This document shows, one piece after another, positions 1-64,000 of a stretch of DNA of 64,000 bases. The notes beneath the pieces are model-generated. The model did not search any database, was not told the origin of the DNA, and saw only the letters and a list, made by a program, of their open reading frames with translations. The DNA is from Candidatus Zhuqueibacterota bacterium (GTDB lineage Bacteria > Zhuqueibacterota > Zhuqueibacteria > Oceanimicrobiales > Oceanimicrobiaceae), in assembly GCA_029262055.1 (NCBI GenBank), contig JAJDAD010000112.1:1-64000 (forward strand), given 5' to 3'. The position numbers and the translations under genes were made by a program. How positions within the stretch are numbered: the first letter of the stretch is position 1; each line of letters starts with the position of its first letter.

Positions 1-846
1 GCCTTCCCACACATTTCACCGGATATCATCAAAAACGATCTGGCATATTCCGCCATGCTGACCTTCCTGCCATCCGGCTTGCTGGGGCTGGTGATCGCTT
101 CATTGATTGCAGCGGTTATGTCCACCATTTCTACCCATCTGAACTGGGGCGCGTCTTACGTGGTAAATGATTTTTACAGGCGTTTTCTGAATGAGCAGCC
201 CACGGAGCGACAGCTCATTTTCGTTGGCAAAAGCACCGTGCTGGTGTTGATGATTCTTGCTGCCATGCTCGCACTGCTCCTGAGCAATGCGGTGCAAGCA
301 TTCCATATTCTATTGCAGATCGGGGCCGGTACTGGACTGCTTTTTCTTTTGCGCTGGTTTTGGTGGAGAATTAATGCGGCCAGCGAAATCTCCGCCATGG
401 TCATCTCATTTCTGGTGGCCGTCTATTTTGAATTTGTGCACACGCGCCTGGGCTTACCAGCGTTGATCGAGTGGCAGAAGCTGGTCATCGGCGTCTCGAT
501 CACGACGCTCGGATGGGTGCTGGTGACGCTGCTAACCAGACCCACGGCACAAGAGACCCTGCTCGCTTTCTATTGCAAGATTAAGCCCGACGGACCCGGT
601 TGGCAAAAAGTACTGGCTGAAGCCCGGCGTGCGGGGGATGACCTCCCGGTGGATTCGGATGAAAAAAGCGACGTTCCGTCAACACTGCTGGCGGTTTTCT
701 TCGGGATCACCCTGGTTTATTCACTGCTTTTCTCAACAGGTTTTTGGCTGTATGCCAATCTGATGCCGGCGGTGGTGACCAGCTTGGTGGCTGCCATCTC
801 GGCGGGTCTGCTTTTTAGGTTTTCAAGAGGAATCAAATTTTCCTAG
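1..846 (+). CDS. Sodium:solute symporter family (SSS) protein, C-terminal part
   Basis: The reading frame is open from the first base of the window, so this is the 3' part of a longer gene; an internal ATG at 55 is not the true start. The visible 281 residues contain several hydrophobic helices (LLGLVIASLIAAVMSTISTH, then LVLMILAAMLALLLSN and later ones) and charged cytoplasmic loops, a pattern typical of the C-terminal half of SSS transporters that import sugars, amino acids or other solutes with sodium. The run of serines and threonines after VMSTIST resembles the sodium-site helix of this family. It lies on the same strand upstream of a sugar kinase, a nucleotidyltransferase and a GH109-like enzyme, so a sugar substrate is a reasonable inference but is not shown. 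Confidence 0.85.
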   Translation, partial: AFPHISPDIIKNDLAYSAMLTFLPSGLLGLVIASLIAAVMSTISTHLNWGASYVVNDFYRRFLNEQPTERQLIFVGKSTVLVLMILAAMLALLLSNAVQAFHILLQIGAGTGLLFLLRWFWWRINAASEISAMVISFLVAVYFEFVHTRLGLPALIEWQKLVIGVSITTLGWVLVTLLTRPTAQETLLAFYCKIKPDGPGWQKVLAEARRAGDDLPVDSDEKSDVPSTLLAVFFGITLVYSLLFSTGFWLYANLMPAVVTSLVAAISAGLLFRFSRGIKFS

Positions 847-916
847 CATGGATAATTCGTGAAGAGTCATTTCAGTCAGGAACTGCTGTGACCGATTCTT
901 CCAAGTTGTGCTTATA

Positions 917-1080
917 CTCGTTCCGGCGGTCTCCGTCGGAATGCGTACCGGGACGCTCTGCGTCCCATCTGCAAACACACTGGACGGAGAGCATCCGACC
1001 ACACACTCCCACGGAGACCGTGGGAGCGAGATCGGTAATTCTCCCTTTGAAGAGCCTGCCCTGAGCTTGCCGAAGGGGAG
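917..1080. repeat. Cluster of short hairpins with TCT/AGA triloops, plus a dispersed palindrome-like motif
   Basis: Within the 366-bp gap after the symporter there are at least three hairpins with three-base loops: TTCCGGCGG/CCGTCGGAA (921-941, one mismatch), GGGACGC/GCGTCCC (950-966, perfect) and CTCCCACGG/CCGTGGGAG (1006-1026, perfect). A weaker one lies at about 982-996. Loops are TCT or AGA in every case. Just after, 1059-1077 carries the motif CCCTGAGCTTGCCGAAGGG, a common dispersed intergenic repeat in many bacterial genomes (from general knowledge). No credible gene is seen here; the short frames crossing it are repeat translations. Confidence 0.7.
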
Positions 1081-1212
1081 ACAGCTTTTGCCCGACAGAG
1101 CGAAAAGCAGAGGGATGTTAGTCCCGAGTTGCAGGACTGACCATGAATGCCGGATTTCATGAAGCAAGCAGACTAGAGCTTTCAGGGTGAGCAATATCGA
1201 GATGCAACGATT

Positions 1213-2322
1213 GTGAATTCCCCTATTGGACAACTACAGGTTTCTGCCCCTGGCCGGATTTGCCTTTTCGGTGAGCACCAGGATTACCTGAACTTGCCGG
1301 TCATCGCTTGCGCTATTTCTCTGCGAGTCTCAGTCACCGGAGATCCTATCGCTGGCAAAAAAATCCTCCTGGAGCTGCCTGACATCGGAGCGGTAGAGAA
1401 GCTGCCCCTCGGAGAAAACCTGTCCTACGTGAAAGAGCGGGACTATTTCCGCAGTGCGCTCAATGTTCTCCGACGGCAAGGGTTGCACTTTTCGAGAGGT
1501 TTCGAATGCTGCGTTCGCGGGCAGATTCCGATCAACGCGGGTACATCCAGTTCCTCCGCGCTGGTGGTTGCGTGGACAGATTTTTTGACCAAAATCAGCG
1601 ATGAACGACCGGATCAGTCTCCGGAAGAAATCGCAGAACTTGCCCACCGGGCCGAAGTTGTGGAGTTTTCAGAACCGGGCGGTATGATGGACCAGTACAG
1701 CTCGGCACTTGGCGGTGTCATTTGTCTTGAATTCGCTCCGTCTGTTCGAGTGCAACGTTTTAACACGCACCTTGGCAATTTTGTGCTTGGTGACTCGGGC
1801 CAGCCCAAGGACACCAAACGGATTCTAACCCGCGTTAAGCACGGCGTCATCGACATCTTAAGGCAGTTGCAGGACAGCGATGCCGGTTTTTCACTGGCCC
1901 GGGCAAACAAGGAAGAGATGGCTGAACTCAAAAACAAGCTCACTTCCGGAAAACACGATTTGCTGACGGGCACCTGGCGTAATTACCACATTACCCTGGC
2001 GGCGAGGGAAATTCTGCAATGCAATAACATGGACCGGGCGCGGTTTGGACAGCTCTTGAATCAGCATCAGGCAATCCTGCGCGATACACTGAAGATATCT
2101 ACTGCCAAGATTGACGGCATGGTCGATGCTGCCCTGTCAGCGGGTGCGCTCGGTGCAAAAATAAACGGCTCTGGTGGCGGTGGCTGTATGTTCGCGTACG
2201 CACCGGATAACCCTGATGAGGTTGCAGCCGCTATTGAACGCTCCGGCGGCAAGAGTTTTGTCGTACAAGTTGACGAAGGCGTCCGGACTGAAGCTGCGGG
2301 CGGCGACGGAGCCGGCCGATGA
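1213..2322 (+). CDS. GHMP-family sugar kinase, galactokinase-like
   Basis: A 369-residue GHMP kinase that should phosphorylate a sugar at C1 with ATP in the cytoplasm. All three family motifs are visible: PGRICLFGEHQDY at residues 13-25 (galactokinases have GEHTDY, with E21, H22 and D24 as sugar contacts), the phosphate loop NAGTSSSSA at 108-116, and NGSGGGGC at 318-325. GGMMDQ at 156-161 supplies the catalytic aspartate, D160. The start is GTG at 1213; no strong ribosome site is seen. The stop overlaps the start of the next gene (ATGA), implying translational coupling to the nucleotidyltransferase. Galactose, N-acetylgalactosamine or another galactose-configured sugar are candidates; the GH109-like gene downstream favours N-acetylgalactosamine, but this is inference. 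Confidence 0.85.
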   Translation: MNSPIGQLQVSAPGRICLFGEHQDYLNLPVIACAISLRVSVTGDPIAGKKILLELPDIGAVEKLPLGENLSYVKERDYFRSALNVLRRQGLHFSRGFECCVRGQIPINAGTSSSSALVVAWTDFLTKISDERPDQSPEEIAELAHRAEVVEFSEPGGMMDQYSSALGGVICLEFAPSVRVQRFNTHLGNFVLGDSGQPKDTKRILTRVKHGVIDILRQLQDSDAGFSLARANKEEMAELKNKLTSGKHDLLTGTWRNYHITLAAREILQCNNMDRARFGQLLNQHQAILRDTLKISTAKIDGMVDAALSAGALGAKINGSGGGGCMFAYAPDNPDEVAAAIERSGGKSFVVQVDEGVRTEAAGGDGAGR

Positions 2323-3194
2323 GCGGAGATCGTTTGGTTATCCTGGCAGCCGGTATCTCTTCACGAATGAAGAAATCAGCCGGGGGCACAACCGGCCAGG
2401 GAGATGCGTTACGAGAGCAAGCACGAGATAAGCCCAAATCGATGCTCGGCGTCGGCGCGGGCGATCGGCCATTTCTGGATTACCTGTTGTTCAACGCCCG
2501 GGAGTCGGGCTATGCAGACATTGTCCTCGTAGTCGGTGCAGACGACCGCGTAATCAGAAATCACTACGGCGAGCAAGAGCGAGACAACCATTTCCGTGGG
2601 TTGACGATATCCTACGCAACTCAAAGCATCCCGCCCGGCAGGACGAAACCGTTGGGAACGGCGGATGCCTTGCATCAGGCACTGCTATCACGGCCAGACT
2701 GGCGAGGTCACTTATTCACCGTGTGCAATGGCGACAACCTGTACTCGAAAAGAGCACTTAAGCTGATGTCCGATTGCAGGCATAAGAATGCTCTGGTCGA
2801 TTACGACCGCTCGGCCCTGCAGTTCGCCACGTTGAGGGTTGAGGCTTTCGCCGTAATTCTGAAGGATGAGAACGGCTGTCTGCTGAGCATTCTCGAAAAG
2901 CCCAGCCCTGAAGAAATTACCCGGGCTGCCGGTCCCGCTGGCCGCGTCGGGGTCAGTATGAATTTGTTTCGACTTTCTTACGACGCCATCTTGCCCTGTC
3001 TTGAAAATGCGCCCCTCCATGCCGTTCGACTGGAAAAAGAACTGCCGACTGCGGTTGTGGCGTTGGTGTGCGCTCATCCTGAATCCGTTTACGCAATACC
3101 GGTTGCCGAACATGTGGTAGACCTCACGAACCGCAGTGATATTGAGGTTGTTAAAGCTCACTTGCAGAGAGAATTCAAGCAATTCGCATTTTGA
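2319..3194 (+). CDS. Sugar-1-phosphate nucleotidyltransferase-like protein
   Basis: A 291-residue protein of the NTP-transferase fold. The N-terminus has the nucleotide-binding signature LAAGISSRM (residues 9-17) followed by a lysine-containing segment KPKSM (38-42), a Rossmann-like stretch IVLVVGADD, and CNGDN near residue 139, where family members place a metal-binding aspartate. The segment between LAAG and KPK is longer than in typical pyrophosphorylases (about 20 residues including a glycine-rich stretch). The ATG overlaps the kinase stop by one base (ATGA), so the two are almost certainly co-translated. The expected reaction is sugar-1-phosphate plus NTP giving NDP-sugar, using the product of the preceding kinase. 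The nucleotide (UTP or other) cannot be read from the sequence. Confidence 0.8.
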   Translation: MSGDRLVILAAGISSRMKKSAGGTTGQGDALREQARDKPKSMLGVGAGDRPFLDYLLFNARESGYADIVLVVGADDRVIRNHYGEQERDNHFRGLTISYATQSIPPGRTKPLGTADALHQALLSRPDWRGHLFTVCNGDNLYSKRALKLMSDCRHKNALVDYDRSALQFATLRVEAFAVILKDENGCLLSILEKPSPEEITRAAGPAGRVGVSMNLFRLSYDAILPCLENAPLHAVRLEKELPTAVVALVCAHPESVYAIPVAEHVVDLTNRSDIEVVKAHLQREFKQFAF

Positions 3195-3249
3195 CGGCTG
3201 AAGCATCGACGACAGCCGATCGCGAACGATAATTTGAAAGGAACAAAAC

Positions 3250-4641
3250 ATGGCCGATGACAAACTGGAAATGAAGGAAGGCTGCAGCCGCCGCGACTTT
3301 CTCAAGATGGGAACCGCCCTCGGCGTAGGCGCCTCCATCGCTGGCGCCAACCTTTCAGCCTGTTCTGAAGCGCACCGGACCGCGCCAGGAGTACCGATAA
3401 TCAAACCCCTGGAGACAGTGCGCGTGGGCATGGTGGGCGTGGGCCACCAGGGCAAAGGGCACTTTCAGAGTTTGCTGAAAATTGCTGGCGTTGACCTGCA
3501 TGCTGTCTGCGACACGGTCGCGGATAAAGTCACAGAAATGCAAGGCTTGGCGGTCGAGGCCGGCAAACCGGAGCCAAAAGGATACTCGCGCGGGGAATAT
3601 GATCTCAAAAGAATGTGTGCTGAAGAAGAACTCGACCTGGTTGTGACTGCCACACCCTGGAAATGGCATGTGCCAATTTGTGTGGAAGCGATGAAAACCG
3701 GCAGCCACGCGGCAACCGAAGTCCCTGCCGCCGTGACTGTCGATGAATGCTGGCAGTTGGTTGAAACAGCAGAGAAGTACGGCAAACACTGTGTCATGCT
3801 GGAAAACGTCTGCTACATGCGCCCTGAGATGATGATTCTTAATATGGTTAGAAAGAATTTGTTTGGCGAACTGCTGCATGCGGAAGGCGCCTATAATCAT
3901 GATTTGCGTCATTGGAAACTTGGAGGATTGTACGAGAAGGAATGGCGCGTCTACCATTCCATAAACAGAAACGGCAACCTCTACCCGACACACGGGTTGG
4001 GGCCCATTGCTCAGTGTATGAACATCAATCGCGGCGACCGTTTTGACTACCTGGTATCCATGAGCTCGCCCAGCCGTGGGCTGCAGGAGTACGCGCACAA
4101 GATGCTTGGGGCCGATCACGAGTTTTCCAAAGCAAACTACAAACTGGGGGACGTAAACACCAGCCTGATCAAAACCGTGAACGGCAAGACTATCTATCTG
4201 GTGCACGACACAAATCTGCCGCGTCCCTACAGCCGGATAAATCTGATCCAGGGCACAAAGGGCATTACGCAGGGCTTCGGCGATATGACGCACCGCAACC
4301 TCATCCACATTGAGGGCAGGAGTGAAGAGCACAAATGGCAACCGCTCACGGACTACGCCGGGGAGTTTGAGCATCCATTCATACGGGAGTACCAGGCCAC
4401 CTCAACCGGCGCAGGCCACGGCGGTGCAGACTATCTCGAACTTGCGCGTCTGATCTACTGTTTGCGTAACGGCCTGCCAACAGACATGGACGTCTACGAT
4501 GCCGCTGACTGGACGGTGGTATCCGGCTTAACCGAGGAGTCCGTCGCCAAACGCTCCCGGCCGATCGATTTCCCCGACTTCACTCGCGGTATTTGGAAGA
4601 CCCGGGAACCGCTTGGCATTATCGGGGAGAGTCAGGGGTAA
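3250..4641 (+). CDS. TAT-exported Gfo/Idh/MocA-type protein, GH109 (alpha-N-acetylgalactosaminidase)-like
   Basis: A 463-residue protein with a twin-arginine signal (CSRRDFLKMG, R14-R15, followed by a small-residue hydrophobic stretch), so probably exported folded with its cofactor. The NAD-binding motif GVGHQG (G63, G65, G68) opens a Gfo/Idh fold. Beyond the generic fold it carries stretches that I recognise from GH109 glycosidases, which use bound NAD+ in a redox-assisted mechanism: ENVCYMRPEMM, the block RNGNLYPTHGLGP with H248, and NINRGDRFDYL. GH109 is known for alpha-N-acetylgalactosaminidase activity, but many homologues are uncharacterised, so the substrate is provisional. It starts 55 bp after the nucleotidyltransferase, preceded by GAAAGGAAC, and fits a locus that frees and activates an amino sugar. 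Confidence 0.85.
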   Translation: MADDKLEMKEGCSRRDFLKMGTALGVGASIAGANLSACSEAHRTAPGVPIIKPLETVRVGMVGVGHQGKGHFQSLLKIAGVDLHAVCDTVADKVTEMQGLAVEAGKPEPKGYSRGEYDLKRMCAEEELDLVVTATPWKWHVPICVEAMKTGSHAATEVPAAVTVDECWQLVETAEKYGKHCVMLENVCYMRPEMMILNMVRKNLFGELLHAEGAYNHDLRHWKLGGLYEKEWRVYHSINRNGNLYPTHGLGPIAQCMNINRGDRFDYLVSMSSPSRGLQEYAHKMLGADHEFSKANYKLGDVNTSLIKTVNGKTIYLVHDTNLPRPYSRINLIQGTKGITQGFGDMTHRNLIHIEGRSEEHKWQPLTDYAGEFEHPFIREYQATSTGAGHGGADYLELARLIYCLRNGLPTDMDVYDAADWTVVSGLTEESVAKRSRPIDFPDFTRGIWKTREPLGIIGESQG

Positions 4642-4770
4642 CTGTTTTGGGCTCGTGGTTTTTTGTGGGAGTTCAATCAGTTTGCGGTAGGCTGGGTTCG
4701 TTTTTGGAACCGCACCTACCCCGAAACAGTTATCACAGAATGCGGTCCTCTCTGCAGCAACTCTCTTCGT

Positions 4771-4793
4771 ACTAACCCGTAGCCCACGCCACC
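4771..4793 (+). repeat. Short dispersed repeat, copy 1
   Basis: This 23-bp stretch (ACTAACCCGT, then AGCCCACGCCACC) recurs with four to five differences at 5967-5989. The two copies lie in direct orientation on either side of the AT-rich lipoprotein gene. This copy forms a poorer hairpin than the other. Confidence 0.45.
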
Positions 4794-4834
4794 AGACAGT
4801 GGCAACAAAGAAATCCGATAGAGGAATTGATGTG

Positions 4835-5635
4835 ATGAGATTTCCACAAATAAAGCCTTGGCCAATTATCATCATTCTGTTTTGGGGATGTAATGACGGC
4901 CCGACAAATTCCACAAACAACATTATGCGCCAGGCAGATGATTCCAACATGAGTGATAGCCTGCGAGCAATTTATTTGGACGATTCTCACAGACTTGCAT
5001 TTCGGGATTTTATGGCAAGTGACAGTAATTGGATCGATGCAATCGAAATCCCCGAGACTATGGTCAACATGCATTACAATGGCTTAGTGCATCTTTTCAA
5101 CGCACAAGGTATCGCGGCTGTCGATTCAGTTGTGGATTTTGTCCCTGTCCACACGTTCCCCAATCCAGTTATGAAGCGCTTGCTTGTGGTAGTTGACACT
5201 TCGGCGACGTGGGTCGTCCATTGGAAGCGTGGCGAGAGTCTTACCGGCAACCCAGAAGTTGACTCACTAATGGTTGCTTACAGTCTCCAGGTTCAGCAAT
5301 GCAGACTCTTTCTAGGAAAGAGCTACTTAGCCCTTTTAACAACAAGAGAATATTGGAATATTGCAGCAATTGCTTCATTGTTTTCACAAATTGAAGGTGT
5401 CGAGATTTCAGAACCTGATGGATATGGGGGAGATGGTAATGATATAGTTGGTTCGGTAAAGACCGAACATGTCCTCTATGATTATTATTTGCGGTGGGAT
5501 GATTGTCCGGCCGGATGTACAGAAGAACACGGTTGGCTTTTTAAAGTCAGTTTTAGTGGGGAAGTTGAATTTGTCGATAGCAGGGGAAATCTTATAAGTG
5601 ACTACATCGATTGGAGGAATGAGCATGGTTATTAG
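4835..5635 (+). CDS. Putative lipoprotein of unknown function
   Basis: I do not recognise a family. The chosen ATG at 4835 (a GTG at 4832 is equally possible) follows GAGG at 4821 and gives 266 residues starting MRFPQIKPWPIIIILFWGC, a short charged start, a hydrophobic core and a lipobox-like LFWGC, so the mature protein is probably anchored to a membrane by lipid. The rest is soluble-looking with acidic and aromatic residues and a late DGYGGDGND turn. Codon and base use is clearly more AT-rich than in the GH109-like gene before it or the terC-type gene after it, and a short repeat occurs on both sides, which together hint at acquisition from elsewhere. No neighbour suggests a role. Confidence 0.7.
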   Translation: MRFPQIKPWPIIIILFWGCNDGPTNSTNNIMRQADDSNMSDSLRAIYLDDSHRLAFRDFMASDSNWIDAIEIPETMVNMHYNGLVHLFNAQGIAAVDSVVDFVPVHTFPNPVMKRLLVVVDTSATWVVHWKRGESLTGNPEVDSLMVAYSLQVQQCRLFLGKSYLALLTTREYWNIAAIASLFSQIEGVEISEPDGYGGDGNDIVGSVKTEHVLYDYYLRWDDCPAGCTEEHGWLFKVSFSGEVEFVDSRGNLISDYIDWRNEHGY

Positions 5636-6171
5636 TGAAAAGGTATGGCGCCCATCTGACATTCCTCACCTGGTCTTCTTCCTCTGAGAAAGCCGTTTTT
5701 GGTGTGTAAATTCCCTCCAAACGCGCAACGCGCACGGAGGAGTGTTTTTGAACCGGCGTGGGTATGGGTCCTCGCCCCAGTCATCTTTCAGCGAACTATG
5801 GAATCGGGGCCTGCAGCGTGCCACGTACCCACTCCTGACTTAAACTCTCTACGAGTTCGAATCTGTCCCCACGCGAAGGAGACTTTGATAAGCTGTAAAA
5901 AACATGTAGTTGCTCGCTATCTGTGAAGTGAGAAAGTCAATACCTAACTTAACCATTTGCCCCGAACTAACCCGTGGTCCAAGCCACGGTGCAGTGATAG
6001 CAAAGAAGACCCGATCACGTGCATATTCCCCGAAACCTCTACAGGCTTTACTTTTTCTACTGGCTTTCTTATTTTTTCACAAGCCGATTGCGGTTAAACG
6101 GTGATGGAGGAGGCCACCCGACCGACTGTGCCGGCAGGGCCGAAACAAAAACTCAAACATAGGAAACTAAC
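5636..6171. other. Intergenic region, no gene seen
   Basis: About 535 bp with only short, low-quality frames. A weak hairpin (CTCC...GCGC/GCGC...GGAG, about 5714-5743) followed by GTGTTTTTG could end the lipoprotein transcript. The stretch before the TerC gene has a purine-rich GGAGGAGG at about 6106, too far from the start to be its ribosome site. I looked for the conserved blocks of the manganese riboswitch often found upstream of terC/alx genes and did not see them. Confidence 0.5.
5967..5989 (+). repeat. Short dispersed repeat, copy 2, with hairpin
   Basis: Second copy of the ACTAACCCGT repeat at 4771-4793. Here CCGTGG (5972-5977) and CCACGG (5984-5989) form a perfect 6-bp stem around TCCAAG. 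The pair resembles small REP-like intergenic palindromes. Confidence 0.5.
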
Positions 6172-6915
6172 ATGGATTGGATCGCAGACCCGCAAGCGTG
6201 GGTAGCCCTTGCTACCCTGACTGCCCTGGAGGTAGTGCTCGGGATAGACAATATCATCTTTATCTCCATTCTGGCCGGGCGGTTACCGGAGACGCAGCGA
6301 GATCGCGCCAGAACATTAGGCCTTGCTCTCGCGATGCTGACCCGTATTCTTTTGCTCCTCTCGATCACCTGGGTGATGAGCCTGACCCAACCGTTATTCA
6401 CTGTTTTAGGAAACGAATTTTCAGGCCGGGACCTCATTCTGATTATTGGCGGTTTGTTTCTCCTGGCAAAAAGCACCCATGAGATCCACAACAACCTGGA
6501 AGGCCACAAGGAGGAAAAACACGGAAAAGCCGCACCGGGGTTTGTAGGCGTCTTGGTTCAGATTGCCATTCTCGATATTGTCTTTTCTCTGGACTCGGTG
6601 ATAACCGCGGTTGGGCTGGCTGAGCATGTCGCGGTTATGATCATTGCCATCGTTATCGCTGTCGGCGTGATGATGTTGGCGGCCCGGTCAATCGGCAGCT
6701 TTGTCGGGCAACATCCCACTATAAAAATGCTTGCCCTGAGTTTTCTGATCCTGGTTGGAGTAGCGCTGTTTGGCGAGGGTCTTGCGCTGCACATTCCGAA
6801 AGGGTACATCTATTTTGCCATGGCTTTTTCCGTGACTGTGGAGATGCTCAACATCAAAATGCGGGCAAAGTACTCCAGGCCAGTCAAATTGCATATAAAA
6901 GGTGAGCCATCGTAA
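6172..6915 (+). CDS. TerC-family integral membrane protein
   Basis: A 247-residue polytopic membrane protein with about seven hydrophobic helices. Both family hallmarks are present: EVVLGIDN at residues 20-27 in the first helix and DIVFSLDS at 135-142, two acidic, asparagine/serine-containing repeats thought to bind a metal within the membrane. Length and lack of CBS domains match the short TerC/YgdQ/YoaE core. Members of this family export manganese or help load metals into exported enzymes; some were first noticed through tellurite resistance. The ATG follows AGGAAAC by a few bases. It stands alone on the plus strand, with 535 bp upstream and a minus-strand gene downstream, so context says nothing about its substrate. 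Confidence 0.9.
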   Translation: MDWIADPQAWVALATLTALEVVLGIDNIIFISILAGRLPETQRDRARTLGLALAMLTRILLLLSITWVMSLTQPLFTVLGNEFSGRDLILIIGGLFLLAKSTHEIHNNLEGHKEEKHGKAAPGFVGVLVQIAILDIVFSLDSVITAVGLAEHVAVMIIAIVIAVGVMMLAARSIGSFVGQHPTIKMLALSFLILVGVALFGEGLALHIPKGYIYFAMAFSVTVEMLNIKMRAKYSRPVKLHIKGEPS

Positions 6916-7136
6916 AGTGCGGCCCGGGCGCCACAGTCCTTCCCGACAACGATCTGTTCATTAGAGAGAAGAGCCCGTGCACACTCCGAAAGCCGGGCTT
7001 TGCTCTTGTTACCAACTCTCCTGTTATGGTGGTAGCCGACGCCACGTACCTGACCGAGGCCTGTTTCGTAGTCAGCATCACCAGTCCCATCTTTAATGAA
7101 CTGCGAATACCTTTCATATTGAAACTCTTGGTTTGC

Positions 7137-7343
7137 CTAGCAACAACAGTCTCCGCTTTGCATAGGCGGGCACGGGACGGTACCGTAGGAACAAAACACG
7201 CAACAGTCCCCTTTCGCCGGTTTGAGAATGGTCTTACACCTCTTGCACTTGTGAAAAAACACGCATGCATCAGTGGGCATGTCGAGCTCTTCGGTGAAGT
7301 TGCAGTGCGGACAAGTTAGCTCTGATTTTGGGATGACATCCAT
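7137..7343 (-). CDS. GDCCVxC-type small cysteine-rich putative metal-binding protein
   Basis: A 68-residue protein with eleven cysteines: a CPHC knuckle near the N-terminus, DAC, CKRC, then the block KGDCCVFCSYGTVPCPP, and the sequence ends in CCC. This matches a family annotated from its GDCCVxC block, sometimes a selenoprotein, found near mercury-resistance genes in other bacteria (recollection, not a search). A role in binding soft metals is plausible but unproven. I chose the ATG at 7343, because the family consensus begins close to SELTCPHC; the in-frame GTG at 7361 would add six residues. No mer genes are nearby. It is downstream of the sdhB terminator on the same strand, so probably separately transcribed. 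Confidence 0.75.
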   Translation of the reverse strand: MDVIPKSELTCPHCNFTEELDMPTDACVFFHKCKRCKTILKPAKGDCCVFCSYGTVPCPPMQSGDCCC

Positions 7344-7383
7344 GCTTGCGCTTTCTGTCACTAATGATTCAAATGCACACTCG

Positions 7384-7415
7384 AAAAAAAAGCCCGAGTG
7401 AATACCCGGGCTTTT
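7384..7415 (-). terminator. Rho-independent terminator of the sdh operon
   Basis: A perfect 9-bp stem, AAAAGCCCG (7388-7396) with CGGGCTTTT (7407-7415), closes a 10-base loop. On the minus strand it is followed by a run of eight T residues (7391-7384). It begins about 50 bases after the sdhB stop codon and is oriented to end transcripts of the minus-strand sdh genes. Confidence 0.85.
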
Positions 7416-7466
7416 GATACTATCCAGAAGACTATCTTTGCAAAAAACGAAGCAGTACTGCGCGTG

Positions 7467-8222
7467 TTACGCCTCAGTCAAGGCGGCCTTCATATACTCC
7501 CGTTTCATGCGCGCGATATGGGCAATGGAAATCTCTTTCGGACAGACCGCTTCGCACTCGGCATAGTTGGAACAGTCGCCAAATCCTTCGGAGTCCATCT
7601 GTTTTACCATGCCTAGGACGCGTCTCTTCCGTTCAGGTTGGCCTTGCGGGAGAACAGCCAGTTGTGAGATTTTTGCAGAAGTAAACAATGACGCGGAAGC
7701 ATTAGGGCAGGCCGCGACACAGGCGCCACAGCCGATGCAGGAAGCTGCGTCCATGGCGTCGTCTGCGACTGCTTTTGCAATCGGACTGGAATTGGCGTCG
7801 GGCGCGCCACCGGCATTCATGGAGACATAGCCGCCCGCAGCGATGATGCGGTCAAAGGCGCTGCGGTCCACGACCAGGTCCTTCAGAATCGGGAACGCTT
7901 TGGCCAGCCAGGGCTCGATGGTGACCGTATCGCCATCCTTGAAATGTCGCATGTGCAGTTGGCAAACTGCGGTGGCTTTTTGTGGTCCGTGCGCTATGCC
8001 GTTGATGACCAGGCTGCACATTCCGCAAATGCCTTCCCGGCAATCATTGTCAAACTCAACCGGATCGTCGTCATCTTTGATCAATTTCTCGTTCAGCACG
8101 TCGAGCATTTCGAGAAATGACATGTGCTGGGAGACGCCTTCAAGAGTGTAGGGCACCAGTTGACCTTTCGACTCCGCATTTTTTTGCCGCCAGACCTTCA
8201 GAAGTAGGGTCATATTTTCCAT
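7467..8222 (-). CDS. sdhB: Succinate dehydrogenase/fumarate reductase iron-sulfur subunit
   Basis: A 251-residue electron-transfer subunit of complex II. Cysteine groups for all three clusters are present in order: CREGICGMC (2Fe-2S), [12 protein letters not shown] and [12 protein letters not shown] (4Fe-4S and 3Fe-4S). It passes electrons from the SdhA flavin to quinone at the SdhC cytochrome. The start at 8222 has GGAG ten bases upstream; M4 is a possible alternative. Length and the shape of the second half (DANSSPIA...[15 protein letters not shown]) match the SdhB type that partners b558-type cytochromes. It lies 1.3 kb downstream of sdhA instead of directly after it, because a repeat array with its own gene sits in between. 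A strong terminator follows. Confidence 0.95.
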
Positions 8223-8261
8223 TCAAGTTGTCTCCATATTGAACCAGTCAACTTTCCGAGT

Positions 8262-8792
8262 TCCTAAATCAGTGACAGCTCGGTCGCTGTTGCTCAGGAT
8301 TGAATATCGAACAAGGATTAACGATTGCCGATTTCTGATTTTGATTCTTGATGCATGTGTTGAGGCGAATCTGGTCCTCCATTCTCAAATCTAAAATCGC
8401 TATTCCTTGTTCCTTAAATCAGTGGCAACTCCGTCGCTATTACTCCTGACTTGAATATCGAACAAGGATTACCGATTACCGATCCTTGATTTTGATTCTT
8501 GATGTAAGTGTTGAGGCGAATCTGGTCCTCCATTCTCAAATCTAAAATCACTATTCCTTGTTCCTTAAATCAGCGACAGCTCCGTCGCTATTACTCAGGA
8601 CTTGAATATCGAACAAGGATTAACGATTGCCGATCTCTGATTTTGATTCTTGATGTAAGCGTTGAGGCGAATCTGGTCCTCTATTCTCAAATCTAAAATC
8701 GCTATTCCTTGTTCCTTAAATCAGTGGCAGCTCCGTCGCAATTGCTCAGGACTTGAATGTCGAACAAGGATTACCGATTTTTGATTCTTGAT
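8262..8792. repeat. Direct repeats of about 150 bp, left side of array (three full units plus a partial fourth)
   Basis: The motif AAATCAG(T/C)G(A/G)CA starts units at 8266, 8416, 8567 and 8718, giving periods of 150, 151 and 151 bp. Each unit reads AAATCAGTGGCAGCTCCGTC, then GACTTGAATATCGAACAAGG, then CGATT-TTGATTCTTGATG, GTTGAGGCGAATCTGGTCCT, CTCAAATCTAAAATCGCTA and TTCCTTGTTCC. The units differ from one another at only a few positions. The fourth is cut after its CTTGATGC block at about 8792, where the four-helix-bundle gene takes over. Its stop codon and last residues lie inside this partial unit. No spacers are present, so it is not a CRISPR. Confidence 0.9.
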
Positions 8793-9163
8793 GCGACTCT
8801 TGAAGTGCTCATGTTCTTTTGGGCGGTCTCTACGCTTTTTACAAATATTGATATCAGTTCATCGCTCTCTTTGATGGCTTTACGCACGTTGCTTTCGGAT
8901 TTGAAGAGACTGGTTCTAAGAATAATTTCCAGGCAGACCAGCGTTTCCCTTAGCTCTTTCAATACAACTTTCAATTTGTGAATAAAGTCTCTTCTGGACT
9001 CTCCGCTCTGTGCTTCTCCATAATTCAAGGACGCAGAGGTGCCGGAACGAATCAATTGGCCAGCCAGGTGACTCCCGGCTTTGGAACTCGGCATCTCATT
9101 CGTAATCTCGATTATCAATACCGAAAAATCAATCAAACGTTCTTCAAGGTCAAATCTGTTCAT
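8771..9163 (-). CDS. Four-helix-bundle protein, S23/23S rRNA intervening-sequence family
   Basis: A 130-residue, mostly helical, charged protein. The pattern RFDLEERLIDFSVLIIEI, then AGSHLAGQLIRSGTSASLNYGEAQSGESRRDFIHKL and KELRETLVCLEIILR, is the recognisable core of the four-helix-bundle family (S23 protein), whose genes occur inside intervening sequences of 23S rRNA in some spirochaetes and leptospires and elsewhere in genomes. No enzymatic function is known. The start is an ATG with a very strong AGGAGGTGAG ribosome site. The gene sits within one unit of the direct repeats: its upstream region (about 9170-9215) matches the right half of a unit and its last five codons (RIKNR, then TAA) are made of left-half repeat sequence. 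It reads in the same direction as the sdh genes around it. Confidence 0.9.
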   Translation of the reverse strand: MNRFDLEERLIDFSVLIIEITNEMPSSKAGSHLAGQLIRSGTSASLNYGEAQSGESRRDFIHKLKVVLKELRETLVCLEIILRTSLFKSESNVRKAIKESDELISIFVKSVETAQKNMSTSRVASRIKNR

Positions 9164-9169
9164 CCCTTC

Positions 9170-9505
9170 TCACCTCCTCCTCTTCTCACATCGAAAATCA
9201 CCAACCCTTGTTCCTAAATCAGTGGCAGCTCAGTCGCTGTTGCTAAAGACTTGAACATCGAACAGCGACTAACGATTAGCGATTTCTGACCTTCTTCTTG
9301 ATGTCGAGTTTGTTCTTCTATTCTCCAATCCAAAGTCGTTATTCCTTGTTCCTAAATCAGTGGCAGCTCAATCGCTGTTGCTAAAGACTTGAATATCGAA
9401 CAAGGATTGACGATTTTCGATTTCTGATTTTGTTCTTGATGTAAGTGTTGAGGCATAGGGTTCATCAATTCTCAAATCTAAAATCTTTATTCCTTGTTCC
9501 TACAT
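9170..9505. repeat. Direct repeats, right side of array (right half-unit plus two units)
   Basis: After the four-helix-bundle gene, 9183-9213 repeats the end of a unit in diverged form (TTCTCACATCGAAAATCACC, then CCTTGTTCC). Two further units begin at 9216 and 9354 (period 138 bp, shorter by deletion in the middle), ending at about 9500 with TTCCTTGTTCC. The second retains GTAAGTGTTGAGGC. These right-hand units share AGCTCAGTCGCTGTTGCTAA/ AGCTCAATCGC variants that separate them from the left-hand group, so the two sides have diverged or arose separately. The array ends about 30 bp before the sdhA stop codon. Confidence 0.85.
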
Positions 9506-9537
9506 CATCGTCTTTTTTCTTACTGCACGCTTCCGAC

Positions 9538-11451
9538 TCACTTGTAGCTTCTCTGCGTCAGCTTGACATTTTCGAAGCTCAGCTCCTCTTTGTTGAGCTT
9601 TGGCTCTTTGTCCTGTCCGGTATACTCCCAGGCCGCTACGTAAGTAAAGTCATCATCGTTCCGTTTTGCCTCGCCTTCCTCTGTCTGAGACTCCTCACGA
9701 AAATGTCCGCCGCAAGATTCGTTGCGATGCAGTGCATCCTTGGCCATCAGTTCCGACAACTCGAAGTAATCGGCGACCCGGCCGGCAAACTCCAGATTCT
9801 TATTGAGTTGGCTTTGGTCGCCCGGGATCCGCAGATCCTGCCAAAACTGCTCGCGCAGCGCTCTGATCTCATCCACGACTTTGGTGAGGCCGGCCTTGTT
9901 GCGCGCCATGCCGACATGTTCCCACACAAGCAAACCAAGCTCACGGTGAAACTCAGTCACGCTCTTGCCGCCGTTGATACTTAACAATTCTTCAAGTCTG
10001 GCAGTAACTTCCTGCTCTGTTTGTTTGAATTCGGCATCGTCCGCCGTGGTGCCGTTTTGGTCGCTGCCGGCCAGGTAATCGCCAATGGTGTAGGGCACGA
10101 CAAAGTAACCGTCCGCCAGACCCTGCATCAAAGCGCTGGCGCCCAGCCGGTTTGCGCCGTGGTCGGAGAAATTGGCTTCGCCGAGTACGAACAGTCCGGG
10201 CACCGTACTCATGAGATTGTAATCCACCCAGAGTCCGCCCATGGTATAGTGCACGGCAGGGTAGATGCGCATCGGCACTTTGTACGGGTTCTCGCCGGTG
10301 ATGCGTTCGTACATATCGAACAGGTTGCCGTATTTGTCACGAATAGTGTCTTCACCGAGGCGCTGGATAGCATCGGCAAAATCGAGGTAGACCGCCAGGC
10401 CGGTATCGCCGACACCACGTCCTTCATCGCAGACTGCCTTGGCATTACGGGAAGCAACGTCGCGTGGGACTAAATTGCCAAAACTCGGGTAGCGCCGCTC
10501 CAGATAGTAGTCGCGTTCATCCTCGGGAATCTGATCGGGACTACGGTTGTCGCCTTTAGTTTTCGGAACCCAAACACGACCGTCGTTGCGCAAGCTTTCA
10601 CTCATCAAAGTGAGTTTGGACTGATAGTCTCCGGAAACCGGGATGCAGGTTGGATGGATCTGCGTGTAGCACGGATTTGCAAAAAAGGCGCCGCGTTTAT
10701 GGCAGCGCCAGGCTGCGGTGGCATTGGAGTTTTTTGCGTTGGTGGAAAGGTAGAAAACGTTGCCATAACCACCAGTGGCCAGGACCACGGCGTCAGCGGC
10801 CCACGATTTGATTTCACCATTGACCAGGTTGCGCGTGACAATGCCGCGCGCGTGCCCGTTTTGCACGACGAGGTCAAGCATTTCGTGACGTGCAAACAAC
10901 CGGACTTTGCCGGTTTCCACCTGGCGCATCAACGAGCTGTAGGCACCGAGCAAAAGCTGTTGCCCGGTCTGCCCGCGAGCATAGAATGTCCGCGATACCT
11001 GCGCACCGCCAAAGGAGCGGTTGTCCAGCAAGCCGCCGTACTCGCGCGCAAAAGGCACACCCTGGGCCACGCACTGGTCGATAATGTTGTTGCTGACCTG
11101 GGCAAGGCGATAGACATTTGCCTCTCTGGACCGATAGTCGCCGCCCTTGACCGTGTCGTAAAACAAGCGCCAGATACTGTCGCCGTCATTTGGATAATTC
11201 TTGGCGGCATTGATTCCACCCTGCGCCGCGATGCTGTGTGCGCGCCGGGGCGAGTCTTGAATACAGAAGTTGATCACGTTGTAGCCTAACTCAGCCAGTG
11301 AGGCTGCAGCAGCGCCGCCTCCCAAACCAGTGCCGACAACGATGACGGTGTACTTGCGCTTGTTTGCCGGATTGACCAGCTTGAGTTTAAATCTGTGATT
11401 ATCCCATTTGTCTTGAATTGGGCCGTCGGGTACTTTAGCATCAAGAGTCAT
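9538..11451 (-). CDS. sdhA: Succinate dehydrogenase/fumarate reductase flavoprotein subunit
   Basis: A 637-residue flavoprotein that oxidises succinate to fumarate (or the reverse). The FAD-binding [17 protein letters not shown] stretch lies at about residues 40-56; [11 protein letters not shown] provides H72, the residue that carries FAD covalently in the family. Downstream are the active-site regions [19 protein letters not shown] and [14 protein letters not shown], and the capping sequences of complex II flavoproteins. The length and sequence resemble the group that pairs with a single b558 cytochrome and is used with menaquinone. The ATG follows GGAGCATGACAG and lies three bases after the sdhC stop, so the two are coupled. 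Downstream, a repeat array separates it from sdhB. Confidence 0.96.
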
Positions 11452-11454
11452 CTG

Positions 11455-12135
11455 TCATGCTCCAGTGAAATAGATCCAAAGTGGAATGCCGATAAATCCT
11501 GCCGCCATTACTACTGCCAGAATGATGCCGGTGGTATAAATGATCGGAGTGTAGCGCGGATGATTAATCCCAAGTGATTGGAACGCGCTCCAGAAACCAT
11601 GCCGCAAGTGAAACCCAAGTAATAGCAGGGTGATCACATACCAGGCGACATAACCCGGACTCTGAAACACTTCCATCACCAGGCGATGCAGATCGCGCAC
11701 GTGGGTACCGTCGATGGTGGAGGTATAATGCGGGCCGTACTTAAAAGTCTTTAGATGCACGACGATAAATGCAAAGGTCAACAGGCCTGTAAAAATCATG
11801 GTTGTCGACGCGAATGATTTTCTGCTAGGTCCGCCCGCGCTCACCGATTTGCTGTACGACTGCGGACGCGCCTTTTGCTTGCCCGTGGCCACCGAAATGC
11901 CCGAAAAAACGTGAGACAGCAGAATAGCGATCAACCCCATCTCTGCGACAATCAGAATGTCACCAAAGCTCAGTAAGAAATCAGCATATTTGTTGTAGGG
12001 GTCCGGATTTTTGCTGTAGAGCAACAGGTTTCCGGACAAATGCTCTATCAGAAAAATCACCATTGCCAGCCCGGTAAGGGCCATGAGGATCTTTTTCCCG
12101 ACAGAACTCTTAACAATCTCAGAAAATCGCAGCAT
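11455..12135 (-). CDS. sdhC: Succinate dehydrogenase cytochrome b558 subunit
   Basis: A 226-residue membrane subunit with five hydrophobic helices that anchors SdhAB and passes electrons to quinone. It matches the b558 family (one polypeptide carrying two haems, no SdhD). Histidines suitable as haem ligands lie in the helices: HLSGNLLLYS, HVFSG, HLKTFKYGPH and HLRHGFW. I chose the ATG at 12135, preceded by GGAG at a good distance, over the TTG at 12165. It is the first gene of the sdhC-sdhA-sdhB operon. The 246-bp gap upstream separates it from a histidine kinase gene on the same strand and should contain the operon promoter; no clear promoter match was seen. Confidence 0.93.
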   Translation of the reverse strand: MLRFSEIVKSSVGKKILMALTGLAMVIFLIEHLSGNLLLYSKNPDPYNKYADFLLSFGDILIVAEMGLIAILLSHVFSGISVATGKQKARPQSYSKSVSAGGPSRKSFASTTMIFTGLLTFAFIVVHLKTFKYGPHYTSTIDGTHVRDLHRLVMEVFQSPGYVAWYVITLLLLGFHLRHGFWSAFQSLGINHPRYTPIIYTTGIILAVVMAAGFIGIPLWIYFTGA

Positions 12136-12411
12136 CGCAGACTCCGGAAAGAGGTGAGATTCCAATTTCGTAAAGAACGGGAGAGATGAAGCCAGACTTA
12201 TTCTTCTGGGCTGAATATACCATAGTGATTAAGAAAAAGCAACAAATGCAGTCCGGAAAATCCTGGAAAACACGTCTATTTTTACCTGGTACAGGCTTTC
12301 TTGCACAAGCATTTTGCGTGAGCTGATTTGAAATTTATACTCGTGCTTCTGAGCCGTTCTTGATTCACTCCACCAGATGTCAGGTTTCCCCGGGGGTTCC
12401 GGCCAGCAAGA

Positions 12412-14520
12412 TCAGTCCAGCGGTAGACTGACCGTAAACGTAGTACCCTTTCCGACCTCGCTTTCCACTGAGATCTTTCCTTTGTGCTTTGCGATGATGT
12501 TGTAGGAAATAGACAATCCTAAGCCCGTGCCAACGCCGACGCCTTTGGTCGTAAAGCCGGGATCAAACACCTGTCCAATCCGTTCCGGCGAAATGCCGCA
12601 GCCGTTATCAGCAAATTCTATGTGAGCAGCTCCGTTGCGGACAGAGGTTGTGATTGTAATTTCTCCTTTTTCATCGATGGCGTGTACCGCGTTCATTAGG
12701 AGATTCACGAATACCTGATTAAGCTGGTTGGGGAAGCAACTGATTGCCGGCACCAAGCCATAGTTCCGGACGATCGTGATCCGGTTCTTGATTTCATGAT
12801 TGATCAACGTCAAAGTGCTGTCGAGTCCCTGATGAATATCGGCCTTCTGCAATTCGGCCTCATCCAGGCGGGCGAAGTTCTTCAGACTCCGGACAATGCG
12901 TGCCACACGCTCGCTCGCCAGATTCACAACATTGTTGTTATCTTCCAGGAGTTTAAGTGCCTTCTTGAAATCAGGGTCATCGACAACGCCACAAGCCGCC
13001 GGGCTTTCATCTGAGAGTTTTTCCTTAATCCGCTGGATGCAGCGCCGTCCGACATCTGCGGCGCTCTTCACCGCGCCGATTGGCGTATTGACCTCATGCG
13101 CAATGCCGGCTACCAGGTTTCCCAGCGACGCCATTTTTTCCTTGAGCACGAGCTGGTCTTGAGCTTCCGTGAGTTGCTGCAGCGCTTTGTTCAATTCCTC
13201 GTTCTTGCTGCTTATATCGCGCGTGCGTGCGTCGACTTTCTCTTCCAGAGTATGACTGTAGCGTTCCAATTTGGACTTGGATTCTTTGAGAGTGTCGGAG
13301 ATTTTTTCCAGATCGCGCGAGTACGCCTGTAACTGCGCTTGGTCCCGGGCAAACCGCCGCTCCAGAATATACCCCAGGAAACCAATAAAGATGAGGACTC
13401 CCCAATGTGAGACCCACGGCCGGTCGGAGACCAGGCGTAGCCCGAGCAAGATATCGTTGATGCCCAAAAGTGCAAAAATGAAGAAACCGAGTATAAAGAT
13501 CCTGACTTCGTAATTTCCTTCCACTGCAGCCTTGCATCCCACAATCAAGGCCACAAGCATAGTGCTCAAAAAGAGCCAGAGGTGGTAGTCTGCAGCCACT
13601 TGCAGCATCATTATATTGATGATGTCAGAGATGCAGAAGAGCACGCCTATAACCAGGTGAATCACCCATAAAGGACGCACAATCCATCGATATTCAGCCG
13701 CCAGGATTTGCTGTAGGAATGAATAAATACCGACGGGAAAGAGAAAAAACGAGATGAAAGAAATGTAGTAGACAAAATCTGATGCCCCGAACAACATAAA
13801 ACCGATCTTGTCATTTAGTATATAAAACAGGCCCATGGCAATAGTCAGGCCCGCAAATGACAGGGCGAAAAGCGACCTCGTTTTGACCCGCCGAAAGAAA
13901 ACGAAAAGCGAGAAGAGTCCCACAGAGACAAATAGAAACCCGAGGGTAGTACTGTCGATGTTATCGCGCAGAAGCAGTTCGATGATTCCGAGCTCGGTGC
14001 CGAGCCTCGGATAGTCGTTGTAATCGTTGATCCCGATTTGGCTCGGGCTCTGCGAATAAATTCGCAGGTTCAGAACCCGCCCGGCAAATGGTTCAGGTAA
14101 CGGCAGCAGGTGCCAGATTGATCCCATGAATCTGGCCTGCTGAACCTGGTTCGGCTCTCCGCTCTGATAGATCAGCGTGCTGTCCATGTAAGCTTCGAAG
14201 TGAAGATGAATGTGGGGCAGGTAGAGTACGGGCCTGGGAAACGCCACTGCGGGAAGCTTAACGCGTACCCAGAGGTAGTGGCTTTGCGCTTCATTGCCGG
14301 CAGGGACATGTAACTTGTCAGTGGGCTGCCAGGCATGATTTGATAGATCTAAATAGGTCCAGCTATAATTGCCCGACGAGTCGACCGGGGAGTCTCCATA
14401 GCGGTACTGCCAGCCATCGCGCAGCGCAATTGGCTGCGGTGCCTCCACAGATTGGGAACAGGAGTCCCGGACCAGTCCGGTAGCCAGGCAAAAACCGAGT
14501 AAGACAATCGGAAGTCGCAA
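12412..14520 (-). CDS. 7TMR-DISM-type sensor histidine kinase
   Basis: About 702 residues: signal peptide, a periplasmic beta-rich region (about residues 35-180, the 7TMR-DISM extracellular domain that often binds carbohydrates or other ligands), seven hydrophobic helices (about 195-385), a long coiled coil (about 390-465), then a kinase core. H475 sits in AGIAHEVNTPIGAV, the phospho-acceptor box; NQVFVNLLMNAVHAI is the N box, and FADNGCGIS and GVGTGLGLSI form the G boxes. The HEVNTP acceptor is of the NtrB/ThnC-like class that keeps an extended dimerisation region. I chose TTG at 14520 because GGAGAG precedes it; a TTG at 14550 or GTG at 14532 would lengthen the start. There is no adjacent response regulator, so the partner is elsewhere. 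Confidence 0.88.
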   Translation of the reverse strand: MRLPIVLLGFCLATGLVRDSCSQSVEAPQPIALRDGWQYRYGDSPVDSSGNYSWTYLDLSNHAWQPTDKLHVPAGNEAQSHYLWVRVKLPAVAFPRPVLYLPHIHLHFEAYMDSTLIYQSGEPNQVQQARFMGSIWHLLPLPEPFAGRVLNLRIYSQSPSQIGINDYNDYPRLGTELGIIELLLRDNIDSTTLGFLFVSVGLFSLFVFFRRVKTRSLFALSFAGLTIAMGLFYILNDKIGFMLFGASDFVYYISFISFFLFPVGIYSFLQQILAAEYRWIVRPLWVIHLVIGVLFCISDIINIMMLQVAADYHLWLFLSTMLVALIVGCKAAVEGNYEVRIFILGFFIFALLGINDILLGLRLVSDRPWVSHWGVLIFIGFLGYILERRFARDQAQLQAYSRDLEKISDTLKESKSKLERYSHTLEEKVDARTRDISSKNEELNKALQQLTEAQDQLVLKEKMASLGNLVAGIAHEVNTPIGAVKSAADVGRRCIQRIKEKLSDESPAACGVVDDPDFKKALKLLEDNNNVVNLASERVARIVRSLKNFARLDEAELQKADIHQGLDSTLTLINHEIKNRITIVRNYGLVPAISCFPNQLNQVFVNLLMNAVHAIDEKGEITITTSVRNGAAHIEFADNGCGISPERIGQVFDPGFTTKGVGVGTGLGLSISYNIIAKHKGKISVESEVGKGTTFTVSLPLD

Positions 14521-14761
14521 GTAGCTCTCCACTAGAATGCGGCGGCACAATGGGCCGCTATTTGTCAGAAAAGTGTTTGCCGACCTGACAACGCAGGCAA
14601 GCTACAAATAATAGCCTTTCTAGTCAATGCAAGAGTGCCGGGGCCATTGCTTTCGGCACTCGACATTCTGTATGGGGGATTTTACTCTGGTGTTGGCTGG
14701 TGAGGTGCTGCGAGCTTAGCTGAGTTGACAAATATGGAATGATGGCCTGGTTCAGAAGAAA

Positions 14762-16165
14762 TCACCTGTCGGCCAGAGGAAGTTGCACACAGAAAGTCGT
14801 TCCGGCTCCCGGATTGTTGTGTGCCGTCACAAAGCCATTGTGAGCTTCGGCAATCACTTTGCAGATGGCCAGGCCCAGGCCACTGCCGCCGGTCCGGCGC
14901 GACCGATCCTTGTTGACCCGGTAAAATCGATCGAAAATGCGCGGCAGGTCTGCCTCCGGAATGCCAGGTCCGTTGTCTTTTACTGCGACCTCGGCAGAAT
15001 CCTGCTTGTGGCTAATGGTAAGCGTCACACGGCCACCCGTTTGAGTGTATTTGCCGGCATTTTCAACCAAATTGAAAAAGAGATGGTAGAGCCTGTCGTG
15101 GTCCGCTGAGATGATTATTGCTTCATCGGCTACAACTTCTACTTGTTGCTGCTTTGTATCGGCAAGAATTCTGGCATCGTCCACGACCTCGGCAATCAGG
15201 TCCGCTAGCACCAGTCTGCGGCATTCCAGCTTTAATCCTTCGGTCCTCGACAGCAGCAGCATATTATTGATAAGATGATTCATGCGCGAAACACTTTCCG
15301 CATTTTGCGCGAGCTTTTGCCTCACTGCCAGCGGCCAGGTCTCATTGTTTATCTCATCTTCCCAGTGCGCCCGCAAAACAGCCAGAGGTGTTCTTAGTTC
15401 GTGCGCAGCGTCGGCCATGAACCTCTTCTGTGATTCAAATGACTCCTGCAGGCGTGCCAGCAACTTGTTCAACACAATGGTCAACTGGCCGAGTTCGTCG
15501 CGCGCATTGTATACCTGTAGCCGTTTGTCAAGGCTGGTGGAGCTGATTTGCTGTGCTTTTGACGTGATGGCTGCAACCGGCTGCATGGCTTTGCGTGTCA
15601 AAAAGAAGCTGCCGGCACCGATGAGCAGTACGGTAAGGACGACCCCCAGCAACAGGATGTTGAGCAAATTGCGCATGGAGTCTTCGATGTTGTTGGTCGG
15701 TAAAGCAATGTTCACCCAACCGACGGTTTGCTGCTGGTGGATAATTTTTCTGGAAAAGGTCCGGAACGTCGACAAACGCGCAGATTTCTCATCGGCCTGC
15801 GGTTCATTATTCTTCATCCGTACGGTCTGTCGTTCTCCCCGCAAAGATTTGCTCAGCGGAATGGCCATTTCCATACGTTCAGCCAGGGAGGATTGGAATA
15901 CGGGCTGCTCAAAGGAATCATAGATCACAACATACTGCTCCTGCAAGTGCCGGCGCGTTTGCAGGGGCTGGATCATCCGGCTGTTGAATGTCCTGGTCAC
16001 CGGGTCATAAGATCCCTGCACTGCCTGCGCAATCAGGTCGCGTTCCTCGTCCAGGGCTGAGTACAGCAAGTGCCGCATACCGAAGTAGGTGCCCAGGCTG
16101 AATGTCAGAAGAATCGCAAATGTGATACCCATGTACCACAGTGATAGCCGTTGCTGGATTGTCAT
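14762..16165 (-). CDS. Membrane sensor histidine kinase (HAMP-HisKA-HATPase)
   Basis: A 467-residue kinase with helices at about 10-32 and 168-190 that bracket a periplasmic sensor domain of about 135 residues, then a HAMP domain (LTRKAMQPVAAITSKAQQIS), the acceptor box AAHELRTPLA with H255, N box FFNLVENAGKY, and G boxes DNGPGIP and GGSGLGLAI. It should autophosphorylate on H255 and pass the phosphate to the OmpR-type regulator encoded just upstream, with which it overlaps by four bases (ATGA). With htrA at the head of the same gene string, an envelope-stress sensor resembling CpxA in concept is likely, but the periplasmic domain is not one that I recognise. Confidence 0.93.
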   Translation of the reverse strand: MTIQQRLSLWYMGITFAILLTFSLGTYFGMRHLLYSALDEERDLIAQAVQGSYDPVTRTFNSRMIQPLQTRRHLQEQYVVIYDSFEQPVFQSSLAERMEMAIPLSKSLRGERQTVRMKNNEPQADEKSARLSTFRTFSRKIIHQQQTVGWVNIALPTNNIEDSMRNLLNILLLGVVLTVLLIGAGSFFLTRKAMQPVAAITSKAQQISSTSLDKRLQVYNARDELGQLTIVLNKLLARLQESFESQKRFMADAAHELRTPLAVLRAHWEDEINNETWPLAVRQKLAQNAESVSRMNHLINNMLLLSRTEGLKLECRRLVLADLIAEVVDDARILADTKQQQVEVVADEAIIISADHDRLYHLFFNLVENAGKYTQTGGRVTLTISHKQDSAEVAVKDNGPGIPEADLPRIFDRFYRVNKDRSRRTGGSGLGLAICKVIAEAHNGFVTAHNNPGAGTTFCVQLPLADR

Positions 16166-16842
16166 TCTTTATCCCTAATCAGATATCCCAGGCCGCGGAC
16201 GGTTTCGATAATGCCCGTACCGTTGTCGCTCGTGATTTTCTTGCGCAGATTTTTGACATGAACGTCGACAAAGTTGGTCATGGAAAACGAATCCAGGCTG
16301 TCTCCCCAAACATGTTCCGCGATGGACAGACGCGACACCACGCGATTCTTGTTGTAGAGAAGGAATTCCAAAATGGCATATTCCTTCGGGGTCAGATTGA
16401 CTAATTCATCCGAGCATCGCACTTCGCGCGTGTGTGTGTTTACGCACACGTCTCCGGTGACGAGCTCGGCTGATTTAGCGTCGCTTTGCCGGCGCAGCAG
16501 AGACCGAATGCGCGCCAGCAGCTCCGCGATTGCAAAGGGCTTGGTCAGGTAATCGTCGGCTCCGCTGTCCAGGCCTCTGACCTTGTCCTCGATATCGTCT
16601 TTGGCGGTCAGGAGCAGGACCGGCGTTTTGATCCCGTCGGCTCGCAACTCCCTTAGTACGGAAATGCCATCGAGCTTGGGCAGCAAGATATCCAGAATGA
16701 TCAAATCGAACGGTTCGGTCAATGCCTGATCGAGTCCATTCGCCCCATCGAATGCTACCGTGATCTCGTAGCGTTCTTTTTTTAAAACCTCGGCAATGCG
16801 GTTTGCCAGGGTTTCTTCATCTTCAACGATCAGGATTCGCAT
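16162..16842 (-). CDS. OmpR-family response regulator
   Basis: A 226-residue DNA-binding response regulator. The receiver domain has the acidic pocket (VEDEE, residues 6-10), phospho-acceptor D51 in LILDILLP, the TAKDD threonine and K in YLTKPF. The C-terminal winged helix shows LTPKEYAILEFLLYNKNRVVSR and VDVHVKNLRKKI, diagnostic of OmpR/PhoB proteins. The start is ATG 16842, because the receiver begins at once with MRILIVEDEE; the in-frame GTG at 16884 would add 14 residues containing no domain sequence. Its stop overlaps the kinase start (ATGA). It presumably controls htrA and itself. Confidence 0.95.
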   Translation of the reverse strand: MRILIVEDEETLANRIAEVLKKERYEITVAFDGANGLDQALTEPFDLIILDILLPKLDGISVLRELRADGIKTPVLLLTAKDDIEDKVRGLDSGADDYLTKPFAIAELLARIRSLLRRQSDAKSAELVTGDVCVNTHTREVRCSDELVNLTPKEYAILEFLLYNKNRVVSRLSIAEHVWGDSLDSFSMTNFVDVHVKNLRKKITSDNGTGIIETVRGLGYLIRDKE

Positions 16843-16886
16843 TTTTCTAAATTGCAAAAACTCACGCAGTACGGTTGCAGGCACCT

Positions 16887-16910
16887 CCGGCAGGGCGGAA
16901 ACCCTGCCGG
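16887..16910. other. Hairpin between htrA and the response regulator gene
   Basis: CCGGCAGGG (16887-16895) pairs perfectly with CCCTGCCGG (16902-16910) around a six-base loop (CGGAAA). No T-run follows on either strand, so it is not a normal terminator. It could set the ratio between htrA and regulator transcripts by stabilising a processed 3' end. Confidence 0.55.
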
Positions 16911-16944
16911 AAGCAGTTCTCTGATATACTTTGATAAAACAAAA

Positions 16945-18444
16945 TTACTCGTGCGGCATTTCAAATGCTACAAATAAATGGCGGTCCTGACGCTGGATGT
17001 ACAAGAGGACGTGCTCACCCGGGTTGATAGCCGAGAGTATTCTACCGGCCTCTGCCGCAGTGGGGCTGGGCTTGCGGTTTATCTCCAGAAGGACGTCTCC
17101 CGGGCGCAAGCCGCGTTCCTGCGCCACACTCCCGGCCGCTATGGCGGTGACGACGGCGCCGCGTTCGAGGTCGTCCGGAAGGTCGAACTGACGCTGCAAA
17201 GCGCTGGTGATGTTGGATAGTTGCAAGCCGACGGATTTAAGGTCGTCCTCGCTCTCCGTGGTGGCAACCGATGCTTGTTCGAGTTTTTTGAGTTTCACGT
17301 CCAAAATACGTTCTTCGCCATCGCGAATCAGTGCAACCGAGGCGACGGCGCCCGGCGCGGTGCCTGCAACTGCGGTGCTCAACTCCACGGTGTTTTCAAC
17401 CCGCTTACCATTAAAATCTATGATAACATCCCCCTGCTTAAGGCCGGCTGCACCGGCAGGGCTGTCCGCTTGCACCTGCGTGACCAGCACCCCTTTTGGG
17501 GAATCCAGCCGCAAAGCCTCGGCCAGTTCGGTAGTGATATTCTGAATGTAGACCCCCAACCAGCCGCGCTCAACGCTGCCGGTTTCGATGATATCGGCCA
17601 TCACACTGTTGACCAGGTTTGCCGGAATCGCGAAGCCGATGCCGACGTTGCCACCATTGGAAGATGCGATGGCAGAGTTGATTCCTATCAGTTCGCCACT
17701 CAGGTTCACCAGCGCACCGCCGGAGTTCCCGGGATTTATCGCTGCGTCTGTTTGAATATAATCCTCGTACCTGGTCAGGCCGACGCCGCTCCGCCCCTTT
17801 GCACTGATGATGCCGGTGGTCACAGTGTGGCTGAGATTGGGGTTAAGCGGTGAGCCGATGGCCAACACCCATTCTCCGACGCGCGACTCATCAGAATTGC
17901 CGAGCGGGATGGCGGTCAAATTACTTTCTGGGATCGTCAGGACCGCCAGGTCCGTCTGTGGGTCGGTACCTTTGACTTTGGCTTTGAACTCGCGGCCGTC
18001 CATCAATCGCACCTTTATCTCGTCAGCGCCGTCGACCACGTGGTTGTTGGTGACAACGATGCCTTTGCTGTCCACGATCACACCGGACCCGAGTCCGGAA
18101 CGTTTCTGATTGGGCCGTGGCCCGTCAAATAGCTGGTCACCAAAACCGCGTCCAAAGAAATCCTCGAACGGTGTACCGCGGAATGAGCGCTGCCGCACCT
18201 TAACTGTTGACTCGGTGAAGATGGTCACCACAGATGGATTTACGTGCTCAGCCACAGACGCAAACGCATTGCTCAATTCCCTGGCAATCCGCAGGTCCTT
18301 GCCGTCGAGAGTGTTGACGGCGGGTTCGAAGCGCAGTTTTGCATGACTCAACTGGGTAAAATCAAAACTCATGGTGAGGGCCAAGCCCAGCAAAAGGCCG
18401 GCAAGCAGAAAAAGCCATTTCCTCGGGTTCAGGGTTTTCATCAT
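16945..18444 (-). CDS. htrA: Periplasmic Do/DegP-type serine protease with PDZ domains
   Basis: A 499-residue exported protease/chaperone for misfolded envelope proteins. The N-terminus (KWLFLLAGLLLGLALTM) is a signal sequence or anchor. The catalytic triad is visible: H135 (TNNHVV), D165 (TDLAVL) and S241 (NPGNSGGAL). Two PDZ domains follow, beginning near GWLGVYIQNI and again near SVGLQLSNI, the first with the usual GLKQGDVIIDFNG turn, the second with GLRPGDVLLEINR. The start is ATG 18444 (a second ATG follows), preceded by GGAGAAGAA; the upstream extension to 18489 has no function. It is the first gene of the htrA-regulator-kinase string and diverges from a PQQ-propeller gene. Confidence 0.95.
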   Translation of the reverse strand: MMKTLNPRKWLFLLAGLLLGLALTMSFDFTQLSHAKLRFEPAVNTLDGKDLRIARELSNAFASVAEHVNPSVVTIFTESTVKVRQRSFRGTPFEDFFGRGFGDQLFDGPRPNQKRSGLGSGVIVDSKGIVVTNNHVVDGADEIKVRLMDGREFKAKVKGTDPQTDLAVLTIPESNLTAIPLGNSDESRVGEWVLAIGSPLNPNLSHTVTTGIISAKGRSGVGLTRYEDYIQTDAAINPGNSGGALVNLSGELIGINSAIASSNGGNVGIGFAIPANLVNSVMADIIETGSVERGWLGVYIQNITTELAEALRLDSPKGVLVTQVQADSPAGAAGLKQGDVIIDFNGKRVENTVELSTAVAGTAPGAVASVALIRDGEERILDVKLKKLEQASVATTESEDDLKSVGLQLSNITSALQRQFDLPDDLERGAVVTAIAAGSVAQERGLRPGDVLLEINRKPSPTAAEAGRILSAINPGEHVLLYIQRQDRHLFVAFEMPHE

Positions 18445-18686
18445 TTCTTCTCCGTGTTTATGTAAGGTGATCGTGTGTCTTCTAAACAAACAAACGCCGG
18501 CAAGATGAAGAAATGATGAAGGTTTCAGGCATTATTTGAAAAAAAACGTACAGAGCAGGTGCTACGCAAAACGGGTCTTTCCCGACTTTGGGTTGCATCC
18601 GGTGTGGTGAGTCCCTAACTTCCTGCCGTCCATAATGAACTCCACTTCAGTCTGACGCGGCATTCTACGGAGACCACAAACGTACT

Positions 18687-20072
18687 ATGAAGTTAATTCA
18701 GAGATTCTATCTGGCTGGTGTCTTGTTTTGTTTCTTAAGCGCAACCTGCACAACAAATGACACCGAGGCAGGTTCTCACTATTCAGACGTTGCCGATATC
18801 CGGGATCGTAAAACCGGCAGTGACTGGCCCGCTTTCCTCGGGCCTACCGGAGACAGCAAGTCGCCAGAGACCGGCATTCGTACGTCCTGGCCCGAAGCCG
18901 GACCACCGGTCGTCTGGCAAAAAGATATCGGGGAAGGGTATGGCGCACCCACGGTCGCAAAAGGCCGCTTGTTCTTGTTTGACCGCCATGATGATCAGGC
19001 CAGACTCACCTGCATGAAAAGCGAGACCGGTGAGGAGCTCTGGCGATTTGAGTACGCGACCGACTACGAGGATATATTCAAGTTCAGCAATGGCCCGCGT
19101 ACTTGCCCCGTGATCGATGATGAGCGTGTCTATATATTTGGCGTCGAAGGTTGGCTGCACTGCCTTAGCACATCAGGTGGGCAACTGTTGTGGAAGCTCA
19201 ACACCAAACAACAGTTTAATGTCGTTCAAAATTTTTTTGGAGTCGGGTCGACACCGGTAATCGAGGGTGATTTGCTCATCGTGCCCGTTGGCGGATCGCC
19301 ACCCAACGACTTTGAGGATGTCTACGCCGCCGGCACGCAAATCCAAACGTCGTCGACCGGGATTGTGGCGTTCGACAAACACACCGGCGAAATAGTCTAC
19401 AAAAGCATAGACGAATTGGCAGGTTACGGCAGTCCCGTTCTCGCTACCATCAACGGTCGCCGTTGGGGTTTCCTGTTTGCCCGGGGCGGATTGGTCGGGT
19501 TTAACCCGGCAACCGGCGCAGTCGATTTCCATTATCCCTGGCGGTCGAAGAAAATGGAATCCGTGAACGCCTCTAACCCTGTCGTGGCCGGAGACCGGGT
19601 CTTCATCAGTGAGTCGTATGGACTGGGAAGCTCCGTGCTCAAAGTCAAACCAGGAGGGTACGAAATCGCCTGGAAAGACGAAAAACGCAGTCGCGACAAG
19701 TCCATGCTGCTGCATTGGAACACAGCTATTCACCACCAGGGTTATCTCTACGGCTGCAGCGGCATGAGCAGCGGCAACGCTGAACTGCGTTGTATTGAGT
19801 TCAATACCGGCAAAGTCGTTTGGTCTGAGAAAACCGGTGAACGCACCTCGCTGCTCTATGTGGATGAACATTTTATCAGTCTTGGCGAACATGGTACACT
19901 CACACTGCTGCGCGCAAACCCTGAAAAACCTGAAATAATATCCAAAGTTAAACCGGTAGACGCCCAGGGCGAGAACCTGTTGAATCACCCGGCCTGGGCT
20001 GCGCCCGTGCTCTCAAACGGTTTTCTCTATGTCCGTGCCAAAGGACGGCTGGCTTGTTTGGATTTGTTATGA
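18687..20072 (+). CDS. Exported PQQ-like beta-propeller protein
   Basis: A 461-residue protein with an N-terminal hydrophobic signal containing a cysteine (FCFLSATC), possibly a lipoprotein. The body is made of propeller blades of the PQQ/BamB style, each with an LFLFDR, LTCMKSETGEELWRFE, LHCLSTSGGQLLWKL or AFDKHTGEIVYK strand pair where a GE-xx-W turn recurs. The start resembles exported planctomycete/FCB proteins beginning DWPAFLGPTGDS. There is no sign of catalytic residues of PQQ dehydrogenases, so a scaffold or assembly role (BamB-like) or quinone-independent function is equally possible. It is divergent from htrA across about 240 bp that must hold both promoters. Confidence 0.85.
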   Translation: MKLIQRFYLAGVLFCFLSATCTTNDTEAGSHYSDVADIRDRKTGSDWPAFLGPTGDSKSPETGIRTSWPEAGPPVVWQKDIGEGYGAPTVAKGRLFLFDRHDDQARLTCMKSETGEELWRFEYATDYEDIFKFSNGPRTCPVIDDERVYIFGVEGWLHCLSTSGGQLLWKLNTKQQFNVVQNFFGVGSTPVIEGDLLIVPVGGSPPNDFEDVYAAGTQIQTSSTGIVAFDKHTGEIVYKSIDELAGYGSPVLATINGRRWGFLFARGGLVGFNPATGAVDFHYPWRSKKMESVNASNPVVAGDRVFISESYGLGSSVLKVKPGGYEIAWKDEKRSRDKSMLLHWNTAIHHQGYLYGCSGMSSGNAELRCIEFNTGKVVWSEKTGERTSLLYVDEHFISLGEHGTLTLLRANPEKPEIISKVKPVDAQGENLLNHPAWAAPVLSNGFLYVRAKGRLACLDLL

Positions 20073-20177
20073 ATGACGGGACCCGTAAGCATCGAAATCG
20101 GGAGTAAGTGCCTGACCACTGCGTCATACTCATATGCGCACCTGCTCGTATTTGAACGGATTAACGGAGAAAGTAAG

Positions 20178-20840
20178 ATGATGGTAAGCAAACGTATTCT
20201 CTTTTTTCTTTTTGCATTTCTTATTTTGTCTTGCGGGAAAGACAGTCCAAGTAAAGAAGAGCAGGAGCGTTACGTTGAGGGGCAAAGTCTGTTTTCTATG
20301 AAGCTGCCTAAAATAAAGATAGCTCTTGATGAAGCGTTTGCTTATCAGGGTAAATTTGATTTTAAAATCAGGGATGTTGCGGAAGGTGAGAGATACATCT
20401 TTGTTGACTCAGAAAATCTAAAAATCACAAGAATGTTCATCGCCCAATTTGAGTGGTTTTTACCCTCCAACGACGAGTCTTATCGATATAGCTTCACAAA
20501 CGCAATGAAAATGGGAAATCACAAATTCAGGCAAAACACCTATGCGTATAGCAATTCAGAATCTTTGGCCGCAAATCCTGCAGGAGAAGCCGCCCTTACG
20601 TTTAAATTCTTGAGCGACAAAGGATTTGAGATAGAAGACGAATTGATGATGTCAAGGTTTGTGACTGTAGATGGAGAAGATCGAAAACACGAGTTGATTC
20701 TTTTTTATATGGAAAATGTGTCTGATTCCGGTTATGAATTAAAAGAGTTTTACGATGATGATAGTGAAACACAAATTTGGTTGGATATTTCCAAATCCAT
20801 AACAGAGCGCTCATTACGGAATTTTGAAATAATTGAGTAA
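20178..20840 (+). CDS. Putative lipoprotein of unknown function
   Basis: A 220-residue protein that I cannot assign to a family. ATG 20178 (with a second ATG at 20181) is preceded by GGAG eight bases upstream and gives a clear lipoprotein signal, KRILFFLFAFLILSC; the longer in-frame opening back to 20073 lacks such a signal. The mature part is rich in charged and aromatic residues and has a mixed alpha/beta look. The gene is more AT-rich than the propeller gene before it. It lies 105 bp downstream of that gene on the same strand, but the distance and composition do not argue strongly for co-transcription. Confidence 0.75.
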   Translation: MMVSKRILFFLFAFLILSCGKDSPSKEEQERYVEGQSLFSMKLPKIKIALDEAFAYQGKFDFKIRDVAEGERYIFVDSENLKITRMFIAQFEWFLPSNDESYRYSFTNAMKMGNHKFRQNTYAYSNSESLAANPAGEAALTFKFLSDKGFEIEDELMMSRFVTVDGEDRKHELILFYMENVSDSGYELKEFYDDDSETQIWLDISKSITERSLRNFEIIE

Positions 20841-21127
20841 TTGCGCGCGAGCCCGGACATGAAACCACAGGCTTATGTGCCACGTGACTTAACAACTAGG
20901 TCCGTTGCGCGGTATTGGCCCCTATTGCATGAGAGCAATCGTCAACTCGAAAATTTCAGGACAGTAAACTCCAACCAGCCGGCATTGTCTTTCCCGGATT
21001 TTTCCTGATTTATGCAGAAAGTCACGAGATCGATCGAAGAAAATGGCGAGTTGTTCGTTTCAACTAACACGGCGTCTTGTGCAGTTGAGAATTCGTTCCA
21101 TGAAAACGGTTGGTTAACATAGAAAGA

Positions 21128-21685
21128 ATGTCAGGCGAAGATCAAAATCAAATAAGAGAGCTAGCGTTGATCCAAGCCTGTAAGGATGGCGACAAGGACG
21201 CATTCGAGCAATTGTACCACACGTACAAGAGTAGAGTCTATAGTCTGGCTTACCACATGTGTGGCCAGGTTGAAACGGCAGAGGACTTGACTCAAAACAT
21301 CTTTCTGAAGGCGTACAAGTCGCTGCATACGTATCAACCCAGGGCAAAGTTTGGGACCTGGCTTTACCGTCTGACTATAAATCACTGTATTGACGAATCG
21401 CGCAAAAAAAGCCGTGTGCAGCTGACGCCTATTGCAGAAGAGCAGTTGGCCTCGCATGAGACCACCGATGCTGCAACGATGCATAAGGAGCTTTCGACGG
21501 CCATTCAAAAAGCAACACTAAAACTAAGCGACACACAACGGCCTACTTTTGTGCTCAAATATGTCGCGGGGTTGTCCTATTCGGAAATATCCAAAGTCCT
21601 GGACTGTTCCATTGGTACCATTAGTTCGAGGCTACATAGCTGCCTGAAGGTGATGGCAAGCGAGTTGGGCCACTTTAAGGAATAG
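21128..21685 (+). CDS. RNA polymerase ECF-type sigma factor
   Basis: A 185-residue sigma-70-family factor with only regions 2 and 4. Region 2 includes FEQLYHTYKSRVYSLAYHM and the conserved ETAEDLTQNIFLKAYKSL, with GTWLYRLTINHCIDESRKK (2.3-2.4, promoter melting and -10 contacts). Region 4 has LSDTQRPTFVLKYVAGLSYSEI and the helix-turn-helix SIGTISSRLHSCLKVM. The start is ATG 21128; a TTG at 21110 would add six residues. An anti-sigma factor gene starts 20 bp after its stop, the normal arrangement of an ECF pair. Its targets are unknown; the nearest genes downstream are the DUF5916 and PD40 group. Confidence 0.92.
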   Translation: MSGEDQNQIRELALIQACKDGDKDAFEQLYHTYKSRVYSLAYHMCGQVETAEDLTQNIFLKAYKSLHTYQPRAKFGTWLYRLTINHCIDESRKKSRVQLTPIAEEQLASHETTDAATMHKELSTAIQKATLKLSDTQRPTFVLKYVAGLSYSEISKVLDCSIGTISSRLHSCLKVMASELGHFKE

Positions 21686-21705
21686 AGACGTTTTGACCGG
21701 ATATC

Positions 21706-22527
21706 ATGTCAGAAACTCACGTAACAGATAATTTTGCCGCATTCCTGCATGGGGAGTTGGACGAGGAGACTGCGTTTCTCGTCGCCACCCATCTGAGCCA
21801 GTGCGCAAAATGCCGTACCGAGTTTGAGAAGATAAAGCTGGGTGACGAACTGGCGCAAAACGTGCTTCTGGCAACTCCGCGGGATAAAGTCTGGGCCAAC
21901 ATCGAACAACAGCTTGCCGGCAAAGCTTCACCGGCGCCTGCAAGAAAGCGAAGTCCTTTCCCCCTGTTTTCACCGACCTGGCAAAAGATTTCCTTCGCGG
22001 TGGCTATGGTTTTACTAATCGTGAGCGGCACTCTGTGGTTTCAGAAGAAAGGTGTGCGGACTGGCGAGAGTGTCGATTTTGATGCCTATCTCAGCCAATT
22101 GGAATCGCATCCACGTTCGGACTTTCCGAAACCATTCGCCACCATGCCGGACCAATTCGGCAACGTCGATTCCCTGACCTCACATAGCGCTGTGGCCATG
22201 CAAGACGTCGGCCAGCCGATGAACGCACTTGGTTACGGCCTGTTTGGCAACCGTTTGCGCCAGATGCCCGAAGGGAATGCCGCGCAATTCATCTACGGAA
22301 ATGACACCGAAGTTTTTGCGGTGTTTGTCCTTCCGAAATCTGCGCGCTGCGACTTTGGCCAACGCGGTGGCGAAGCCGTCACCCTTGGCGGCATCCCCTG
22401 TGGCAAGATTGCTTCCGACGTTGTCACTACACTTTATCTAACCAACGACCGGCACCAGTTGGTTTTTGTGACCCTGGTTGCCAATGACGAAACGCTGCCC
22501 GCCATCCTGCAGTTATTCGTGCCTTAA
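21706..22527 (+). CDS. Anti-sigma factor with zinc-finger-like N-terminus
   Basis: A 273-residue protein with the ZAS/zf-HC2 pattern near the N-terminus: a histidine and HLSQCAKC (ATHLSQCAKCRTEF), which in such proteins bind zinc and hold the ECF factor. A single hydrophobic helix (ISFAVAMVLLIVSGTLWF, about residues 90-107) follows, then about 165 residues outside the membrane with two lone cysteines (SARCDF and GIPCGK). That domain is probably the sensor. It lies 20 bp after the sigma gene, so the pair is almost certainly co-transcribed. The sensory domain is not one that I recognise. Confidence 0.88.
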   Translation: MSETHVTDNFAAFLHGELDEETAFLVATHLSQCAKCRTEFEKIKLGDELAQNVLLATPRDKVWANIEQQLAGKASPAPARKRSPFPLFSPTWQKISFAVAMVLLIVSGTLWFQKKGVRTGESVDFDAYLSQLESHPRSDFPKPFATMPDQFGNVDSLTSHSAVAMQDVGQPMNALGYGLFGNRLRQMPEGNAAQFIYGNDTEVFAVFVLPKSARCDFGQRGGEAVTLGGIPCGKIASDVVTTLYLTNDRHQLVFVTLVANDETLPAILQLFVP

Positions 22528-22856
22528 GTGTTGCACCAACCCCTGAATCCCGAAATCATCGCTCGTGTTTGAATGCTGATCCGTGCTTAACAGCGCAGGG
22601 CTGACGGCCATGGACGCCCGAGGCATTCCCGATGCCATCTGCTTGTTTTTCGCGCTCCCCTAAACACCCGCTATCTTCACCTTGCTCACCCGGCTATTCT
22701 CCTCTCGGCGATAAATCACCGAAGAAAATCCACTCGCAAACGTTTCAATGTTTGAGTAGCTCAAAACGTCGTGGACAGAGACCGACTCTCCCGGGGCAAT
22801 CGCCATTTGTGTTGCGAAGCCCGCAGATAATCAGATAATAGTTGGAGTTGAATTCT
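22528..22856. other. Intergenic region, no gene seen
   Basis: About 330 bp of average composition between the anti-sigma gene and the DUF5916 gene. A 68-codon frame at 22632-22838 has no ribosome site and low-complexity codon use, so it is not called. Promoter elements for the DUF5916 gene, possibly recognised by the nearby ECF factor, should be in its last 100 bp; no convincing match was seen. Confidence 0.4.
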
Positions 22857-25145
22857 ATGTGGTACAAGCGTTCAGATTACGCTACCTGGATATTCGTCAT
22901 TTGCATCGTACTCACGATTTCGAGCAAAGGTGCTTCGGCAAACAACGGCAAAGCAGCCTTAGTTGTTCCGAGAGTACAAGAAGCGCCACAACTGGAAAAC
23001 TTCTTGCGGATGGAACCTGCAGGCCCGGTCGAAAAGCAAATGGCAAAAGTCAGTGGTTTCATCCAGCAACAACCCAAAGACGGTGAAGCCTCGAGCCAAC
23101 GCACTGACGTCTTTCTGGGTTACGATGACAAGAATCTGTTTGTGGTATTTGTTGCCTTCGACAGTGAGCCTGACAAAGTACGTGCCCACATGACCAGACG
23201 TGAGAAAATAAGGAACGACGATTTTGTACAGATTATGTTGGACACCTTTCATGATAAACGTCGAGCTGTTGCTTTTGCGGCTACTCCCTTAGGCATCCAA
23301 TGGGATGCTCTTTGGACTGAAGGTTCTGATTTCGATGATACATTTGACACACTTTGGTATTCAAAAGGTAAGCTGACAGATCAAGGTTACCTGGTTTGGA
23401 TGGCCATTCCCTTAAAAAGCCTGAGGTTTCCAGCCGGTTTAGAGCAGAACTGGGGCGTTGTTTTCGCTCGGGGAATTCGGCGCGGCAGCTTCGAACAATC
23501 ATTTTGGCCGCGGGTTTCCAGCCAAATTGAAGGTCGACTCAATCAGGCAGCAACATTGCAAATCAAGGATAGTATTTCTCCCGGACGCAACGTGCAATTG
23601 ATTCCGTATGGTAACTATCGGGCACTCAGGTTTCTGGATGGCCAGAGTTCCGGCGGGCCGGGCTTTACAACAGACAATGTCGATGCAGTCGCAGGGCTTG
23701 ATGCAAAGTGGGTGATTAAAGACAACCTGGCCTTGGACGTTACGCTCAATCCCGATTTCAGCCAGGTAGAATCAGACGAACCACAGGTCACGGTTAACCA
23801 GCGCTTTGAGGTGTTCTTCCCGGAGAAGCGACCGTTTTTTCTTGAGAATTCTGACATTTTTGCAACGCCGATCAATTTTGTCTTCACTCGCAGAATCGCC
23901 GATCCGCAGATTGGAGCCAGGCTAACCGGCAAGGCCGGGCCCTACACTCTTGGCGGAATCTTCATTGACGATGAAGCACCGGGCAAGCGGGTCACTGCGA
24001 ATGACCCGTTGTATGGCAAGAGGGCTTTCTTCAGCATTTTTCGAGCTAGTCGTGATGTTCAGAGCCAGTCAAAAATTGGACTCATCTATGCGGGCCGTGA
24101 GCTTGGCAGGAGTTACAACCGAGTTGCCGGAGTAGACGGCCGCCTCAAACTCAATCAAAACTGGGCCGTGCCATTTATGGCCGCCGTGAGCTTCAACAGG
24201 CTTGAGGATGACAGTCGCCGATCCGACCCAGCTTTCGACCTTGCATTCAATGGCAACGGACGACAGTGGCTTTCCCACACCCATTTTCAGGATATAGGTC
24301 GTGATTTTCGGACTGAAACGGGATTTGTGTCCCGATTGGATATTCGCGATTTTCATACTTTCAACCGATACCGGTTTCGTCCCGAAGGGAAATTCCTCAT
24401 AGCATGGGGGCCGCAATTCTTCTTTCAGCAGGTCTGGGACCACGACAATCTTCGCCTGGACCAATGGTACGGACCTGACCTTAATTTTGAACTGACCGGT
24501 CAGACTGAATTGGGAATTGGGATCGACAAAATCCGGGAACGGTTGCGACCACAGGACTCTAGCACCCTAACGCGTAATAAAGATTTTTCACGACACCTGT
24601 GGTTCCTCGAATTTGAAACTCAGTTTATTGATGAACTCTCGATCGACTCCAATTTTGAATTTGGCAGAGGCATCAATTTCCTGCCGCCTGATAATGTAGA
24701 ACCCTTTCTGGCGAACAGAATCTTTGGCAATATTCAACTTAGCCTTCTACCTACGACCCAACTGCGTATTGACAGTGATTACATTTTCTCTCAATTAGAT
24801 GATCGCGACAGCGGGGAAAGAATTTTCAAGAATCAGATTCTGCGATCACGATGGAACTGGCAGTTTAATCGAAAACTCTCAGTGCGACTGATTTTTCAGT
24901 ATGACGTTACTCTGGCCAATCAAAAGTATACCTCGCTGGAAACCACCAAGGACTTCAATGTAGACTTCCTGGTGACGTACCTGGCTAATCCGTGGACAGC
25001 CCTGTTTGCCGGCGTCAACAGCAATTATCAAAATCTGGATCTTGTTACAAAAGCCAACGAAAGGATTTTGAACCGAACCAAGAATTCTTTTCTGAATGAC
25101 TCACGGCAGTTTTTTGTCAAATATTCTTATCTGATCAGGCTTTGA
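22857..25145 (+). CDS. DUF5916-type outer-membrane protein with carbohydrate-binding family 9-like domain
   Basis: A 762-residue exported protein. After a signal (YATWIFVICIVLTISSKGASA) comes a CBM9-like beta domain (about residues 45-225: FLGYDDKNLFVVFVAFDSEPDKVRAHMTRR, then WDALWTEG). The second part has the DUF5916 hallmark FFPEKRPFFLENSDIF near residue 335, after NPDFSQVESDEPQVT, followed by alternating strands that read as an outer-membrane barrel ending in a terminal hydrophobic strand (SYLIRL). Its function is unknown; members are frequent in Bacteroidota and relatives. The ATG has GGAG nine bases upstream; the TTG at 22842 is rejected. Three PD40 genes follow on the same strand. Confidence 0.88.
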   Translation: MWYKRSDYATWIFVICIVLTISSKGASANNGKAALVVPRVQEAPQLENFLRMEPAGPVEKQMAKVSGFIQQQPKDGEASSQRTDVFLGYDDKNLFVVFVAFDSEPDKVRAHMTRREKIRNDDFVQIMLDTFHDKRRAVAFAATPLGIQWDALWTEGSDFDDTFDTLWYSKGKLTDQGYLVWMAIPLKSLRFPAGLEQNWGVVFARGIRRGSFEQSFWPRVSSQIEGRLNQAATLQIKDSISPGRNVQLIPYGNYRALRFLDGQSSGGPGFTTDNVDAVAGLDAKWVIKDNLALDVTLNPDFSQVESDEPQVTVNQRFEVFFPEKRPFFLENSDIFATPINFVFTRRIADPQIGARLTGKAGPYTLGGIFIDDEAPGKRVTANDPLYGKRAFFSIFRASRDVQSQSKIGLIYAGRELGRSYNRVAGVDGRLKLNQNWAVPFMAAVSFNRLEDDSRRSDPAFDLAFNGNGRQWLSHTHFQDIGRDFRTETGFVSRLDIRDFHTFNRYRFRPEGKFLIAWGPQFFFQQVWDHDNLRLDQWYGPDLNFELTGQTELGIGIDKIRERLRPQDSSTLTRNKDFSRHLWFLEFETQFIDELSIDSNFEFGRGINFLPPDNVEPFLANRIFGNIQLSLLPTTQLRIDSDYIFSQLDDRDSGERIFKNQILRSRWNWQFNRKLSVRLIFQYDVTLANQKYTSLETTKDFNVDFLVTYLANPWTALFAGVNSNYQNLDLVTKANERILNRTKNSFLNDSRQFFVKYSYLIRL

Positions 25146-25205
25146 CTCACAATTTGGACAAACCAAGGGCAAAGAAAAGCATTGAAGATTCTCGGAGGAC
25201 ACATT

Positions 25206-26144
25206 GTGCGAAAATTTATTTACCGTAAGAGAACCATGGCCGCTTGTGTAGCAATTGCGGGATTAGCTTTGTGCGGGACCATGAACCGCCCATCGTTTGC
25301 TCAGGAGACCGACATACACGGCGTCGCCATTGGCCAGGAGCGATTGTTCGAGGCAGGCGTTATTTCAACCGGAAGAGATCTCTTGCTGACTATGGAATCA
25401 GACGGGAACACTGTGTATTTTACGCGGTGGGATCGACCCCCTCGAGGGCATCGATTTGGCAGCATCAGGACGTCAACCTTCAAGAATGGCGCATGGACTC
25501 AGCCAGTTGTGGCGTCGTTTTCAGGAGCTTACACCGATGTCGGCCCATTCGTATCCCCGGATGGTTCGAATCTCCTCTTTCGTTCCAATCGACCGGCGCG
25601 GGTCGGTGAACCCAGGCAAAAACACCACGATATCTGGATGGTCACCCGGCAACCTGACCGGTCATGGGGAAATCCAAAACGGCTGGGACCGCCAGTGAAC
25701 AGCGAGCACCAGGATGTGGACCCCGCCGTTTCGCAGAGGGGTACGCTTTTTTTCTCGTCTAATAGGAACGGTGGTTTCGGTAGAGGGGATCTCTACTTTT
25801 CGCAGCTCGTCGAGAGTCGCTATACTGATTGTGTGAACTTGGGGGCAAGGGTCAACTCATCCTCTTCCGACAGCACTCCATACATCACTCCTGACGAGGA
25901 TATTCTCTTATTCTCATCTGATCGCGCCGGTGGCCTTGGTGGGATGGACCTATACATCTGCTATAGCGATGGAAACGGCTGGACGAAACCCGAAAATCTG
26001 GGTCCAACAGTGAATACGTCCGGCGGCGAGGTCGGGCCATTTGTTACCCCCGATATGGAATATCTCGTGTTCACGCGTAGCGGGCATGGGCGTCAGGAAC
26101 TGTACTACATCAAAATCAAGAACACCATCGTCAAGCTGCACTGA
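25206..26144 (+). CDS. Exported PD40 (WD40-like) beta-propeller protein, copy 1
   Basis: A 312-residue protein with a signal peptide ending near SFAQE and about five propeller blades of PD40 type. Each blade has a VSPDGSNLLFRSNR or ITPDEDILLFSSDR-type strand and a turn DIWMV/DLYFS. The chosen GTG at 25206 follows GGAGGA; an in-frame TTG at 25182 would remove the fit between ribosome site and start. PD40 blades in TolB and OmpA-linked proteins bind other envelope proteins. It shares its closing pattern (ELYYIKIKNTIVKLH) with the two related genes downstream (copies 2 and 3), so the three derive from one ancestor by duplication. Confidence 0.85.
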   Translation: MRKFIYRKRTMAACVAIAGLALCGTMNRPSFAQETDIHGVAIGQERLFEAGVISTGRDLLLTMESDGNTVYFTRWDRPPRGHRFGSIRTSTFKNGAWTQPVVASFSGAYTDVGPFVSPDGSNLLFRSNRPARVGEPRQKHHDIWMVTRQPDRSWGNPKRLGPPVNSEHQDVDPAVSQRGTLFFSSNRNGGFGRGDLYFSQLVESRYTDCVNLGARVNSSSSDSTPYITPDEDILLFSSDRAGGLGGMDLYICYSDGNGWTKPENLGPTVNTSGGEVGPFVTPDMEYLVFTRSGHGRQELYYIKIKNTIVKLH

Positions 26145-26374
26145 CGCCGACGAAGCAGTGTTATGGCTCGTCTTAATAACCAGGGGTGGCTCCTAAAGGA
26201 CAAAGTTATGATAATTTCAAAACACGATGCCCTTTCTCGACAAATGAACGATCGTGACTCATAGTTCGGAAACATATAAGGTTGAAAAAATTGCTCTTAG
26301 GAAGCAATCTTAGAATGTTGAGTGAAAGGATATTGGTCGGATCAATACTAAAGTAAAAGTAGGAGGGATTTATT

Positions 26375-26845
26375 GTGAAGCTTGACTTCAAGAATATCTG
26401 GTTCTTACCTGTGTGTGTTGCTGTGCTGACTTCAACAGCCGTGCTTTCTCAAGAAAAACCGACTGGGCATGCAGAGATTTTGAAAAATGTTCAAGCATAC
26501 TGGGACCTGTGGGCAAAAAGGGATTTAGAGGGGTTTCTTGAATACCTCCATGATGCCTATAGCGGCTGGAATTACGAAGCCCCTATGCATAGAAGCAAGG
26601 AATCAACAAGAAGATGGATAAATCACACTTTTCAAACAAGAAAAGTCATCGTGTATGATATTAATGCTGTTGATATCAAGATTCATGGCAGTGTAGCAAT
26701 CGTACATTACTACTACTCTATCTTGGAAAAGGATCCAGAAGGCAAAGAAAGGAAAATCACTGGGCGAAAGTCTGATATCCTTATGAAGCACGATGATAAA
26801 TGGGTACTAATCGCTGAACATGGAGGGCACACTTTCGAAAACTGA
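26375..26845 (+). CDS. Exported NTF2-like (SnoaL/DUF4440-type) domain protein
   Basis: A 156-residue protein with a signal peptide (FLPVCVAVLTSTAVLSQ) and a single NTF2-fold domain: an opening helix ILKNVQAYWDLWAKRDLEGFLEYL followed by strands VDIKIHGSVAIVHYYY and WVLIAEHGGH. This fold serves as a small-molecule binding pocket or as enzyme core in many families; no catalytic residue set can be named here. GTG start with AGGAGGG seven bases upstream. It interrupts the PD40 trio, is more AT-rich than the propeller genes and may have been inserted, or may act with them. Confidence 0.8.
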   Translation: MKLDFKNIWFLPVCVAVLTSTAVLSQEKPTGHAEILKNVQAYWDLWAKRDLEGFLEYLHDAYSGWNYEAPMHRSKESTRRWINHTFQTRKVIVYDINAVDIKIHGSVAIVHYYYSILEKDPEGKERKITGRKSDILMKHDDKWVLIAEHGGHTFEN

Positions 26846-26891
26846 CACTTCGGATCACTGAGCCACCACAAAACAAAGGAGTAAATCGAAC

Positions 26892-27809
26892 ATGTGTAGA
26901 TTCTCAAGAAGCGTCTTTCCGGCAACGATATTTTTTACTCTCGCACTCACAGCAGTGACGATTGGTCAGGAGCAGTATCGAGCGATGCCTTTCAGGCCAG
27001 ACCTAATCGACAGAAGCAAGAGCACGTTTGCGCTCACATTCGCCCCGGATGGACGCACCTTCTATTTCACGCAAATGGACACCCTACCAAATGGTGCTTA
27101 CGGCGGTACCATGTACGAATCTCGACTGGTAGACGATGCCTGGAGTGAGCCACGCGTGCTGGAATTTTCCGGTCAGTATAAGGACTACGACCCTGTTCCG
27201 TCGCCTGATGGCAGAAAGATCTACTTCATGTCCGTCCGCCCAATCAAAGGCACCACGCCGCGCTCGGATAGTGATATGTGGGTTGTCGAGCGACGTGGCT
27301 CTGGTTGGGCCGAACCCAGGCATCTGGGCGCAGCCGTCAATTCTGATATGTATGATGGCAACCCCGGCGTTACAGTGGCTGGAACGCTCTATTTTTTCTC
27401 CACGCGGCCTGGCGGTCTCGGAAGTTCTGACATGTACCGCTCGCGTTTGGTGAACGGAGAGTATACCAAACCCGAGAACCTGGGAGCGCCAGTCAACACC
27501 GAGGATTGGGAGGGCCCACACTATATCGATCCAGCGGAGAGATTTCTGCTCTTTTATTCGGGCAGGCCAGGAGGCTACGGAAAGGGCGGAGACCTCTACG
27601 TCAGTTACAACACAGCGGACGGTTGGTCAGAGCCGGAGAATCTTGGAGCCGCTGTCAATACCGAGGACTCATCTATAACACCCTACATAGACCCAGGCAA
27701 GAAGTGGCTCTATTTTGGCAGAATGGACAAGCAAGGACGCAAGTCGTTGTTTTATATAGACATTAAAGCTACTTCTATTAAGCTCGAACTGCCGCCGGCA
27801 ATGAATTGA
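26892..27809 (+). CDS. Exported PD40 beta-propeller protein, copy 2
   Basis: A 305-residue homologue of the preceding and following PD40 proteins. Signal peptide up to about GQEQ; then blades with FAPDGRTFYFTQMD, PSPDGRKIYFMSVRP, DMYDGNPGVTVAGTLYFFSTR, and PYIDPGKKWLYFGRMD. The turn DMWVVERRGSGWAEPRHLG is almost the same as in copy 3 (DIWVMEKSSDGWSEPRNLG). It lies 46 bp after the NTF2-like gene. The ATG is preceded by GGAG. Periplasmic; a binding or scaffold role rather than enzyme is expected. Confidence 0.86.
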   Translation: MCRFSRSVFPATIFFTLALTAVTIGQEQYRAMPFRPDLIDRSKSTFALTFAPDGRTFYFTQMDTLPNGAYGGTMYESRLVDDAWSEPRVLEFSGQYKDYDPVPSPDGRKIYFMSVRPIKGTTPRSDSDMWVVERRGSGWAEPRHLGAAVNSDMYDGNPGVTVAGTLYFFSTRPGGLGSSDMYRSRLVNGEYTKPENLGAPVNTEDWEGPHYIDPAERFLLFYSGRPGGYGKGGDLYVSYNTADGWSEPENLGAAVNTEDSSITPYIDPGKKWLYFGRMDKQGRKSLFYIDIKATSIKLELPPAMN

Positions 27810-27848
27810 CTTAAATCCACGAACTCTTGACTCAACAATGGAGGAGCA

Positions 27849-28718
27849 ATGAAGGAAATCCAAAGAACCATGATCATAGGCTTGGCTTCGGTATCATTCT
27901 TCGCTTGTCAGACGCCCAAAAATGATAAACCCACCGAAGCGAAGATATTTGCCCAAGACGTCATTTCCACAGGGAAGGAATTTGGCATTTGTTTTGATCC
28001 AACTGGAAAGGAAGTCTACTTTACAAGAGGTGGTGGGTTTCTCAAATCAGAGCAAAAAAATGGGGCCTGGAGTGCACCTGAACCAGTCCTTTTTTCTGAG
28101 CACTATGCCAATTTGGATCCTCTTATTTCTCCGGATGGCTCCAAGCTCTACTTTATGTCCAACCGTCCAATTACTGGTGTGGAAAAGAGAGAGGAAACCG
28201 ATATCTGGGTCATGGAAAAGTCCAGTGACGGTTGGAGCGAGCCCAGAAATTTGGGACAAGGTGTGAATTCTGATACGGCGCGGGAGGGATTCGCCAGTGT
28301 AACAAGGGATGGAACGCTTTATTTCTTTTCCGAACGTAAGGGCGGTATGGGTTCTTCTGACATCTATCGGTGCAGATATGTTGGTGGAGAGTATTCAGCC
28401 CCCGAGAATTTAGGACCGACCATCAATACCGAACACTGGGATGGACATCCATACATTGCTCCCGATGAAACGTTTATGATTTTCTATTCGAATATGCCGG
28501 GCGGATATGGCGAGGGCGATTTATACTTGAGCTACAATAGTGATGGCGTTTGGACCGCGCCGGAAAATCTCGGGCCAGCGGTCAACACTGAACAATATGA
28601 AATTACGCCTTACCTGAGCCCCGACCAGAAATACCTGTATTTTGCCAGAATCGACAAAGATAAGAAGAGAAATATCTTTTATGTTGATGTGAATAGCACT
28701 CCTCTCAAGTTGGAGTGA
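27849..28718 (+). CDS. PD40 beta-propeller lipoprotein, copy 3
   Basis: A 289-residue homologue with a lipoprotein signal (GLASVSFFAC, C20) instead of the plain signal of copies 1 and 2. Blades include FDPTGKEVYFTRG, ISPDGSKLYFMSNRP, VTRDGTLYFFSERKG and LSPDQKYLYFARID. It starts 39 bp after copy 2, with GGAGGAG before the ATG, so the two are co-transcribed. Copies 2 and 3 align well over their entire lengths, copy 1 less so. The lipid anchor suggests attachment to a membrane, so the three may act at different places in the envelope. Confidence 0.88.
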   Translation: MKEIQRTMIIGLASVSFFACQTPKNDKPTEAKIFAQDVISTGKEFGICFDPTGKEVYFTRGGGFLKSEQKNGAWSAPEPVLFSEHYANLDPLISPDGSKLYFMSNRPITGVEKREETDIWVMEKSSDGWSEPRNLGQGVNSDTAREGFASVTRDGTLYFFSERKGGMGSSDIYRCRYVGGEYSAPENLGPTINTEHWDGHPYIAPDETFMIFYSNMPGGYGEGDLYLSYNSDGVWTAPENLGPAVNTEQYEITPYLSPDQKYLYFARIDKDKKRNIFYVDVNSTPLKLE

Positions 28719-29069
28719 GTTCCAATTCTGAATCGAATCACTTTCCTTGACTCTGGATAATATACTTTGCGATGTGGCCTCGTGAAGGATCGCCGGTGCG
28801 CCTTGGAGTAGTCTACTTGATCTTATTGAAGGTTGTGGCAATCTCAAACCCTCATGCCGTATCATTCAATACCATGGGCGGATAACGAGGTGAGGCTCAA
28901 CCACGCTACAGCCCGTTTGCATGGTGAGAACTAGCATGACACGCTTACGCAAATTTCAACCGCGATACCGTTTGTTCGGACCTGAATCCCGGCGGGACTT
29001 CATTCTGAAAGTAATTGAAAGGTCAATAACTTCGGAGCAGGTATAATAGACTGGATAAAGACAAGTATT
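28719..29069. other. Intergenic region, no gene seen
   Basis: About 350 bp without a supported gene, RNA motif or clear hairpin. It separates the PD40 group from the lipoprotein at 29070. Confidence 0.4.
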
Positions 29070-29549
29070 ATGAGATTAAGGAATTGCGTAGTGCTGCTTT
29101 CATTTCTTAGTACTTTGTTAATCTGGAATTGCGGAGATTCCAACAATCCTACTGCCAATGCTCCTTTTGAAGGCATAGTCAAAACTGATTCTCAAGGGGA
29201 TATTTTGGAAGAAGATCCTGAGGATTGGCAACCAAGATGCACGGCTCAATCCAAGCCGCCATTATGTGTGAAGCCCGCGTACCCAAATCCGACTGCCGAA
29301 AGAACGACTCTTGAATGGACCATTAACGAGACGTTGCTCGTTGAACTCTCTGTCAGCATTATGCCGGATGGTACGAACAGAGTTTTAGTAAACGAAGTTC
29401 TCAGTCCGGGAGACTATCGGCTGGTATGGGATGTTAGAGATGAATCTGGAAAAATTCTACCTGATGCAATATATCGAGTCTTGATAAAGGCAATGCAAAA
29501 CAACATCATTCAAACTGAAGCATTCGGTGATATTCAAATTCAAAGATAG
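29070..29549 (+). CDS. Small lipoprotein with a FlgD/T9SS-sorting-like C-terminal domain
   Basis: A 159-residue protein: a lipoprotein signal (LLSFLSTLLIWNC), a short acidic linker (about residues 25-70), and a C-terminal domain whose pattern AYPNPTAERTTLEWTI ... DYRLVWDVRDESGK ... AIYRVLIKA follows the YPNPFNP-type (FlgD-like Ig) sorting domain seen at the end of the large secreted protein at 34320-37526. In canonical cargo of type IX secretion this domain is removed after secretion; here it is nearly all of the protein, carried by a lipid anchor. Function unknown. AT-rich compared with the genes on either side. The start ATG lacks a strong ribosome site. Confidence 0.7.
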   Translation: MRLRNCVVLLSFLSTLLIWNCGDSNNPTANAPFEGIVKTDSQGDILEEDPEDWQPRCTAQSKPPLCVKPAYPNPTAERTTLEWTINETLLVELSVSIMPDGTNRVLVNEVLSPGDYRLVWDVRDESGKILPDAIYRVLIKAMQNNIIQTEAFGDIQIQR

Positions 29550-29913
29550 AATGGAGAATTTATCTTCCGGGTAGTTTCCCCAACACGAGTGCTCTTGCTT
29601 TTTGGGTTGATTTGAAATATGTCGTTCGAGAGATTTCATAGGGTCAGGCTATCCATTCAAACAGAAGGCCGGTGATAGTATTGAGTTGGTGACATTGCAG
29701 CGCGTTGATTTGCCATTCTGAAGCCTGCGGCGCGAAGTTGAATGAGATGAACCAAAGCCCATTCCTGGCATTCCCCTCTCATATTCTGCTTGATTCTGTC
29801 TGTTCAAATTAACACTTTTGTTATTCCATTATCCGATACACAATTAACCGAAGTCGTGCAACCGACTGCAGCGTGCATGCTGTAACCAAATCAATCAGCA
29901 AGGAAACGAGATT
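29550..29913. other. Intergenic region, no gene seen
   Basis: About 364 bp, AT-rich near 29800-29860. No gene, riboswitch or strong hairpin was seen; it presumably holds the deoD promoter. Confidence 0.4.
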
Positions 29914-30615
29914 ATGAGTATACACATCGGGGCCAAAACAGGTGAAATCGCGGAAACCGTACTGCTGCCGGGCGACCCGTTGCGGGCCAAAATGGTGGCT
30001 GAAACCATGTTGGAAGACGCAGTCTGTTATAACCAGGTACGCGGTATGTACGGTTACACCGGCTCCTACAACGGCAGAAGCGTGTCCGTGCAGGGCACCG
30101 GCATGGGCATTCCGTCAATCTCCATTTACGCAAATGAGCTGATTTCGGAATACGGCGTCAAAACCCTGATCAGAGTTGGAACCTGTGGCAGTATTCAGAA
30201 ATCGCTGCCACTAAAGCAGGTGATCCTCGCCACGGCCGCATCTACTGATTCCAGCACCAACAAGTCGCGCTTTGGCGGCGCTGATTATGCGCCGGTGGCA
30301 AGCTTTCCTCTTCTCAACAGGGCATATTCCGTGGCGGAGGAGCGTGGCCACGATGTCGCTGTCGGCACCGTACTGAGCACGGATACGTTCTACCACGACA
30401 ATCCGGATTACTGGAAACTCTGGGCCGACTACGGGGCACTGGCTATCGAAATGGAGACTTCCGCTCTGTACACATTGGCTGCCAAGTTCAAAGTTGAAGC
30501 ACTTTCAATTCTCACCGTCAGCGACGCGATTGTTACAGGCGAGGCAGCCACATCCGAAGAAAGGGAGAAGTCATTTGCACAGATGATCCAGATTGCGTTG
30601 GAGGCTTCGAGCTAG
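29914..30615 (+). CDS. deoD: Purine nucleoside phosphorylase (DeoD type)
   Basis: A 233-residue cytoplasmic enzyme that splits purine (deoxy)ribonucleosides with phosphate into base and (deoxy)ribose-1-phosphate. Family blocks in order: [10 protein letters not shown] near the start, [22 protein letters not shown] (phosphate site), EMETSALY (ribose/base site) and SDAIVTGE, whose aspartate is the general acid in hexameric bacterial enzymes. Length and sequence match the hexameric DeoD/low-specificity type. The ATG is preceded by AAGGAAACGAG. The gene stands alone between two regions without genes. Confidence 0.96.
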
Positions 30616-30751
30616 GACTATGCCTGGCAGATTGCTCTGCCACACGACTGAAACTATTTCCGCCCAGAGACGTTCTATCTGGTGATTTCGTCCCGCAGTA
30701 TTGATCTTATTCAAAATCACATTTGCGACCTACAAATCTCCGGAGAGAACT

Positions 30752-33598
30752 ATGAAAAGTGCAAGTTTACTCTTGTCCTTATTTATCCTGCTGGCACAAG
30801 GAGGCGCTATGGCAAGTGAGGACTCAGAATCCAGGATTTTCCCTTACAAATACGAGATGCGCGATCTGGAAAACGGATTGCGGGTCATCGTAATTCCCAC
30901 CGACTACCCCAATATCGTTGCACTGCAAATCCCGGTGACCACCGGGTCCAGAAACGAAGTCGAACCGGGTAAGTCCGGCTTCGCGCATTTCTTTGAACAC
31001 ATGATGTTTCGCGGTACGGAAAAGTATCCGGCGGATCGTTACGGCGAGATTCTAAAGAATGCCGGCGCCGATCAGAACGCCTACACCTCAGACGATTTGA
31101 CCAACTATCACATTACCTTTTCGAAAGACGATCTCGAAAAGGTTCTGGAACTGGAGGCAGATCGTTTTCAGAATCTCAAATACTCTGAAGCCGATTTCAA
31201 GACCGAGGCCAAAGCGGTACTGGGGGAGTACAACAAGAACTCCGCAAATCCGATCAGGAAGATCATAGAGGTGCAGCGCAACGCCGCCTTCCAGAAGCAC
31301 ACCTACAAACATACCACCATGGGGTTCATCGAAGATATCGAGAATATGCCCAACCAGTACCAGTACAGCCTGGAGTTCTTCGACCGTTATTACAGGCCGG
31401 AAAATGTTGTCGTTATTTTGGCCGGAGACCTGGATGCTGCAAAGACCTTCAAGATGGTTGAAAAGTACTGGGGCAACTGGCAGCCGGGCAACTACACGGC
31501 CGGCATTCCGGAAGAACCCGCTCCCGCCGGGCCGGTGTACACCCACGTTGACTGGAAAACGCCATCTTTGCCCTGGGTCATGGTGGCTTTTCACGGCCCC
31601 GCATTTTCGGAAACTGAAAACGAAATGGCAACCATGGACGTCATCAGTCAAATCGCCTTTTCGCAGAGTTCGCCCCTGTACCAGAAACTGGTGGTCTCAG
31701 AGCAGAAAGTCGACCAGCTTTTCAGTTATTTCCCTGACCGTACTGACCCCTATCTGCTGTCGGTGGCCGCCCGGGCAAAAAATCCCGACGACATCTGGTA
31801 CGTACGTGATGAGATTCTCAATGCCTTTGCTAAGCTGCGCACCGAACGCGTTTCCGCGCAACGCCTTGCTGACATAAAGGCGAACCTCAAATACTCTTTT
31901 GCCGGTGGCTTGGACAATTCCGAGGCCATCGCCAGCGCTCTGGTCGGTTATGTCGCCAGGACACACGATCCGGAAACGGTCAACCGGGTCTACCGTCTTT
32001 ACGATAGCATAACGGCGGATGACATTTTGCAGAAGGCAAACACTTATTTTAAGGATCAGGGCCTGGTCGTGACGACACTTGCACAAAACGAACTGCCGCA
32101 GGTTGCCAGCTCCACCGGTTCCATCGACGCAGTCGTCCAGTCTGCCGCAATGGAAGTTCCGGAGATCGCGACCGTGCTGCAGCAGAATGCCTCACCCCTG
32201 GTTAATTTTCGGATCCTGTTTAATGCCGGTCCGGCATCGGACCCGACCGGGCAGGAAGGACTGGCCCAGTTGACGGCGGCAATGGTGACAGGCGGCGGCA
32301 GCAAGAGCATGAAGTACACGGACATCCAAACGGCCCTGTATCCGATGGCTGCCGGTTTCAACCATCAGGTGGACAAAGAGATGACCGTGTTTTCAGGCAC
32401 AACTCATAAAGACAATCTGAGTACATATTATGAAATCGTTTCGCAGCAGCTTCTCAACCCGGCCTGGGATGACGCTGATTTCCGGCGGGTCAAGACCAAT
32501 CTTATCAATTCTATCAAAGTAAATCTGCGCGACAGCAATGACGAAGAGCTAGGCAAAGAGGTGCTGTACGAAATGATCTACCAGGGCCATCCGTACGGAC
32601 ACCTGAATCTCGGCCACATCGGATCGTTAGAGAATCTTACAGTGGACGATCTCAAGCGTTTTCACAAAAAGAACTACACGCGCGAAAACCTGGTCCTGGG
32701 CCTGGCAGGTGATTTTTCCGATGATTTTCTCGCCAAAGTTAAACGAGATTTAGCCGGCCTGCCGACTGGTGCGAAGGTCGCTGTTGAACTGCCGAACCCG
32801 CAACCCATCGCCGGTCTTGCGGCCCAGATAATCGAGAAGGAAACGCGATCGACAGCCGTATCGTTTGGCTTTCCAATCGAAGTCAATCGCAGCCATCCTG
32901 ATTTTGCCGCGCTTTGGCTGGCCCGGTCGTACCTGGGCGAGCACCGCAGCACCAACAGCCACTTGTTCCAGAGGATTCGGGAGGTTCGCGGGATGAACTA
33001 TGGTGATTATGCCTACATCGAGTATTTTCCGCGCGGTATGTCGCAATTTCACCCGGATGCCAATCTCGGGCGGCGGCAGCAGATTTTCCAGGTCTGGATT
33101 CGACCGGTGGAGACGGTTGAAAACGCCCACTTCGCGACCAGAGTGGCCATGTTTGAGCTCAACAAACTGGTCGAGAAAGGCATAAGCAAAGAGGACTTCG
33201 AAGCCACCCGCAACTATCTGGTGAAATTTATCAACATCCTCACCCGGACGCAGGACAAGCAACTGGGCTATGCCCTTGACAGCAAGTACTACGGCATCGG
33301 AGAGTTTACAGAAATCATGGCCCGGAACCTGGAGGATCTAAAAGTCGAGGACGTCAACCGGGCGATCAAGAAACATCTGCAAGACAAGAATGTCAAGTTT
33401 GTTTTTATTACAAAAGACGCACAGGACTTGCGCGAACGCCTGATCAATAATACGACCTCTGCCATGGTTTATCAATCGGAAAAGTCCGCAGAACTGCTGA
33501 ATGAAGATAAGATCATTCAGGACTACAAGCTTGATTTCAAAGCGGACAAAGTCATGATCAGGCCGGTCGAAGATGTGTTTATGAATTCAACTAACTAA
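30752..33598 (+). CDS. Exported M16-family zinc metalloprotease
   Basis: A 948-residue secreted peptidase with a signal peptide (SLLLSLFILLAQGGAMA). It contains two M16 halves in one chain. The N-terminal half has the inverted zinc motif HFFEH (H79, E82, H83) plus the downstream glutamate (candidates E152 and E159 in TEAKAVLGEYN). The C-terminal half lacks the zinc motif and shows the R/Y substrate-binding block LFQRIREVRGMNYGDYAY, the usual division of labour in fused members. It should degrade peptides or process exported proteins in the periplasm. ATG 30752 has GGAG six bases upstream; the frame extends back to 30701 without a signal-like start. A hairpin likely to end its transcript lies about 230 bp downstream. 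Confidence 0.93.
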   Translation: MKSASLLLSLFILLAQGGAMASEDSESRIFPYKYEMRDLENGLRVIVIPTDYPNIVALQIPVTTGSRNEVEPGKSGFAHFFEHMMFRGTEKYPADRYGEILKNAGADQNAYTSDDLTNYHITFSKDDLEKVLELEADRFQNLKYSEADFKTEAKAVLGEYNKNSANPIRKIIEVQRNAAFQKHTYKHTTMGFIEDIENMPNQYQYSLEFFDRYYRPENVVVILAGDLDAAKTFKMVEKYWGNWQPGNYTAGIPEEPAPAGPVYTHVDWKTPSLPWVMVAFHGPAFSETENEMATMDVISQIAFSQSSPLYQKLVVSEQKVDQLFSYFPDRTDPYLLSVAARAKNPDDIWYVRDEILNAFAKLRTERVSAQRLADIKANLKYSFAGGLDNSEAIASALVGYVARTHDPETVNRVYRLYDSITADDILQKANTYFKDQGLVVTTLAQNELPQVASSTGSIDAVVQSAAMEVPEIATVLQQNASPLVNFRILFNAGPASDPTGQEGLAQLTAAMVTGGGSKSMKYTDIQTALYPMAAGFNHQVDKEMTVFSGTTHKDNLSTYYEIVSQQLLNPAWDDADFRRVKTNLINSIKVNLRDSNDEELGKEVLYEMIYQGHPYGHLNLGHIGSLENLTVDDLKRFHKKNYTRENLVLGLAGDFSDDFLAKVKRDLAGLPTGAKVAVELPNPQPIAGLAAQIIEKETRSTAVSFGFPIEVNRSHPDFAALWLARSYLGEHRSTNSHLFQRIREVRGMNYGDYAYIEYFPRGMSQFHPDANLGRRQQIFQVWIRPVETVENAHFATRVAMFELNKLVEKGISKEDFEATRNYLVKFINILTRTQDKQLGYALDSKYYGIGEFTEIMARNLEDLKVEDVNRAIKKHLQDKNVKFVFITKDAQDLRERLINNTTSAMVYQSEKSAELLNEDKIIQDYKLDFKADKVMIRPVEDVFMNSTN

Positions 33599-33624
33599 CT
33601 GACATTTCTCACTTGTATATCTAC

Positions 33625-33790
33625 CATCTAAACAATTGTTTAGATGTCGTTCTGAGCACGGAGTCCCCATTGTGTGTTTCTACCGGGGAGCGAAAGTGTG
33701 CGAAGAATCTGCCCAGACATTCGAAGATTCTTCGCGCTGTAATGGCTTTCGTTGAACTCAAAATCCGTCACTTTGCGCTCAGAATGACCT
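33625..33790. repeat. Palindrome and adjoining inverted-repeat (MITE-like) element
   Basis: 33625-33646 is a perfect 22-bp palindrome (CATCTAAACAA and its complement). It abuts an element with inverted ends, TCGTTCTGAGC (33647-33657) and GCTCAGAATGACC (33777-33789), one mismatch. Inside lies a second perfect inverted pair, GCGAAGAATCT (33700-33710) and AGATTCTTCGC (33725-33735), which can form a tight hairpin. The wording GTTCTGAGC...GCGAAGAATCT is a familiar dispersed repeat in many bacterial genomes (general knowledge). It encodes nothing credible. Confidence 0.75.
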
Positions 33791-33829
33791 TGAATCGAAG
33801 TGAGAAATGTGAGTACTAACTGTAGATGA

Positions 33830-33862
33830 AAATGCGGCGCACCTGACAACTGCGCCGCATTT
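33830..33862. terminator. Strong GC-rich hairpin, probable terminator
   Basis: AAATGCGGCGCA (33830-33841) pairs perfectly with TGCGCCGCATTT (33851-33862) around CCTGACAAC. The short A and T ends of the stem make it usable in both directions, though the T-run is only three long. It lies 230 bp after the M16 protease gene and is the best candidate for its terminator. The remaining 450 bp to the next gene hold no credible coding sequence. Confidence 0.55.
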
Positions 33863-34197
33863 ATCCGGTTGCCAGGGTGTCACGACTCTCTGGAGCGTTC
33901 CGGCAGAATCTGACGCGTGCGTGACGGCGACGACGTTGCAGCAGCCCTTCGCAGTCCAGGAATTAGTCGGAAAGGATGCCGTCACCCATATTGATAACGC
34001 GTTAAGGGGGAGTCCAGTATTCTCACCCCGGTTGTCCTTAACCAATTGTAGATTTAAATGATAGCGTCCAGCCAGGCCGGGATCCGGCACGTTTCGTATC
34101 CCTCAAAGACTGGCTGCTTTTACGGAATTCGTTGAATCGGCTCAGCGCACTGCCTCTAATGGCGCAGCGCGGAAAGACCGAAGGGGATTGGTTTTGC

Positions 34198-34225
34198 TTG
34201 ACAAAGTCGGATCTAAAATTGTACT
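34198..34225 (+). promoter_or_regulatory. Possible promoter of the multi-repeat secreted protein gene
   Basis: A perfect TTGACA at 34198-34203 is followed, after 16 bases, by TGTACT (34220-34225), a weak -10 match. It is about 95 bp upstream of the start. The phylum's consensus is unknown to me, so this is tentative. Confidence 0.3.
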
Positions 34226-34319
34226 TTATTGTGTGTTTCCTACCTGCAGCGTTTTAGACCAAATGATAATTTCCATAGAGTGATTTAATAGAGGGCTACT
34301 CATTTCTAAGGAGGTCTTG

Positions 34320-37300
34320 ATGATGAAGATATTTACAAAGTACGCTGCGTTACCCCTGGTTTTACTGCTTTCCACCCTCGCACCAGCCAAGGAGGGTTCC
34401 ATCTATCCCAGCAAGGTCCGCCATCATGAACTGGCTGAACCGATTAGCCGGGCGCAATTGCACTTGGAGTTCCTGCGTCAGATTGATGCGAAAATGCAGG
34501 CCGCAAGGATCGATGAGCAGATTTTGCAGAAAATCAGGGAAGTGGCGCCTGAGGAGAAAATGTCAGCTATGGCCGCCGCTCTGAGTCAATCCGAGACGCG
34601 CACGGCAGCGACAAAGTTTTTGCGTGAGGCCGGCGAAAGGATGGAGGCCGCAGGGATTGCGTCCGGCGGATCCATTTCAGGTACGGTTACCGTCGATGGC
34701 GCGCCGACTTTTGAGCAGATTCAGCTCTTTGCGTTTGACGAATACGGTTTTTTTGCGGGCTCAGCCACTGCGGATGGACTCGGCAATTATACAATCGAGG
34801 GCTTGCCGGAGGGAACATTTTACGTGGCAACCGAGAGTCGGTTTGTGAACGAATTCTACAACGACGCTATCCTGGACGGTTTCCGAAACTGGAGATCCGC
34901 TGAACTGATTCAGGTGCCCGAGAATAGCGCTGTTACCGGAATTGACATCGACTTGCGCGTAGGGGCTACCATCTCTGGTAACGTCTTCATGGGGGACGGA
35001 ATAACGCCGCTGAGCTTCAGGCAGGTCACTCTTGATCTCTTCGATGCAGACAGCCCGGGTCCGCCTCATTCGGTCTTCCCGGTCACAGATGCCGATGGCG
35101 CCTATGAAATCAATGTGCCCAGAACCGGGACCCTAAAAATAAGGGCAAGCTCTTTTGGTTTTCAGTCAGAATTCTACAATGAAAAAAGTGATTTCCTCAG
35201 CGCTGACCCTGTAGTTGTTGCTTCGCTAGACGATGAAATCACTAACATATCATTTTCGCTGGCGGAGGGTGATGAAGTCGAAGACCCAAGCGGAGGCTTT
35301 GTTGCCGGAACGGTACTCGGCGGAGCAGACACTCCGATCTTTCTGGCATTTGTCTTTGCGTTTGATGTCGCAGATACATCCTTTGCCGGCCTGGGAGTTT
35401 CTGATTTCGATGGCAATTACCTGATTCCAGGTCTGGATGATGGCAGTTATATCGTCTACGCCAACAGCTTTACCGGCTTTCTCCTGCCGCCCGTGGTCAG
35501 CGGACAATACTACGACCACGTGCGCACGTCCGACCTTGCCACACCTGTAGCAGTAGCCGAAGACGACACGGCTTCCGGTATCGATTTTGACCTCGATGGC
35601 GGTGGCACTGTCGCGGGTACTATCACCGACGATACCGGCGCTGCTTTGGATAGCATCATGGTAGTCGCGGTCAAGCTCGATTTGTTGAACATCAACGGCT
35701 TCTTCTTTGACAGCATCGATTTCGGGATCGGATTTTCCGGAGAAGGGGGTGAGTATTTGGTCAGTGGGCTGTCATCAGGAAACTACATAATGCGTACCGT
35801 TTCCCTGGTCGGTCCTGACCTGGATATAGGACCGCGCTTCGGCTCTGTCCTGGACGAGTACTATGAAGATGTCCAGGATCTGCTTGACGTCGCGAACGCA
35901 AGTCCTGTGGCTGTAACTGTACTGGACACGACCACAGGCATCAATTTCGAGCTTGCCCGGGCCGGTGGCGTTGCCGGCAGTTTCCTGGAGTTTGACGGAA
36001 TAACGCCAATCCAGGGTGAGGGCGCTGTCATTGCATTTGACGCGGACACCCATTTGCCGCAGCTCGCCTTTACAGAATTCGATTCGACAGATGGCTCATT
36101 TGAAACGCGCCCGCTTGCCTCGGGCAGCTACAAGCTTCTCGGTGTTGTCGGATTAAGCCTGCCGGGTGAGGGCGAGGGTGACGGCGGCGGGGTGAGCAGC
36201 GTCATCAAAGGGTTCGAGGCTGCTCTGGCACAGGCCGGCGGCGATGAGGTTGTCTACCTGCCCCAGTTCTACAACCTGAAGGCCAGCTTTGACGAAGCCG
36301 ACCCGGTAGCAGTGACGGCTCCTACGGTGACTCCGGGCATCGATTTCACCATGATTCGCGCCGGCAGCGCCAAGGGCAGGGTGAACCTCTCTGCTAACTT
36401 CCCCGTTGGCGCTGACTCTCTGCACGAAACTCTGGTGCTTGCCTATGACAAAACCACCGGCAAGGTCGCCGGCGGAGCGGATGTGACTTTTGCGGGCGGA
36501 TACTACATCGGCGGCCTGGCACCCGGCGACTATCGAATCGCAGCGCTTACCACGGTGCCGGGCTACGCTGCAACCTATCATGGGGGAAGTACGACTTTTG
36601 ACGGTGCAACCGCCGTAACGGTGCAACCCAGCCAAACCGTTACCGCCGACATCGACCTTGCTACGGGTGACGGCATCATTATGGGAACCGTGACGGCTCT
36701 GGACAGCGGAGAACCTCTGACCGGAATTCTGGTTTTGGCTTATGATTTAACCGGCCATGCCGTTTCGGCCGGTGTCTCAGGACCGTTACCCGAGGGCGAT
36801 CTGCTGCCCGGCGAATACATCATTCCGGGACTGGCCAATGGCAACTTCTTGGTACGGACATTCTCTTTCTTTCAAATCCTCGCCCTGCTGGAGGGATTTG
36901 GCGGTGGAGAAGAGCTTGGAGGAGGCGATCCGCTGTCACTTCTGTTGGCGCTGCTCGGGTCCGGCGACGGGTTGACTGACGGTCTCGACATACAGCTTTA
37001 TGGGGATTTATGGTATCAGGACCAGCAGGTTGAGGGCGAGGTTGATACGTTGGGCATCATTAACCTGATTTTGTCACTGCTGGAAAACGAAGACCCGCAA
37101 GTACTCGTCCCGTTTTTTGCTGATGTGCCCGGCGGGGTTTCGACAGTAAGTGTGACCAGTCCCGGCGTGGCTGCAGGTATCGATTTTGCATTGCCGAGAG
37201 CAGACAATCCAATCACTTCTGTGGACGACGGTGACGGCCTCGTGCCCTCCCGCTTCGCGTTGGCACAAAATTATCCAAACCCCTTTAACCCCGGAACGAC

Positions 37301-37526
37301 AATCGAATATACAATTCCGGACAAGGCAAAGATCTCGCTCCAGGTTTTCAACATGCTTGGGCAGCGAATCCGGACTTTGTTTGAAGGACAGCGTGACTCC
37401 GGTTCGTACGTGGCGCGCTGGAACGGCCTGAACGACGCAGGTACCGAAGTTGCGGCCGGCGTCTACTTCCTCAGGATGAAATCCGATGACGTTGTTCTGT
37501 CGCGCCGGATGCTTCTGCTGAAATAA
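34320..37526 (+). CDS. Large secreted multi-repeat protein with T9SS-type C-terminal sorting domain
   Basis: A 1068-residue protein: signal peptide (ALPLVLLLSTLAPA), a helical region of about 85 residues, then about eight Ig-like carboxypeptidase-regulatory/SdrD-B-type repeats. Each repeat starts with GSISGTVTVDG, GATISGNVF, GFVAGTV, GTVAGTITDD, GGVAGSFL, GSAKGRVN or GIIMGTVT, and carries a G-xY-xI-xGL-xxG-xY turn (GNYTIEGLPEGTFYV, YYIGGLAPGDYRI). The C-terminal 90 residues have NYPNPFNPGTTIEY, FNMLGQRIRTL and GVYFLRMKS, the sorting signal typical of cargo for type IX secretion and related lineages. Predicted to be exported and fixed to or released from the cell surface. ATG 34320 (next ATG 34323) follows AAGGAGGT. 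A hairpin with T-run follows the stop. Confidence 0.9.
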   Translation: MMKIFTKYAALPLVLLLSTLAPAKEGSIYPSKVRHHELAEPISRAQLHLEFLRQIDAKMQAARIDEQILQKIREVAPEEKMSAMAAALSQSETRTAATKFLREAGERMEAAGIASGGSISGTVTVDGAPTFEQIQLFAFDEYGFFAGSATADGLGNYTIEGLPEGTFYVATESRFVNEFYNDAILDGFRNWRSAELIQVPENSAVTGIDIDLRVGATISGNVFMGDGITPLSFRQVTLDLFDADSPGPPHSVFPVTDADGAYEINVPRTGTLKIRASSFGFQSEFYNEKSDFLSADPVVVASLDDEITNISFSLAEGDEVEDPSGGFVAGTVLGGADTPIFLAFVFAFDVADTSFAGLGVSDFDGNYLIPGLDDGSYIVYANSFTGFLLPPVVSGQYYDHVRTSDLATPVAVAEDDTASGIDFDLDGGGTVAGTITDDTGAALDSIMVVAVKLDLLNINGFFFDSIDFGIGFSGEGGEYLVSGLSSGNYIMRTVSLVGPDLDIGPRFGSVLDEYYEDVQDLLDVANASPVAVTVLDTTTGINFELARAGGVAGSFLEFDGITPIQGEGAVIAFDADTHLPQLAFTEFDSTDGSFETRPLASGSYKLLGVVGLSLPGEGEGDGGGVSSVIKGFEAALAQAGGDEVVYLPQFYNLKASFDEADPVAVTAPTVTPGIDFTMIRAGSAKGRVNLSANFPVGADSLHETLVLAYDKTTGKVAGGADVTFAGGYYIGGLAPGDYRIAALTTVPGYAATYHGGSTTFDGATAVTVQPSQTVTADIDLATGDGIIMGTVTALDSGEPLTGILVLAYDLTGHAVSAGVSGPLPEGDLLPGEYIIPGLANGNFLVRTFSFFQILALLEGFGGGEELGGGDPLSLLLALLGSGDGLTDGLDIQLYGDLWYQDQQVEGEVDTLGIINLILSLLENEDPQVLVPFFADVPGGVSTVSVTSPGVAAGIDFALPRADNPITSVDDGDGLVPSRFALAQNYPNPFNPGTTIEYTIPDKAKISLQVFNMLGQRIRTLFEGQRDSGSYVARWNGLNDAGTEVAAGVYFLRMKSDDVVLSRRMLLLK

Positions 37527-37540
37527 AAATCATTAGCCCC

Positions 37541-37586
37541 AGCCTTGCGCGGGTTGTCTGACCTGCGCGAGGCTGCCAGGCTTTTT
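37541..37586 (+). terminator. Probable rho-independent terminator
   Basis: AGCCTTGCGCGGGT (37541-37554) pairs with ACCTGCGCGAGGCT (37561-37574) with two G-T wobbles and no mismatch, around a six-base loop. A run of five T residues follows after seven bases (37582-37586). It lies 14 bases after the stop of the secreted multi-repeat protein. Confidence 0.65.
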
Positions 37587-37728
37587 CTGCTTGGGCTTAC
37601 ACTCTCCTGCAAAACTCTGCAAACTTTGACAACTCAGCACTTGATTGTTGTCTTCATAAGCACTTCTTTCTGTGGGTTCACTGTCATCCCGAGGTCGTAG
37701 GTATCATTATCACCAAGGAGCGATCACA

Positions 37729-38484
37729 TTGCCCGCAAAACCCACTTTTATCTCTCTTCTCTTGGTCGCTCTGACGTTTATCGCGGCCCGGGGCCAGGAA
37801 AGCGCCACCACCATTATCAAGAAGTCGGACGAACTTATGCGCGGCCTCACCCTGTCCGGCAAATACAGCATGACCGTCATCCGTCCGGATTGGCGGCGGT
37901 CGATGGAATTCTTCTTCTGGTCGGAAGGAACGGAAAAATCGTTTATTCGAATGTTGGCCCCAGCCAAAGACAAAGGCGTGACTTTTCTGAAAATCAAGCG
38001 CGAAATGTGGAATTACATTCCGAAGATCAACCGTGTGATCAAGATTCCGCCATCCATGATGCTGCAATCGTGGATGGGATCTGATTTTACCAACGACGAT
38101 CTGGTGAAGGAATCGAGCGTGGTTGCGGATTATGAACACCGGCTGCTGCGCCGAGAAAATATGAATGGAGCCGCCACTCATGTTTTGGAATTAAAGCCCA
38201 CGCCGGAAGCGGCAGTTGTCTGGGATAGAATTATCGAATGGATCCGTGTGGACGATTATGTTCCCCTCAAAGCTGAGTATTACAACGAGCGCGGTGAGCT
38301 GGTGCGCACTATGACTTTTTCGGAGATCACCCGATTCGGCAAGAGAACGTTACCCGCTAAACTCGAAATGGTGGAAGCCAAAAAGCCGGGCAGAAAAACT
38401 GTGCTGGTTCTGAGCGATGCCGTTTTTGACGCGCCGATTGCGAACTCTATTTTTAGTAAACAAAACCTGCGAAGAAGTAAGTAG
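37729..38484 (+). CDS. LolA-like outer-membrane lipoprotein-sorting protein
   Basis: A 251-residue periplasmic protein with a signal peptide (TFISLLLVALTFIAARGQE). The domain resembles the LolA-like half-barrel family annotated as outer membrane lipoprotein-sorting protein: YSMTVIRPDWRRSMEFFFWSEGTEKSFIRM, VTFLKIKREMWNYIPKINRVIKIPPSMMLQSWMGSDFTNDDLV and YYNERGELVRTMTFSEI. It would carry a lipid-bearing substrate across the periplasm. I chose TTG at 37729 because AGGAG sits nine bases upstream and the signal peptide begins there; the in-frame opening at 37672 has no ribosome site. It heads a tight operon with two FtsX permeases, an ATPase and an outer-membrane barrel. Confidence 0.88.
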   Translation: MPAKPTFISLLLVALTFIAARGQESATTIIKKSDELMRGLTLSGKYSMTVIRPDWRRSMEFFFWSEGTEKSFIRMLAPAKDKGVTFLKIKREMWNYIPKINRVIKIPPSMMLQSWMGSDFTNDDLVKESSVVADYEHRLLRRENMNGAATHVLELKPTPEAAVVWDRIIEWIRVDDYVPLKAEYYNERGELVRTMTFSEITRFGKRTLPAKLEMVEAKKPGRKTVLVLSDAVFDAPIANSIFSKQNLRRSK

Positions 38485-38489
38485 ATGTG

Positions 38490-39725
38490 ATGAGTAGGCT
38501 AATAAAACTCGCCTGGCGCAACATTTGGCGCAACAAGCGCCGGAGCCTGATTACCATCAGCGCCATTTCGTTCGCGGTGCTTATCGTTGCTGTCACCAGG
38601 TCGCTGCAGTATGGGACGTACGATACCATGGAATCAATGGCGGTCAGGATGTTCAACGGCGAGATCCAGGTCCACCGCAGCGGTTTTCAGGAAGAACAGA
38701 CTTTGGCGTTCTCCATGCAAGCGGAGGAACACGACTGGTCAGACATTCTGGCCAGGCGCCCGGAGTTTGAGGGCGTGAGCCGCCGCCTCACCGGCTTCGG
38801 CTTGCTAAGCTCTGATTCCGCCAGCGCCGGGGCGCTTATCGTGGGGATTGAACCAGTCCCGGAAGGGGCCATGACCCAGTTTTCAAATATGATTCGCACA
38901 GGGGCTAAACTGGTACAGGACGATGACCGCAAGGTTTTGCTGGGAGCCACTCTCGCCAGAAATCTGCAGGTCGGGATAGACGACACGGTCGTCGTCCTGA
39001 CCCAGGGCTACCAAAACCAGATGGGGGCTGATATTTATGTCGTCAAGGGCACCCTGAGCGCGGGCAACGCCGAGGTCGACCGCGGATTGATGGTGATGCC
39101 GTTGCGCAATGCCCAGGACCTTTTCTCCCTGCCCGGTGGTGTCACGCAAATCGTCTACGCCACCGATGACTTTCGCCAGGCTGAGACGCGGGCCCAAATT
39201 CTGGCATCTGACTTTGGCAGCGACCGGTTGGAGGTTTTGTCCTGGCGGGAAATGATGCCGGAGCTGGAGCAGCTTATCATCATGGACAATGTCAGCGGCG
39301 CCATCTATTTGGCCTTCTTGCTGACCGTCGTCGGCTTTGAGATTTTCAACACTACCATGATGAGTATTGTTGAGCGCGCGCGTGAGTTTGGAATGCTCGA
39401 ATCCATCGGTATGAAGCCGAAACAGATTTCGCTACTGGTTTTCCTGGAATTGACGTCCAAAATTTTGGTCGCAGTAGTCGCCGGCCTGGTTGTCTCGACC
39501 GTTGCGATCGCTTACCTGATCAGCAACCCGATTCCGCTGAGTGCTTCGTTGCGCGAAGCGTACGCCAGTTACGGCTTCACATTTGATTCGCTGGTCTTCT
39601 CGGCCAAGCCGCGCGTTTTTATAGAGCCGGTTATCTCCATCACCGTCATCTCGCTGCTGGCGTTGATTTTTCCTATTTATAAAATGAGACAGCTTGCGCC
39701 AATCGATGCCATGAGGAAAGCTTGA
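38490..39725 (+). CDS. FtsX/MacB-type ABC transporter permease, first
   Basis: A 411-residue inner-membrane protein with the LolE/MacB layout: one N-terminal helix (SLITISAISFAVLIVAVTRSLQY), a large periplasmic domain (about residues 45-265) and three C-terminal helices containing GAIYLAFLLTVVGFEIFNTTMMSI and LELTSKILVAVVAGLVVSTVAIAYLI. The N-terminal LAWRNIWRNKRRSLITI motif is typical of the family. This type does not form a channel for its substrate but moves periplasmic or membrane lipoproteins by mechanical coupling. It starts five bases after the LolA-like gene, so co-translation is expected. ATG 38490 was preferred to the GTG at 38487. Confidence 0.92.
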   Translation: MSRLIKLAWRNIWRNKRRSLITISAISFAVLIVAVTRSLQYGTYDTMESMAVRMFNGEIQVHRSGFQEEQTLAFSMQAEEHDWSDILARRPEFEGVSRRLTGFGLLSSDSASAGALIVGIEPVPEGAMTQFSNMIRTGAKLVQDDDRKVLLGATLARNLQVGIDDTVVVLTQGYQNQMGADIYVVKGTLSAGNAEVDRGLMVMPLRNAQDLFSLPGGVTQIVYATDDFRQAETRAQILASDFGSDRLEVLSWREMMPELEQLIIMDNVSGAIYLAFLLTVVGFEIFNTTMMSIVERAREFGMLESIGMKPKQISLLVFLELTSKILVAVVAGLVVSTVAIAYLISNPIPLSASLREAYASYGFTFDSLVFSAKPRVFIEPVISITVISLLALIFPIYKMRQLAPIDAMRKA

Positions 39726-39728
39726 TTG

Positions 39729-40952
39729 ATGATCTTGTGGAAAATAGCCTGGCGGAATATCTGGCGTAATCCGCGTCGAACGGCGGTCCTGGTAACATCC
39801 ATCGGGATCGGCCTTCTGGGCTATTTGGGTACTTCCGCCTTCAGCCGGGGGTTTCTTACGCAAATGGTCGAGTCCACGATCAATCTCAGCGGCGGCCACG
39901 TGCTGGTCTCAGCCAAGGGTTTTCTGAATAATCCACAGGTACGGATGCGCATCCAGGAACCGGGTGTGGTAGAGAGTCTGTTGCAGCAAACACCCGGGCT
40001 TGCCAGAGCGCCGATCGTGTCGTTGGACGGGATGATCAACAGTAGCGAGACAGCCGCAGGCGTTACCATCAATGGCATCGATCCGGACAAAGAGTCACGC
40101 GTAACCGTTATTTCCGAAGCCCTGATCGAGGGCCGCTACTTGCACAATGGTAACAGTGCTCCTGAGATCGTGGTCGGGGAAGCGCTTGCCCAAAAGCTGA
40201 ACGTCCTGGTGGGCAACAAAGTCGTTCTTATGATTTCCGACATTCAAAATGAAATCAGCTCCGGCGCGTTTCGCATCGTGGGGCTCTATCGGGCGCCGAG
40301 CTCCGACTTCGAGAAACGCTATGTTTACATCGGAAAAACCGCAGCGCAAAAGCTTGCCGGTTACGAACGAGAGATATCGAGTATTTCCATCAGGCTGCAG
40401 GAGGGGTACGTACTGGAAGAACAAGTTGAGTCGATTCGTTCGCTTCTGGACCGGCCGGACCTGGAGATCGTTTCGTGGAAAGATCGCAATCCGCTCCTGG
40501 TGCTCTCAATAGAAATGTATGATGCGTCGATCGTGATCATTGCCATCATCATGTTTATTGCCATCGCGTTCACAATCGCAAACTCATTCCTGATGGTGAT
40601 CCATGAACGCATTCAGGAGTTTGGCATTATGATGGCCAATGGCGTTATGCCGAAAAACATCCGGCGCATGCTCTACCTGGAAGCGCTCATCATAACCATT
40701 CTCGGTGCGTTGCTGGGATTCGTGCTAACCCTGCTCTTGATCGGATACTACGGCAACGCCGGCCTCGACCTGGCTAGCATGGCGCAGGGACTGGCAATGT
40801 TCGGTGTCGGGACCGTGGTCTACCCGGAAATCTGGGCATTTGACGTTACGGTCGGACTGGTGGGAATTATTGCGGTCGTGTTTCTCTCGGTCCTTTATCC
40901 TGCCATTAAGGCGAGTCGCTTCGAAGTGGTCGATGCGATTCGTTTTGTGTAA
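39729..40952 (+). CDS. FtsX/MacB-type ABC transporter permease, second
   Basis: A 407-residue paralogue of the preceding permease with the same topology, starting IAWRNIWRNPRRTAVLVTSI, with C-terminal helices MYDASIVIIAIIMFIAIAFTIANSFLMVI and LEALIITILGALLGFVLTLLLIGYY. The ATG lies four bases after the stop of the first permease. Two permeases and one ATPase match the LolCDE scheme, in which two MacB-type subunits pair with one ATPase to extract a lipoprotein and hand it to LolA. Confidence 0.92.
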   Translation: MILWKIAWRNIWRNPRRTAVLVTSIGIGLLGYLGTSAFSRGFLTQMVESTINLSGGHVLVSAKGFLNNPQVRMRIQEPGVVESLLQQTPGLARAPIVSLDGMINSSETAAGVTINGIDPDKESRVTVISEALIEGRYLHNGNSAPEIVVGEALAQKLNVLVGNKVVLMISDIQNEISSGAFRIVGLYRAPSSDFEKRYVYIGKTAAQKLAGYEREISSISIRLQEGYVLEEQVESIRSLLDRPDLEIVSWKDRNPLLVLSIEMYDASIVIIAIIMFIAIAFTIANSFLMVIHERIQEFGIMMANGVMPKNIRRMLYLEALIITILGALLGFVLTLLLIGYYGNAGLDLASMAQGLAMFGVGTVVYPEIWAFDVTVGLVGIIAVVFLSVLYPAIKASRFEVVDAIRFV

Positions 40953-41019
40953 ACACGACAAAGGTGCGTGTTCGTCCTAACTGATTCTTGAGTACTGAAG
41001 TGTAACCTGAAAGCAAAAC

Positions 41020-41709
41020 ATGAATATCGTAGCCCTCAATAGCATCACCAAAGTCTACCAGGACAAAAACAGAATTCCCGTGCAGGCTCTCACCGATGTT
41101 TCATTGACCATCGGGGACGGAGAATTTGCCGCCCTGGCCGGGCCCTCAGGATCGGGCAAGACCACGCTTCTAAATATCATCGGCGGCCTGGATAAGCCGA
41201 CGCATGGGACGGTACACGTGGCCGGGCGCGAGCTTACGAGCATGAATCGCGATGAGCTTGCTGAGTTCCGGCTGCAGTCGCTCGGTTTCGTATTTCAGGC
41301 ATTCAACCTCATTCCCGTACTCACTGCCGAAGAGAATGCCGAATTCATGCTTCTGCTGCAAGGCGTCCCCGCTGAGGAGCGACACGCGCGCGTACAACGG
41401 GAGTTTGCCGAACTTGGCATCGAAAGCGACCTGATGCAGCGCCGGCCAAGCGAACTGAGCGGCGGCCAGCAGCAGCGCGTGGCAATCGCGCGGGCGCTGG
41501 TATCGCATCCAAAACTTATTCTTGCCGACGAGCCGACGGCAAACCTGGATTCAAAGACGGGCTCTGTTCTTTTAGATCAAATGAAGAAACTGAACGAGAA
41601 GAAAGGCGTGACCTTTCTGTTCTCCACGCACGACACGATGGTGATGGAGCGGGCAAGCCGTTTGCTGCTGCTGCACGACGGTGAATTGGTAGAAGACAAA
41701 AGGTCATAG
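41020..41709 (+). CDS. ABC transporter ATPase of the LolD/MacB type
   Basis: A 229-residue ATPase. Walker [10 protein letters not shown] (K47), Q-loop region [17 protein letters not shown], signature LSGGQQQR (146-153), Walker [13 protein letters not shown] and H-loop FSTHD are all intact. The FNLIPVLTA...EN pattern is typical of LolD/MacB/FtsE-type proteins. It lies 67 bp downstream of the second permease and eight bp before the barrel gene, so is part of the same operon. Confidence 0.93.
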
Positions 41710-41716
41710 TACTAAA

Positions 41717-42847
41717 ATGTCCGCGGTCCGAAGCATCCTTGCCTGCCTTCTATTTCTGCCGGCGGCATCAGGTCTTGGCCAGACATTCGATCTGGCAGGC
41801 TACGCGAAGAACCTGACCGTACAATCCAGATCAGTCGTGGATGACGAGTCTTTTATCCTGAATACAAGCAGGTTTCGCCTGAAAGGTAGCATTGCCGCTA
41901 ACGACGCTGTCGAGGCAGAGCTCTGGCTGGATAGTGAACTGCTGAGTGGGGATTTCCTGCAAACCCTGGATTTTCAGTTATCCCGGGCGATTGCGCGGCC
42001 GACCTTTGTGGACCTGGAGTGGACAGTGGAAGAACAAAGCCACTATCAGTTGCGCCAATCCCTCTTCCGTGCTTTTGCCAAAATCACAGCCGGCAGCGCC
42101 GAAGTCACCGTCGGCCGGCAACGAATTGCCTGGGGAACAGGCTTCGCCTGGAATCCCACCGACTTGCTCAACCCGTATAACCCAATCGCGATCGAGCTGC
42201 AGGAAAGGACCGGAGTCGACGCGGTTCATGTCGCAATCCCGCTGGGAAATCTATCCCGGCTGGAGGCAGCTTTCGCCCCGGGCCGTAAACGCCTGAGATC
42301 CAGTTATGCGGCCAGACTCACTACGAACTTTCATGAATACGATCTGTCGTTGATGGCAGGGCATTTTCGCGATGATACGGCGCTGGGCACGGATTTTGCT
42401 GGCTACCTTGGCGATGCAGGCTTTCGCGGTGAGTTTGCCTATACTTTCCGAGATGACGATTCCGACTATCTGCGAGCTGTCGTCAACCTGGATTACAGTT
42501 TCCCGCATGATTTTTATGCTTTGGTGGAGTTTTATTACAACGGGCAGGGGCAATCGGACAAGGCCAGATACAACTTGCTCGATGTGCTTAACGGCGAGAC
42601 CTTCAACCTGGCCAAACTTTACACAGCCGCTTCGGTTTCGAAGAGCATCTCTCCGCTCCTCAACGCCGGGATTTACAGCATTGTCAACCTGAACGACCGC
42701 AGCAGCCTGATCGGACCAACGCTTACATATTCATTGGCGACCAATCTCGAGATTTCTGCCAACACGTATCTCTTGTTCGGCGCGGACGACAGTGAGTACG
42801 GCCAGCTTGAGACCAGTCATTTTGCCTCGGTCCAGTATTTTTTCTGA
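41717..42847 (+). CDS. Outer-membrane beta-barrel protein of the LolA/FtsX/ATPase operon
   Basis: A 376-residue protein with a signal peptide (ILACLLFLPAASGLGQ) and many alternating amphipathic strands with aromatic girdle residues (AAFAPGRKRLRSSYAARLTTN, LRAVVNLDYSF, DFYALVEFYYNGQ), ending in SVQYFF, a classic barrel terminus. It resembles proteins annotated as DUF1302 or generic porin-like barrels. The GRQRIAWGTGFAWNPTDLLNP segment recurs in that group. It starts eight bp after the ATPase, so it belongs to the operon, suggesting an outer-membrane exit or acceptor for what the LolA-like and ABC proteins carry. Function unproven. Confidence 0.82.
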   Translation: MSAVRSILACLLFLPAASGLGQTFDLAGYAKNLTVQSRSVVDDESFILNTSRFRLKGSIAANDAVEAELWLDSELLSGDFLQTLDFQLSRAIARPTFVDLEWTVEEQSHYQLRQSLFRAFAKITAGSAEVTVGRQRIAWGTGFAWNPTDLLNPYNPIAIELQERTGVDAVHVAIPLGNLSRLEAAFAPGRKRLRSSYAARLTTNFHEYDLSLMAGHFRDDTALGTDFAGYLGDAGFRGEFAYTFRDDDSDYLRAVVNLDYSFPHDFYALVEFYYNGQGQSDKARYNLLDVLNGETFNLAKLYTAASVSKSISPLLNAGIYSIVNLNDRSSLIGPTLTYSLATNLEISANTYLLFGADDSEYGQLETSHFASVQYFF

Positions 42848-43019
42848 CCAGACCAACTCATGGCTGCCCCATACGGGTTCATTTACGCAACCCGTTTTCC
42901 GCATCTCCGGAACTATGGAGTGCATTAACTGTGTTAATGCACCGGTTCCAAAGCAGCGGTTGTCACAGTCACCGCACCAACCATTGAACGACAAAACTAA
43001 CCACCCAGGATTTTTCAAG

Positions 43020-44189
43020 ATGCCCAAATTCCCACACTTTTCCCGGCGCAGCACACAAATCACGGGCTCGGTTTTCGAAAAATACGCCGCCCAAATCGCA
43101 GACCAGGGTGACAGGCTGGTGCGCTTGCACATCGGGGACACCTACCTGCCTGCGCGCTATCCGCTTCCCATCGATTCAGAGATGCTTGCGAGCAATCCGG
43201 ACTACAACCGCTACTGCAACACATTCGGTATCGAAGCGCTGCGCGCCGCTCTGGCGCAGAAGCTTGCGGAGGACAACAACCTGTCCGTCAATCCGGAAAA
43301 TGTGCTGGTGACGAACGGCGCCACCAATGCTCTCAGCGCAAGTATGATGGCGCTCATCGATCCCGGGGACGAAGTGATTGTGCTTTCCCCGGCCTGGCCC
43401 TTCTTCTTTGGCATGGTCAGGATTGCCGGCGGCCGGGTCGTCGACGCGCCGCTTTACATGGAACTGATGAGTTCGCCGACCCTCGACGTCCAGGCCCATC
43501 TTGAGAAATTCGCCAGCGGTCGCACCGTCGCACTCTATTTGAACACACCGAATAACCCGAGTGGTAAAGTGCTTTCCGAAGCGCAGTTGCGCGGGATAGC
43601 TGAGTTTGCCAAAAGCCACAACCTCTGGCTCATCTCTGACGAGGCCTACGACGGCCTGACTTTCGATGAGCGGCCACACATCTCGGTGGGCAGCCTGCCC
43701 GGGATGTTCGACCGGACACTGAGCATTTTCACCTTTTCGAAAAGTTTCATGTTTGCCGGATTGCGGCTCGGGTACGTCGCCGGTAACCAGGATGCCATCA
43801 AGAGCCTGAACAAAATGATGGTGCATCAGCTCTACAGCCCCTCGACCATTGCGCAGCAGATGATGGTGAAGCCGGTAGAAACTCGCAGCCAATGGTTGCC
43901 GGGAGTGCGTTCCCACTATCAAGAGCTGCGCGACATTGCCGTCGAGACACTCGCAATGGATACCCCCAGGCCAGAGTCCGGATATTTTGTCTTCTTCCCG
44001 GTGGATGAATGTTTACAGGGCCGGGACTACTGGCAAATGATTGATGCGTGCCTGGAAGGAGGAGTCTCCATTGCACCGGGAAACAGCTTTGGCGAGAGCT
44101 ACGATAACCACATTCGGATCTGCTTCACCGGCGAATCACCGGATCGTTTGCGGGTGGGAATTGAGCGGTTGAATAAGGTATTGGGTTAG
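43020..44189 (+). CDS. Pyridoxal-phosphate-dependent aminotransferase, class I/II
   Basis: A 389-residue fold-type I enzyme. The PLP lysine is K241 in TFSKSFMFAGLRLGY; other marks are NGATNALSASMMAL (phosphate cup), NTPNNPSGK and the aspartate in SDEAYDGLTF. The terminal arginine (HIRICFTG) binds the substrate carboxylate. It probably transfers amino groups between an amino acid and a 2-oxo acid; the substrate is not readable from the sequence. The frame is open much further upstream (to 42792, overlapping the barrel gene), but ATG 43020 with AGGA nearby gives the expected N-terminus. It is 172 bp after the barrel gene, so may be separate. Confidence 0.92.
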   Translation: MPKFPHFSRRSTQITGSVFEKYAAQIADQGDRLVRLHIGDTYLPARYPLPIDSEMLASNPDYNRYCNTFGIEALRAALAQKLAEDNNLSVNPENVLVTNGATNALSASMMALIDPGDEVIVLSPAWPFFFGMVRIAGGRVVDAPLYMELMSSPTLDVQAHLEKFASGRTVALYLNTPNNPSGKVLSEAQLRGIAEFAKSHNLWLISDEAYDGLTFDERPHISVGSLPGMFDRTLSIFTFSKSFMFAGLRLGYVAGNQDAIKSLNKMMVHQLYSPSTIAQQMMVKPVETRSQWLPGVRSHYQELRDIAVETLAMDTPRPESGYFVFFPVDECLQGRDYWQMIDACLEGGVSIAPGNSFGESYDNHIRICFTGESPDRLRVGIERLNKVLG

Positions 44190-44328
44190 GCGGGTGTTTG
44201 CCGCAATAATCTGACGTCAGGCAGATCCGGGCCGGTGCGATGCGGTGAACGCCGCTGCCGGCCGTTTCGCTGGTTGTTTTTGCCATCCATGAAACCCCCG
44301 GTAAGGTCCGGGAAATCGGCACAACCCT

Positions 44329-44847
44329 CTAAGCCTGCTCCGGCCACCTCTCCTCTGGCCGGCCAAACCAGAGCCAGGCAATATAATCTACCAGTGGCGG
44401 CTCGGCGGCGATTAGTCGCAGATGCGCATTTACCTGGCCGCGATGATACATGCTGTGCAATGCCACCTGCAACATGGTTTCAGCCAGAGTCGTCGCCCGG
44501 GGTGGCTCACCTGTCACGCTGCCGAACTGCTCCGCCCAGGGAACGCTCAGGACTCCATCGAGGCCATCCTCAATTTTTTCCAGATAAAGCGCCACATCGT
44601 TGTGGTAGGCATGCCCCCAGGCCGAAATGGCGCAGAGATCGTCGAAATCCGACACCTTCGGGAAGTGCATCGGCAAGCCGGACCAGGCCTGCAAAAATGC
44701 GTGTTGTGTCAGGTGAGTGTGATAGAGAAGTTCCTTAAGTCTGGGATCGTCTTCGGTCTGTTCGGATTCCAGAACCGCGCGCCAAAGAGTGGCATCCGCC
44801 CACTTCATGTGTTGGAAAAGGTCTGCTATATGTCCTGAGAACTGCAT
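44329..44847 (-). CDS. DinB-family protein
   Basis: A 172-residue four-helix protein. The metal-binding histidines characteristic of DinB/YfiT-like proteins can be placed in HMKWADATLW (first helix), HLTQHAFLQAW and the C-terminal HSMYHRGQVNAHLRL. Family members are zinc- or nickel-containing; some act as thiol transferases, most are uncharacterised. ATG 44847 has GGAGG five bases upstream; the frame extends further (to 45060) without domain sequence. Convergent with the aminotransferase gene and divergent from the DUF4097 gene. Confidence 0.85.
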   Translation of the reverse strand: MQFSGHIADLFQHMKWADATLWRAVLESEQTEDDPRLKELLYHTHLTQHAFLQAWSGLPMHFPKVSDFDDLCAISAWGHAYHNDVALYLEKIEDGLDGVLSVPWAEQFGSVTGEPPRATTLAETMLQVALHSMYHRGQVNAHLRLIAAEPPLVDYIAWLWFGRPEERWPEQA

Positions 44848-45147
44848 GCCGCCTCCTTCGGAAGCAAGGTTCCAAACGTTTAATGGCGAAGCTCTGTGGT
44901 GCCGTCTACAGGTCCCCCAATCCCCGGACCCGCAGCTACTGATTTGTCCATTAAAGGTAATTGCTCTGAAAATGGCAAGCAACGAAATTCCGAGGTCACA
45001 ACTTTGCGGGGCTACCGGACACCCGGAATAAATTTCTGGAATTCGAGTTTCTAATGGCAACTTTTTTATCAGACACCTGTCTAATCTCTATATAAACCCG
45101 GCAACAATTTCGCGGTTCTTATCTTGTCTCTCCCGGAGGTCTATAAT

Positions 45148-46173
45148 ATGTGTTTAAAAAAGGAATTATATCCGGAGCGCAGCAAATCTGTTACCCGGAG
45201 CGTCTGGGCCATTGCCTGTCTCTTTCTACTCAGCTCGGTACTCGGCGGAGCGGCGTTCGCCAGAGGTATAGAGAAGCAAGTCAACAGGGAATTTGATGTC
45301 GATTTTGGCGGCACCTTTTCTCTCGATTCAGATCTAGGCTCGGTCAATGTCACCAGCCATGCTGGCAAGCAGGTCAAAGTAAAAGTGCTTTTAGAAGCCG
45401 ATACAAACAACGAGCGCAGAGCCGAAGAGTGGTTTCGGGATTTCAAATTGTCGTTTAATAAGCATGGCAGGGACGTAGAAGTTAATGGTGAACGCGACGA
45501 TGGTTTGTTTGGCCGCTGGCGCCAAAAAATCAAAGTTCATTTTGATATCGTTGTTCCTGACCAATACAATCTCAACGTCAAGACCGCAGGTGGCTTCATT
45601 GACGTCGAGGATATCACAGGAGAGGTAGAATTGCGTACATCAGGAGGCAGCATCAAGATGGGGCAGATAGCCGGTGACGTGATTGCGACCACTTCCGGTG
45701 GCAGTGTTACGCTGGCAGGCGCAGATGGCAAGGCCGATCTTAGATCGTCCGGCGGCAGAATCACGGTAGGTGAAGTCCACGGCGATGTGACGGCGAAAAC
45801 GTCGGGAGGCGGCATCGAGGTTGACGGCGTGGACGGCGATTTGGTTGCACACTCATCGGGAGGCGGCCTTCATCTGCGACGGGTGAATGGCAACCTGAAG
45901 GCCAGCACATCAGGTGGCCCGATCACTGCCGAGTTGCTCAGTCAGATTGACCGCGGCGTAGAGCTTCGCACGTCCGGTGGCGGTATCCGGCTCGATGTGC
46001 CCGATGACCTGAAAGCGAATATTAACGCGTCGACCTCGGGCGGCGGCGTCACGTCCGACCTGCCGGTTACCATTCGCGGCAAGCACGAAAGGTCAACCCT
46101 GCGTGGCAAACTGAACGGCGGCGGTCCGGAGCTTTTTCTGAGAACATCGGGCGGGGGTATTTCCATAAGGTAA
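45148..46173 (+). CDS. Exported DUF4097-type beta-repeat protein
   Basis: A 341-residue protein with an N-terminal signal or anchor (WAIACLFLLSSVLGGAAFARG) and a right-handed beta-solenoid of about ten turns. The turns recur every 18-22 residues as ELRTSGGSIKMGQIAGDVIATTSGG, each ending in (T/S)SGG(G/S)I. This is the DUF4097/adhesin-like fold, of unknown function, common in envelope-stress contexts in some bacteria. The ATG is preceded by GGAGGT at a good distance. It stands alone. Confidence 0.88.
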   Translation: MCLKKELYPERSKSVTRSVWAIACLFLLSSVLGGAAFARGIEKQVNREFDVDFGGTFSLDSDLGSVNVTSHAGKQVKVKVLLEADTNNERRAEEWFRDFKLSFNKHGRDVEVNGERDDGLFGRWRQKIKVHFDIVVPDQYNLNVKTAGGFIDVEDITGEVELRTSGGSIKMGQIAGDVIATTSGGSVTLAGADGKADLRSSGGRITVGEVHGDVTAKTSGGGIEVDGVDGDLVAHSSGGGLHLRRVNGNLKASTSGGPITAELLSQIDRGVELRTSGGGIRLDVPDDLKANINASTSGGGVTSDLPVTIRGKHERSTLRGKLNGGGPELFLRTSGGGISIR

Positions 46174-46228
46174 TCACTGACACTCTTCATTGCGGTTCCA
46201 GTAGGGCCAGATAATCTCAGTTGCAATC

Positions 46229-46261
46229 GTCCCCGTGCAGCCCTATGGGCCTGCCGGGGAC
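46229..46261. other. Hairpin downstream of the DUF4097 gene
   Basis: GTCCCCG (46229-46235) pairs with CGGGGAC (46255-46261), and inner bases GCAGCCC/GGGCCTGC extend it with a bulge. No T-run follows. It may protect the 3' end of the DUF4097 transcript or act as a weak terminator. The rest of the 270-bp gap holds only the ribosome site of the next gene. Confidence 0.45.
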
Positions 46262-46442
46262 AACACTTCCTTTCCCCAGCAGGGATAAGCAGACAGAAAC
46301 ATCTTGCATTTTTTTAACAAAACTCCTAACTTTGCGCCCCATCTAAAGTTTTAATCCAAAACACGGTTGAGTAACCACCAGTTGAATGTACCAATGTACC
46401 CGAGGTTTAGGTTATCTGATTATTTGATCGGAGGAGGATCTT

Positions 46443-49337
46443 ATGAAATCTGGTAAACGATTAACAGTAGTTGCTGCATGGGTGCTTTATGCCGTCGGCC
46501 TGCTTGTGACTGCTTCCATGGCCATGGCGCAGACTGCTACCCTGTCCGGCAAAATCACAGACTCCGGAACGGGTGAGGGGCTTCCGGGCGCGAACGTGAC
46601 GATTGTCTCGGGAACAGCACAAACCGGAGGAGCGACCGACTCTGATGGTACTTTTGAGGTCGTAAATATCCGGCCAGGGACCTACACCGTTACCATCAGC
46701 TATATTGGATACGAAACACAGACCCTGGCTGATGTCGTTCTGTCGGGTGGAGATACCCAGAGCATAACCATCGCCCTGGTTGCGACCGGAATCGAAATGA
46801 ACCCGATTTCGGTCTCGGCTTCACGGCGTCCGGAGAAAGTCCTGGAGGCGCCGGCTTCGGTTGCCGTCATTGAAGCCCGGGCGATTCATTCCCGACCTGT
46901 TCTGACAGCCACCGAGCACCTGAAAACAACACCAGGTGTGGATGTCGCTACCACGGGCATGAATCAATCCAATGTGGTCGTGCGTGGATTCAACAATATC
47001 TTTTCAGGGGCTTTGTTGGTATTGGTTGACAACCGCATGACTCGCGTACCCGGGTTACATTTTAACGCCTACAATTTCATACCTAACATAAACGAAGATA
47101 TCCAGCAAGTCGAAGTCGTGCTCGGCCCGGGCGCTGCCCTCTATGGCCCCAATGCCGCCAACGGAGTCTTTCACATGGTTACCAACTCTCCGTTTGGTTC
47201 TGAAGGAACAACCATCAGCGTCGGTGGAGGGGAAAGAGACCTGCGGATGGCGTCCCTGCGACACGCCGGCAGCGTCAACGGCACATTCGGCTACAAGATC
47301 TCAGCGCAGTACTACGAAGCCACCGACTGGAAATTCAACGACCCGGCCGAACCGGACTCCCTCATACTCACCCGGGTTGTCAACGGCAATGTTGTGCCGG
47401 AATCCGGTCTGATTTCAAACGAACGTGATTTCGACATTGAAAAAATGTCCGCGGAATTACGGCTGGATTACCAGCCCAACGACGATTTTTCGGCTATTTT
47501 TTCCGGAGGAGTTAACCGGGCAAGCAGCATTGAATTGACAGGTATCGGGGCCGGTCAAGTTAGAGACTGGACTTACAGCTTTGCGCAAGCCCGCTTCAGA
47601 TACAAAGACCTGTTCATTCAAGGTTACGTCAACAGCAGCGATGCCGGCGACTCTTTCCAACGCCGGTCGGGAAGCCTGATCGTGGACAAATCGAAGTTCT
47701 TCGCCTTGCAGGCGCAACACAGCTACGTTCTCAGTAACAAGCAACGCTTCACCTACGGCCTGGATGGCTTGTTTACACGGCCGGACACGGAAGGAACCAT
47801 TAATGGGCGTAATGAAAATAGTGATAACTTCGATGAAATCGGTGCCTATCTGCAATCCGAGACCGATTTGACCACGCAACTAAAACTCGTTGCCGCCGGC
47901 CGCATCGACAAGCATAGCGAACTGGATGGCACGGTGTTTTCCCCGCGTGCGGCTTTGGTCTACAAACCGACCGCGACCGACAATTTTCGTGTAACCTACA
48001 ACAAGGCATTTAGCAATCCCACAGCATTGAACCTGTCTCTCGACCTGTTGCAGGCCCCGGACGCTTTTGGTACGGGTGCAGGATTCGGCGGGGCCTTGGG
48101 ATTCACGCCAAGCTTCGACGTCCGGGTGCAAGGCGTTCCCTCTTCGGGGTTCAATTTCAGGAAGGACGGGAATGGCTCCTTCATGTTCCGTTCCCCATTC
48201 GCCCCCGCAGCCGGGCTTTCCACCTCAGATTTTATCCCGCTTAACGATCCCGGGTTCACCAATGTCATGTGGGGCGTCGGCAGCGGCGCCGTGTCCTCGC
48301 AATTGATCCCGCAGTTTATCGCCGGCGTGACGGGTGCTCTGGTAGGCCAGGGCCTGGACCTGGCAACCGCGCAAGCAACGGCAAGAGCATTAGGAGGTCA
48401 ATTCGCGTCCATCGTGCCTGCGACCGTCAGTAATGTCAACAACGTGTTGGCCACACTTGATCCGGCGACCAGTACGTTCTTCCCTGATCAGCCGTTCGAC
48501 GTTCCGCAGATCAAGGAGTCCTCAACCCAGACTATCGAGGTTGGCTACAAAGGCATCATTGCAGACAAGCTGGTCGTTGGCATAGACGGATATTACAGCG
48601 AAATCGAAGACTTTGTCAGCCCCCTCCTGGTCGTGACCCCGAATGTGTTCCTCGATCCTGCGACTTTGGCCGCATCGGTTGGCGGACAATTTGGAGCGGC
48701 TCTGGCCGATCCCGCGAACGCACAGCTTGCCGGAGCACTGGTGCTGGCGCTCGATAATCCCGCTGCGGGAGGCAATGGCAACGGGTCCGCGCTTGATGAA
48801 CTGACAACGATTTATACCTCCGGAGCAGCGCAAGTGCCATACGGTACAGTCACACCGCAAGAGGCCTTCGATCCGACCGCGGTTATGGTCACTTACCGCA
48901 ACTTCGGTAGCGTCGATTTCTACGGGCTCGATCTCAGTTTGTCCTATTTTGTAAATCCACAATGGACAATTACCGGGAACTACTCCTATGTTAGTGAGGA
49001 CTTTTTTGCCAACCTCGATGGGATTGACAACATCGCGTTGAACGCACCAAAACACAAAGTTGGCGCCTCACTCACCTACCGCAACCCGCAAGTTGGCTTC
49101 GACGGAAATCTACGCTTGCGTTTCGTGGATTCTTTTCCGGTGCAGACGGCTACTTTTGTCGGCTCGACGGACAGTTACGGGGTATTGGATTTGGCCACAA
49201 ACTATGCCCTTCCGTTCTCCGCAAACACAACTGTCAATCTGACTATCCAAAACCTGTTCGACAACAGGCACTTTGAAATGGTCGGAGCGCCGGAAATCGG
49301 CCGGCTGGCTATAGTTCGGTTGACGCAATCGTTCTAA
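46443..49337 (+). CDS. TonB-dependent receptor with carboxypeptidase-regulatory-like N-terminus, copy 1
   Basis: A 964-residue outer-membrane receptor. Signal peptide to about SMAMAQ; residues 31-115 are a CarboxypepD-reg-like domain (LSGKITDSGTGEGLPGANV ... TYTVTISYIGYETQ); then a plug starting VSASRRPEKVLEAPASVAVIE and including VVVRGFNNIFSGALLVLVDN and LGPGAALYGPNAANGV; then a 22-stranded barrel ending in IVRLTQSF. It would take up a large ligand with TonB energy. The ligand is not known. ATG has GGAGGAGG upstream. A strong terminator follows, then a related copy. No SusD-like gene is adjacent. Confidence 0.93.
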   Translation: MKSGKRLTVVAAWVLYAVGLLVTASMAMAQTATLSGKITDSGTGEGLPGANVTIVSGTAQTGGATDSDGTFEVVNIRPGTYTVTISYIGYETQTLADVVLSGGDTQSITIALVATGIEMNPISVSASRRPEKVLEAPASVAVIEARAIHSRPVLTATEHLKTTPGVDVATTGMNQSNVVVRGFNNIFSGALLVLVDNRMTRVPGLHFNAYNFIPNINEDIQQVEVVLGPGAALYGPNAANGVFHMVTNSPFGSEGTTISVGGGERDLRMASLRHAGSVNGTFGYKISAQYYEATDWKFNDPAEPDSLILTRVVNGNVVPESGLISNERDFDIEKMSAELRLDYQPNDDFSAIFSGGVNRASSIELTGIGAGQVRDWTYSFAQARFRYKDLFIQGYVNSSDAGDSFQRRSGSLIVDKSKFFALQAQHSYVLSNKQRFTYGLDGLFTRPDTEGTINGRNENSDNFDEIGAYLQSETDLTTQLKLVAAGRIDKHSELDGTVFSPRAALVYKPTATDNFRVTYNKAFSNPTALNLSLDLLQAPDAFGTGAGFGGALGFTPSFDVRVQGVPSSGFNFRKDGNGSFMFRSPFAPAAGLSTSDFIPLNDPGFTNVMWGVGSGAVSSQLIPQFIAGVTGALVGQGLDLATAQATARALGGQFASIVPATVSNVNNVLATLDPATSTFFPDQPFDVPQIKESSTQTIEVGYKGIIADKLVVGIDGYYSEIEDFVSPLLVVTPNVFLDPATLAASVGGQFGAALADPANAQLAGALVLALDNPAAGGNGNGSALDELTTIYTSGAAQVPYGTVTPQEAFDPTAVMVTYRNFGSVDFYGLDLSLSYFVNPQWTITGNYSYVSEDFFANLDGIDNIALNAPKHKVGASLTYRNPQVGFDGNLRLRFVDSFPVQTATFVGSTDSYGVLDLATNYALPFSANTTVNLTIQNLFDNRHFEMVGAPEIGRLAIVRLTQSF

Positions 49338-49368
49338 CGTCCACGCTCAGAAAGTAACAATTGTATTG

Positions 49369-49401
49369 CTCCCGGTCTGTAATCCAGACCGGGAGTTTTT
49401 G
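49369..49401 (+). terminator. Strong rho-independent terminator between the two receptors
   Basis: CTCCCGGTCTG (49369-49379) pairs perfectly (11 bp) with CAGACCGGGAG (49385-49395) around TAATC, followed at once by TTTTTGTTTTT. It separates transcription of the two receptor genes. Confidence 0.93.
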
Positions 49402-49433
49402 TTTTTGTACAGACATGGAGTGAGAAATCTGCA

Positions 49434-52217
49434 ATGCTATCGCGCAAAAGCGGCATTGGCTTTCTTTTAGGTTTCCTGCTGGTCTTGCATACCCCGGTTG
49501 CTGGTCAAAGCACAGCCCGCGAGGCGATCCTCAGGGGAAGGGTGTTAGATGCCGAAACCGGGCAAGCCCTACCCGGCGCAAATATTCTCATCACCTCAGA
49601 CAAAATCAGGACGGGCGCCGCGTCTCGCCAGGACGGCAGTTTTGAGATCGAGAAGCTAACCCCAGCCACCTATCGCATCGTGGTCAGTTACATCGGCTAT
49701 CAGAGCCAGACGTTCGACGAAATCGTGGTGACGGCCGGGGCAACGCGCCTGCCAGATGTTCGCCTACGGCCCACCGGCATCACGCTCAACCCGGTTTCCA
49801 TCTCCGCTTCACGTCGACCTGAAAAAACCCTGGAGGCTCCGGCCTCAATCTCGGTCATCGATGCAGTGGAGATCAGTCAGGACGTTGCAACTTCCAGCGC
49901 TGCTTTGCTGCGCAACGTCACCGGCGTTGACATGGCGACAACCGGCATCGACAGAAGAGAAGTCGTCATGCGTGGATTCAATAACGCCTTTTCGGGATCC
50001 GCCTATATCCTCACCGACTACCGCAGGGCGGCTGTTCCGTCACTCGATGTCAATATCCACTCGCTCATGCCCACCATCAATTCCGACTTGCAACGGATAG
50101 AAATCGTACGCGGCCCTGGCTCTGCGCTCTACGGAGCGGGCGTCGACGCCGGCGTCATTCACTATTTCAGCAAGGACCCCTTCAAGTACCCGGGCACCAC
50201 AGTCTCCTTCACCAGCGGCGAGCGCTCCTCTGTGGCCGGCAGTTTTCGGCATGCCGGCAGGGCCGGAGCCGGATTCGGGTACAAATTGACCGGCCAGTAT
50301 TCCCAGGCTGACGACTGGCGTCTCAGCCCAGGGGACTCCCTTGATGCTGCCGTCCTGGCGGACGATGTCGCAGGTCTGGACCGCAACCCCGACTATGAAA
50401 AATTCACCGTTAATGCGCTCCTGCAGTACCAGCTTGCAGAGGACGCCGTGCTGACCGCCGCCGGTGGTTTTTCATCTTTGCAAGCGGTTATTCTGTCGGG
50501 TGTAGGCACGGTGCAAGCTGATGGCTTTGGCTATTCCTATGGACAGGTACGCCTGCAGGCAGGTGGCTTTTTTGCACAGGCATATCTCAATAAAAACGAC
50601 GCTGGAGACTCCTTTATCTACGGTACCGGCCAGGCAGTGGTGGACAATTCGTCATTGCTGAACTTACAGGCGCAATACGATCTTAGCCTGGCAGAGGAAC
50701 GGGAGCAGATTATCGTGGGCGTCGATTACGATCGCTCCAATCCCGATACGGAGGGCACGATCAATGGCAAACACGAAAACGACGACCTGATCGCGGAGTT
50801 CGGCATTTACACACAGTCTGTAACCAGGCTTACGTCCAAGATCGATTTTACGGCGGCGCTCAGAGCGGACCACAACAACATCGAGAGCGGCTTTCAGTTT
50901 TCCCCGAGAGCGGCCCTGGTTTTCAAGCCGGCGGCGGGACATAATGTGCGCTTGACTTACAATCGTGCGTACGACCTGCCGGCCGCCAACTCGCTCTTTC
51001 TCGATATTGTTGCACAGCGCGACACGCTTGCTCCCGGCATGATTCTCACCACCCGCGGTCTTGGGGCGATTGACGGATTTACGTTTAACAACGCCAGAGC
51101 TAACGGCGGCATTACCGCTTCAGGATTACTTCCTTTACAAGGGCGGTTCGGCCAGCCGCTCGAGTATCCTGGTGTGGGCGCTCCAGTCCGCAATATTCCG
51201 GTCGCCGATATCTACACGGTGATTTATGACAACATCGTTGCCCTCGGCACGCCAGAGATTCAGGCGCTTCTCGCTGAGAGCGGCATAGAGCTGAATGAGT
51301 CCAGCGTCCAGCTTCTCCTGGCGCTTTTGAGTCCGCGCAACCTCACCGTCACCGGCCAGGCTGAAACCGAAATCGAGTTTTTCCCGGCAGATGTCCCGCC
51401 ACTGAAATCCACCATTACCCAGAGCTTCGAGGTCGGGTACAAAGGGCTGCTGGCGGACAAGCTCCTCATTGCTGTCGACGGTTACTTCACTAAAAAGAAA
51501 AACTTTGTCAGCGGCGTAACCCAGCTTACGCCGCGGGCACTCTACTCGAATTTCAGAGACGACTTTGTTCCCGGCGTGACAAGCGGAATTTCGGGGAGCC
51601 CGCTGCTGGCAGCTGTCTTGCGAGCTCAGGGATTGAGCCCGGGCTCGGTGGCTGCTCTGATCGCAGATATCGCGACTGCCGGAGGTATAGAGGAACTCGG
51701 CGTCGGCGTGGTGCAACCGGACCAGAGTGCAGCGGCCGGAGAAGTGGTCGGTGCTTTCAGTAACTTTGGCAATGTTGATTTCTGGGGCGTGGATCTGACG
51801 TTGCAATATCTGGTCAGCGAACAACTGAACGTTTTTGGCAACCTCTCCATCGTTAGCGACGACCTGTTCGACGATTCCGAATTGGATGAAGCCGGAACAG
51901 GGTTGTCGGTAGCGCTCAACGCCAGCAAATTCAAATGGAAAGCCGGTTTCTCCTACACCGGCCACAACGGTTTTTTGGCTAATTCCTCCCTGCGGTTCAC
52001 ACAGGGCTTCCCTGTCAGGAGCGGCCCCTTCATCGGTTCTGTAGAGGACTACTTTCTACTGGATGTGGGCGTTGGCTACGATTTCAAGAAATGGCTGCGG
52101 GGAGTCCGTCTTAATATTACAATGCAGAACGCGCTCGACAATGCTCACCGCGAGTTTGTCGGCGCACCCAGGATCGGCCGCTTGACCCTGGCCCGCCTCA
52201 GCTATACTTTGCCTTAG
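49434..52217 (+). CDS. TonB-dependent receptor with carboxypeptidase-regulatory-like N-terminus, copy 2
   Basis: A 927-residue paralogue of the receptor before it. Signal peptide FLLGFLLVLHTPVAGQ; N-terminal regulatory-like domain (GRVLDAETGQALPGANI ... RIVVSYIGYQSQ); plug beginning SISASRRPEKTLEAPASISVID and VVMRGFNNAFSGSAYILTD; barrel ending in LTLARLSYTLP. The two proteins share nearly identical plug openings but differ in the barrel loops, as in receptors that diverged to bind different ligands. The GGAG is 13 bases from the ATG, a long spacing. With a terminator just upstream, this gene needs its own promoter in the 30 bp after it. Confidence 0.92.
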   Translation: MLSRKSGIGFLLGFLLVLHTPVAGQSTAREAILRGRVLDAETGQALPGANILITSDKIRTGAASRQDGSFEIEKLTPATYRIVVSYIGYQSQTFDEIVVTAGATRLPDVRLRPTGITLNPVSISASRRPEKTLEAPASISVIDAVEISQDVATSSAALLRNVTGVDMATTGIDRREVVMRGFNNAFSGSAYILTDYRRAAVPSLDVNIHSLMPTINSDLQRIEIVRGPGSALYGAGVDAGVIHYFSKDPFKYPGTTVSFTSGERSSVAGSFRHAGRAGAGFGYKLTGQYSQADDWRLSPGDSLDAAVLADDVAGLDRNPDYEKFTVNALLQYQLAEDAVLTAAGGFSSLQAVILSGVGTVQADGFGYSYGQVRLQAGGFFAQAYLNKNDAGDSFIYGTGQAVVDNSSLLNLQAQYDLSLAEEREQIIVGVDYDRSNPDTEGTINGKHENDDLIAEFGIYTQSVTRLTSKIDFTAALRADHNNIESGFQFSPRAALVFKPAAGHNVRLTYNRAYDLPAANSLFLDIVAQRDTLAPGMILTTRGLGAIDGFTFNNARANGGITASGLLPLQGRFGQPLEYPGVGAPVRNIPVADIYTVIYDNIVALGTPEIQALLAESGIELNESSVQLLLALLSPRNLTVTGQAETEIEFFPADVPPLKSTITQSFEVGYKGLLADKLLIAVDGYFTKKKNFVSGVTQLTPRALYSNFRDDFVPGVTSGISGSPLLAAVLRAQGLSPGSVAALIADIATAGGIEELGVGVVQPDQSAAAGEVVGAFSNFGNVDFWGVDLTLQYLVSEQLNVFGNLSIVSDDLFDDSELDEAGTGLSVALNASKFKWKAGFSYTGHNGFLANSSLRFTQGFPVRSGPFIGSVEDYFLLDVGVGYDFKKWLRGVRLNITMQNALDNAHREFVGAPRIGRLTLARLSYTLP

Positions 52218-52263
52218 CTCCACAAGCGGACTTGGTTGGAAGCAAAGTGTGCAACTGCCAATT

Positions 52264-55200
52264 CTACCTGGAATGGTCCTTCTTGAAATATAGCTCCTGC
52301 GCCGCCTCCGGCTCCGGATAAACCCGTGCCGCATCCTCGCCGCTGTACAGCACGCCGTTTTTCATCACATATTCGACGGAACGGGTATTGCGTATATTCT
52401 CGAGGGGGTTTTCCTGTAAGATCACCAGGTCTGCGAGCTTACCGACCTCTATCGACCCCAGTTCATGATCGAGGCCGTGGTGCCTGAAGCCGTTGATGGT
52501 CGCAATCTCGATTGCCTCATAAGGCGAAAAATCGCCGTGCGTAAACAGCTCCATCTCCCAGTGTGCGCCCAGGCCCATCATTTGGCCATGGGCACCCATC
52601 TGCAAGAGCACACCCGCATCGTACAGTTTCTTTAAGCCTCGCGCCATTTGCGCGGAGTAGTGGTCGTCCGGCCAATAGAAGCGCGGCCGGCGTAGTCGCA
52701 ACAGGTCCTCCTTGCGAAAAAAGTTCAGCAGCTTTTGGTCCTCCCATAGGCGCTCACTTTGATGAAAATAGGTTTCGCCCGAAGGTCCGTTGTAAACCAC
52801 GAGCAGGGTTGGGGTCATGCCGATCTGCGAGGCGGCGAACAAGCGTACGACATCATCGTACAAAGCATCCAGCCCCATAGTGTGCTCGATACCGGTGAAA
52901 CCGTCGATGATCTGGGTCAGGTTCATTTCCGGGTCGCCAAATGACTCCGTTACCAAATTGAGGCCGAGCTGGCGGCTGGCCGAGGCCAGATTCTGCCGGC
53001 CCTTACGGGTGTGGTTCGAATAGTCTTTGAGCGCCAGCGCGCCATGATCCTTGTTGAATTGGGCCTGTTCCAGGGCATCTGCCGCGCTGGCCATGGGGCG
53101 ATGCATCTTGCTTCTGTATTTGGTGCCGAACATCGGGTCGCCGACCGAGTAGATGCGCGGGCCGGCCAGCTTGCCACTCTGCAGCATGTCCGACACCCAG
53201 AAGTCTTTTTGTGTCGTGCCGTAGACATCGTACATGGTGGTGACGCCGTACGCCAGGTTGGCCTTCAGGCCGTACAAGTGTTGCTCGATTACGTTCAGCG
53301 CGGAAATCGGGCTGCCGTAGTGGCCGTGCGCATCAAACATGCCGGGCATGATAGTACGGCCACCCAGGTCGTATACCTTTGCCGTGGCCGGAACCGCGAC
53401 ATCCCGGCCTACCGCAGCAATGCGGCTGTTACGGACTAAAATGGTGACGTCTTCCAGGACTTCCTTTTCGGGATTCATGGTCAGGACGCGTACATTGCGC
53501 AGAGCGATCGTGGTTTTTGGTTTCGAAAGCGTATATTCAAACGAGAGGTCGGTCTTGTCCGCGGACGTGCTATCAGCCAGGATATCGGCAAGTGACTTTT
53601 GGAAAAAGGACTTGCCGCGCGTCCAAAAGAGGGCCTCGCCATCTTCTGTCCACTCCATGAAGTCACCATCCTCATCGGCGTCGACGCGTTGACAGAACCC
53701 TTTTGTGTCCGCCGCACTGATGGTAACCGGCTTGCCCACGAATTCAAACGGCGTGACAAAACTGCGATGATACTCACGGAAAGCTATCCACTGCAGGGTT
53801 GGAGAAAGCACCGCGCGGGTGGCATTTGAAAATGTATAAACCGTTTGTTCTTCACGGCCGTCCGGGTCGATTCTCTTTAAAGTCAGCGCGTCTTCGACGT
53901 ATTCGGTGAAGTAGATTTTGCCATCTTTACCAAAAAGTGTGGTCGGCGGGCGTTTGGCGTACCGGTTTCTGTTCCACCGGATATCGGCCACTTTTCGCTC
54001 CGAACCATCCTTTTGCAAAGTAACCAGCTCAAAGTCCGTTTGGTTTTCCAGGCGAGTGCCATTCATCAGCGAGCCGGCGCCGCGCACAAACGCGATCCGC
54101 CCACCATCCGGCGACACGGTGATTGCGCCGTATTGGCTTGGCCTGGAGGTGAGTTTCTTGCGCCTCGAGCCTGATGGCGTCATGGAGTAGATAGCGCCTA
54201 GGTCATCGTCGTTCCAGCCGGCGAAATAGATGGTGTTGCTCTTTGCGTCATAGACCGGGTTGGTTTCGTGGTCACGGGAGCGGGTGAGATTCTTCAACTT
54301 GTTGCCTGACTTGAGGTAGAGATCGCCAAGCGTTTCGTACAAGATGCCGCCCGGGACGGGTTGTGCCCAGCGGTGTGACCGGGTCATGGCGTTGTCGTCC
54401 GGCACATCCAGCTTGAAGCGCATGGTTTGGTCTATCTCGCGATTGACAGGAGCGACAAACGGCACCTTGCGGACTGCCGAGGTGACCACGTCGACTGCAT
54501 TGATTCCGCCGGCAAAAAAGATGTAGATTTCGCTCCCGTCTGGATGCCAGGCCATATTAGGGTAGGAGCCGTAAAAGCTGTTGTCGTCCATCCGGTCGTA
54601 GTCCAGCGTCCGGCACACGACGCGTTCTTTACGGGTGTCGAGATCGTGCACCACCAGCACAGTCGTACGGTCGTCACGGTGGACATAGGCCAGTTGTTTT
54701 CCGTCAGGTGACAACGTGGGGTTGCAGGCAGCGCCCGGCCGCAGTATGTAGAGCTCGGTTTCACCTGTTTTGGTGTCATAGGTTTTGATGCTGGAGCCAT
54801 TGGTGTAAATCCGGCCTCCGCCATGTTCAAAATAGATCAGACCGTTGGATGGATGCTTTTCGAAATGCGACAGCGGCCGGCGTGACCCGGCCGGGATCAG
54901 TTCCTGCTTGTCTCCGTAGAAATTGAATTGATAGACCGGCATTCGCACCCGCATGTTCAGAGCCGTCCCGAAGACATGCCTGCCGTCCTGCGTCCAGGTG
55001 CCCTGAAAAACCGGCAGGTCCATGTTTGAGACATTCTGCATCTCTTCATTTGCCAGTGTCATCGCCCACAAATCGTTGCTACCGCTGCGGTCGGAGGTGA
55101 ACAGCAAACGCTGGCCGTCCGGGCTGAAACGCGGGTGCATGTTCCACGACGTTCCTTCGGTGAGCGGAGTTGCACGGCCGCCTGTGACCGGCATGCTGTA

Positions 55201-55437
55201 GATATGGCCCAGCAAATCAAAGACAACTATTTTACCGTCCGGCGAGACGTCGAGGCACATCCAGGTGCCCTCGGTCGCATCAAAGGCAACCTGGATTTTG
55301 TGTGGTTCCGACGCCGGCCCCTGGGCACTGGCGCCTGCAATGCGTGGCCAGGTCAGGACCGTCGCCAGCGTGACAACGACACACAAAAGCAGATGCTCAA
55401 AGACAGAGCTGTTTCGGACGTGGGTTGGTTTGAGCAT
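52264..55437 (-). CDS. Exported amidohydrolase fused to a TolB-like PD40 propeller
   Basis: A 1057-residue protein: signal (HLLLCVVVTLATVLTW to about GASAQ), a long TolB/PD40 propeller (about residues 55-640; blades with DVSPDGKIVVFDL, FSPDGQRLLFTSDRSGSND, LSPDGKQLAYVH, VSPDGGRIAFVRG), then an amidohydrolase domain. The latter starts ALRNVRVLTMNPEKEVLEDVTI and has the metal motif DAHGH near residue 700, and ends LDHELGSIEVGKLADLVIL, characteristic of this superfamily. This architecture is common among exported enzymes that hydrolyse peptides or cyclic amides, with unknown substrates. ATG 55437 has AAGGAG upstream; the frame extends to 55632 with no signal. It is convergent with receptor copy 2, 46 bp away. 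Confidence 0.92.
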   Translation of the reverse strand: MLKPTHVRNSSVFEHLLLCVVVTLATVLTWPRIAGASAQGPASEPHKIQVAFDATEGTWMCLDVSPDGKIVVFDLLGHIYSMPVTGGRATPLTEGTSWNMHPRFSPDGQRLLFTSDRSGSNDLWAMTLANEEMQNVSNMDLPVFQGTWTQDGRHVFGTALNMRVRMPVYQFNFYGDKQELIPAGSRRPLSHFEKHPSNGLIYFEHGGGRIYTNGSSIKTYDTKTGETELYILRPGAACNPTLSPDGKQLAYVHRDDRTTVLVVHDLDTRKERVVCRTLDYDRMDDNSFYGSYPNMAWHPDGSEIYIFFAGGINAVDVVTSAVRKVPFVAPVNREIDQTMRFKLDVPDDNAMTRSHRWAQPVPGGILYETLGDLYLKSGNKLKNLTRSRDHETNPVYDAKSNTIYFAGWNDDDLGAIYSMTPSGSRRKKLTSRPSQYGAITVSPDGGRIAFVRGAGSLMNGTRLENQTDFELVTLQKDGSERKVADIRWNRNRYAKRPPTTLFGKDGKIYFTEYVEDALTLKRIDPDGREEQTVYTFSNATRAVLSPTLQWIAFREYHRSFVTPFEFVGKPVTISAADTKGFCQRVDADEDGDFMEWTEDGEALFWTRGKSFFQKSLADILADSTSADKTDLSFEYTLSKPKTTIALRNVRVLTMNPEKEVLEDVTILVRNSRIAAVGRDVAVPATAKVYDLGGRTIMPGMFDAHGHYGSPISALNVIEQHLYGLKANLAYGVTTMYDVYGTTQKDFWVSDMLQSGKLAGPRIYSVGDPMFGTKYRSKMHRPMASAADALEQAQFNKDHGALALKDYSNHTRKGRQNLASASRQLGLNLVTESFGDPEMNLTQIIDGFTGIEHTMGLDALYDDVVRLFAASQIGMTPTLLVVYNGPSGETYFHQSERLWEDQKLLNFFRKEDLLRLRRPRFYWPDDHYSAQMARGLKKLYDAGVLLQMGAHGQMMGLGAHWEMELFTHGDFSPYEAIEIATINGFRHHGLDHELGSIEVGKLADLVILQENPLENIRNTRSVEYVMKNGVLYSGEDAARVYPEPEAAQELYFKKDHSR

Positions 55438-55738
55438 AAAGCCAGACTCCTTTAGGTCAGCTACTGAAGATAGAAATATCAAGGTTCTTGAAAAGAATGC
55501 CTGCTGAAAACACGCAGGGGTGACCTTGGAACTTGATGTATTCCTGCTATTTGGATGCAATTCGTTTCGCAGAATCTCAACCGGACATTCACCTGTTGCA
55601 CCTGTGTTGACAATGCCTGGAGTGAAACGCATGCAAGATAGGAAGCACTGGGGGAAAAATCAACATAACTGCGATATTCGAAAAATCGGCTCCGTGTTGT
55701 TAAGTGTGGGCAAAGTAGTACTCTTGTTCCGGTTTTTA

Positions 55739-56190
55739 GGCACGGATTCACACTGATGAAACACGGATTTGTTTATCTCAATATACGAATGGCCCCGACG
55801 CGACAATTTAACCTGGAAGGCCTTTTAATGACTTTCTCCAAAAACCATAGCCGAGAATATTGGATACTTCATATTCTAACTTGAATAGTTCATACACCAC
55901 GAAGGTCATGAAGAGCACGAAGGGAAAGAACCGATACCACTGGTGGACCAACCAAACCAAGTGCTTGTTTTTAAGGTATCACCGGTAAGGTCACACTGAA
56001 AAAGTGCTTCCAAGATTATTCCTTCTTCGTGTTCTTCGCGGACTTCGTGGTGAAACTCAGTCGCAGGTTTTAGGTGGCCTTCATAAATTGTCCTTCAGTT
56101 TCTCAAAACTCCGTGGTCCTCTGCGACATTTGCGTGCTCTGCGTTTCACTCTTTTGGTTGCGGTTCTGCCGTGCCATGTGAATCCGTGGC
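55739..56190. repeat. Nested inverted-repeat region without genes
   Basis: The outer arms CACGGATTCACA (55741-55752) and TGTGAATCCGTG (56177-56188) match perfectly. Inside them CACCACGAAG (55895-55904) pairs with CTTCGTGGTG (56043-56052), and GAAGAGCACGAAG (55910-55922) with CTTCGTGTTCTTC (56024-56036, one mismatch). 56110-56149 adds CTCTGCGACATTTGCGTGCTCTGCGTTTCAC wording without a partner, listed here in pieces: CTCTGCGA, CTCTGCGT. These phrases are familiar as dispersed intergenic repeats in many bacterial genomes. The 900-bp gap (55438-56334) holds nothing coding. Confidence 0.75.
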
Positions 56191-56334
56191 CTACTTTTCC
56201 CCAATTACCCACATCAACCAGCATAGAACCGAAAAATCTCTAGGTTTACAAAGGAAATTAGTCGCAAAGCTGCTATGAAGGCGGTATAGTACCCTTATGT
56301 CTGTTCGCGAACGCAAATAAGTCCCGAAGGCTTA

Positions 56335-56940
56335 ATGTACAAACAGAGATTGCACACCAAGTCAGAAAGGCGCCACCACGGGGTCTTCCTAACCGAGGCC
56401 TTGCGCCAACATTGCGCTGTGTTGGGATTCGATGCTATACCTTCACTTCCCGACCTCAGGAAGTCGTATAAGCTCCTGGTGAAACAGTGGCACCCGGACA
56501 AGTTCAACAACAGAAAGAAGTTGCAGCAGCTCGCGGTACAAAAGACGCAGAAGATTAACCTGGCCTATCGGGCTCTGCTGGATGCCATTACCGAGGCGCC
56601 GCCTGAAGGTGAGTCCGGCGTGGGGCCGGCGCCGGGTAGCAATTCGCGGCATCAGTACTCCTGGCAAAAATATACTGAAGGATTCCCCGACGACGAAGCC
56701 AAGGAGTTTTTTCTGAATTCTTCACACGTGGTCTCAGCCGGCTACAGCAAGAAACGTCAAATCCTCTACCTCAAGTTTTTGGGTGATGAGATCTACCTCT
56801 ATTTTGACGTGCCGGCGTTTGTTTTTAAACATCTGCTTTTATCAAAGTCACCGGGAAAGTATGCCATGCGTTTTATCTACAAACGCTTCCGGCACCGCAA
56901 GTTCATGCCGCTCGGTCCGACCCGCGGGCGCAAGGCCTGA
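56335..56940 (+). CDS. J-domain protein with a C-terminal KTSC-like domain
   Basis: A 201-residue protein. The N-terminal half is a DnaJ-type J domain: AIPSLPDLRKSYKLLVKQWHPDKFNN with the HPD triplet at H53-P54-D55, followed by AVQKTQKINLAYRALLD (the last helix). After a glycine-rich linker (about residues 85-115), the rest matches the KTSC domain: SSHVVSAGYSKKRQILYLKFLG, YLYFDVPAFVFKHLL and AMRFIYKRF. KTSC is usually found next to lysyl-tRNA synthetase-type genes or as a small domain of unknown function. The J domain should bring DnaK to whatever the KTSC part holds. Cytoplasmic; no signal. The ATG at 56335 has GAAGG upstream. Confidence 0.85.
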   Translation: MYKQRLHTKSERRHHGVFLTEALRQHCAVLGFDAIPSLPDLRKSYKLLVKQWHPDKFNNRKKLQQLAVQKTQKINLAYRALLDAITEAPPEGESGVGPAPGSNSRHQYSWQKYTEGFPDDEAKEFFLNSSHVVSAGYSKKRQILYLKFLGDEIYLYFDVPAFVFKHLLLSKSPGKYAMRFIYKRFRHRKFMPLGPTRGRKA

Positions 56941-57044
56941 AACTATTTTTCAAAGAAGACAGTATTTTAAGGAAGCCGGCACACTCATTCGTGCATGTCC
57001 TGGCTCAACTTTCCTGGAACAGTTTAACTCTCAGCAGATTGTAA

Positions 57045-58100
57045 ATGCGGACACTCGGTAAAATTGCAACCTTCTTTTCGCTCTTCCTGTTGTACATTAT
57101 TTTCAGAGAGCTGCTGGAGTTGTATGCCTTGATGCGAGCGTTGCATCCGGTTGCCGGCTACGTGACTCTGGTGGGATTGGCCGCGCTGATATCATATTTC
57201 ATCGTACTGCCGATCTCTAAAATTCTGAGAATCCCGAAAAATTACGGGCCGATTAGGGAGGCTGGAAAAACTGCGGAAAGTACCCGCAAACGAATGACGC
57301 TGCTGAGAAAAAATCCTTTCCTGCTGCATTCAGAGTTCGACTTTTCGGACGTGGAAAACAATCAGGCTGGGTATGAACGCGTCCTGACCGCCCTACACGA
57401 GGAAAGCGAGAAGATTAGGAAGCGCTACGTGCTGCAGCTTTTTTACAGTTCCAGCATCTCGCAAAACGGGTTTCTCGATGCCATCCTCATCCTTTCTTCC
57501 AGTGTCAATTTGGTGAAGGACCTGTTTATTCTGTATCATGGCCGCGTGTCCAACAAGGACTTGTGGGCGATCGCAAAAAAGGTCTACTTCTCGATGGCGA
57601 TAGGCGGCTCTGAGGGGGTTGAGTACGCAACCCAGGAATTCTTTTCAAAATTTGCGACGGACAGCTTCAAGAGCGTGCCGTTCGCCGACAAGATCTTCGG
57701 GTCGTTGGCCGACGGCTTTGTCAACGCGGTCCTTCTGACGCGGATTTCCCTGATAACGGAAAATTACTGCAAGATGATCTACATCGAGTCGGAGCGCGAT
57801 CTGTCTCCGTCTGCCGAGTTTATCGTCAAGACCACGAAGTTTATTACCGCCGACATCTTCGACAAAATGACGGTTGAGTTGCTGCGGATGAGCAAGGAGA
57901 AAACCGTCGACTACGTGATGTTGGCCGTGAATCCGGTCGGAACGCTTTTTCAACGCTCCATTGGCATGGTGGTGGAAGGCACCAGCAAACTGACGACCTT
58001 CCCGCGGGACATGATCAAGGACGTCGCTACCGTGGCCAACAAACCATTCGCCTACGGGCTCGATCGTCTTGCAAGTATCTGGGCCAGACGCCGAGGCTGA
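57045..58100 (+). CDS. Putative membrane protein, DUF697/YcjF-like
   Basis: A 351-residue protein with two hydrophobic helices near the N-terminus (FFSLFLLYIIFRELLELY and YVTLVGLAALISYFIVLPIS). The central part (YSSSISQNGFLDAILILSSSVNLVKDLFILYHGRVSNKDL) resembles the DUF697/YcjF region, which in enterobacteria is next to a GTPase-like protein. No GTPase gene is visible here. It lies about 105 bp downstream of the J-domain gene on the same strand. No strong ribosome site precedes the ATG. I am unsure of the family beyond this resemblance; its function is unknown. Confidence 0.65.
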   Translation: MRTLGKIATFFSLFLLYIIFRELLELYALMRALHPVAGYVTLVGLAALISYFIVLPISKILRIPKNYGPIREAGKTAESTRKRMTLLRKNPFLLHSEFDFSDVENNQAGYERVLTALHEESEKIRKRYVLQLFYSSSISQNGFLDAILILSSSVNLVKDLFILYHGRVSNKDLWAIAKKVYFSMAIGGSEGVEYATQEFFSKFATDSFKSVPFADKIFGSLADGFVNAVLLTRISLITENYCKMIYIESERDLSPSAEFIVKTTKFITADIFDKMTVELLRMSKEKTVDYVMLAVNPVGTLFQRSIGMVVEGTSKLTTFPRDMIKDVATVANKPFAYGLDRLASIWARRRG

Positions 58101-58686
58101 GCTTGTCAAGTCGCCCCTCCTTCATGGCCGTAGCGCCATGTTTCCTCAAATTTCAGGAGATTGACAGCGCCTGCAATCGCGTGCTTTCCCGATCTCCTCT
58201 CGGGTGAACATTTCAGCGCCTGGCTGCCATCGCGCAAAAATGTTTCCTGTTCCATGACGTCGAATCCAACGGGCCTGTTTTTGACTGCAGGATAAGGCTG
58301 AGCATTCCTTGGTTTTTTCTTTGCTAGGTAGAGACATAAATGTTATATTTAAAATTCTGCGCGTCCCGCTCAAGGCAAGGATGCAGGGACAAGTAAACGT
58401 TTGTTAAACAAGCACCAAGCGTATTCTCGTCCAGGTCAGATTTGAAAGTTTTACAGAGCAGCCAATGCTACGGCCGAAGTCCGCGATCGGCACCCGGAGA
58501 ACTGCTGGCTCCCGAACCCATAGTCCTTGGGCCAGAGACTTTCAGTCTGCCACAGCCTGTGAAAGCAAGCAGCGGCGATGTGCGAACTGAGGTGTTATCA
58601 TCAAGTTCGCTCTCTTCCTTTTCACAGAATCTAAACCGGACAGGCAAGATTCAGAATTCACTTAGAGGCGGATCTCGAATCGTCAT
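58101..58686. other. Intergenic region, no gene seen
   Basis: About 585 bp without a supported gene. Short frames such as 58442-58690 lack ribosome sites and family sequence. No strong hairpin or dispersed repeat was recognised. Confidence 0.45.
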
Positions 58687-59694
58687 ATGAGTTTGGTCGG
58701 AAAACTGAATAGCGCAATCCTCGTTCTGGTTGGTCTACTGCAGTTGCAGTGCCTCGGGGACGCCCCGCGCGATAATCCACTCGATTCTAAGTCAAGCAGA
58801 TTTCAGAATTCTGCTGCAATCAAGGGAATCGCTCTCAGTCTTTTTCCTCCGTTTCAGCCCATCGCAGGGGTGGAGCTGAGATTATCCCCTGGTAATTTTC
58901 TGGGGATGACTGACGTGGCCGGTGAGTTCGTCTTTCGGGATATCCCGTCCGGAACGTTTGTGGTGACGGCTTCGAAGCCGCGTTTCGGCACTGTGGTCGA
59001 TTCAGTAGAAGTCAGCGCGGGGGACAGCGTGGCGGTAACCTTCAATCTGAATGGCTTGCCTGAAGTTGACTCAATTGCAGTGTTCTCCTGCAGGTTCAAC
59101 AACCTGTTTCCGGTGCCGGATGTCCGGTTCCTGCAAGTCGAAGTCAAAGTCACCGATTTCGATGGCGTTAATGATGTGCGGCTTGTTGAGTTTTTGATTC
59201 CGGGAACAAGTTTCGTGGACACACTGGCGGCCACGCCGGTCCTGGGCATGTTCAGCAAAGTTATCAATGAGGTGGACTTACCGGTGGTCGGATTGGAGAA
59301 TCTCGTGGGCCGGCCACTGCTAATCAGGGTGACGGACGGGGCCGGATTCGCCACAACTTCGCAACCTGTATTCTTGACCAGAGTGATCGCGGAGGACCCG
59401 CAGACGATTTCGCCCGATGGGTTTGAGTTGTTAAGCGACCGCAATCCCGTGCTAACCTGGAGAGCTGTTGACCTGCCATTCAGTTTCAGCCATACGGTTG
59501 AGGTTGTGCGCTTCCGGCCGGGCGTCGAAACCGTCGTTTGGACTCAGGAAGGAATCAACAGCTTGCAAACTTCGATTCAAGTCGCGCCGCAGTTGCTGCC
59601 GGGTTCCACGTTTTCCTACTTTTGGACGGTTTCCGTGGTTGATGAATTCGGCAATTGGAGCCGCTCGATAGAGTCGTCATTTAGGATAAACTAA
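58687..59694 (+). CDS. Putative lipoprotein with an N-terminal carboxypeptidase-regulatory-like domain
   Basis: A 335-residue protein with a lipobox (VLVGLLQLQC) followed by GDAPRDNPLDSKS, a typical lipoprotein start in this group. Residues about 45-130 form a CarboxypepD-reg-like beta domain (AIKGIALSLFPP, GEFVFRDIPSGTFVVTASKPRFG); the rest has Ig/fibronectin-like strands (LTWRAVDLPFSFSHTVEVVRF, FSYFWTVSVVDEFGNWSRS). No catalytic residues are seen, so binding or structural use is likely. The stop is a few bases before the GAF-sigma54 activator gene region, with a 61-bp gap to its ATG, so co-transcription is possible. Confidence 0.75.
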   Translation: MSLVGKLNSAILVLVGLLQLQCLGDAPRDNPLDSKSSRFQNSAAIKGIALSLFPPFQPIAGVELRLSPGNFLGMTDVAGEFVFRDIPSGTFVVTASKPRFGTVVDSVEVSAGDSVAVTFNLNGLPEVDSIAVFSCRFNNLFPVPDVRFLQVEVKVTDFDGVNDVRLVEFLIPGTSFVDTLAATPVLGMFSKVINEVDLPVVGLENLVGRPLLIRVTDGAGFATTSQPVFLTRVIAEDPQTISPDGFELLSDRNPVLTWRAVDLPFSFSHTVEVVRFRPGVETVVWTQEGINSLQTSIQVAPQLLPGSTFSYFWTVSVVDEFGNWSRSIESSFRIN

Positions 59695-59755
59695 AGTTGT
59701 TTTGCACAACAGTGAGGTTTTGGCGAATAATGGCAATAAGCACCGGAATGATCGA

Positions 59756-61225
59756 ATGAAGAATGCAGACTCTGTCAAAGCTCTCTCCGAGATAGCTCAA
59801 AACATTAATACTATTCAGTCCATAGAACCTTTGCTGGAGAAGATTCTTGAGATCGCGCTTGACGTGCTACAGGCCGAACGTGGATTTGTCCTGCTCAGGA
59901 ACGAGGGTGGCGACAAGAGTTATGAAATTAAGACCAGTCGCAATCTGAATGAGAGCGAGATCACAGGTATTACGCAACTTTCGACAAGTGTCATCGACAG
60001 TGTTCTGTCCGATGGCGAGCCAATCCTGGTTTTTGAGGCGCAAAGCGATCCACGCTACTCTGAAAAGGAGAGCATCGTCATCCAGAAGATTCAATCCATC
60101 GCATGCGTGCCACTGAGTATCAAGAATCGGCAGATTGGTGCAATCTATTTGGACAGCGTCTCGAAGCGCAGCTTGTTTACCAACGAAAACCTGCCGTTCA
60201 TTACCGCCTTTGCCAATCAGGCTGCGGTTGCACTGGAAAATGCACGCCTGTACGAAAGTTTGCGTGATGAAAACCGCAGGCTGCGTGACGAAGTTCAGCG
60301 CATCCACGGATTCTCTGAGATTATCGGGCAAAGCCGGCAGATGAATGGTATTTTCGATATCGTGTCCCGCGTGCTGGATTCAGATATCGATGTCTTGATT
60401 GAGGGCGAAAGTGGGACGGGCAAGGAGTTGATCGCCCGCGCCATCCATTACAACGGGGCAAGAAATGACAATCCGTTCATGGCTCTTTTCTGTGGCTCTC
60501 TGCCGGACAGCTTGTTGGAGAGCGAGCTCTTCGGCCATAAGAAGGGCTCCTTCACCGGTGCCATTGCTAACAAACAAGGCCTGTTTGAGGCCGCCGACGG
60601 CGGTACATTTTTTCTGGACGAGATCGGTGACCTGACGCTCAACATTCAAAGCAAATTGTTACGAGTGTTGCAGGAGGGTGAAATCAAGCGTGTCGGAGAA
60701 AATGAAATCCGCAAGGTCAACGTCAGGATCGTTTCGGCCACCAACAAGAAGCTCAGCGATCTGGTGGCGGAAGGTACATTCAGGGAAGATCTGTATTACA
60801 GGCTTAACACAATATGCATTGAAATGCCGCCGCTGCGAGAGCGCGCCGGCGATGTGCCATTGCTGGCCCACCATTTTCTTGACAAGTCTCCACAGGCGCG
60901 CAAAAGGCAGATCAAAGGGTTTGAGCCTTCAGCCATTGACGCCTTGTCCGCTTACCACTGGCCCGGTAATGTTCGCGAGCTGGAAAACACCATAAACCGG
61001 GCGATCGTGATGGCGCGTCAGGACATGATCTGCAGGGACGACTTGCGCTTGCCTGACAACGAGAGCACCGATACTGCCGGCGGGAACCTCACCCTCAAAG
61101 AACTGGAAAGAAGAGCGGTTAAACAAACCCTCGACGCGTTGGATGGCAACGTTTCGCAGGCGGCACGCGTGCTCGATGTTTCGCGCAGATGGCTCCACTA
61201 CCGAATCAAAGAATGGCAGATCTAA
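59756..61225 (+). CDS. Sigma-54-dependent transcription activator with an N-terminal GAF domain
   Basis: A 489-residue regulator. Residues about 20-165 are a GAF domain (ILEIALDVLQAERGFVLLRNE ... QAAVALENARLYE) that senses a small molecule or gas. The AAA+ domain starts near residue 190: Walker A GESGTGKE, the loop GSFTGA (GAFTGA in most activators, here A to S) for contact with sigma-54, Walker B GGTFFLDEIGDL, arginine fingers FREDLYYRLNTICIEMPPLRERAGDVPLL. The C-terminal Fis-type helix-turn-helix (GNVSQAARVLDVSRRWLHYRIK) binds DNA. The start is ATG 59756; a TTG at 59702 would add 18 residues. Its end overlaps the kinase gene by 13 bp. Confidence 0.93.
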   Translation: MKNADSVKALSEIAQNINTIQSIEPLLEKILEIALDVLQAERGFVLLRNEGGDKSYEIKTSRNLNESEITGITQLSTSVIDSVLSDGEPILVFEAQSDPRYSEKESIVIQKIQSIACVPLSIKNRQIGAIYLDSVSKRSLFTNENLPFITAFANQAAVALENARLYESLRDENRRLRDEVQRIHGFSEIIGQSRQMNGIFDIVSRVLDSDIDVLIEGESGTGKELIARAIHYNGARNDNPFMALFCGSLPDSLLESELFGHKKGSFTGAIANKQGLFEAADGGTFFLDEIGDLTLNIQSKLLRVLQEGEIKRVGENEIRKVNVRIVSATNKKLSDLVAEGTFREDLYYRLNTICIEMPPLRERAGDVPLLAHHFLDKSPQARKRQIKGFEPSAIDALSAYHWPGNVRELENTINRAIVMARQDMICRDDLRLPDNESTDTAGGNLTLKELERRAVKQTLDALDGNVSQAARVLDVSRRWLHYRIKEWQI

Positions 61226-62901
61226 AGAGAATCGGCGATATAGATGTGGTTGCTGAGATTGGCCGCAGCACTACTACGATTGTTTATAAAGGGTACCGGG
61301 CGGCGGCCGAGCAGTGGGTGCTGGTCAAGATGCTGTACGATGAGGCCGGCTCCGACAGCGATTTGGTCGAGTGCCTGGAACGCGAAGCACGGCTGCTGGC
61401 CAAGATCAAACACCCGAATATCGTCGACCTGTTCGACTACACTGCGCAGGATGATGGAAGCTACATCACATCGGAGTTCATCGACGGACCAGACCTTTCC
61501 GAACTGCTTAAGTCGCGAAAATTTCCACCGGCGTTGGCCTGGTTTGTCCTGCAGCAGACTGCGCTCGGACTACAAGCGGCCCATCAGAAGAACATCTTGC
61601 ATGGTGACATAAAACCTTCGAATATTCTGGTGTCTTTTGCCGGCGAAGTGAAGCTAGCCGATTTTGGCATGGCGGCGCTAAAGTCAAACCCGCATGCTGA
61701 AACCCAACAAGAGATCAAAGGGACGCTTGCCTACTTTTCTCCTGAACAAATTCTCGGAGAAAAGCAGGGGGAATTCTCCGACATCTTTTCTTTGGGCGCG
61801 ACATTTTATGAATTGCTGACAGGTACGACCGCGTTTCACGGCGAGAACAGTCGCGAATATTTCAAGGCGATAATTGAAGACGATCCGATTGCCTATTTAA
61901 GCAAGGACGAAGACATACCGGCAGAGCTGATCGGCATCTGTGCGAAGATGCTTGCAAAAAGAGTTGGCGACCGGTATGCGACCTGCAAGGAATTATTGGC
62001 AGCGCTTGACGGTTTTAGTGCCGGACATGATTTTGAAGCGGACGCTGTACGACTTTCATCCTATTTACAGAAGCCGCACGACTATACGGAGGCCATCGTT
62101 GTGCGACCGGTTTCCGGCCCCGTGCACCGAAGTGGGTGGCGAGCTTCGCGACTCATTTATCTCGCCATATTGGTTCTTTTTATTGTGGCAGCATACTTTG
62201 CCGCCTCTGAGTTGGCCGGTGTAAACACTGCCGACCTGGATCCGGTTGCGACGATTTCCGCCTCTCCTGACCCTGGAGAACAGTCTCCGGCGGCGCAGCA
62301 GGGTAGTTCTGTGCAGACCGCGTCGACACCGGCGCCGGAGAACCTCCTTGGAGGAACGGGTCCACTTGCTGAGCCTACGCCGAAGGCTGTACAGCCTGAC
62401 GCAATTGTCCGCAGGGACACGAGTCTGCAAAGTGAAAGCGAAGTTGGAGAATCGGTGGCCGTGCCGCCCGGTCTTCTTCTGGTGACCTGCACACCCTGGG
62501 CCCAGGTTTTCGTGGATGGCGACTCACTCGGTCTCACGCCGTTGGGCGGCCCGATTGCTCTACCCGCGGGCATGCATGAGGTCGTTTTCAAAAACCCCGG
62601 TTTTCAACAACGAACGGAAAGTATCGAAGTCAAGTCGAATGAAGAAACTGTGCTCGACTTCTCCTTTTGGTCCACGGTTGGGCGATTGAAGCTGGATGTG
62701 AGTCCGTGGGCGGAGGTGTTTATCGATGACGTGTTCAAAGATTCCGTTCCTCCGCAGGACACGCCGTTTGTTCTCACTCCGGGCTTACATCGTTTAAGCT
62801 TAAGGCATCCGGAGATCGGCCAGTGGGATACCGAAGTCAACATCGTTGCAGGGCAATCACTGCAACTTCAGTTTAATCTCAAAAGCCTGCTGTCGCGATG
62901 A
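61213..62901 (+). CDS. Ser/Thr protein kinase with transmembrane helix and PEGA domains
   Basis: A 562-residue Hanks-type kinase. The cytoplasmic domain (about 1-265) has K39 in VLVKML, the catalytic loop HGDIKPSN (D132; HGD instead of HRD), metal aspartate D150 in DFG and FSPEQ in place of APE. The glycine loop (EIGRSTTTIVYKG) keeps only the first and last glycines. One helix (LIYLAILVLFIVAAYFAASEL, about 311-335) leads to a low-complexity linker and, outside, two PEGA domains (VTCTPWAQVFVDGDSLGLTPL and LDVSPWAEVFIDDVF). The ATG lies within the activator gene, so the kinase and activator are translationally linked. Both probably serve one signalling path. Confidence 0.92.
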   Translation: MADLKRIGDIDVVAEIGRSTTTIVYKGYRAAAEQWVLVKMLYDEAGSDSDLVECLEREARLLAKIKHPNIVDLFDYTAQDDGSYITSEFIDGPDLSELLKSRKFPPALAWFVLQQTALGLQAAHQKNILHGDIKPSNILVSFAGEVKLADFGMAALKSNPHAETQQEIKGTLAYFSPEQILGEKQGEFSDIFSLGATFYELLTGTTAFHGENSREYFKAIIEDDPIAYLSKDEDIPAELIGICAKMLAKRVGDRYATCKELLAALDGFSAGHDFEADAVRLSSYLQKPHDYTEAIVVRPVSGPVHRSGWRASRLIYLAILVLFIVAAYFAASELAGVNTADLDPVATISASPDPGEQSPAAQQGSSVQTASTPAPENLLGGTGPLAEPTPKAVQPDAIVRRDTSLQSESEVGESVAVPPGLLLVTCTPWAQVFVDGDSLGLTPLGGPIALPAGMHEVVFKNPGFQQRTESIEVKSNEETVLDFSFWSTVGRLKLDVSPWAEVFIDDVFKDSVPPQDTPFVLTPGLHRLSLRHPEIGQWDTEVNIVAGQSLQLQFNLKSLLSR

Positions 62902-62996
62902 ACCGGCGCCATGAACCTTGCGTTTGTTGCGACATAGCCATAATTTGTAGCGAGTGACTGCCAATTTTGTACACTTCATTCTTTCAGGAGTAGATT

Positions 62997-63818
62997 TTGT
63001 CTCACACGACCAAAGGCGCGTGTCTTAGTATTGTCCTGTTCTTTTCCTGGACCGCTGCAGCCGTGGGCCAGAATTCGGATATACGCCTACTCGAGGAAAT
63101 CCAAAGCGCCTACGAAGAGCACAACTACGTGGAAGTGGAGATGAAGGCAACGTCGGCGCTCACTGCGTATCAGCGGTTTTCATCCGACCAGTTGGCCGAG
63201 ATTCACAAGATCCTCGGAGTGGTCTATTTTTCCCTCAACAAGCCTGAAGAGTCGGAAGCCCAGTTCACCAGCGCATTAGCCCTGGCGCCAAACTTAAGCC
63301 TTGATCCTGTACAGGTTTCTCCCAAAATCATCAGTTTCTTCGATCAAATCAAACAGAAACGCATGTCATCTCCCGACGATGGCAATGAGCTTCAGGCCCC
63401 ACGATATGTCCTGCTCGCTGACAAGCGACCCGGCGCTACCTTGCGTTCGCTGGTCCTGCCCGGTTGGGGGCAGATCTACAAAGGCGAGAGGAAGAAGGGA
63501 TTTGTGCTCAGCTCTCTTTGGACTGCCGGCGTCACAGCCACTGTGATCGCACACTTCAGCAGAAACAGTTCGGAGGACAGGTATCTCGATGAGACCGATC
63601 CCGCCCGCCTGGAGTCAAGGTTCGATTCATTCAATCGTCTGCACAAGTTGCGTAACGGCCTGGCCGCCTTCTCAGCCGCTGTTTGGATTTATAGCTATTT
63701 TGATACCTTCCTGACGGGGAAGCCCACAGCGCCACGCAAGGAAAGCAGCGCCGCGCTCTATCCTCTTCTCGCCCCCGGATCCGCACAACTGGCTTTTCGA
63801 CTGAGCTTCAGACATTGA
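62997..63818 (+). CDS. Exported TPR-like/DUF5683 protein
   Basis: A 273-residue protein with a signal peptide (LSIVLFFSWTAAAVGQ), a helical TPR-like region (about 28-115: HNYVEVEMKATSALTAYQRFSSDQLAEIHKILGVVYF, NKPEESEAQFTSALALAPN), and a C-terminal segment SLVLPGWGQIYKGERKKGFVLSSLW that matches DUF5683, with two to three membrane-like helices. DUF5683 proteins occur widely in the FCB group with unknown function. The TTG start has AGGAG seven bases upstream. It follows the PEGA kinase by 95 bp, so is likely in the same operon. Confidence 0.85.
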   Translation: MSHTTKGACLSIVLFFSWTAAAVGQNSDIRLLEEIQSAYEEHNYVEVEMKATSALTAYQRFSSDQLAEIHKILGVVYFSLNKPEESEAQFTSALALAPNLSLDPVQVSPKIISFFDQIKQKRMSSPDDGNELQAPRYVLLADKRPGATLRSLVLPGWGQIYKGERKKGFVLSSLWTAGVTATVIAHFSRNSSEDRYLDETDPARLESRFDSFNRLHKLRNGLAAFSAAVWIYSYFDTFLTGKPTAPRKESSAALYPLLAPGSAQLAFRLSFRH

Positions 63819-63952
63819 CTTTCGGCGGGCAAGGCCTCGCAATGACAGGCATCACAAGATTTTTTTCGGCTGTTGTGACTAGCCTGCATAATTCATGAAT
63901 CAGCGTATTGCGCACAAATCGAGCAAACATCGTCATTCAGGAGGAATCCCTT
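63819..63952. other. Intergenic region with a dispersed-repeat fragment
   Basis: The stretch AAGGCCTCGCAATGACAGG (about 63829-63848) is a fragment of a common intergenic repeat, whose complement reads CATTGCGAGGCC. Nothing else is seen before the next start codon. Confidence 0.4.
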
Positions 63953-64000
63953 TTGAACGGGTCCGGTGGCTATCGACGGGCGCAGCTTTTGCCAAAAAAG
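63953..64000 (+). CDS. Possible start of a further gene, cut by the window edge
   Basis: A TTG at 63953 has AGGAGG about eight bases upstream and opens a frame that is still open at the edge (MNGSGGYRRAQLLPKK). Only 16 residues are visible. It may be a continuation of the signalling operon; the family cannot be guessed. Confidence 0.4.
   Translation, partial: MNGSGGYRRAQLLPKK

Follow-up and report, generated by a model that had tools for sequence, protein, structure and literature searches.

Intervening sequences (IVSs) that carry an S23p open reading frame (ORF) occur in the 23S rRNA of Leptospira, Coxiella, and other bacteria. Cyanobacteria have intergenic degenerate 7-bp tandem repeats known as STRR sequences. 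To our knowledge, the S23/IVP protein family has solved structures and no known function. The rRNA IVS of Coxiella has terminal inverted repeats with the S23p ORF in the loop, is excised by RNase III, and has tandem GACAGAT heptamers just upstream of that ORF (PMC4990558). MacGregor described TAACTGA heptamers in Beggiatoaceae, Cyanobacteria, and Bacteroidetes, which are intergenic and scattered over unrelated bacteria, and for which "no mechanism is evident" (PMC4679880). The text of that report contains neither "intervening sequence" nor "four helix" and says nothing of inverted pairs flanking a four-helix-bundle (4HB) gene.

We analyzed a 64,000-nucleotide stretch (the window) of contig JAJDAD010000112.1 from a Candidatus Zhuqueibacterota bacterium (GCA_029262055.1). 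NCBIfam profiles identified an sdh operon on the minus strand. Its order is sdhC (b558 family; 11455..12165; TIGR02046, 170.5 bits), sdhA (9538..11451; NF005749, 1186 bits), an insert of 1315 bp (8223..9537), and sdhB (7467..8222; NF005746, 424 bits). The insert contains six repeat units, one of which holds a 4HB gene. A prior inspection of the letters alone (the sequence-only reading) had placed six units of 138 to 151 bp in the sdhA-sdhB gap, with the 4HB gene reading in the same direction as the sdh genes. Both statements held: all of these genes are on the minus strand, and the repeat spacings bear out the units, the gene-bearing one being ~499 bp long with its gene. Direct-repeat families between 8254 and 9507 had five to six copies, with start spacings of 150, 151, 151, 498/499, 138, and 148. 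TRF gave 8260-8779 a score of 865 with a period of 151, and it found no second tandem array in the 64-kb window.

All six units read on the minus strand. Unit 1 (9352..9499) is a gene-less hairpin with arms at 9467-9499 and 9398-9430. Unit 2 (9214..9351) is also gene-less and is diverged, with one arm at 9327-9351 and a decayed partner arm. Unit 3 (8715..9213) bears the gene between a left arm at 9190-9213 and a right arm at 8762-8786. Units 4 (8564..8714), 5 (8413..8563), and 6 (8262..8412) are gene-less, and unit 6 ends 39 bp before sdhB. These last three are ~91 to 92% identical to one another in a perfect 151-bp register. The tandem arrangement at the sdh locus is best attributed to local duplication, given the ~92% identity between neighboring units. 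The units have a hairpin form (GAACAAGGA... / ...TCCTTGTTC), with a left arm GGAACAAGGAATAGCGATTTTAGATTTGAGAA, a right arm ATCAAAATCAGAGATCGGCAATCGTTAATCCTTGTTC, and a loop of ~30 bases when the gene is missing. For four units, the sense-strand RNA folds were better than those of shuffled sequences (z of -2.9 to -4.7).

The 4HB gene (8771..9163, minus strand) encodes 130 aa. Its product belongs to the S23/IVP family, as first proposed, because it scored above both curated cut-offs (75.9 bits against 24 for TIGR02436 and 50.4 bits against 33.8 for PF05635). The best PDB match was 2rld (E of 4.7e-29). The protein matched four-helix family models only, with no nuclease or transposase model among them; PADLOC defence models gave nothing at E 0.01, and PHROGs gave no match. 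Compared with the gene of its nearest relative (L160), pS was 0.84, with synonymous differences saturated, and pN was 0.15. This indicates purifying selection on the protein. The gene had been described as splitting one unit. It does lie inside unit 3, but the split is not random: the gene fills the hairpin loop on the sense strand, between complementary terminal arms, with a strong Shine-Dalgarno sequence (GGAGGAGGTGAG) ahead of it in the loop. Its last codons and stop (8771-8773) are inside the right arm.

This anatomy is known from rRNA, and the location outside rRNA is what differs here. Like a 23S rRNA IVS, unit 3 has a stem of inverted terminal repeats with an ORF of the same family in the loop, in the sense orientation, and as in the Coxiella IVS, heptamer repeats lie beside that ORF. 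Unlike one, the sdh insert is in a protein-coding operon and not in a 23S rRNA helix: there was no rRNA match in 7000-10600, and the insert sits between sdhA and sdhB. It also differs in being an array with gene-less copies, in having long degenerate heptads as arms, and in encoding a protein maintained by purifying selection instead of one in decay. Rfam had no match above gathering score, only chance-level ones, in the insert and in a second array locus of the host genome on contig C44. The Avd proteins of diversity-generating retroelements (DGRs) are in the same broad four-helix family (PF05635). However, the sdh locus has no reverse transcriptase or template repeat; its neighbors are sdhA and sdhB, and its only repeats are those of the array. 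Elsewhere in the host genome, two weak PF05635 matches (L003, G000:C67:23162-23461; L004, G000:C2:106490-106792) are probably Avd genes because they adjoin FGE-sulfatase-like variable regions. BLASTP aligned the window protein with L004 over 16 residues only.

We compared 13 relatives in which a single contig carries both sdhA and sdhB; three belong to the family of the host, and all are from outside its genus. In these, the gap between the two genes is -4 to about 60 bp and contains no repeat. Therefore, the array was inserted in the host lineage. No clear target duplication was seen at the sdh insert, and the corresponding junctions of the relatives did not align with it. Upstream of a ferritin gene, the host genome has three further gene-less units (C44:36737-37236, 73 to 77% identity), and stray half-arms occur on C57, C101, and C106. 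The sequence-only reading had proposed looking for dispersed copies and for an empty site in sister strains; dispersed copies exist, and empty sites exist in relatives from other genera. So do other four-helix genes nested in arrays: two of them (L120 and L129), in two other genomes, lie within arrays of about 100- to 127-bp units. The pattern that reading had reserved for local duplication, with the same array in all close relatives and nowhere else in the genome, was not what we found.

Some other observations concern arms in and beyond the host genome. Its best PF05635 gene (L001, G000:C103:26803-27117) is flanked by apparent RND-type efflux genes; its arms are inverted ACGTGAG-type heptads, a different word from that of the window. 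Solitary arms (GAACAAGGATCAACGATT) occur at gene ends without a visible partner in genome G107 (L326 to L329), and the solo arms on C101 and C106 of the host resemble them.

The 4HB family is present in 59 of 69 sampled genomes of the host phylum. We looked for arms by reverse-complementing the 350 bp downstream of each gene and aligning them with the 350 bp upstream, counting scores of at least 30. The genes were taken irrespective of rRNA or non-rRNA location, and the phylum set comprised 106 distinct 4HB genes (108 before two duplicates were removed). Inverted flanks were found at 67 of the 106, compared with 1.8/108 (~2) expected from mismatched pairs and 0/110 for control ORFs (0/71 from the subfamily loci below and 0/39 from the window). 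About one-third of the 4HB genes had no detectable arms. A contig scan with the subfamily of the window gene yielded 80 loci, mostly from Bacteroidota; other hosts included Ignavibacteria, Neomarinimicrobiota, Armatimonadota, Planctomycetes, Nitrospirae, Desulfobacterales, Balneolaceae, KSB1, and more. Here, 51/74 loci had inverted arms, with a mismatched-pair expectation that rose to 15/74 because words are common to different hosts. The core AACAAGGA was present in 49/148 near flanks but only 3/136 far flanks in this set (Fisher, 7e-13). Altogether, arms and gene were associated at about 110 loci over the two sets (~180 relatives compared).

The arms are degenerate 7- to 8-bp tandem repeats, and the word is particular to each gene (GCTGGAT, ATCAGTN, CCAATAT, and GGTCATT are examples). 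Autocorrelation of flanks less than 250 bp from the gene peaked at lags of 7, 14, and 21 (0.06, 0.05, and 0.03 to 0.04), whereas there was no peak at lag 7 or 14 more than 600 bp from the gene or in coding sequence. Tandem repeats in a respiratory operon, the focus of the sequence-only reading, are real at sdh but too narrow a description. Judged from these comparisons, the association of gene and inverted arms is a general property of 4HB family loci. The arms resemble the published intergenic heptamer repeats in being degenerate, 7-bp, tandem, intergenic, and scattered among phyla. One phylum gene (L115) has ATCAGTN arms, near the complement of TAACTGA; the TAACTGA report differs in describing no inverted pairs around a 4HB gene. 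We found no published general link between 4HB genes and heptads in the literature searched, which lay outside subscription journals and preprints, and the novelty of the association is not certain. Separately, many 4HB genes appeared to lie close to a contig end, at a distance of a few hundred bases, as would be expected if flanking repeats break assemblies.

Arm words track the protein. Between different genomes of the phylum set, similarity in arm 6-mers correlated with protein identity (Mantel r of 0.287), compared with a null maximum of 0.099 in 2000 permutations and 0.097 for arms in flipped orientation. The signal came mostly from pairs with >50% protein identity, which points to shared inheritance of arm and gene and not to a readable code. 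The proteins most similar to that of the window are L160 (74%), L129 (55%), and L120 (54%), all from other families of the phylum. They have the same AACAAGGA word as the window, and few other 4HB genes do. That the window and L160 kept this core word despite saturated synonymous sites argues for selection or exchange.

Taken together, we consider it probable (about 0.68) that the array is an IVS-type mobile stem-loop element residing outside rRNA, with its cognate 4HB protein, that was amplified in tandem in the sdh operon. Counting against this reading are the 4HB genes with no detectable arms, the failure to find a mobilizing enzyme, and the null result on G-U mismatches and the stable lepA-folD insertion described below. 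A full element would consist of a left arm of degenerate 7-bp repeats, a Shine-Dalgarno sequence, the 4HB gene, and a right arm reverse-complementary to the left one. Units without the gene would be deletion derivatives that retain the arms. In NaphS2, a gene-less unit (L318) matches both ends of a full element (L319; 80% and 91%) minus 316 bp of gene and is clearly an internal-deletion derivative by this alignment. For the window, the case is suggestive only: the gene-less loop, as seen in unit 4, is similar in sequence to the 5'-terminal part of the 4HB gene, and 2 of 2000 shuffles scored as well.

A related gene-less family in a Bacteroidia metagenome-assembled genome (G106) bears on how such units move. 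It has 69 dispersed pattern matches, and copies share common ends with a terminal inverted repeat (TIR; GWGTYTGTC) and are mostly 130 to 215 bp long. Of 29 copies with both ends recognized, 15 were flanked by an exact 6-bp target site duplication (TSD; TANNTA), compared with a mean of 3.5 and a maximum of 10 in 20000 shuffles. The element boundary was placed by eye; a boundary one base off gave zero exact duplications, and at the chosen boundary a scan of duplication lengths had a sharp peak at 6. These duplications indicate DNA insertion. The TIR motif was also found near arms in genome G108. No such ends were visible around the 4HB gene of the gene-bearing G106 copy, and neither TIR nor TSD was established for gene-bearing copies or for the window. 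Three candidate spans for an autonomous transposon with the G106 TIR had no transposase-like ORF by eye, and no mobilizing enzyme was found. In G106, L341, and L342, a second hairpin (ACTCACAA...GTGAGATCGCTTCGCTAAGTTAACG) lies inside the arms at the same spot in several copies and appears to be a nested hairpin element.

These TIRs and duplications could mean that the units are DNA miniature elements (MITEs) whose mobility depends on an unrelated transposase and in which the 4HB gene is a mere passenger. As in MITE and REP/RAYT arrays, gene-less palindromic copies derive from or are related to a gene-bearing unit; the window protein, unlike the enzymes of those systems, is a four-helix bundle and not a transposase, and its lack of any nuclease or transposase match would suit a passenger. 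We think this unlikely because arm words track the 4HB subfamily between genomes, the TIR is not visible around 4HB copies, and a pure passenger should not recur with so many arm pairs that differ in sequence.

We also compared orientations. At subfamily loci, the upstream neighbor was co-directional with the 4HB gene in 66/70 cases (66:4), versus 147/206 (147:59) for controls (p of 2.7e-5). The downstream neighbor was co-directional in 63/74, versus 147/206 adjacent control pairs (p of 0.02). This bias fits a gene that lives on a host transcript, and it could arise if elements insert in sense or if antisense copies are lost. Mismatches in the arms showed no bias between G-U and A-C on the sense strand in either set (87:76 and 61:57). 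Therefore, the sequence is silent on whether the hairpin acts as RNA, and pairing at the RNA level is unsupported. The earlier proposal that the units are IVS-like elements tolerated in a transcript is partly supported: it fits the stem-loop with its ORF in the loop, the sense orientation, the empty site in 13 relatives, the copies elsewhere, and the same layout in two other genomes. The idea of processed RNA spacers does not fare as well, given the null G-U result and the TSDs of the G106 family.

Sense-oriented hairpins within the operon transcript, folds better than those of shuffles, and purifying selection on the protein might also be read as a host-selected RNA device, in which hairpins are RNase III sites or stabilizers that set the sdhA:sdhB ratio and the 4HB protein is a hairpin-binding regulator. 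We rate this as rather improbable: the 13 relatives have no array in their sdh operons, elements also adjoin unrelated genes (ferritin, efflux, lepA-folD, and carbamoyltransferase genes), and there is no G-U asymmetry. The lepA-folD case was seen in four cultivable Algoriphagus and Litoribacter species (L185, L193, L216, and L231), where a 4HB gene occupies a shared position flanked by apparent lepA and folD genes, so the insertion is stable there. Local duplication alone, an intergenic repeat grown by slippage with the 4HB gene present by chance, would suit the register of units 4 to 6 and the slippage-prone nature of heptads (literature cited in PMC4679880), but it is ruled out as a sole cause by the empty sites in relatives and by copies bearing the same words that are dispersed through the host genome and other phyla, as well as by the association at about 110 loci, and we give it hardly any weight.

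Under the mobile stem-loop reading, one or more units would have entered the sdhA-sdhB junction and then multiplied by duplicating in tandem. The host transcript would supply the 4HB protein, which, judging from its solved relatives, is presumably pentameric. Its most likely ligands are the arms belonging to its own subfamily, either as DNA or as an RNA hairpin, and its likely role is in the spread or maintenance of the element, gene-less copies included. Such copies would be mobilized in trans, and a mobilizing enzyme is presumed. The hairpins in sdh mRNA are probably tolerated, and by analogy with rRNA IVSs they might be cut by RNase III. More tentatively, and at somewhat below even odds, S23/IVP genes with inverted heptad arms may form one widespread, previously unrecognized class of mobile element, with its own 7-base word per subfamily. 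The rRNA IVSs would then be a special case resident in rRNA, and many orphan heptamer repeats would be gene-less remains. If true, this would tie together the origin of rRNA IVSs, the scattered heptamer repeats of bacteria, and the likeness of DGR Avd to S23. The matched pair of protein and arm offers a direct, testable guess at the ligand of the very common S23/IVP family.
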